Positions 1-25,168 of a stretch of 25,168 nt of DNA are shown piece after piece. The position numbers were made by a program, and so were the translations under genes. How positions within the stretch are numbered: the first letter of the stretch is position 1; each line of letters starts with the position of its first letter. Source of the stretch: a virus; the IMG/VR virus record IMGVR_UViG_3300020442_001034, positions 1 to 25,168 of that record; one strand, 5' to 3'. Below the pieces are notes generated by a model. It was given only the letters and a program-made list of their open reading frames with translations, ran no database searches and was not told the origin of the DNA.

Positions 1-144
1 GGAGATACTCCTGAAGATGGAGTACCTTTAAAAACAGTTTATACAACAGATATGATGTATGCCTTAATGAAAGCAATTCAAGAACAACAAGTTATAATAG
101 AAGATTTACAAACACAAATTAACGAGGTTAAAAATGGCAATTAA
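1..144 (+). CDS. C-terminal end of a tail fibre-like protein (partial)
   Basis: The window opens inside a reading frame that runs from base 1 to a TAA at 142-144, giving 47 residues with no start in view. The piece has a DMMYALMKAIQEQQ stretch followed by heptad-like EDLQTQINEV. This is the pattern seen at the extreme C-terminus of S74 (endosialidase-type) intramolecular chaperone domains, where a short helix trimerises and leads into a coiled coil. It ends 11 bases inside the next gene, so the two are probably co-translated. The body of the protein lies upstream of the window, so the S74 assignment rests on this tail and on the S74 fibre gene at 1627. Confidence 0.6.
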   Translation, partial: GDTPEDGVPLKTVYTTDMMYALMKAIQEQQVIIEDLQTQINEVKNGN

Positions 145-490
145 CTATACATGGGATGTTAAAACTGTAGATGCAAAAAAAATAGATGGCAACGCTGATA
201 CTGTCTTTAACGTACATTGGCGATTAAACGCTGAAGATGATGCTAATACTGTAAAAGATATGCAAGGTAACGATATACCTGCTACTGCTTCAGTATATGG
301 TACACAAACTTTAGATACTTCAGACCTATCAGACTTCACTGCTTTTGCAGATTTAACCTCAAGTGACGTACAAGGTTGGGTTGAAGCAGCTATGGGTGAA
401 GATGAAATCCAAGCTAAAAAAGATGGTCTTGATGCTCAGATTGACGAATTACTAAATCCTGTAGTGCAAACAAAAACTATAGGTGGTTAA
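134..490 (+). CDS. Small tail-fibre-associated phage protein (DUF7936-like)
   Basis: This gene encodes 118 residues, acidic, with no signal peptide or membrane segment. The layout is a MAINYTW opening, a strand-rich middle containing VFNVHWRLNAEDD, then FTAFADLTSSDVQGWVEAAMG and a charged C-terminal helix. That order (MAINYTW... then FT.YEDLT...V..WV) matches a small protein family that commonly sits next to tail fibre genes in marine and cyanophages, which I recall as DUF7936. Its function is unknown and it may be a virion or fibre-assembly protein. The start ATG overlaps the end of the upstream fibre gene, and the next gene begins 2 bases after its stop, so it sits in a tail-fibre operon. 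Confidence 0.75.
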   Translation: MAINYTWDVKTVDAKKIDGNADTVFNVHWRLNAEDDANTVKDMQGNDIPATASVYGTQTLDTSDLSDFTAFADLTSSDVQGWVEAAMGEDEIQAKKDGLDAQIDELLNPVVQTKTIGG

Positions 491-492
491 AT

Positions 493-711
493 ATGGCAAA
501 TAAAATTACCTTAGACGACAAGGATTACTATATAGATGAGATGTCTGATGAACAAAAATATTTAGTATCTTTAGTTCAAGAACAACAAGTAAAAATTTCT
601 CAAGCCAAAAAAGATATAGACGTAGCAACTGCTGCTAATCAAGTTTTAGTAGCACAACTTAAAAATTCTTTAGAAGAAAAGGTAGAAACTAAACAAATAG
701 CAGAGGGCTAA
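493..711 (+). CDS. Small coiled-coil phage protein (DUF6447-like)
   Basis: This gene encodes 72 residues. The N-terminal MANKITLDDKDYYIDEMSDE forms a short beta hairpin-like opening, and the rest is a continuous helix rich in Gln, Lys and Ala with heptad spacing (LVSLVQEQQVKISQ onward). The pattern of a 'KI.lDgk.Y.id.LSde' start followed by a helix matches the small phage family I recall as DUF6447. The function is not known. It sits 2 bases after the preceding gene and 1 base before the next, inside the tail-fibre operon, so a role as a fibre accessory or assembly factor is an inference from position. Confidence 0.7.
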   Translation: MANKITLDDKDYYIDEMSDEQKYLVSLVQEQQVKISQAKKDIDVATAANQVLVAQLKNSLEEKVETKQIAEG

Positions 712-712
712 G

Positions 713-1606
713 ATGTTTGGTATATCCGCATTTGCTCAATCTCCTTTTGCAGCATTAGGCGGAACTCCTGTAAGTGTAGAAATATCTGGAGTAGTAGCTA
801 CTTCTGCTTTAGGCACCACTACACAGCTAGGCTCAGCAAATATAACCCTGACTGGTTTATCAGGAAACTCTGCCTTATCTGGCGTAGGAGTAAACGGAAA
901 AGCTTTTGCTAACCTTCCTAGCTTAGTATCAACTATAGGCTCTGTAGCTGTAACGACAGATGCCGAAGCAAATGTGACCCTGACAGGTCAATCTATATCG
1001 ACTTCATTAAATACTGTAGGTATTGACGCAGGCGGAGAAATTTCTGTAATCGGATTTAATGTTAGTTCTAATTTATCTAATTTAACTATCTCAGGTAAAT
1101 CAAATACAGACCTAACAGGACAAACTACTTCTTCATCTTTAGGAGCTCTCTCTATAGATGCTGAGGCAAATACTACTCTTACAGGCGAAAGCATAACTAC
1201 TGCTATTAGTTCTGTAGGAGTTAATGGTAAGGCTATAGCTACTTTGCCATCTTTAGTTTCTACAGTGGGCTCAGTATCAGTTTCTACAGATGCAGAAGCT
1301 AATGTATTTTTGACTGGTTTAGCAGTAGTAAATTCTTTAGGCACTATATCCTTAATTACAAATAACAATATATCTGTCTCAGGCTATAGTCTTACAAATA
1401 CATTAGGCACAACAAGCGTAACAGGTAAAGCAAACGTAATCCCAACAACTTTAATAATCAACAGCTCAGTAAGTAATAATTTACTTATTTGGAGTATTTT
1501 AGATGAGGTGCAAAACTCAAACTATAATGAAATTTCAACCACACAAAACTCAAATTACACTGAAATTAATGAAACTCAAAATGCAAATTATGAAGACGTT
1601 GCATGA
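713..1606 (+). CDS. Repeat-built tail structural protein
   Basis: This gene encodes 297 residues, nearly all Ser, Thr, Gly, Ala, Val, Ile and Asn, so a beta-rich extracellular virion protein is likely. From residue 42 to 261 it consists of about ten units of 22 residues with the core A-N-x-x-L-T-G followed by S-L-G-x-x-S-V. Residues 42-151 and 152-261 align as one 110-residue duplication: GVNGKA occurs at 59-64 and again at 169-174. The C-terminus carries three 11-residue repeats of the form xTQNSNYxEI (264-296). Similar repeats appear in the 18501-19307 protein. The protein has no enzymatic motif, and a tail fibre or tail-surface role is inferred from composition and neighbours. Its TGA stop is the TGA of a TGATATAAT promoter. 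Confidence 0.75.
   Translation: MFGISAFAQSPFAALGGTPVSVEISGVVATSALGTTTQLGSANITLTGLSGNSALSGVGVNGKAFANLPSLVSTIGSVAVTTDAEANVTLTGQSISTSLNTVGIDAGGEISVIGFNVSSNLSNLTISGKSNTDLTGQTTSSSLGALSIDAEANTTLTGESITTAISSVGVNGKAIATLPSLVSTVGSVSVSTDAEANVFLTGLAVVNSLGTISLITNNNISVSGYSLTNTLGTTSVTGKANVIPTTLIINSSVSNNLLIWSILDEVQNSNYNEISTTQNSNYTEINETQNANYEDVA
836..1495 (+). repeat. Tandem duplication of a 330-bp block coding 110 residues
   Basis: Two consecutive 330-bp blocks (836-1165 and 1166-1495) encode related 110-residue segments, each made of five 22-residue units. The DNA copies have diverged at many third positions while the protein units stay recognisable. This suggests an old duplication under protein-level selection. 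Confidence 0.65.
1502..1600 (+). repeat. Three 33-bp repeats coding QNSNYxEI units
   Basis: Three adjacent 33-bp units encode DEVQNSNYNEI, STTQNSNYTEI and NETQNANYEDV at the C-terminus of the repeat protein. Similar short aromatic/Asn repeats end other phage surface proteins. The role is not known. Confidence 0.7.
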
Positions 1607-1612
1607 TATAAT
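1604..1612 (+). promoter_or_regulatory. Extended -10 promoter TGATATAAT
   Basis: A perfect extended -10 box (TGnTATAAT) overlaps the TGA stop of the upstream gene. A start site about 7 bases after the box would lie near 1619, leaving a leader of about 8 bases before the ATG at 1627. No good -35 hexamer is visible. It is one of five identical-type boxes at gene boundaries in the window. Confidence 0.55.
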
Positions 1613-1626
1613 AACGGAAAAAAATT

Positions 1627-2919
1627 ATGGCTAGCGTATTTACTAATAATTTAAGGCTCAACGAAATGGGCACTGGAGACCAATCTGGTACTTGGGGTGT
1701 AACTACTAATACAAATCTACAATTAATCGGTGAAGCTTTAGGCTATGGCACCGAAGCTATATCAACAAACGCTACAGCTCATAGTTCAGAAGTTGCAGAC
1801 GGTACAGCAGACGCAGCTAGGGCTATGTACGTTAAGTACACAGGTACTTTGAATGCGACCTGCACAATTACTATCACTCCAAATACAATGAAGAGAGTAC
1901 AAATTGTTGAAAACGCTACTTCTGGTGGTCAATCTATAATAGTAAAACAAGGCTCTGGCACTACAGTAACTATCCCTAATGGCACCTCTAAAGTATGTGT
2001 TTTAGACGGTAGCGGAGGTTCTGCAAATGTCATTGATGCTTTAAATAATTTAGCAATAGGCGGTGATTTAACTATTGGCGGTGATGACTTAAAAATGGCA
2101 ACAAATACAGCTGGTCATTTTTTAGTAGGTGATGGCACAAATTACAATCCAGTAGCTATGAGTGGTGACGCTACACTAGCTTCTAACGGTGCAATAACAA
2201 TAGCTAACGATGCAGTAGGAGCAGACCAATTAGCAAGTGACGCTGTAGTAAACGCAAGCATTTCTGCCAGTGCAGGAATTGCTTTTAGCAAAATGGAAAA
2301 CTTAACAACATCCAGAGCCTTAGTATCTGATGGCAATGGAGATGTTTCTGTAAGTGCAGTGACTGCAACAGAAGTTGGCTACCTTGATGGCGTAACTTCT
2401 GCCATACAAACTCAACTGAACAATCTTAGTTCAGGCAAATTAGGAAACACTGTTAATGCTTGGCATGATTCTTCGGATTCGGTAAATAGACTTTATTTTG
2501 TTCAAAATGGAGCTACACTTTTTAAAACAGCTACAGAATTTCAATTTAGAAATGCTTCAGATGTAATTAGAGCATCGATAGATGCTAGTGGTAATGGAAT
2601 ATTTGAGGGTAATGTCACAGCCTATGGCTCTGCATCTGATTTAAAACTTAAAGAAAATGTAGAAGTAATTCCCAACGCATTAGAAAAAGTAAAAGAACTT
2701 AAAGGTGTAAACTTTGCTTATAAAAAAGACGGAAAAAGAAGCACAGGACTAATAGCACAAGATTTACAGAAAGTTTTACCAGAAGCAGTTTATACATCAA
2801 AAGACTTACAAGATGAAGAACATTTAGCTATTCGTTATGGCAATACAGTGGGTTTGTTAGTAGAGGCAATAAAGGATTTAAGCAAACAAGTAGAAACAAT
2901 AAAAAATGGCACTGCCTAG
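1627..2919 (+). CDS. Tail fibre with C-terminal S74 intramolecular chaperone
   Basis: This gene encodes 430 residues. The N-terminus (MASVFTNNLRLNEMGTGD, then SGTWGVTTNTN) is a module often seen at the start of marine phage fibre proteins and probably attaches to the tail. The centre is Ser/Thr/Ala/Gly-rich with a TEVGYLDGVTSAIQTQLNNL segment typical of trimeric fibres. Residues 330-430 form an S74 chaperone: S337 in YGSASD and K342 in KLKEN have the Ser/Lys spacing of the self-cleaving dyad, followed by TGLIAQDLQKVLPEAV and a closing helix. In this family the domain drives fibre trimerisation and then cleaves itself off. The last 14 bases overlap the next gene. It is likely involved in host recognition. 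The S74 call is strong; the receptor is unknown. Confidence 0.9.
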   Translation: MASVFTNNLRLNEMGTGDQSGTWGVTTNTNLQLIGEALGYGTEAISTNATAHSSEVADGTADAARAMYVKYTGTLNATCTITITPNTMKRVQIVENATSGGQSIIVKQGSGTTVTIPNGTSKVCVLDGSGGSANVIDALNNLAIGGDLTIGGDDLKMATNTAGHFLVGDGTNYNPVAMSGDATLASNGAITIANDAVGADQLASDAVVNASISASAGIAFSKMENLTTSRALVSDGNGDVSVSAVTATEVGYLDGVTSAIQTQLNNLSSGKLGNTVNAWHDSSDSVNRLYFVQNGATLFKTATEFQFRNASDVIRASIDASGNGIFEGNVTAYGSASDLKLKENVEVIPNALEKVKELKGVNFAYKKDGKRSTGLIAQDLQKVLPEAVYTSKDLQDEEHLAIRYGNTVGLLVEAIKDLSKQVETIKNGTA

Positions 2920-3550
2920 TAGCGGTACTTTAAGCCTTAATCAAATCCACGTTGAAGCAGGCGGAATTAGTGGCACTTCTTGTTCTATAAATGATAGCGA
3001 CATAAGAGGCTTGATAAGCAAAGGCTCTGGTGCATCTATGTCATTTTCTGAATGGTATGGAGCATCCGCAGCACCACCATATTGGGAAGTTACGGTAACG
3101 AATGGGCTTTTTGGCAGATATTTGGGCGGTGCAAGTCAAATGCGTTACAACGGCTTTACAGTCGCTAACACTGGTCTTGCTGGAAACAATGCAGCTTCAG
3201 GCTCAGTAAATTCGTATTCACAATCAGGATATATAGCTGGAGCATCTTTAAGAGCCCTCTATGTCAGCCATCATTCTAATACAGGTGGGATGGAGCTAGG
3301 TATGATAGTCAGTGGTAACGTGCCAAATCATTTCATCAACTCAGGTTGGAGCACTATTCAAATAATCCAACCAAACGGAACAATTACTTCTTGGAGTAGG
3401 TTTTACGCAAGCTATTCGTATGATTCTACAAGAAATCAAACAAGTTGGTACACCACTTACTATGGGGGTCTACCTAATGGTACGCAACTTAATTTACCAC
3501 CCTTCTACACACAAACTAATGCACAATCTGTGGTAAGAATTTATAATTAA
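2906..3550 (+). CDS. Phage tail surface protein, possible receptor-binding
   Basis: This gene encodes 214 residues. The N-terminal 55 residues (MALPSSGTLSLNQIHVE, then SINDSDIRGL and MSFSEWYGAS) match an N-terminal anchor common in tail proteins of marine phages, where it is followed by a variable C-terminal domain. Here the C-terminal part (about 58-214) is rich in Tyr, Trp, Asn, Ser and Gly and predicted beta, as expected for a surface domain. There is no signal peptide or membrane segment. It overlaps the S74 fibre gene by 14 bases, so the two are translationally coupled. A role in host binding is inferred from the variable domain and position. Confidence 0.7.
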   Translation: MALPSSGTLSLNQIHVEAGGISGTSCSINDSDIRGLISKGSGASMSFSEWYGASAAPPYWEVTVTNGLFGRYLGGASQMRYNGFTVANTGLAGNNAASGSVNSYSQSGYIAGASLRALYVSHHSNTGGMELGMIVSGNVPNHFINSGWSTIQIIQPNGTITSWSRFYASYSYDSTRNQTSWYTTYYGGLPNGTQLNLPPFYTQTNAQSVVRIYN

Positions 3551-3551
3551 G

Positions 3552-3668
3552 ATGGAAAATTTTTTTTTGTTTTGTTTAATTGTTATAATCAGTAAGGTGC
3601 TATTAAAAGCAATAAGACCTGATATAAACAGGTGTCTTAATAAAAAAATAAAAAAATTAATAAAATGA
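3552..3668 (+). CDS. 38-residue membrane protein, candidate lysis peptide
   Basis: A short frame starts one base after the previous gene's stop and ends in an ATGA overlap with the next gene (TGA 3666-3668, ATG 3665). It codes MENFFLFCLIVIISKVLLKA followed by a Lys/Arg-rich tail ending KKIKKLIK: one hydrophobic segment (about residues 3-18) and a strongly basic C-terminus. Being flush with both neighbours and having a membrane-protein layout argue that it is real. Against it, there is no clear ribosome binding site, and a promoter-like TGTTATAAT lies inside it. It resembles a minimal holin or holin-accessory peptide in layout only; no family was recognised. Confidence 0.45.
   Translation: MENFFLFCLIVIISKVLLKAIRPDINRCLNKKIKKLIK
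3581..3589 (+). promoter_or_regulatory. Extended -10 promoter TGTTATAAT
   Basis: This is a perfect TGnTATAAT box just after a T-rich tract, upstream of the membrane and lysis genes. A hairpin with a small bulge (3614-3621 paired with 3629-3638) lies in the predicted leader. It falls inside the small 3552-3668 frame, so one of the two calls may be wrong, or both may hold if the promoter serves only the 3665 gene onward. Confidence 0.45.
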
Positions 3669-3886
3669 GCAGAACAACAGCAAACGAAGTTGATAAAAGA
3701 TTGTTAGCACATGAATCTGCATGTGCTCAAAGATGGGAAGAAAGTTACCGCAGATTTGATGCTATTGACGCATCTTTAAAATCTCTAAATCTTTCTATAA
3801 GAGGCATCTTAGGATTTACCATAGTTACTTTATTAGGCATTGTAGGTTACTTTGCAAATCTAGTAATAACATTTAATATAACTTAA
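3665..3886 (+). CDS. Small one-span membrane protein, holin-like
   Basis: This gene encodes 73 residues. The first 42 are soluble and helical (VDKRLLAHESACAQRWEESY and a charged continuation), and the last 30 contain one hydrophobic segment, about 46-68 (RGILGFTIVTLLGIVGYFAN). A soluble helix followed by a C-terminal membrane anchor resembles the XhlA-type holin accessory layout, but no defining motif was found. It begins in an ATGA overlap with the 38-residue frame and lies 27 bases before the next membrane protein. It is probably part of the lysis module; the exact role is unknown. Confidence 0.65.
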   Translation: MSRTTANEVDKRLLAHESACAQRWEESYRRFDAIDASLKSLNLSIRGILGFTIVTLLGIVGYFANLVITFNIT

Positions 3887-3913
3887 AAGATAGTGATTTG
3901 ACATGAGGTACAC

Positions 3914-4228
3914 ATGGAAGAAAAAATTACTATCAACGATGAAGATAAAAAAACTCTTAAATTAGAATTAGAGCTTGACGCAAAGCAAGCAGAAAATTTA
4001 CCAAACAAATACCAAACTTTTATAGATTTAGCCAAAGCTATAGATGCTTGGCGTATATTCCCAAGGGTTTTTATTAGCGTGTACATATTTTTACTTTATA
4101 AAGTAACTATGTGGTTTATGGCTCTTGAAAGCCCAACTTTAGAACAAAGCGGTTTAGTTTCTATAGTAGTTGGTGCAGGAGCTGCTTGGTTTGGGTTATA
4201 CGCAGGCACAGGAAAAAAAGATAAATGA
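3914..4228 (+). CDS. Two-span membrane protein, candidate holin
   Basis: This gene encodes 104 residues. An acidic N-terminal 45 residues lead into a first membrane segment at about 49-70 (RVFISVYIFLLYKVTMWFM) and a second at about 79-98 (GLVSIVVGAGAAWFGLYAG), ending GTGKKDK. The pattern AWRIFPRVFIS...TLEQSGLVS..VGAGAAWFGLY is one I recognise as a recurrent small protein in marine phages, usually left hypothetical. Two spans, a short basic tail and position beside spanins and lysozyme fit a holin or pinholin role, which is an inference. Its end overlaps the next start by 4 bases (ATGA). Confidence 0.65.
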   Translation: MEEKITINDEDKKTLKLELELDAKQAENLPNKYQTFIDLAKAIDAWRIFPRVFISVYIFLLYKVTMWFMALESPTLEQSGLVSIVVGAGAAWFGLYAGTGKKDK

Positions 4229-4506
4229 AAGAAATATTTGTCTTAATTTCAGAAGTAGGCTTTCCTATCGCAATAACTTTAGTAAGCGGTTTTTTTATTT
4301 TTTTAACAATTAAATATTTACTTGATAGCGTTATAGGTCAAATTAATGGTTTATACAATATCATTGATGCTCTGGATAATAGAGTAAAAACTATGAACCA
4401 CGACATAATTAGAATAGACGCTACAATGTGTTCTGTTTTAGGAATTAGACCTGACTTAGATAGAATATCAAGGGCAGATGGTAAAGAAGATGCAAGAAGA
4501 GATTAG
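4225..4506 (+). CDS. UviB/BhlA-like small membrane protein
   Basis: This gene encodes 93 residues. There is one membrane segment at about 12-34 (VGFPIAITLVSGFFIFLTIK), followed by an amphipathic helix with LDNRVKTMNHDIIRIDATM and a charged C-terminus. A short N-terminal piece with E-x-G-F-P-I ahead of a single span, then a coiled helix, resembles the BhlA/UviB holin-like family. The next gene is a clear paralogue. It starts in a 4-base overlap with the upstream gene and its TAG stop shares one base with the downstream GTG start. Confidence 0.6.
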   Translation: MKEIFVLISEVGFPIAITLVSGFFIFLTIKYLLDSVIGQINGLYNIIDALDNRVKTMNHDIIRIDATMCSVLGIRPDLDRISRADGKEDARRD

Positions 4507-4811
4507 TGACAGCATACGTTGATTTAATAGCAGAATATGGATTTCCTATTGTAGCCACAGTAGGCTTGATATACATGCTTTATTTTATTTGGCAGTTTAT
4601 TACCTTCAAGATAAAAAAAAGGCTATCTGAAGCACATACAACGCTTATAAAGCTAGTTGATAGGATAAGGATGCTCGATAATGATTTAATTAGATTACAA
4701 CAAAAATTAGACACTGTAATTGAATTAAGAGAGCTAAAAGAAGAAGAAAACGCAGATAATAGAAAAAATAAAACAATGGAAGATTTAGCAGAAAGGGCAA
4801 AGAAAAATTAA
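4506..4811 (+). CDS. Tandem paralogue of the 4225 membrane protein
   Basis: This gene encodes 101 residues from a GTG start that shares its first base with the previous stop. The N-terminal IAEYGFPIVATVG parallels ISEVGFPIAITLV of the neighbour, and RIRMLDNDLIRLQQKLD parallels NRVKTMNHDIIRIDATM. One membrane segment spans about 12-34, then a longer, highly charged coiled helix ends in KKN. The two genes look like a tandem duplication that diverged. A paired holin or holin/antiholin arrangement is possible but not shown by sequence. A terminator hairpin overlaps the last codons. Confidence 0.6.
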   Translation: MTAYVDLIAEYGFPIVATVGLIYMLYFIWQFITFKIKKRLSEAHTTLIKLVDRIRMLDNDLIRLQQKLDTVIELRELKEEENADNRKNKTMEDLAERAKKN

Positions 4812-4826
4812 TTTCTCTGCCCTTTT
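4792..4826 (+). terminator. Rho-independent terminator
   Basis: The arm AAAGGGCAAAGAAA (4792-4805) pairs with TTTCTCTGCCCTTT (4812-4825) except for one A-C mismatch, around a 6-base loop that contains the stop codon of the membrane gene. It ends in TTTT. The mirrored A-rich 5' side means it could work in both directions. It splits the membrane genes from the spanin/lysozyme genes. Confidence 0.65.
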
Positions 4827-4833
4827 GACTAAT

Positions 4834-4897
4834 TATAACTATAAATTTATGGAGGAAATTTATGTTGATTTATATTATACATTTGTACACTTTATAG
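4834..4897 (+). promoter_or_regulatory. Orphan promoter/ribosome binding site with 11-codon ORF
   Basis: TATAAC at 4834-4839 and a strong GGAGGA Shine-Dalgarno at 4851-4856 lie 6 bases before an ATG at 4862, but the frame closes after 11 codons (hydrophobic MLIYIIHLYTL). TATAACTATA followed by ATGGAGGA also occurs, in the same order, upstream of the 16704 gene on the other strand. It may be a leader peptide or the remnant of a lost gene start. Confidence 0.4.
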
Positions 4898-4942
4898 GCA
4901 AGTAAATTTATTAAGTTTTACAAAATTGTGTTAAAGTATTTT

Positions 4943-5140
4943 ATGGATAAATTATTAAAATTATCTGCAATTTTATTTTCTGTAATTTTTTTTGGTTGCG
5001 ATAAAACATTTGTTAGCTATGACCAAGAAAACAAAACCTTTGTAATAAACAAAGGCAAGCCCTCTACAGAAACAATAATCATTAAAAAAGGAGATACTTG
5101 TGAAGTTGTAGACGATTTATTTGTGGTGTGTGGTAAATGA
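4943..5140 (+). CDS. Small lipoprotein of the lysis module
   Basis: This gene encodes 65 residues from the ATG at 4943; a GTG 15 bases upstream would add five residues but spoil the signal peptide. The N-terminus MDKLLKLSAILFSVIFFGC is a typical lipoprotein signal: basic n-region, hydrophobic core and lipobox FFGC with the lipidated Cys at residue 19. The mature part is about 46 residues, with two more Cys near the end (DTCEVVDD...VVCGK). It lies directly before the Rz-like gene with an ATGA overlap. A small lipoprotein next to an inner-membrane spanin could be an outer spanin, yet the 5438 gene also competes for that role. Confidence 0.65.
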   Translation: MDKLLKLSAILFSVIFFGCDKTFVSYDQENKTFVINKGKPSTETIIIKKGDTCEVVDDLFVVCGK

Positions 5141-5529
5141 GTAAAATTTTGTTAGGCGTGATATTTGTCTTGTTATCTTTGTGTGGTTTTCTGTATTGGC
5201 AAAACTCATCTTTAGCATCTTTGAATAAGGCTTTTGAATTAAGAGACCAAGAACAAAAACTTACGATTGACACTTTGCAAAAAGATTTCCAGCTACAAAC
5301 CAAAGGTCTATTAGAATTACAATCAAAAAATCAAAAAATTCAAACTGAAATGAATAAGTATCTTGATATTTTTAAAAGACACAACCTAAGCAAGTTGGCA
5401 GAAGCTAAGCCTGCTTTAATAGAAAAGAGGATAAACAATGGCACAAAAGAAGTTTTTGATAGCATTGAAGAAGACAGCAGGATTATTGATAATCTTGATG
5501 ATGGTCTACAACTGCTCCCTAATTCCTAA
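5137..5529 (+). CDS. Rz-like inner-membrane spanin
   Basis: This gene encodes 130 residues. There is one N-terminal membrane segment (about 4-21, LLGVIFVLLSLCGFLYW), then a long coiled coil (about 26-76), and a conserved-looking RHNLSKLAEAKPALIEKRIN segment (81-100) followed by GTKEVFDSIEE. The layout of N-in anchor plus periplasmic coiled coil is that of i-spanins, and the 'RH.L..LA..KP.LIEKRIN.GT..VF' pattern is one I recognise from phage Rz-like proteins. In lysis it would link to an outer-membrane partner and fuse the two membranes after cell-wall breakdown. Its last 92 bases are overlapped out of frame by the next gene, the arrangement expected for a spanin pair. Confidence 0.75.
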   Translation: MSKILLGVIFVLLSLCGFLYWQNSSLASLNKAFELRDQEQKLTIDTLQKDFQLQTKGLLELQSKNQKIQTEMNKYLDIFKRHNLSKLAEAKPALIEKRINNGTKEVFDSIEEDSRIIDNLDDGLQLLPNS

Positions 5530-5812
5530 AGAAGTAGAAGTAATTAGCAAGCCTGTTGAAAGGACAATAGCTCAGCCTATACTGCCTAGAGAAATAGACC
5601 TGAAAGAACCTTTTTGGTTTGTAGTATCTAAAAACAATGTAGACGATTTTTTATCAAGAGTTGAAAAAGAACAAGGTAGAATAGTGTTTGTTGCTATGTC
5701 TATACCAGACTATGAGCTTATGTCATATAACATGCAAGAATTAAAAAGATACATAAACGAACTTAAAGAAGTAGTGGTTTACTACAGAAAAGTTACAACC
5801 AATGAACAATAG
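5438..5812 (+). CDS. Candidate outer spanin (Rz1-like), overlapping gene
   Basis: This gene encodes 124 residues. A basic start (MAQKKFLIALKK) and hydrophobic segment (13-24) lead to Cys26 in MVYNCSL, then a Pro-containing linker (P30, P39, P47, P50, P58), then a folded C-terminal part (FWFVVSKNN...AMSIPDYELMSYNMQELKRY...). The lipobox-like VYNC is atypical at -1 (Asn), so lipidation is uncertain. The gene starts 92 bases before the Rz-like stop in another frame, with a good AGAGGA ribosome site inside the Rz-like gene. The C-terminal part is longer than in classical Rz1 and resembles a phage family with no known function. Outer spanin is the best guess from position, anchor and proline linker. 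Confidence 0.6.
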   Translation: MAQKKFLIALKKTAGLLIILMMVYNCSLIPKEVEVISKPVERTIAQPILPREIDLKEPFWFVVSKNNVDDFLSRVEKEQGRIVFVAMSIPDYELMSYNMQELKRYINELKEVVVYYRKVTTNEQ

Positions 5813-6251
5813 TATGAATATATCTGAAGAAGGTATAGCTCTCATAAAAAAATTTGAGGGCTGTGAATTAAAGGCTTATCTTTGTCCATCTGGTGTATGG
5901 ACAATAGGTTATGGCAGAACAAAAAAAGTTAAAGAAGGTGACACCTGCACTCAAGAGCAAGCTGATGAGTGGCTTAAAGAAGAGATGCCAGAGTATGAAG
6001 GCTATATAAATCATTTTGTAGATGCACAGCTAAATCAAAGTCAGTTCGATGCTTTATGTAGTTGGGTCTACAATCTAGGACCTACAAATTTAAAATCATC
6101 AACTTTACTAACAGTCTTAAATCAAGAAAGATTTGATGATGTACCAAGAGAAATAAAAAGATGGAATAAATCAGCAGGACAAGTTTTACAAGGTTTAGTA
6201 AACAGAAGAGAGGCAGAGGCTTTATTGTTTGAAGGTAAAAAGTGGTACTAA
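5802..6251 (+). CDS. Endolysin, GH24 lysozyme (muramidase)
   Basis: This gene encodes 149 residues and would cleave the glycan strands of peptidoglycan. The signature KKFEGCELKAYLCPSGVWTIGYG gives the catalytic set E19, C28 and T34, with the E-8-D/C-5-T spacing of T4/P22-type phage lysozymes. Cys stands where most members have Asp. SQFDALCSWVYNLGP and LVNRREAEALLF are the other family motifs. No signal peptide or SAR anchor is present, so it would need a holin to reach the wall. A second ATG at 5814 (residue 5) starts a more typical MNISEEGIALIKKFEG and could be the true start; neither has a clear ribosome site. It overlaps the upstream gene by 11 bases. Confidence 0.93.
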   Translation: MNNSMNISEEGIALIKKFEGCELKAYLCPSGVWTIGYGRTKKVKEGDTCTQEQADEWLKEEMPEYEGYINHFVDAQLNQSQFDALCSWVYNLGPTNLKSSTLLTVLNQERFDDVPREIKRWNKSAGQVLQGLVNRREAEALLFEGKKWY

Positions 6252-6252
6252 A

Positions 6253-6263
6253 TGATTTATAAT
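6253..6263 (+). promoter_or_regulatory. Promoter-like TATAAT before terL
   Basis: TATAAT at 6258-6263 lies in the intergenic stretch after the lysozyme stop. TG lies at 6253-6254, two bases too far upstream for a perfect extended -10. A start near 6270 would give a leader of about 66 bases containing the hairpin at 6286-6326. Confidence 0.4.
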
Positions 6264-6285
6264 AGTTCTGGTCAGTATATGACTA

Positions 6286-6326
6286 GAGCTAGGGAGATTA
6301 AGCTGTCACTATCACCTTCCTAGCTC
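6286..6326 (+). promoter_or_regulatory. Hairpin in the terL leader
   Basis: GAGCTAGGGAG (6286-6296) pairs with CTTCCTAGCTC (6316-6326) to form 11 base pairs including one G-U, around a 19-base loop. There is no T tract after it, so it is not a terminator. It ends 9 bases before the terL ATG and so lies where it could control translation. It shares the framework CTAGG-ATTAA-ATCA-CCTAGC with the leader at 16829. Confidence 0.5.
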
Positions 6327-6335
6327 GAAATAAAA

Positions 6336-7823
6336 ATGAAAGATATTTCTTACAAAGACTTTGACATTCTATCTCCAGCAGAAAAAGAAGAAGCCATAAC
6401 TCTACTTTCCAGATATGAACAAATAGATAAACAAGATGGCTGTCAAAAAGATTTTTTAAAATTTGTAAAACACATGTGGGGTGATGCTTTTATACAAGGC
6501 AAACATCACAAAATTATTGCAGAAAAATTTAACAGGATTGCACAAGGCAAGCTCAAAAGATTAATTGTTTGTTTACCGCCTAGACACTCTAAATCAGAGT
6601 TTGCTTCTACTTTTTTACCAGCATGGCTCATGGGATTAAATGGCAGCTTGAAGATAATACAGTGTACGCATACAGCAGAATTAGCTGTAAGGTTTGGCAG
6701 AAAAGTAAGAAACTTGATTGATAGCGAAGACTATAAATTTATATTTCCAAACCTAAGCCTACAAGCAGATAACAAAAGTGCAGGAAGATGGACAACAAAC
6801 CAAGAAGGTGAAGCTTTCTATGCTGGTGTTGGCGGTGCAATCACAGGTCGTGGTGCAGACTTACTGATAATTGATGACCCACATTCTGAGCAAGACGCTT
6901 TATCACCCAAAGCTTTAGAGTCTGCTTATGAATGGTATACGTCTGGTCCAAGACAAAGGTTACAGCCGGGTGGCACTATTATCATAGTAATGACTAGATG
7001 GAGCACAAAAGATTTGGTTGGCAAACTTTTAAAGAAACAAGGTGAAGAAAACGCTGACCAATGGGAGATAGTAGAGTTTCCTGCATTAATGCCAGACACA
7101 GAAAACCCTTTGTGGGGTGAGTTTTGGAAAAAAGAAGAGTTACTAGGTGTAAAAGCTTCTTTACCTGTAAGCAAATGGAACTCTCAATGGATGCAAAATC
7201 CTACAGCTGAAGAAGGCAGTATTGTCAAAAGAGAATGGTGGAATACATGGCATGAAGAAAAAGTTCCACCATATAGTTATGTAATACAAAGTTACGATAC
7301 AGCTTTTTCCAAAAAAGAAACCGCAGACTACAGTGCCATAACAACTTGGGCGGTTTTTGAAAACGAAGAAGATGGCTCACAAAACATCATACTTTTAGAC
7401 GCAAAAAGATTTAGAGTTGATTTTCCTGAGCTTAAAAAAGAAGCTTATGAAGAATATAAATATTGGGAACCTGATTGCGTTTTAATTGAAGCTAAAGCAT
7501 CAGGCACACCACTTACACAGGAGCTTAGAAGGATGGGTATTCCTGTTACGGCTTACTCACCTAGTAAGGGTCAAGACAAAATTGCAAGGATGAATAGTGT
7601 GGCTCCTATATTTGAGTCAGGTATGGTCTGGGCTCCTGACGAAAAATTTGCAGAAGATGTTATTGAAGAAATGGCTTCTTTTCCATTTGGAGACCATGAT
7701 GATTATTGCGATAGTGCGACCATGGCATTAATGAGATTTAGGCAGGGTGGCTTTGTTTCTTTGCATGAAGACTATCAGGAAGAAATGCAAGGATTAAGAA
7801 AAAATAGAATGATATACTATTAA
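6336..7823 (+). CDS. terL: Terminase large subunit
   Basis: This gene encodes 495 residues and is the DNA-packaging motor and headful nuclease. The ATPase half carries a deviant Walker A, LPPRHSKS (80-87), Walker B LLIIDD (176-181) and a VMTRW coupling motif (218-222). The nuclease half (about 310-470) has acidic residues in the expected RNase H-like places: D321 in SYDTAF, E385 in IEAKASG, and D456/D460 in DHDDYCDS. The length is normal for the family. No small terminase subunit is recognisable in the window. It follows a structured leader of about 66 bases and precedes a 71-residue gene and the portal, the usual packaging order. Confidence 0.96.
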   Translation: MKDISYKDFDILSPAEKEEAITLLSRYEQIDKQDGCQKDFLKFVKHMWGDAFIQGKHHKIIAEKFNRIAQGKLKRLIVCLPPRHSKSEFASTFLPAWLMGLNGSLKIIQCTHTAELAVRFGRKVRNLIDSEDYKFIFPNLSLQADNKSAGRWTTNQEGEAFYAGVGGAITGRGADLLIIDDPHSEQDALSPKALESAYEWYTSGPRQRLQPGGTIIIVMTRWSTKDLVGKLLKKQGEENADQWEIVEFPALMPDTENPLWGEFWKKEELLGVKASLPVSKWNSQWMQNPTAEEGSIVKREWWNTWHEEKVPPYSYVIQSYDTAFSKKETADYSAITTWAVFENEEDGSQNIILLDAKRFRVDFPELKKEAYEEYKYWEPDCVLIEAKASGTPLTQELRRMGIPVTAYSPSKGQDKIARMNSVAPIFESGMVWAPDEKFAEDVIEEMASFPFGDHDDYCDSATMALMRFRQGGFVSLHEDYQEEMQGLRKNRMIYY

Positions 7824-7824
7824 A

Positions 7825-8040
7825 ATGGCTAAGTTTGTAACCTCGCTTATCTTAGGTGGTGAAAAATTCACAGGACCTGACCTTGATTGTGAAAACATTG
7901 AAGAAGCAGAAAAGGTTGCAAAAGAACTTGGCTTAGAGGTTGATGGAGAGGTAGTTGCAGAAGGCAAAGAGATTGACGAAGATGTTATGGAGCTTATTAT
8001 GGCTTATCTAGGCATTGATGAAGATAGGGTTTTACACTAA
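7825..8040 (+). CDS. Small acidic protein between terminase and portal
   Basis: This gene encodes 71 residues, strongly acidic in the second half (EIDEDVMELIMAYLGIDEDRV). The N-terminal MAKFVTSLILGGEKFTGPDL is strand-like, followed by ENIEEAEKVAKELGLEV, a helix. No family was recognised. The fold may be a small alpha/beta unit like those of many phage accessory proteins. It starts one base after the terminase stop, and its TAA shares a base with the portal ATG, so the three genes are co-translated. A packaging or portal-assembly role is inferred from position only. Confidence 0.75.
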   Translation: MAKFVTSLILGGEKFTGPDLDCENIEEAEKVAKELGLEVDGEVVAEGKEIDEDVMELIMAYLGIDEDRVLH

Positions 8041-10517
8041 TGGTTGATAAAAAATTAGGTACAGAAGACGATTTAGACATTAATGAGTCTGGAAGTATTA
8101 CCGAAGTAGAAGTAGAAAAACCAAGAGGCGAGCTTATAAGAGAAGCTGCTGAAATTTTGGTTACAGAAGAGGGCTTGCTAACCGATGAAGAAATGTTGGA
8201 ACAAGAAGAAGTTTTAGAAACAGATTTCAATGCAAACCTAGCTGATTTCTTAAGTGTAGATACTTTAAATAAACTAGCACAAGATTTAATTGGTAGTATT
8301 AAAAACGATTTAGAGTCAAGAAAAGACTGGGAAGATACTTACACAGATGGCTTGAAATACTTAGGCATGAAGTTTGATGAAGCAAGGTCACAACCATTTG
8401 AAGGTAGTTCAGGCGTTATACACCCAATCTTGGCAGAAGCTGTGACTCAATTCCAAGCACAAGCTTATAAAGAATTGTTACCTGCTAAAGGACCTGTTAA
8501 GACACAAATACTAGGTGTTAGAAACGCTGATACAGAATCACAGGCAGATAGAGTTAGAGAATTTATGAATTATTACATTATGAATGTAATGAAAGAATAT
8601 GACCCAGAGCTTGACCAACTTTTATTTTATTTACCTTTAGCAGGCTCTGCATTCAAAAAAGTATATTTTGATTTTGTACTGAATAGGGCTGTATCTAAGT
8701 TTATACCTCCAGAAGATTTAATTGTTCCTTACGAGTCTGCTGATATATCCAGTGCAGAAAGAATTACACATGCTATAAGCATGTCAAAAAACGAAATTAA
8801 AAAACAACAACTGACTGGCTTTTATTCAAACATAGATTTACCAGATGACATATATGGTGAAGAAGACGATGTACAGAAAGAAATAGATGAAATACAAGGC
8901 ATAGAGCCTAGTTACGCAGAAGATAGAAGCAGAACCATATACGAAACACATACTATTTTAGATTTAGAAGGCTTTGAAGATGTCGGTGCAGATGGAGAGC
9001 CTACAGGATTAAAGCTTCCATACATAGTTACTATTGATAGAGATGCAGGTAAGGTTTTATCCATAAGAAGAAACTTTCAGCCTGAAGACCCTTTGAAAAA
9101 CAAAATAAACTTTTTTGTGCAATACAAATTTTTACCGGGTCTAGGTTTTTATGGTTTAGGTTTGTCACACATGATTGGTGGTTTATCTAAGGCTTCAACA
9201 TCAATTCTAAGACAACTTATAGATGCAGGAACACTTGCTAATTTACCAGCAGGTTTCAAAGCAAGAGGCATGAGAATTAGAGATGAGGCAGAGCCTTTAC
9301 AACCCGGTGAGTTTAGAGATATTGATACTACAGGTGGCAACCTTAGAGAAAACTTAATACCACTACCAATAAAAGAGCCAAGCAGTGTTTTGATGCAATT
9401 ACTTGGCTTGTTAGTAGACTCAGGTAAAAGGTTTGCTGCTATTGCAGATATGAATGTAGGAGACATGAATCAAGCTATGCCTGTGGGCACAACAGTAGCT
9501 TTGTTAGAAAGAGGCACAAAAGTAATGTCTGCGATTCATAAACGACTGCATTATTCACAAAGATTAGAGTTTAATTTATTGGCTGATGTTTTTGCAGACT
9601 ATCTGCCACCAGAGTATGACTTTGAGACAGGCTCAGGACCAAGACAAATTAAATTGTCAGACTTTGATGAAAGAGTAGACATAGTTCCTATATCAGACCC
9701 TAATATCTTTTCACAAAGTCAAAGAATTACTATGGCTCAAGAGCTATTACAAATGGTTACAGCTAATCCAGATGTGCATGGACCTGTTGGTATTTATGAA
9801 GCGTATAGAAGAATGTACGCTGCACTTGGCGTAGACAACATAGAAAGTTTATTACAACCACCGCCAGATACCACTCCTATGCCTATAGATGCAGGTATAG
9901 AAAATAGTAATTTACTTTTAGGACAGCCAGCACAAGCATTTCCTGAGCAAAATCATGAAGCACATGTAGCAGCTCATCAAAGTTTGTTTTTGTTAAAAAC
10001 AGTCCAAGAAAACGAACAGTTACAATCCTTGATTGTTTCTCATGTTATGCAACATTTACAGTTTTTATCAGCACAACTTGCAGAACAACAAATGCCAGCA
10101 GAAGCTATGCAACAGATAGAAATGATGCAAGCACAGATTACTCAAGCACCGCCTGAAGAGGCTAAGGCATTGACACAGCAAATACAAATGATGCTTGACC
10201 AAATTAGCTCACCGATTATGGCATCTCTAACAGAGCAGTTTTTATCATCTATACAAATGCCATCTGGAGACCCATTAGTGGAAATAAGGCAAAAAGAATT
10301 AGAGCTAAGAGATAAAGAGCTTGATATGGAACAAGACCAGTTTGATGAAAAACAAGAACAAGCTAGAGAAAACAAAATGATAGAAGCTAGCTTGCAACAA
10401 CAGAGAATTGATGTACAAAAAGCTATAGCAGATGATAAACTGCAATTAGCTATAGATAGAATGAGACAGCAAGCTGATTTAAAACTAACAGAATTAGAGG
10501 TTAAAACGAGGCAATAA
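8040..10517 (+). CDS. Portal protein, P22-like
   Basis: This gene encodes 825 residues and should form the dodecameric ring at one capsid vertex through which DNA enters and leaves. After an acidic N-terminal tail (about 1-75), the core has family-typical segments: DWEDTYTDGLKYLGMK, the PFEGSSGVIHPILAEAV loop, FYLPLAGSAFKKVYFD, and ISDPNIFSQSQRITMAQELL near the end of the core. From about 640 to 825 it is Gln/Met/Glu-rich and helical, ending in an ELELRDKELDMEQDQFDE-type coiled coil. This is like the long C-terminal helical barrel of P22-type portals. It is longer than P22 portal, chiefly because of this tail. It overlaps both neighbours by one base. Confidence 0.92.
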   Translation: MVDKKLGTEDDLDINESGSITEVEVEKPRGELIREAAEILVTEEGLLTDEEMLEQEEVLETDFNANLADFLSVDTLNKLAQDLIGSIKNDLESRKDWEDTYTDGLKYLGMKFDEARSQPFEGSSGVIHPILAEAVTQFQAQAYKELLPAKGPVKTQILGVRNADTESQADRVREFMNYYIMNVMKEYDPELDQLLFYLPLAGSAFKKVYFDFVLNRAVSKFIPPEDLIVPYESADISSAERITHAISMSKNEIKKQQLTGFYSNIDLPDDIYGEEDDVQKEIDEIQGIEPSYAEDRSRTIYETHTILDLEGFEDVGADGEPTGLKLPYIVTIDRDAGKVLSIRRNFQPEDPLKNKINFFVQYKFLPGLGFYGLGLSHMIGGLSKASTSILRQLIDAGTLANLPAGFKARGMRIRDEAEPLQPGEFRDIDTTGGNLRENLIPLPIKEPSSVLMQLLGLLVDSGKRFAAIADMNVGDMNQAMPVGTTVALLERGTKVMSAIHKRLHYSQRLEFNLLADVFADYLPPEYDFETGSGPRQIKLSDFDERVDIVPISDPNIFSQSQRITMAQELLQMVTANPDVHGPVGIYEAYRRMYAALGVDNIESLLQPPPDTTPMPIDAGIENSNLLLGQPAQAFPEQNHEAHVAAHQSLFLLKTVQENEQLQSLIVSHVMQHLQFLSAQLAEQQMPAEAMQQIEMMQAQITQAPPEEAKALTQQIQMMLDQISSPIMASLTEQFLSSIQMPSGDPLVEIRQKELELRDKELDMEQDQFDEKQEQARENKMIEASLQQQRIDVQKAIADDKLQLAIDRMRQQADLKLTELEVKTRQ

Positions 10518-10798
10518 TGACTACATCCTATATTAAAGAAAGGCAAGCAGAGCTTAAAAAACAAAAACAAGAAGAAAGACTCAAAGAAATTGCTAAAAGA
10601 GCTGAAGCACAAGCTGCTGAAGAAGAAAAAAGAATTGCTAACGAATTAAGAATACAAAAGAAAATGGCTAGAATTTCTGGTTTAAAAACAGGCATGGAAA
10701 ATGATGAAGAGCCTGTAGCTGAACCAAAAAAACCTAAAAAGAAAACTGTCACAAAAAAGAAAACTGTCACAAAAAAGAAAACAAAACCAAAAAAATAA
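10517..10798 (+). CDS. Lysine-rich charged helical protein
   Basis: This gene encodes 93 residues: a charged helix (KERQAELKKQKQEERLKEIAKRAEAQ and so on, to about residue 55), a short acidic joint (ENDEEPVAE) and a tail made of KKKTVT repeats ending KKKTKPKK. The tail is coded by two perfect 18-bp repeats (10741-10758 and 10759-10776) plus a decayed third. It resembles histone H1-type or bacterial basic tails and may bind DNA, but composition is the only evidence. It starts in a TAATG overlap with the portal gene, so a head-assembly or DNA-condensing role is possible. Confidence 0.7.
   Translation: MTTSYIKERQAELKKQKQEERLKEIAKRAEAQAAEEEKRIANELRIQKKMARISGLKTGMENDEEPVAEPKKPKKKTVTKKKTVTKKKTKPKK
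10741..10776 (+). repeat. Two perfect 18-bp tandem repeats coding KKTVTK
   Basis: GAAAACTGTCACAAAAAA is repeated head to tail without a mismatch, followed by a partial third unit beginning GAAAAC. Perfect identity, including third positions, suggests a recent slippage-type expansion. Confidence 0.85.
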
Positions 10799-10801
10799 TA
10801 C

Positions 10802-10990
10802 ATGGCAGATGTAATTGACTTTGTTGAAAGCCAACAAAGAGAGATAGACAGAGACATAAGCGACATACAAGACACTCTTATGTCTGGAAATTTAAAAGAC
10901 ATGGAACACTATAAATTCTTGCAAGGAAAGCTAGAAGCACTTTATAATATGCAAGATTTTATAAAAAATTACTTTAAACAAGATGACTGA
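10802..10990 (+). CDS. Small helical head-module protein
   Basis: This gene encodes 62 residues, all helix-forming: MADVIDFVESQQREIDRDIS, then a turn at SGNLKDMEHYKFLQGKLEAL and a closing YNMQDFIKNYF. It looks like a two-helix hairpin, a layout common among small proteins between the portal and scaffold genes of phages. No function is known to me for this family. It overlaps the co-chaperonin gene by 8 bases, so it belongs to the head operon. Confidence 0.7.
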   Translation: MADVIDFVESQQREIDRDISDIQDTLMSGNLKDMEHYKFLQGKLEALYNMQDFIKNYFKQDD

Positions 10991-11423
10991 ACCAGTAGAA
11001 AAGAAAGAATTAGAAAATAACATAATTCAATCTGCTTACGTTGAGCCTAAAGAAGTTGTTTTAGACCCAGAAAAACTAGACGCTTCTCTTGTTGAAAGAA
11101 TGCCTACTCCGACTGGCTGGAAAATTTTGGTGTTACCTTATAGAGGTAAAGGCAAATCAAAAGGCGGAATTATAATGACTAAAGAAACTGTAGACAGAGA
11201 AAGTCTGGCTACTGTAGTTGCTTATGTTGTTAAAAAAGGACCGCTTTGTTATTCGGATGAGGAAAAATATGGAGCTCCTTGGTGTGAAGAAGGTCAATGG
11301 GTTTTGATTGGTAGATACTCAGGAGCAAGATTTAAATTAGAAGATGGTGCAGAAGTAAGAATTATCAATGATGATGAAATCATCGCAACAATTCTTAACC
11401 CTGATGATATAGTGAGCTTATAA
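10983..11423 (+). CDS. GroES-like co-chaperonin (Cpn10)
   Basis: This gene encodes 146 residues. After a non-conserved N-terminal extension of about 38 residues, residues 39-137 follow the Cpn10 layout: PTGWKILVLP (first strand), KSKGGIIMTKETVDRES (glycine strand and mobile loop), ATVVAYVVKKGP, EEGQWVLIGRYSGARFKLEDGAEVRIINDDEIIATI (matching the GroES VGD...V.IM.E.DILA end). It would cap the host GroEL and help fold the capsid protein, as T4 gp31 does. Its place just before the scaffold and capsid genes fits that role. An insert with two Cys (LCYSDEEKYGAPWCEEG) is unusual for Cpn10. Confidence 0.85.
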   Translation: MTEPVEKKELENNIIQSAYVEPKEVVLDPEKLDASLVERMPTPTGWKILVLPYRGKGKSKGGIIMTKETVDRESLATVVAYVVKKGPLCYSDEEKYGAPWCEEGQWVLIGRYSGARFKLEDGAEVRIINDDEIIATILNPDDIVSL

Positions 11424-12356
11424 ATGAACGAAGTTGAACAGCAAGTACAAAACGAAGAAGAAATACAAATAGAAATTGTTGATGAGGAAGTGTCTCAAGA
11501 TACACAGCCTGCTCAAGAAACAGTTGCTACAGATGATGAGCTAGACGAATATACAAGAGGCGTATCAAAAAGAATTAATAAGCTAAATGCAAGAGCAAGA
11601 GATGCTGAAGCAAGAGCAGAACAGTATGAAAATTTAGCAAAACAAAAAGACCAAAGAATTAAAGATTTAGAAAGTCAGGCAGCAACCCTTAACGACAGTG
11701 TTATTACAGCAGAAGAAAAAGCTATTGAAGCAAGAGAAAGACAAGCCGATGAACTTTTCAAAAAAGCTTATGAGTCTGGAGATGCAGAGCTAATTTCAAA
11801 AGCCGACACTTTAAAAAACGACATTGCTATACAAAAAGAGCAAGTCAAACTTGCAAAAAATAGAAAACAACAAGCTCCAGAGCCTGTGCAAGAAGTACAA
11901 GAACAAAATACACAACAGCAACCTGTGGTGCCAACAGAAGAAGCTTTAATGTGGAAAAGCAGAAATCCTTGGTATGGAGCTGATGCAGAAACAAATAATG
12001 TTGAGGCTACACAGTATGCTAATTACACTCATATAAATCTAGTAAACGAAGGTTACGAGCCTGACTCAGATGAATACTACGATGAGCTAGATAAAAGAGT
12101 GTATAATGTTTATCCAGATTTAATGAATACACAAAACGCCAAAGAAAAAGAAGTCAGACCCACTGTGCAAAGAGTCGCTTCTGCTTCTGTAGGAAGTAGG
12201 CAAAAAACACAAGGCAACAATAAAAATGGAGTAACTTTTTCTAAGTCTGAAAAAGAACGCCTTCTTGGGCTTAAGCCTTATAACATGTCTGAAGAAGACT
12301 GGCTGAAGCAAGTTGCAAAGCAAAAGCAAAAAATACAACAAAAAGAGGCAAGATAA
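11424..12356 (+). CDS. Capsid scaffolding protein
   Basis: This gene encodes 310 residues. The N-terminal 40 are acidic and Gln-rich. A long coiled coil follows (about 48-150, with RDAEARAEQYENLAKQKDQR and so on), then a Pro/Gln linker, then a short region with MWKSRNPWYGADAETNNVEA and a basic C-terminal helix ending KQKQKIQQKEAR. Acidic start, central coiled coil and basic C-terminal capsid-binding helix is the usual layout of phage scaffolds. It directly follows the co-chaperonin gene (no gap) and lies two genes before the decoration-like and capsid genes. No protease motif is seen, so the scaffold is probably released, not cleaved. Confidence 0.8.
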   Translation: MNEVEQQVQNEEEIQIEIVDEEVSQDTQPAQETVATDDELDEYTRGVSKRINKLNARARDAEARAEQYENLAKQKDQRIKDLESQAATLNDSVITAEEKAIEARERQADELFKKAYESGDAELISKADTLKNDIAIQKEQVKLAKNRKQQAPEPVQEVQEQNTQQQPVVPTEEALMWKSRNPWYGADAETNNVEATQYANYTHINLVNEGYEPDSDEYYDELDKRVYNVYPDLMNTQNAKEKEVRPTVQRVASASVGSRQKTQGNNKNGVTFSKSEKERLLGLKPYNMSEEDWLKQVAKQKQKIQQKEAR

Positions 12357-12844
12357 TGGCAGACAAAAAAGAGTTAGATACCATGAGAAACCAACGTGAA
12401 ACCGAGACACACGCTAAAACAGCTCGTAGAAAACCTTGGTCTCCTGTCAAGAAACTGGACACACCCCCTGCACCTGATGGTTATGAATACAGATGGATAA
12501 GAGGGTCATTTCTTGGTCAAGAAGATGCAAATAACATTTCATATAGGATGAGAGAAGGTTGGGAATTTGTTCAAGCCTCATCTCTACCTGATGGTTGGGA
12601 TTTGCCTTACCTTGGCGAAGATAAAGGTAGACTGGCTGGAGTAGTACATAACGAAGGGCTTTTTTTAGCTAAAATACCTGTTGAAACTATCCAAGAGAGA
12701 AGAGCTTATTATGAAGGCAAAACCTCACAAGCTAATGAAGCATTAGACAACACTATGTTTAATGAGTCTGGCAAGGATGGTCGATACGTCAAGTACGATA
12801 GCAAAAGAGAGTCTCAGGTTACTTTTGGTAAAAGCCAGAAGTAA
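12356..12844 (+). CDS. Conserved head-module protein of unknown function
   Basis: This gene encodes 162 residues. A basic N-terminal 45 residues lead into APDGYEYRWIRGSFLGQEDANNISYRMREGWEFVQASSLPDG, then GLFLAKIPVETIQERRAYYEGKTSQANEALDNTMF and a polar tail. The 'YRWIR...NN...RMREGWE.V' then 'G.LLA.IP.ET...R..YY' pattern is one I recognise from marine phage genomes, always uncharacterised and always between scaffold and capsid genes. It overlaps the scaffold stop by one base. A minor head component or assembly factor is likely by position. Confidence 0.75.
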   Translation: MADKKELDTMRNQRETETHAKTARRKPWSPVKKLDTPPAPDGYEYRWIRGSFLGQEDANNISYRMREGWEFVQASSLPDGWDLPYLGEDKGRLAGVVHNEGLFLAKIPVETIQERRAYYEGKTSQANEALDNTMFNESGKDGRYVKYDSKRESQVTFGKSQK

Positions 12845-12866
12845 TTTTTTTTAGAGGTAAACTAAC

Positions 12867-13454
12867 ATGGCGAATAAAAACGCAGCCTTTGGCTTAAAAG
12901 CTGTTCGCATGATGGGTGGTGCTCCCTATTCTGGTGGACAATCCAGATATAGAATTGCAAGTGGTGCTACAACTCCTATTTATCAAGGAGATTTGGTTAC
13001 TCAGCTTACTGCTGGTGTAATTGGTAGACACGCTGCTTCTGGCACTGTTCCTATCGTTGGTGTTTTCAATGGTGTCTCGTACACAGACCCAACAAGTGGC
13101 GAACAAGTTTTTAAAAATTATTATCCGGGTAGCATAGCTGCTTCGGATATCGTAGCTTCTGTGATTGACGACTCAAATGTTGTCTTTGAAGTTCAAGCAG
13201 ACGCAGCATTTCCTGTTGCTGATTTGTTTGGAAACTTTGACATTGTGGATGCAGGTGATGTAGGTGATGAAAAATCAGGTCGTAGTAACACACAACTTGA
13301 TGTCACTACTGGAGCAACAACTGCTACTCTTCCACTAAAAGCGATTGATATTTCAGAAGACCCTGATAACAACGATGTTGCATCGGCTAACACCAATGTC
13401 CTATGTGTGATACAAAATCACATTATGGGTCAGAAAGGTGCTGGTCTAGCTTAA
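12867..13454 (+). CDS. Probable capsid decoration/structural protein
   Basis: This gene encodes 195 residues, beta-rich, without membrane or signal segments. Family-like features are MANKNAAFGLKAVRMMGGAPYSGGQ, the RIASGATTPIYQGDLVT block, IVGVFNGVSYTDPTSG and a C-terminal VLCVIQNH. I recognise these from phage structural proteins encoded directly before the major capsid gene. Its ribosome site, AGAGGTAA, is the same as that of the capsid gene that follows (AGAGGTAAT), which suggests matched high-level expression. A decoration or capsid-stabilising role is inferred. Confidence 0.75.
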   Translation: MANKNAAFGLKAVRMMGGAPYSGGQSRYRIASGATTPIYQGDLVTQLTAGVIGRHAASGTVPIVGVFNGVSYTDPTSGEQVFKNYYPGSIAASDIVASVIDDSNVVFEVQADAAFPVADLFGNFDIVDAGDVGDEKSGRSNTQLDVTTGATTATLPLKAIDISEDPDNNDVASANTNVLCVIQNHIMGQKGAGLA

Positions 13455-13469
13455 GAGAGGTAATATTTT

Positions 13470-14387
13470 ATGGCAATTTCAAGAGCACAATTAGCAGCTG
13501 AATTAGAACCGGGTTTAAATGCACTCTTTGGTATGGAGTATGATACTTACGACCAACAGTATGCAGACATTTTTTCTATCGAAGACTCATCAAGAGCTTT
13601 TGAAGAAGAAGTATTAATCGTAGGTTTTGGCTCAGCTCCAAACAAGTCCGAAGGACAAGGTGTTGTATTTGACAATGCTTCAGAGTCTTACACTGCTAGA
13701 TATACCCACGATACTGTGGCACTAGCTTTTGCATTGACTGAAGAAGCTGTTGAAGACAACTTATACGACTCACTAGGTAAAAGATATACTAAAGCTTTAG
13801 CTCGTAGTATGGCTAACACCAAAGAAGTAAAAGGAGCAAACGTATTAAACAATGCGTTTAATTCTTCTTTTGCTGGTGGTGATGGCAAGTCTTTAATAGC
13901 AACTGACCACCCTCTAGCAGGTGGTGGTACTGCTGCTAACAGAGCAACTACTATGGCTGACTTAAACGAAACATCTTTAGAAGATGCTTTGATTGATATA
14001 TCAACATTTACAGACGACAGAGGTTTAACTATTTCTGTAAATGCTACAAAACTGGTCATTCCACCACAATTAACTTTTGTAGCTGACAGAATATTAAACT
14101 CTCCACAAAGAGTTGGTACGGCAGATAACGATATAAATGCTATTAGTAACACTGGTATGCTTCCGGGTGGTTACACAGTAAATCATTATCTGAATGACCC
14201 TGACGCTTTCTTCTTATTGACTTCTATTACAGAGCAAGGAGAAGGTCTGAAAATGTTCCAAAGAACAGCAATGGAAACCAACATGGAGCCTGACTTTAGT
14301 ACAGGTAACATTAGATACAAAGCTAGAGAGAGATACTCATTTGGGTTCTCAAACTGGAGAGGTATCTATGGTTCTCAAGGAGCATAA
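13470..14387 (+). CDS. Major capsid protein, Mu gpT-like HK97 fold
   Basis: This gene encodes 305 residues. Features include an N-terminal helix (MAISRAQLAAELEPGLNALF), a YDQQYADIFSIEDSS stretch, SYTARYTHDTVALAFALTEE, the ATDHPLAGGGTAANR loop and a C-terminal MLPGGYTVNHYLNDPDAFFLLT with RYKARERYSFGFSNWRG. This series matches the Mu gpT-like branch of HK97-fold capsid proteins. The size is right for an unprocessed capsid subunit. It has a good ribosome site (GAGAGGTAA, 8 bases before ATG) and is followed by the strongest terminator in the window, as expected for the last gene of a highly expressed head operon. Confidence 0.88.
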   Translation: MAISRAQLAAELEPGLNALFGMEYDTYDQQYADIFSIEDSSRAFEEEVLIVGFGSAPNKSEGQGVVFDNASESYTARYTHDTVALAFALTEEAVEDNLYDSLGKRYTKALARSMANTKEVKGANVLNNAFNSSFAGGDGKSLIATDHPLAGGGTAANRATTMADLNETSLEDALIDISTFTDDRGLTISVNATKLVIPPQLTFVADRILNSPQRVGTADNDINAISNTGMLPGGYTVNHYLNDPDAFFLLTSITEQGEGLKMFQRTAMETNMEPDFSTGNIRYKARERYSFGFSNWRGIYGSQGA

Positions 14388-14427
14388 TTGAACCTTTAAT
14401 AGGGTTTATTACTCAACTATTAAGAAG

Positions 14428-14458
14428 AAGGGCAGGTATTACACCTGCCCTTTTTTTT
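14428..14458 (+). terminator. Strong Rho-independent terminator after the capsid gene
   Basis: AAGGGCAGGT (14428-14437) pairs perfectly with ACCTGCCCTT (14443-14452) around a 5-base loop, followed by an eight-T run (14451-14458). The last T of the run is the first base of a TGATATAAT promoter, so termination and re-initiation signals are fused. Confidence 0.9.
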
Positions 14459-14466
14459 GATATAAT
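14458..14466 (+). promoter_or_regulatory. Extended -10 promoter TGATATAAT fused to a terminator
   Basis: A perfect TGnTATAAT box follows directly from the T tract of the capsid terminator. A weak -35 match (TTACAC, 14439-14444) sits 16 bases upstream in the terminator loop. No + strand gene follows before the next terminator at 14517, so it may drive a short RNA. Confidence 0.5.
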
Positions 14467-14472
14467 GGTCTA

Positions 14473-14547
14473 AATTTCATTTTTCATTCTCCCAAGAAAT
14501 GTAATTTATAAAATATAGGGCACTCTAATCAGGGTGCCCTTCTTATT
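14473..14547 (+). ncRNA. Candidate small RNA of about 75 nt
   Basis: A transcript starting 7 bases after the TGATATAAT box at 14458 would run about 75 bases and end in a GC-rich hairpin plus TTCTTATT (14517-14547). There is no ORF with a ribosome site in it. The 5' half is unstructured and U/C-rich. Its 3' end touches the stop codon of the opposite-strand helicase, so the hairpin may instead serve as that gene's terminator. The call rests on the promoter/terminator pair only. Confidence 0.35.
14517..14547. terminator. Probable bidirectional terminator between convergent units
   Basis: AGGGCAC (14517-14523) pairs with GTGCCCT (14534-14540) around a 10-base loop. On the + strand it is followed by TTCTTATT; on the - strand by ATATTTTATAAATT. 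It lies just past the stop of the - strand helicase gene and probably ends that transcript, as well as + strand read-through. Confidence 0.6.
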
Positions 14548-16465
14548 CATAAAGACTGTTATAGCCCTCACCATCAAGCTCTTCTATTTGTCTTTTGTAT
14601 TTCTTAAGCATTTTGTAGGCAATCTTTTGTTGAGCCATACTCCAGCTATTTTGTCTGGCTAGAGAAGCACCGAAGTCTTTATCAACACCATTAAAGCCAA
14701 CACCATCTTGTGCTAAAGCACCATCACATCTTGAAGAAAGAAACTTCATGAATTTTTGAAGCAACTCTACTTTTTCTAATGATAAAGACTCAGCTATTTG
14801 ATTGGCTTTGGCTTTTACTCTAGCTTTTTTGATTACCTTGTTAAGCTCTTTGTTTTCTTCGATAAGCTCTGGTATCTCGATTTTTTTCTCAACCACTACA
14901 TCATCAAGAGCTCTAGCAGCTACTTTAGTTTTATCGACAATCTTTTTGGCAAACACTGCATCAAGTGAGCCTTCAACAACAATGTACTGAATAAGAACAG
15001 AAGATTCTTGACCAATTCTGTGTATTCTATCTTCTGCTTGGGCAATATCAGAAGGCACCCAATCAAGCTCTGCAAACACCATTTTAGATGCTCTAGTCAA
15101 AGTAAGACCAACACCAGCAGCTTTGATACTGCCAATGAAGACATCAGCTTGACCGCTTTGAAAAGCCTCAACAGCTTCGTTTCTTTCTACTTGGTTTTTC
15201 TCACCAGTTAGAACAACAACTTTTTTATCTTGCTTGATTAGCTCTGCTTCAAGCTGGGCAATGACATCTCTGTGGTGAGCCATGACTACCACAGGCTCGT
15301 TGAAAGACTCAAGGTGCTCAGCCACTGCTTTGACTTTCTTCTCAGCAGTAGCTTTTCTTTTTGAAGACATACTTGCAAAGTCTATGCTAGTAGAAAATTG
15401 GTCAGCATCCAGACTATAAGGGTCTACGTTAGGATTTTTATTTTTGTTGTTGTAGTCTTCGAAAGCAGAATATTCTGCTTTGATTTCTTTTTTATAAGAC
15501 TCGTAAGGGAGCTCAATAATCTGTTTTACTTTGGCTGGCAAGTCTTTAAGAACCTCATCTTTTTTTCTTCTAATCATGAAGCTTTGTCTAAGTCTTCTTT
15601 GCAACTCATCTAGGTTTGAAGCTCCACTCCAATCCCAAACGCTTTTATTTCTAGCGACTTGTTTTTTGTGAAGACTGGCATATCTTTTTCCAAAACCAAA
15701 TCTATTACCAAATGATTTATCGTCTAAGTAACCAGCAACAGCCTGTATTTCAATAGGTCTGTTAGGTATTGGAGTACCAGTCAGCATGATTTTTTTGTCA
15801 GCTTGCACGCTTAAAGCTGCTTTAGTTCTTTGAGCATCAGGATTTTTAAGATAGTGAACCTCATCCATAATCACAAGACTCCATTTTTTATCAAGTAATT
15901 CTTGATACTTTTGCAAGACATCGTAATTAATAATTACAATATCTTGCTTTTCATCAAGATTATCTTTGCCTGACATAATGACTTGCACATCTCTTTTATC
16001 AACCAACCAAGTCTCTAACTCTTTTTTCCAATTCAACTTAAGAGATGCTGGTGAAACAATTAGAACATCTTTTGGTTTATTGACATTAATAACACCGATG
16101 GCTTGAACAGTTTTGCCCAAGCCCATCTCATCACCAATCAAGATATTGTCTTTGTCTAAGCAATACTCAATACCAGCTTTTTGATAACCATAGTAATCAA
16201 GACCAGCTGGCACAGGATAATTTTTATCAGAGTCTACAGCTTGTGATTTTTCTAAAATATCTAAATCATCAGAGTATCTTTTGACAATCCAAACATCATC
16301 GTTCTTAGATACAGCATAGCCTGACTTTTTAAGAGCAGTTTTTTGTTCTCTCCAGACAGACCAAAAGAGTTCGCTGTTACTTTTGTTGAGCTCAGCTTCC
16401 TCTACATACCTGCCATCAGGTAGCTTTTGCTTTTGTGACCAATCTAAATCAAAGTTATCCATCAT
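14543..16465 (-). CDS. SNF2-family DNA helicase/translocase
   Basis: This gene encodes 640 residues. The N-terminal 90 residues are an uncharacterised extension. The helicase core shows Walker A GDEMGLGKT (111-119), DEVH (201-204), LTGTPIPN (228-235), GVGLTLTRAS (451-460) and QAEDRIHRIGQ (476-486), all expected for superfamily 2 SNF2 ATPases of the SMARCAL1-like branch. SNF2 proteins translocate on duplex DNA rather than unwinding it processively. A C-terminal extension holds SSRCDGALAQDGVGFNGVDKDFG and a helix ending MLKKYKRQI, a motif I have seen attached to phage and bacterial helicases and nucleases. It starts in an ATGATG overlap with the upstream 80-aa gene. It is one of two - strand genes, placed between capsid and tail genes. 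Replication, repair or anti-defence roles are all possible. Confidence 0.92.
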   Translation of the reverse strand: MMDNFDLDWSQKQKLPDGRYVEEAELNKSNSELFWSVWREQKTALKKSGYAVSKNDDVWIVKRYSDDLDILEKSQAVDSDKNYPVPAGLDYYGYQKAGIEYCLDKDNILIGDEMGLGKTVQAIGVINVNKPKDVLIVSPASLKLNWKKELETWLVDKRDVQVIMSGKDNLDEKQDIVIINYDVLQKYQELLDKKWSLVIMDEVHYLKNPDAQRTKAALSVQADKKIMLTGTPIPNRPIEIQAVAGYLDDKSFGNRFGFGKRYASLHKKQVARNKSVWDWSGASNLDELQRRLRQSFMIRRKKDEVLKDLPAKVKQIIELPYESYKKEIKAEYSAFEDYNNKNKNPNVDPYSLDADQFSTSIDFASMSSKRKATAEKKVKAVAEHLESFNEPVVVMAHHRDVIAQLEAELIKQDKKVVVLTGEKNQVERNEAVEAFQSGQADVFIGSIKAAGVGLTLTRASKMVFAELDWVPSDIAQAEDRIHRIGQESSVLIQYIVVEGSLDAVFAKKIVDKTKVAARALDDVVVEKKIEIPELIEENKELNKVIKKARVKAKANQIAESLSLEKVELLQKFMKFLSSRCDGALAQDGVGFNGVDKDFGASLARQNSWSMAQQKIAYKMLKKYKRQIEELDGEGYNSLYE

Positions 16466-16704
16466 CTCACCATAGGTGCATCATCGAATGGATTTTCTTC
16501 CGCAAACTTCACAAACTCGGCATGTTTAGCTTCTGCTGCGTTGATTTCTTTATCAAATTTTACTTTCATAGCAGGTAGGTCAGGCTCAAAAGGTAGAGCC
16601 ATATCTATCCATCTTTTAGTTTTTTTTGCATTGTTTACAAGAACTGATATTTCATCTTTAAAATCTTCAGTCTTTTTTACAATTTCTGCTTTAGTAAGTT
16701 TCAT
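16462..16704 (-). CDS. Small helical partner of the helicase gene
   Basis: This gene encodes 80 residues from the ATG at 16704, chosen because a GGAGG ribosome site lies 8 bases upstream; an earlier ATG at 16719 overlaps that site. The protein is helical and charged: MKLTKAEIVKKTEDFKDEIS, then KKTKRWIDMALPFEPDLPAM and AEAKHAEFVKFAEENPFDD. No family was recognised. Its TGA overlaps the helicase ATG, so the two are translated together. It may regulate or assist the helicase, but nothing in the sequence shows how. Confidence 0.75.
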   Translation of the reverse strand: MKLTKAEIVKKTEDFKDEISVLVNNAKKTKRWIDMALPFEPDLPAMKVKFDKEINAAEAKHAEFVKFAEENPFDDAPMVR

Positions 16705-16739
16705 GACTAATTCCTCCATAATTTTTTATTAATCATATA

Positions 16740-16770
16740 GTTATAGTACACTATTTACAAACATTTGCAA
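16740..16770 (-). promoter_or_regulatory. Probable promoter of the - strand helicase cassette
   Basis: Read on the - strand, TTGCAA (16770-16765) and TATAAC (16745-16740) are 19 bases apart. An alternative -10, TACTAT, gives a 16-base spacer. It lies 36 bases before the start codon of the first cassette gene and overlaps the 13-bp direct repeats. It lacks the TGnTATAAT box of the + strand units, so it may be controlled differently. Confidence 0.45.
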
Positions 16771-16783
16771 CTATTTACAAACA
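16751..16783. repeat. 13-bp direct repeats, candidate operator
   Basis: CTATTTACAAACA occurs twice without mismatch (16751-16763, 16771-16783), starting 20 bases apart, close to two helical turns, with TTTGCAA between. The pair lies over the -35 region of the - strand promoter and 28 bases from the + strand TGATATAAT, a natural place for a repressor or activator that controls divergent units. Confidence 0.5.
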
Positions 16784-16810
16784 AATATTTACTTTAATTT
16801 TGACCAAAAA

Positions 16811-16819
16811 TGATATAAT
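16811..16819 (+). promoter_or_regulatory. Extended -10 promoter TGATATAAT of the tail operon
   Basis: This is a perfect TGnTATAAT box in the gap between the divergent units. TTGACC at 16800-16805 is only 8 bases from TATAAT, too near to be its -35. The start site is predicted near 16826, giving a leader of about 82 bases before the 16908 ATG. Confidence 0.65.
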
Positions 16820-16828
16820 CATGTCAAT

Positions 16829-16887
16829 CTAGGTATTTATTAACAACTTTATCAACTGACCTAGCAGACAAGCCAAGATGATAAAGT
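16829..16887 (+). promoter_or_regulatory. Folded leader, possible H-type pseudoknot
   Basis: CTAGGT (16829-16834) can pair with ACCTAG (16859-16864), and ACTTTATCA (16846-16854) with TGATAAAGT (16879-16887). The two helices interleave, which gives either an H-type pseudoknot (6-bp and 9-bp stems, loops of 11, 4 and 14 bases) or two alternative folds. The element begins about 3 bases after the predicted start site and ends 8 bases before the AAGGAGG ribosome site. Confidence 0.45.
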
Positions 16888-16907
16888 CTTTCCTCAAGGA
16901 GGATAAT

Positions 16908-17390
16908 ATGGCAAATACAACATTTAATGGTCCTGTTCGTTCTGAGAATGGGTTTAAAACAATCATAAAAAACAGCACTACAGGAGCTCTCACAAATGAG
17001 ATGACTCTTTCTACTTATAGCACTTCTATAACTATTGCTGCTTCTGGAACTGACCACAAAGAAAGTTCAATAGGTATACCGTCAAACTTTATTCCTATGG
17101 GTGTAGCAATTACTGTGACAAGTGCTGCTGCTAATAATGTGAATTTAGTGGACATTGGTACTGATGCAGATACTGATGGTTTTGTAGATGGTATCTCTGT
17201 AGCAATTAACTCAACTGGTTTCAAAGGATTTTTCCCTTGTAATGGTGTTTTAGGAATGTCTGGTGGTACTACAACAGCTGCTACAGAAACAGCTGATGAA
17301 GTAGAAGTAGTTATTTCTGGAACAGCAGGAGCTGGTGGTGTAGTTGCACTTAAGTTTTTTGGTATAGCATCTGACTCACCGACTGCGTAA
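16908..17390 (+). CDS. Virion structural protein at the head of the tail operon
   Basis: This gene encodes 160 residues. The start is ATG 16908, five bases after a perfect AAGGAGG; a longer frame opening at 16878 would begin inside the folded leader and is not supported. It opens MANTTFNGPVRSENGFKTI, has a beta-rich, Ser/Thr/Gly/Ala-rich middle (VNLVDIGTDADTDGFVDGI) and ends VVALKFFGIASDS. I recognise this as a frequent marine phage structural family, but its place in the particle is not known to me. It has no membrane segment. The strong ribosome site and first position suggest abundant expression. Confidence 0.75.
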   Translation: MANTTFNGPVRSENGFKTIIKNSTTGALTNEMTLSTYSTSITIAASGTDHKESSIGIPSNFIPMGVAITVTSAAANNVNLVDIGTDADTDGFVDGISVAINSTGFKGFFPCNGVLGMSGGTTTAATETADEVEVVISGTAGAGGVVALKFFGIASDSPTA

Positions 17391-17401
17391 AGGAGTAACT
17401 A

Positions 17402-17803
17402 ATGGCAGATACAGTAACAACACAAACCATACAAGATGGTGAAAGAACAGCTGTCTTAAGATTTACCAATGTCAGCGATGGCAGTGGTGAGTCTGCTGTT
17501 AAGAAAGTGGATGTTTCAGCCTTAGCAAATAACTCAGCAGGAAAAGAATGCACTGAAGTTCATATTCAAAGAATATATTGGGCTACAGTTGGCATGTCAG
17601 TAAAATTAGAGTTTGACGCATCAACGAATGTATTGGCAATAGGATTGCCAGCTGATTCTACAGGTGATGAGTATTACGATAACTTTACTGCAATTCCTAA
17701 TAATGCTGGTTCTGGTAAGACAGGTGACATTGACTTCACTACTACAGGACACTCAAGTGGCGATAGCTACATGATTATCCTTGAACTAATAAAGAAATAT
17801 TAA
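17402..17803 (+). CDS. Virion structural protein of unknown position
   Basis: This gene encodes 133 residues, beta-rich, with TQTIQDGERTAVLRFTNVSD at the start, CTEVHIQRIYWATVGMSVKL in the middle and GDSYMIILELIKKY at the end. The pattern is a familiar one in marine phages, usually in the gene after the 160-residue family seen here. A GGAG ribosome site lies shortly before the ATG. A head-completion, decoration or neck role is an inference from position between capsid and adaptor genes. Confidence 0.72.
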   Translation: MADTVTTQTIQDGERTAVLRFTNVSDGSGESAVKKVDVSALANNSAGKECTEVHIQRIYWATVGMSVKLEFDASTNVLAIGLPADSTGDEYYDNFTAIPNNAGSGKTGDIDFTTTGHSSGDSYMIILELIKKY

Positions 17804-17805
17804 AA

Positions 17806-18504
17806 TTGGCAGTATCAAATAGTAAAAATTTTGAGCCAGATGTAGCAGAGTTTGTCGAAGAAGCTTTTGAACGCTGTGGCATAGAGTTAAGAACTGGTTA
17901 TGACTTAAAAACAGCCAGAAGAAGTCTTAATTTATTGTTAGCAGAATGGTCAAACAGAGGCTTAAACCAATGGACAGTTGCTGAAAAAACTGTTGCTTTG
18001 GTGCAGGGCACAGCGACTTATACAATAGACTCTACGGATGGCACTGCAACTATTGATGTATTGGATGCTTTTGTTAGAGAAACCACAAATAATGAAAATA
18101 CTGATTTACCCTTAGCAAAAATAAGTAGGTCACAGTATGCTGGTTTATCTAACAAGGGCACCACTGCTAAACCATCACAATATTTCGTTGATAAACAAAT
18201 AACACCAAAAATAACTTTGTACCCAACACCTGATGTATCAAGTACATATACACTGCACATGAATGTTTTAACAAGAATGGATGATGCAGATGCTGGAGCT
18301 GATACTTTAGAAATGCCTTTTAGGTTTTATCCTTGTCTAGCAGCTGGTTTGGCATATTACATTTCTATGAAAAGAGCACCTGAAAGAACTGTTTTGTTAA
18401 AACAAATTTATGAAGAGGAATTTGAAAGAGCTACATCACAAGACCAAGATAGGTCTTCTTACAACATAGCTCCTGATTTACGAAGTTACAATTCAGCTAA
18501 ATGA
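17806..18504 (+). CDS. Head-tail adaptor-like protein
   Basis: This gene encodes 232 residues from a TTG start; the frame has no nearby ATG, and the N-terminal helix (VAEFVEEAFERCGIEL and RTGYDLKTARRSLNLLLAEW) fits a natural start here. This helix pair, the RGLNQWTV strand and later LPLAKISRSQY and PRFY-like MPFRFYPCLAAGLAYYIS match phage connector proteins that I associate with P22 gp4-like or T7 gp11-like adaptors binding under the portal. It begins 2 bases after the preceding stop and overlaps the next gene by 4 bases. Confidence 0.72.
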   Translation: MAVSNSKNFEPDVAEFVEEAFERCGIELRTGYDLKTARRSLNLLLAEWSNRGLNQWTVAEKTVALVQGTATYTIDSTDGTATIDVLDAFVRETTNNENTDLPLAKISRSQYAGLSNKGTTAKPSQYFVDKQITPKITLYPTPDVSSTYTLHMNVLTRMDDADAGADTLEMPFRFYPCLAAGLAYYISMKRAPERTVLLKQIYEEEFERATSQDQDRSSYNIAPDLRSYNSAK

Positions 18505-19307
18505 GTAAATTTGCTAGTAACAAAAATGCCTATGGCATTTGCGATATAACTGGTTTTAGATACAAACTCAAAGAAATGAAAATGACTTGGGATGGCAAGT
18601 TAGTCGGTCCTGACCAATATGATGCAAAACATCCACAATTAGACAGAAGACCTATAGCTCTTGATGCTCAAGCTATAAAAAATGCAAGACCTGACACAAG
18701 TGATGATAATAATTTCTTTTCTGTCTATACAAATGTAGACAAAGGTAAACTAGGTTCTCCAGCAGTTAGTTTCGGAGTGCAATCAGGATTAGGTGATATT
18801 GTAATAAATGAACCAGTAACTAACACAGTTAGTCAAACTTTGTCTTCTTTGTCTGTTGCAAGCTCTTTAGGAACAACATCCTTGACAGGTGTGTCTGCTT
18901 CAGAGACTGTCACTGGTATTGGGATTACAAGCTCTTTATTTCCTCCAACTATCACTACAAACGTCACTTTGTATTCGGTTACAGTAGCTTATGGAACTAA
19001 TTCTTATGGTTCTGGCAATAAATATTTCCTTGATGGTGCATATTATGCAACCATAGACCTTACAGAAGGTAGCACATATAGATTTGACCAATCCGATTCT
19101 AGCAACTCAGGACACCCATTAAGGTTTTCTACAACAGCAAATGGAACTCATGGTGGAGGCTCTGAGTATACTACTGGGGTGACGACTAACGGCACTCCGG
19201 GTAGTGCTGGAGCTTATACACAGATTACAGTAGCTGTAGGAGCACCTACTTTATATTATTATTGCACTAATCACTCAGGCATGGGCGGACAGGCAAATAC
19301 AGTTTAA
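18501..19307 (+). CDS. Virion protein with C-terminal cupredoxin-like domain
   Basis: This gene encodes 268 residues. Residues 1-66 form a conserved phage N-terminus (MSKFASNKNAYGICDITGFR, then GKLVGPDQYDAKHPQLDRRP). Residues 105-150 have the same SLGTTSLTG-type repeats as the 713 protein. Residues 155-268 look like a cupredoxin: DGAYYATIDLTEGSTYRFDQ strand, SNSGHPLRFS with His205, and YYYCTNHSGMGG with Cys255, His258 and Met261. H...C-x2-H-x2-M is the complete type-1 copper ligand set with amicyanin-like spacing, and His205 to Cys255 is near the plastocyanin distance. Copper binding is an inference. The domain is attached to a particle protein, so it would be on or in the virion. It overlaps the adaptor gene by 4 bases. 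Confidence 0.78.
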   Translation: MSKFASNKNAYGICDITGFRYKLKEMKMTWDGKLVGPDQYDAKHPQLDRRPIALDAQAIKNARPDTSDDNNFFSVYTNVDKGKLGSPAVSFGVQSGLGDIVINEPVTNTVSQTLSSLSVASSLGTTSLTGVSASETVTGIGITSSLFPPTITTNVTLYSVTVAYGTNSYGSGNKYFLDGAYYATIDLTEGSTYRFDQSDSSNSGHPLRFSTTANGTHGGGSEYTTGVTTNGTPGSAGAYTQITVAVGAPTLYYYCTNHSGMGGQANTV

Positions 19308-19313
19308 TTTAAA

Positions 19314-19322
19314 TGATATAAT
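19314..19322 (+). promoter_or_regulatory. Extended -10 promoter TGATATAAT, possibly leaderless
   Basis: A perfect TGnTATAAT box ends 5 bases before the ATG at 19328. The expected start site, about 7 bases after the box, falls on that ATG, and there is no ribosome site. The transcript from here would be leaderless; read-through from upstream would still carry the gene. Confidence 0.5.
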
Positions 19323-19327
19323 TAATT

Positions 19328-19975
19328 ATGAGCTTTACTCTTGGAACTTTAAAAACTGCAATACAAGATTATTTGGAGTCTAGCGAGACAACTTTTGTTA
19401 GTAATCTTGACACTATAATTAAAGGAACTGAAGATAGAATCTTTGAAATTGTACAATTACCGCAACAAAGAAAAAATGTAACTGGTAACTTAACTACAGG
19501 TAATCGTTTTTTAGCTACGCCTTCAGATTTTTATGCTCCTATGAGTTTAGCTATTATTTCAAGTAATGTTTACAGTTATTTGGATTATAAGCATCCTTCT
19601 TTTTTAAAAGAGTATGCACCTAATTCAACATCTACAGGAACTCCAAAGTATTATGCTCTTTTTTCAGACGAGTCATTTACTGTAGCTCCTGTACCAGATG
19701 CAAATTTTACAGTAGAATTGCATTACTTACATAAACCAGCCTCGCTAACGAGTGGAAGTGATAGTGGACAGACAATACTTTCAAAAGATTATCCAGATGC
19801 CTTGCTCATGGGTTGTCTTGTTGAAGGTGCGACTTTTCTTAAAGAATCTCCTGATACTATTGCTTCTTATGAAGCGAGGTTCAAAGAGGCAGTCAGTAGA
19901 ATGAAAAATCTTTCAGAAGGTAGAAAAGTGAAAGATGAGTACAGATACGACTCTTTAAGAATTGGAGTTTCCTAA
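19328..19975 (+). CDS. Adaptor/tail connector protein (SU10 adaptor-like)
   Basis: This gene encodes 215 residues. The N-terminal helical part (LGTLKTAIQDYLESSETTFV, then IIKGTEDRIFEIVQLPQQRK) is followed by LATPSDFYAPMSLAI, the KHPSFLKEYAPNS stretch, TPKYYALFSD with FTVAPVPDANFTVELHYLHKP, and a helical end with ARFKEAVSRMKNLSEGR. This is the pattern of the phage SU10-type adaptor or T7 gp11-type tail tubular A family, which forms the ring between portal and tail nozzle. It lies downstream of the other adaptor-like gene and upstream of the gp10-like gene. No ribosome site is present. It overlaps the next gene by one base. Confidence 0.78.
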   Translation: MSFTLGTLKTAIQDYLESSETTFVSNLDTIIKGTEDRIFEIVQLPQQRKNVTGNLTTGNRFLATPSDFYAPMSLAIISSNVYSYLDYKHPSFLKEYAPNSTSTGTPKYYALFSDESFTVAPVPDANFTVELHYLHKPASLTSGSDSGQTILSKDYPDALLMGCLVEGATFLKESPDTIASYEARFKEAVSRMKNLSEGRKVKDEYRYDSLRIGVS

Positions 19976-20694
19976 TGAAAATAGAAAAACTTAAGGGTGC
20001 AAAGGTTGCCCTTCTAGGTCTTGGTGTATCACAAATAGATTTTGTTATTGGTGCTGAAAACAGTAAAGAGTGGGATGAGGTGTGGGGTATAAACTCTGCA
20101 TGTGGTGTTTTTAATTGCGATAGAGTTTTTATGATGGACCCAGCAAGCAGATTTTTTGATACCGAAGATGCAGGCAAACAAACCAAAGTATTGAGAAGAA
20201 TATTGCCAATATTGTCAGTTCCTGTTTATACCTGTGAGCTTGATGATAGAGTGCCAAGTGCAGAGCTCTATCCGTTAGAGGCAGTATGCAATGAAACAAA
20301 AAGTGCTTACTTTAACAACACTGTAGCCTACGCAATAGCTTTTGCATTTTACAATAAAGTAGATACTCTTGAGCTATATGGTATTGATTTTTCTTACACA
20401 AACAATATGCACTTAGCTGAAGCTGGAAGAGCTTGTGTAGAATATTGGTGTGCTAAAACTATGGATGGCGGTATGAAAATTGGCGTTAGCCCAAGAAGTG
20501 GTTTACTAGACGCAAACGTACCGATTACAGAAAGATTGTATGGTTATCACAGATTAGAAGACCCTTATGTTGCAGTGCCTCACGAAGATAGGTGGATAAT
20601 TGAAAAAAGTTCTAAAATTAATGAAACACTGCAAAAAGAAAATATGTCGTTGATGACAGAACCTGTAGTGCCACCAGAACCATATAAAGGATAA
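19975..20694 (+). CDS. Rossmann-like DUF115/glycosyltransferase-like protein
   Basis: This gene encodes 239 residues and has no virion-protein look. The start VALLGLGVSQIDFVIG has a glycine-rich turn (GLGVS, 15-19), then DEVWGINSACGVFNCDRVFMMDP, then YFNNTVAYAIAFAFYNKVDTLELYGIDFSY (112-141). The arrangement of glycine turn, 'WGIN', 'MDP' and 'N..AYAIA.A......L.LYGIDF' resembles the DUF115/MptE-like and GT42 sialyltransferase-like Rossmann proteins that handle nucleotide-sugar or CMP-linked substrates. The substrate and reaction are not visible. A Pro-rich tail ends the protein. It is embedded between adaptor and tail genes by one-base overlaps, so it is expressed with them. Confidence 0.65.
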   Translation: MKIEKLKGAKVALLGLGVSQIDFVIGAENSKEWDEVWGINSACGVFNCDRVFMMDPASRFFDTEDAGKQTKVLRRILPILSVPVYTCELDDRVPSAELYPLEAVCNETKSAYFNNTVAYAIAFAFYNKVDTLELYGIDFSYTNNMHLAEAGRACVEYWCAKTMDGGMKIGVSPRSGLLDANVPITERLYGYHRLEDPYVAVPHEDRWIIEKSSKINETLQKENMSLMTEPVVPPEPYKG

Positions 20695-20978
20695 TGTCAG
20701 ATAATTTTTTAGATTTAGGCAAAATAAGCGTACACACAACTCATAACAAAGGTCATGACCCTGAGTTTTGGGCAGAGCAAGCAACAAATAAAATATGTGA
20801 AATTTCTAGTCATGCTCCAGAGCATGTAAAACAACAAGCTTATGCTTTTCGCAATCATGTTTACACAGTGATACTTTATGCCATAAAAAGCGGTATATCA
20901 TCAGATAGAACAACTGTGGTAAACTTGCTTAGTAAACAAGGTCATGGTGACATGGCTAAAATTATTAAGGAGCTTTAA
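20694..20978 (+). CDS. Small conserved helical phage protein
   Basis: This gene encodes 94 residues. Features are THNKGHDPEFWAEQATNKIC, then SSHAPEHVKQQAYAFRNHVY and a YAIKSGISSDRTTVVNLLSKQGHGDMAKII end. The 'HNKG..PE..AE...DKI......AP..I..QA.AF' order with 'SDRTTV.N.L...GH' is one I recognise from many phages, near tail genes, with no known function. It has no membrane segment. One-base overlap with the preceding gene and one base before the next indicate the same operon. Confidence 0.72.
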   Translation: MSDNFLDLGKISVHTTHNKGHDPEFWAEQATNKICEISSHAPEHVKQQAYAFRNHVYTVILYAIKSGISSDRTTVVNLLSKQGHGDMAKIIKEL

Positions 20979-20979
20979 T

Positions 20980-21408
20980 ATGGCAATTACATCAGCGATA
21001 ACTTCAAGTTTTAAACAAGAACTTTTAGTAGGCACACATAACTTTACTGCTAGTTCAGGTCATACTTTTAAACTAGCTTTATATACTTCAAGTGCTAGTT
21101 TAGGTGCTGGTACTACGGCTTATACAACTTCTAACGAAGCTAGTGGTACAAATTACACAGCAGCAGGGAATGCTTTAACAAGTGTTACTCCGTCTATTTC
21201 AGGCACTACAGCGGTTTGTGACTTTGCAGATTTAACTTTTGGTACTGCTACAGTTACGGCAAGAGGTTGTTTAATTTACAATGATACGCAAAGTGATAAA
21301 GCAGTTGCAGCTATAGACTTTGGTGGTGATAAAACCTCTACAGCAGGTGATTTTACAGTAGTGTTTCCTTCACCGACTGCTACTGGTGCAATCATTAGAT
21401 TAGCTTAA
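20980..21408 (+). CDS. Tail/structural protein, beta-rich family
   Basis: This gene encodes 142 residues from the ATG at 20980, chosen because AAGGAG lies at a normal distance and the previous gene's stop is just before it. A frame opening at 20944 would run inside that gene. MAITSAITSSFKQELLVGTH begins the protein, then HTFKLALYTSSASLGAGTT, then TARGCLIYNDTQSDKAVAAI with a beta end. This is a familiar marine phage structural family (Ser/Thr/Ala/Gly-rich, strands throughout). Its place in the particle is uncertain. Confidence 0.75.
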   Translation: MAITSAITSSFKQELLVGTHNFTASSGHTFKLALYTSSASLGAGTTAYTTSNEASGTNYTAAGNALTSVTPSISGTTAVCDFADLTFGTATVTARGCLIYNDTQSDKAVAAIDFGGDKTSTAGDFTVVFPSPTATGAIIRLA

Positions 21409-21425
21409 GTTTTTTACAACATGTT

Positions 21426-21448
21426 AAACTTCTTGTTTAAGAAGGTTT
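21426..21448 (+). promoter_or_regulatory. Hairpin covering the ribosome site of the hub gene
   Basis: AAACTTCTT (21426-21434) pairs with AAGAAGGTTT (21439-21448) with one bulged G around a 4-base loop. The 3' arm holds AGAAGG, the only Shine-Dalgarno-like sequence before the ATG at 21454. It would reduce initiation unless opened, for example by ribosomes or a partner RNA. There is no T tract after it. Confidence 0.4.
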
Positions 21449-21453
21449 AATCT

Positions 21454-23361
21454 ATGGCTTTAACTAAATTTAATTTTAAATCTGGTGTAAATAAAGAAGA
21501 AACTAGCCTTTCTAACGAAGGCGGTTGGGTAGACGCTAATTTTGTTAGGTTTAGAAAAAATGCTGTTGAAAAAATAGGTGGTTGGGTAAAAGCCGTCACG
21601 GTAAGTTTTCTAGGAAGGGCTAGAGGCTTAATTACTTGGACAGCTACTGAGGGAACCAGATACTTAGGTCTGGGCACAACTTTAAAATATTATCTCAGAG
21701 AAGGTAATGCTTTTTTTGATATTACTCCTATTAGAGCCACAACTGGAGCAGGAGATGTTACTTTTGCTAGAGTAGCAGAAGGAGACGCAACCATAAATGT
21801 ATCAGAGACTGGACATGGTGCTAACGCTGGTGACTTTGTTACGTTTAGTGGTGCTGTTTCTTTAGGAGGAAACATAACAGCTGATGTTCTTAATCAAAAT
21901 TATCAAATAGCTACAATTACAGATTCAAACACTTTTACTATAGAGGCTAAAGATACTAGCGGTGCAACTGTAACAGCTGCTTCAGGTGACACAGGAAATG
22001 GTGGCTCAAGTGCAGTCGCTGCTTATGAAATTAATGTAGGCACAGACACTTACTTGACTGGCACAGGTTGGAGTGTAGGTGGTTGGGGCGAAGGTACTTT
22101 TGGTAGCACATCACCACTATCAACTAGTAATCAGCTCAGAATATGGACACATGACCATTATGGAGAGGATTTAATTATTAATCCTAGAGCAGGTGGAATT
22201 TACAGATGGGTACAAGATAATGGTCTTAACACAAGGGCTGTAGAACTATCTACTGTTGCTGGTGCAAACTTAGTGCCTACCAAAGGATTGCAAGTAATAA
22301 CTTCCGAGACTGATAGACACTTAATAGTTTTGGGCTCTGACCCAATAAATAACTCAGGCACAGCTAGGACTGGAGCAGTGGACTCTATGTTAATTTCTTT
22401 TTCTGACCAAGAAAATTTATTAGAGTTTGAGCCTAGAGCTACTAATACTGCTGGTTCTTTAAGACTTTCAAGTGGCTCTACTATTGTAGCTGGTACAAAA
22501 ACAAGACAAGAAATAGTTGTTTGGACAGATACAGCTTTGTACAGTATGCAATTTATAGGTCCGCCTTTAACTTTTTCTTTAAATTTAATTAATGAAGGCG
22601 TTGGCTTAATAGGTCCTAAAGCTTTTGCTAATTCACCAAACGGTGTATTTTTTATGAGTGAATCTGGGTTTTATGTCTATCAAGGCTCAGTGCAAAAACT
22701 TCCTTGTAGTTTGCAAAACCATGTTTTTAATGACATAGATGCTTCACAGGCATACAAGTGTCATGCTGGATTAAATGCTGAGTTTGCTGAAGTTTGGTTT
22801 TTCTATCCTTCACTCTCTGAAGGGAGTGGAGAAATATCAAAATACGTTATCTATAATTATGAAGAGCAAACTTGGAGCTTAGGCTCTTTAACAAGACACG
22901 CATGGCTAGACAATTATGCTAATTCAAAACCTATAGCTTCTGGTGTATCTGGTAATGAAAGCTACATTTACGACCATGAATCAGGCTCAAACGATGACAC
23001 GCAAGCCATGTCAAATGTATTTATAGAGTCAGGTGATTTTGATGTGGCAGATGGTGATAACTTTGTGTTTATTAAAAAAATAATACCTGATATACAATTT
23101 TTAAATGATTTAGGAGCCTCACCAAATGGTGCAATCAATTTGGTTTTAAAAGAAAGAAACAGCCCTGCTGGTTCCCTGTCTACAAGCTCTACTTCACAAA
23201 TTACAGCATCTACAGCTAGAAATGATGTGAGAATGAGAGCAAGACAATTTGTTTTGCGTTTCGAGTCTGATGATGATTTGTCACCAGAATCAGATAAAAA
23301 AGATTTTAAATGGAGGCTTGGTAGTACCAGAGTAGATTTACAGCAATCAGGAAGAAGATAG
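21454..23361 (+). CDS. P22 gp10-like tail hub/DNA stabilisation protein
   Basis: This gene encodes 635 residues. Opening MALTKFNFKSGVNKEETSLS, then WVDANFVRFRKNAVEKIGGW, is the family start for proteins that carry genome-stabilising or nozzle functions. The middle (TWTATEGTRYLGLGTTLKYY, then DHYGEDLIINPRAGGIYRW and QEIVVWTDTALYSMQFIGPP) has the repeated strand blocks of a beta-propeller. Two Ser/Thr-rich stretches around 100-195 look like an inserted Ig-like piece, common in tail proteins. The closing DFKWRLGSTRVDLQQSGRR is basic. It would close the portal channel below the adaptors. It follows a structured ribosome site. Confidence 0.82.
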   Translation: MALTKFNFKSGVNKEETSLSNEGGWVDANFVRFRKNAVEKIGGWVKAVTVSFLGRARGLITWTATEGTRYLGLGTTLKYYLREGNAFFDITPIRATTGAGDVTFARVAEGDATINVSETGHGANAGDFVTFSGAVSLGGNITADVLNQNYQIATITDSNTFTIEAKDTSGATVTAASGDTGNGGSSAVAAYEINVGTDTYLTGTGWSVGGWGEGTFGSTSPLSTSNQLRIWTHDHYGEDLIINPRAGGIYRWVQDNGLNTRAVELSTVAGANLVPTKGLQVITSETDRHLIVLGSDPINNSGTARTGAVDSMLISFSDQENLLEFEPRATNTAGSLRLSSGSTIVAGTKTRQEIVVWTDTALYSMQFIGPPLTFSLNLINEGVGLIGPKAFANSPNGVFFMSESGFYVYQGSVQKLPCSLQNHVFNDIDASQAYKCHAGLNAEFAEVWFFYPSLSEGSGEISKYVIYNYEEQTWSLGSLTRHAWLDNYANSKPIASGVSGNESYIYDHESGSNDDTQAMSNVFIESGDFDVADGDNFVFIKKIIPDIQFLNDLGASPNGAINLVLKERNSPAGSLSTSSTSQITASTARNDVRMRARQFVLRFESDDDLSPESDKKDFKWRLGSTRVDLQQSGRR

Positions 23362-23670
23362 ATGGCTAAAATCTTAGAAACAAACCTGCCTTTTGCACAA
23401 GGAGAGGTAACTCCAGAACTGTTTAATAAATTAATTAGAATATTAGAAATTAATTTATCAGCAGTAGACCCTGACAAAATACCATCATTTACACAAACAG
23501 AAGCAGAAACTCTTAGCTTTGCTACAGGTGCCATAATATTCAATACAACTAACAAAGTTCATCAAGCTTTTGATGGCACAAGACTAAGAAATTTATACGC
23601 ATCCGAAGCTATTACTTCTGGATTTAGTGGTACAATAAGCCTAGGTGTGGTGACTGTTACTATAGGATAG
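23362..23670 (+). CDS. Small tail protein
   Basis: This gene encodes 102 residues beginning directly after the hub gene stop. The N-terminal LPFAQGEVTPELFNKLIRIL is a helix; LSFATGAIIFNTTNKVHQAF then DGTRLRNLYASE is a short beta motif seen at the end of many fibre-type phage proteins; the end ISLGVVTVTIG recalls the SLGxxSVTG repeats elsewhere in the window. It may be a tail spike or fibre accessory. The function is unknown. The gene after it begins five bases after its TAG stop. Confidence 0.68.
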   Translation: MAKILETNLPFAQGEVTPELFNKLIRILEINLSAVDPDKIPSFTQTEAETLSFATGAIIFNTTNKVHQAFDGTRLRNLYASEAITSGFSGTISLGVVTVTIG

Positions 23671-23674
23671 TAAT

Positions 23675-25168
23675 ATGAACGAGAGATTAAAAGAAAGAAT
23701 ACAAAATTTTGCAGAGATTGGAGCTGAAGTAAATCAACCTATTCGTAGAGCACCGCCTTTCATAGCCTCAGACAAAGGATTTCAACTTATGCCAGACATT
23801 AGGCGTGATGGACTTATACCTCCAAGGCGAGAAGGAATGCAAACTTTGCCAGACATCAATCGTGATGGACTTGAACCTGATTACTCAGGAGCTATGCAGC
23901 TCATGAAACAAATTGAAGATGCAGGAGGCAGGGTATCTGAAGGAGAAAGAAGACTCTTCATGAATATGAGCCCTGAAGAGTTAAAAAACATGAATATGGA
24001 TTTTTCAAGAGGAGTTGTAGACGATGCCAAAGGAGCTATTTCTAACAGAGAAATGGAATTATTTGAAAGATTGTCTCCTAGCTATGATGTAGATATTGAT
24101 GGCAGAGACTTTCAGTTTGAAGGCGATGGCGGTTTAGATTTAATGGGCTTGAGACAAAGACTTGGTTTAGAGCCAATGTACGATGCAACTGGAACAAGAT
24201 TTGATGAAGTAATGGTCATGCCAGAAGCAGAAGCTTTATCACAGATGGGAAGAGGCAAAGATACTTTGCTTGGACATTTAGAAGCTGGTGATGTTGTCGT
24301 GCCACCAGATGTTTTAGAAAACGACCCAATGTTGGCTGATGTATTAGAAGAAAGAATGATGATGGCTGGAGTAGACCCAGCATCGAGAGTTGCAGGTTTG
24401 GGTATAGCTTCCTTAAATCCTAATACAGGTTTAGAAGAATTTGGTTTATTTAAGAGTATAAAAAAGGTTGTTAAGAAAGTAGCACCTTATGCAGGAATAA
24501 TAGCAGCTCCATTTACAGGTGGCTTGTCAGCAGCTTTGATTGGTGCTGGTGGCGGTTTACTATCTGGTAAAGGATTAAAAGGAGCTGCTCTCGGTGCATT
24601 AGGTGGTTTTGGTGCAAACGCAGCTTTAGGTAAATTAGGTCTCACAGCTTCTGCTGTTAAAGGTGCTGGCGGATTAATGCCAGCATTAAAAGGTGCTGGA
24701 GCAAAAATCGCTGGCGGTTTGAAAGGCTTGAAGGGCTTAGGTAGCTTAGGAGGGCTAGGTGGAGCTATAAGTGGTGCACAAGGCGGTAGAGGTGGTATGG
24801 GCTTAGGAAGTTTATTAGGAGCTGGTATACCTGCTGCTTTACTGGCAAAGAAAGCTTACGATGAAGCAAAAGCTGATAAAGGCATACAGCTTACTCCTAT
24901 GAATCAATTTGACAGTTTAGGTAGATTTAATATAGAAGCAGAAATAGCAAGAAGAACTGGAAAAGAAAGACCAAACCCTGTTGAGTTTGGACTGTTACCT
25001 GAATTACCTGAACTTTCTGGTGGTAAACCAATACAGCGTGCAGCTTATGGCGGTCCAGTTATGGCTTTTGCCGAAGGTGGTGATGTAGCTATGGAAGACT
25101 TTCGAAGAATGACAAGAGATATAAATGGTGCAGGCACAGAAACAAGCGATGACATACCAGCTATGTTG
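23675..25168 (+). CDS. Large Gly/Ala-rich probable ejection protein (partial)
   Basis: An open frame of 498 codons runs from the ATG at 23675 to the window end with no stop. The N-terminal 70 residues are basic and contain two copies of PDIxRDGLxP. A GKDTLLGHLEAGDVVVPPDV motif and DPMLADVLEERMM follow. Then a Lys-rich KSIKKVVKKVAPYAGIIA leads into about 140 residues of mostly Gly, Ala, Leu and Lys. Later come AYGGPVMAFAEGGD and GAGTETSDDIPAML, which continues in related phage proteins as a 'sDGEFVm' motif. The long Gly/Ala hydrophobic segment resembles membrane-active segments of internal virion or ejection proteins. The C-terminus lies outside the window. Confidence 0.75.
   Translation, partial: MNERLKERIQNFAEIGAEVNQPIRRAPPFIASDKGFQLMPDIRRDGLIPPRREGMQTLPDINRDGLEPDYSGAMQLMKQIEDAGGRVSEGERRLFMNMSPEELKNMNMDFSRGVVDDAKGAISNREMELFERLSPSYDVDIDGRDFQFEGDGGLDLMGLRQRLGLEPMYDATGTRFDEVMVMPEAEALSQMGRGKDTLLGHLEAGDVVVPPDVLENDPMLADVLEERMMMAGVDPASRVAGLGIASLNPNTGLEEFGLFKSIKKVVKKVAPYAGIIAAPFTGGLSAALIGAGGGLLSGKGLKGAALGALGGFGANAALGKLGLTASAVKGAGGLMPALKGAGAKIAGGLKGLKGLGSLGGLGGAISGAQGGRGGMGLGSLLGAGIPAALLAKKAYDEAKADKGIQLTPMNQFDSLGRFNIEAEIARRTGKERPNPVEFGLLPELPELSGGKPIQRAAYGGPVMAFAEGGDVAMEDFRRMTRDINGAGTETSDDIPAML

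Follow-up and report, generated by a model that had tools for sequence, protein, structure and literature searches.

The gene at positions 18501..19307 (plus strand) of the window, the whole 25,168-base stretch of an IMG/VR virus record, raises the question of whether a protein of a marine phage particle carries a working blue-copper site and, if so, what such a site would do outside the cell. The gene begins with ATG, encodes 268 amino acids, and is flanked by two adaptor-like genes of the neck/tail region. An earlier note, made from the DNA sequence, had proposed a complete type-1 copper site in the C-terminal part of this protein, fused to a phage structural N-terminus through a repeat linker.

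Architecture of the gene and its surroundings

The window possesses the gene set of a short-tailed phage, including genes for a terminase, a portal, a major head protein, adaptor-like proteins, and a P22 gp10-like stabilization protein. The upstream adaptor-like gene (17806..18504, plus strand) corresponds to phrog_12985, and its homologue in DSL-LC04 is annotated as a Pam1-type adaptor. The downstream gene (19328..19975, plus strand) is a virion structural or adaptor-like gene (phrog_2941 and phrog_10775), and the gene at 21454..23361 (plus strand) was assigned to the P22 gp10-like stabilization or needle-head protein of the short-tailed phage tail by phrog_3287 and by tblastn to annotated stabilization proteins. 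An SNF2-like helicase gene, named from sequence motifs only, is located on the minus strand (14543-16465) amid the plus-strand structural genes.

The full-length model of the 18501 protein consists of three parts, namely a folded N-terminal module, a linker with pLDDT below 50, and a cupredoxin domain. The N-terminal module (residues about 6-50; 18516..18650, plus strand; pLDDT about 72-93) is degenerate and ribbon-like, is common to phage neck-region proteins, and matches phrog_28581 as well as homologues such as HTVC027P gp65, HTVC023P gp55, CRP-902 gp53, and a DSL-LC04 protein. This module resembles a degenerate zinc ribbon; the DSL-LC04 protein has Cys-x2-Cys and a third Cys, and one Cys is left in the window copy. 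The Ser/Thr repeat linker was also recognized correctly in the earlier note: it is a Ser/Thr/Gly/Val-rich repeat region (residues about 54-152; 18660..18956, plus strand) modelled at low confidence, mostly with pLDDT <50. In relatives, the linker is a variable-length run of 'TGVxGTxxxGTVTV' repeats, which in our reading resemble fibre shafts. A likely fibre gene without a PHROG match is present elsewhere in the window (713-1606), and its repeats (e.g. LTNTLGTTSVTGKA) resemble those of the 18501 linker (VASSLGTTSLTGVS).

The C-terminal domain comprises residues 155-268 (18963..19304, plus strand). The predicted ligands, all encoded on the plus strand, are His205 (first copper ligand; codon 19113..19115) within SGHPLRF, and Cys255 (thiolate ligand; 19263..19265), His258 (second His ligand; 19272..19274), and Met261 (axial ligand; 19281..19283) within CTNHSGM. 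The reading frame and the ligand set are thus present as described in the earlier note, and the Cys-x2-His-x2-Met spacing is indeed that of amicyanin. The distance between His205 and Cys255 is 50 residues.

Fold, ancestry, and conservation of the ligand set

Structure prediction by AlphaFold2 on 64 relatives (alignment A1) gave a confident beta-sandwich (mean pLDDT 92.9, pTM 0.85) of the Greek-key cupredoxin type. When the PDB was searched with the domain model by Foldseek, nearly all of the top 50 matches were cupredoxins or cupredoxin-fold proteins (probability up to 1.00), with pseudoazurin, AcoP, rusticyanin, plastocyanin, amicyanin, and multicopper oxidases as the leading matches. The scores are moderate (E-values 0.009-0.03, TM-scores 0.38-0.59, and no PDB match at E 0.001), as is expected because the family is distant and its loops are different. 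In the model, His205 (model residue 58) directly precedes strand 60-63, the place of the N-terminal His ligand in type-1 copper proteins, and Cys255 ends the penultimate strand 104-108, followed by His111 and Met114 (model numbering) in the loop before the last strand 115-120, which corresponds to the Cys-x(2-5)-His-x(2-5)-Met arrangement. In this prediction, the strand order of the ligands is that of a type-1 copper site. The model therefore speaks for the fold suggested in the earlier note, and its topology is consistent with a clustering of the four ligands.

The relationship to known blue copper proteins is distant. When the gene, the domain, and 64 relatives were compared with Pfam and NCBIfam, no model matched the window domain. 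At the curated cut-off of PF00127 (21.2 bits), the window domain gave no hit, and a SAR86 member of the family (L106) reached 17.9 bits; a marine Bacteroidetes protein domain (L239) passes the cut-off with 31.8 bits and scores 25.6-35.2 bits with the profile of the window-domain family. A PDB search with a single domain sequence gave no match, and matches were obtained by profile search alone: with the A1 profile, seven sequences were found at E up to 1; six of them, plastocyanins and one pseudoazurin, align at the Cys/His loop, each match being singly marginal (E 0.15-0.36). Alignment of the family profile by hhalign with nine PF00127 proteins from marine genomes placed His, Cys, and His in register (probability 72%, E 3e-5). 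Because of the PDB profile matches, the PF00127 alignment, and the bridging scores of L239 and L106, common descent of the virion domain with blue copper proteins is likely.

The domain shares with plastocyanin, amicyanin, and pseudoazurin (PF00127) the cupredoxin fold and the His plus Cys-x2-His-x2-Met set at the same topological places, and its loop length equals that of amicyanin. In contrast to these proteins, it resides inside a virion protein without a signal peptide, has His-Pro instead of His-Asn, possesses a longer middle region, and falls under Pfam detection. Asn straight after the first His is usual, although not universal, in plastocyanin, azurin, and amicyanin, whereas this residue is Pro206 in the 18501 protein and Pro in 94% of the ligand-bearing domains. 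Pro also follows the type-1 His in multicopper oxidases (HPxHLHG), and domains of these enzymes (CueO, McoA, and ascorbate oxidase) are among the Foldseek matches. Unlike them, the 18501 domain has no second His set for a trinuclear cluster; it would hold one copper site per domain and would not be an oxidase.

The four ligand positions are identical in all 81 tblastn matches from 80 IMG/VR loci and in 114 of 114 domains, including cellular relatives down to about 39% identity. Alignment A1 (n = 64; 38-83% identity to the window) contains only five invariant columns, namely the four ligands and one Gly. This conservation (114/114 domains and the invariant columns of A1) rules out a chance motif. 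The codons at the ligand positions vary synonymously (CAT 44 and CAC 23, TGC 32 and TGT 35, and CAC 27 and CAT 40 for His, Cys, and His, respectively), and the identity of the ligands is therefore held by selection rather than by recent copying. The median pairwise identity of the ligand-bearing domains is 37%; this group is defined by its ligands, so that invariance within it is no evidence by itself. The search peptide LYYYCTNH likewise presupposes Cys and His, a bias that was countered by tblastn matches in pattern-free phages and by scans from ligand-less domains. For the widened set, distant cyanophage domains were added through tblastn and through scans begun from distant and ligand-less domains. 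All four ligands are present in 68 of the resulting 93 non-redundant and very divergent domains; three or two occur in no domain, four domains have one, and 21 have none, compared with 28, 39, 21, 5, and 0.4 expected under independence. Random loss among homologues, which the earlier note had named as an observation that would speak against it, is thus not what is seen; the absence of intermediate states points to a metal site that behaves as a unit, as in type-1 copper proteins. The ligand-less domains retain residues of the fold, with Gly25, Phe41, Ser56, Gly61, and Gly66 of the domain at 96-100%. On the tree, parsimony gives at least five state changes, only one of which is forced by strongly supported branches; because the losses cluster in few clades and branch support is weak, the number of independent ligand losses is small, and few of them are certain.

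Distribution of the domain and its probable place on the particle

The domain was matched in 356 of 50,697 phage records, which belong to Synechococcus, Prochlorococcus, Pelagibacter, and Methylophilales phages or further marine viruses, all of them marine, and in at least 600 places in IMG/VR. No relative was found in the plasmid sequences searched. Cultured carriers are the cyanophages S-TIM5 and P-SSM2 and the pelagiphages EXVC032P Baldr and HTVC028P. A copper domain on a particle had been considered unusual; its virion association holds, but its supposed rarity does not, since the domain is widespread in marine phages.

The domain matches the virion families phrog_30742, 693, 677, and 708 (tail fibre or baseplate decoration; E 2e-23 to 4e-8), and its PHROG matches comprise tail fibre, baseplate wedge, and other virion-protein families. 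In T4-like cyanophages, it is found in gp7 and at the end of gp9; it is also found in a pelagiphage tail fibre and in a T7-type tail fibre. In 76 of 119 domain-bearing ORFs (the window and 75 others), the domain is joined to the neck-region N-terminal module, nearly always as the C-terminal tip. In phage 023Pt_psg01, it is instead located at the N-terminus of the adaptor gene (the homologue of 17806..18504), and the adjoining 18501 homologue is without it. HTVC027P, HTVC023P, CRP-902, and DSL-LC04 possess the N-terminal module without the cupredoxin domain. These moves from gene to gene and the optional presence in relatives indicate an optional, movable, and probably exposed module. Judging from gene family and position, its location on the virus particle is very likely.

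Several cupredoxin-like domains per chain are found in gp7-like baseplate proteins of cyanophages (L122:478-3351, L123:2801-5287, and L124:391-3303), where one domain has the full ligand set and the others have none. In another gp7-like cyanophage protein (ORF L136|145|2733), the third cupredoxin domain (L136:1774-2124, residues 544-660) keeps the His, Cys, His, and Met residues (HCHM). This domain and Prochlorococcus DUF4214 proteins (L112/L114) share 'HPYFGQGSxKGYxIxG', which suggests domain exchange between the cyanophage baseplate and secreted proteins of the host.

The relatives in cells are envelope or secreted proteins, lipoproteins among them. Those of SAR86, SAR92, and Pseudomonadales contain cadherin-like or PEBP parts, those of marine archaea contain collagen-like repeats, and those of Prochlorococcus contain DUF4214. 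For example, a SAR92 lipoprotein (L107:5326-6309) is a fusion of a PEBP (phosphatidylethanolamine-binding) domain and a cupredoxin domain, and marine euryarchaeal lipoproteins (L102, L103, and L105) have long collagen-like Gly-X-Y repeats with the cupredoxin at the end, resembling a stalk with a copper tip. Some matches in cellular genomes are phage genes: L081-L084 contain genes resembling 18501, and Pelagibacteraceae contigs contain a T7-type tail fibre.

Possible function and relation to known systems

It is highly probable that the metal site of the 18501 C-terminal domain is real and binds metal, and the metal is most likely copper. From the residues, the predicted fold, the plastocyanin-type homology, the unit-wise behaviour of the ligands, the association with virion genes, and the mobility of the domain, all of which were computed, we infer copper as the metal, the anchoring role of the N-terminus, exposure, and host contact. 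In the proposed mechanism, the 18501 protein would be a small component of the neck region of the particle, with the N-terminal module probably serving as the anchor and the repeat linker leading to the cupredoxin, which forms the free end. One copper ion most likely occupies the type-1 site (His, Cys, His, Met) and would need to be loaded inside the cell or in seawater, and the domain would be an exposed, swappable module passed among virion genes by marine phages. Because the domain passes between neck, baseplate, and fibre proteins, frequently forms the tip, and has counterparts in cell-surface proteins, it most likely contacts something outside the particle; as the metal site is kept as a unit, the metal should be important in this contact. 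The job of the domain would most likely be contact with the host envelope, in which the copper face may bind a surface ligand or copper may be presented to an uptake or redox system. Given a metal-binding site and a location on the particle, host contact has an even chance or slightly better. Taken as a whole, the reading in which the domain is a cupredoxin whose intact type-1 site most likely binds a single copper ion, and in which it serves as a swappable, exposed virion module in host contact, is modestly favoured.

A different use of a real site is also conceivable. Copper or zinc may lock the loop between the last two strands and stabilize the exposed domain in seawater, with the binding surface elsewhere. 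Such a structural site would suit a domain carried by many different virion proteins, and the ligand-less paralogues, which keep the core of the fold, indicate that the fold can serve without metal. However, the same paralogues manage without metal, so that metal is not needed for folding, and every domain with Cys also has the axial Met (68/68), which favours copper over zinc; a structural role is unlikely, although it deserves weight. Mere reuse of the fold for binding, another option raised in the earlier note, fits the ligand-less paralogues but is unlikely for the 18501 copy. That no metal is bound, and that the four residues are conserved as, for example, a covalent cross-link or a folding motif, is very improbable: the singly marginal PDB matches would be compatible with this explanation, but four residues across 57 positions are kept or lost together and fall on cupredoxin ligand positions in both the fold and the profile alignments.

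Two further possibilities assign copper a more specific task. By analogy with the iron Trojan-horse hypothesis for HxH fibres (PMC11705849), a copper-loaded tip could mimic a copper chaperone or metallophore and be bound or taken up by a copper receptor of the host. The hosts of the carriers are open-ocean bacteria, and homologous domains occur on bacterial and archaeal lipoproteins, but no receptor is known, and the neighbourhood of the SAR86 lipoprotein gene L111 contains dehydrogenase, acyl-CoA, and hydrolase genes and no copper genes; copper delivery is improbable. Slightly less probable again is a redox role, in which Cu(I)/Cu(II) switching would sense a redox surface of the host or detoxify superoxide near the particle. 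The amicyanin-like spacing of an electron-transfer-type site and the fold matches to electron-transfer cupredoxins are consistent with it, whereas the 18501 protein is devoid of a partner redox domain and the particle resides in seawater without an evident electron donor. Host contact through an exposed copper-site module remains our preferred reading, although none of the observations points to it specifically.

Ig-like and other exchangeable domains occur on phage structural proteins. Like Ig-like modules, the 18501 module is a beta-sandwich shuffled among fibre, baseplate, and neck proteins, but it differs in its conserved metal site. Cyanophage plastocyanin (petE), a photosynthesis-related auxiliary metabolic gene (PMC3037559), is likewise a phage-encoded cupredoxin; in contrast, the 18501 domain is joined to virion proteins and represents a family of its own. 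A soluble plastocyanin of the petE type was ruled out for the window gene, since its product is a fusion with a virion protein and the family profile gives Prochlorococcus plastocyanin only 5.6 bits. The iron-binding HxH tail fibres of phage T4 (gp37) and Alteromonas phage R22Y (PMC11705849) likewise place a metal site on an adsorption structure, in the latter case of a marine phage; compared with these fibre-trimer sites, the 18501 domain has a single-domain His/Cys/His/Met site, and fold, metal, and ligands differ. A literature search, in which subscription journals were thinly covered, found no description of cupredoxin or plastocyanin-like domains in phage virions. Cupredoxins and phage petE (PMC3037559) are already known, and iron on fibres has been proposed (PMC11705849); a virion-borne family of copper-site domains appears to be new in the literature covered.

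It is possible, if still somewhat doubtful, that marine phage particles display working blue-copper sites, with free virions forming a copper-binding pool in seawater and copper being used in host recognition or entry. This reading is directly testable, since cultured carriers exist and the ligand-less paralogues provide natural controls. Viruses of the most abundant ocean microbes (Synechococcus, Prochlorococcus, SAR11, and others) commonly carry the domain; if the reading is true, copper would join iron as a metal carried by phages outside the cell, and the finding would touch both phage adsorption and the trace-metal chemistry of seawater.
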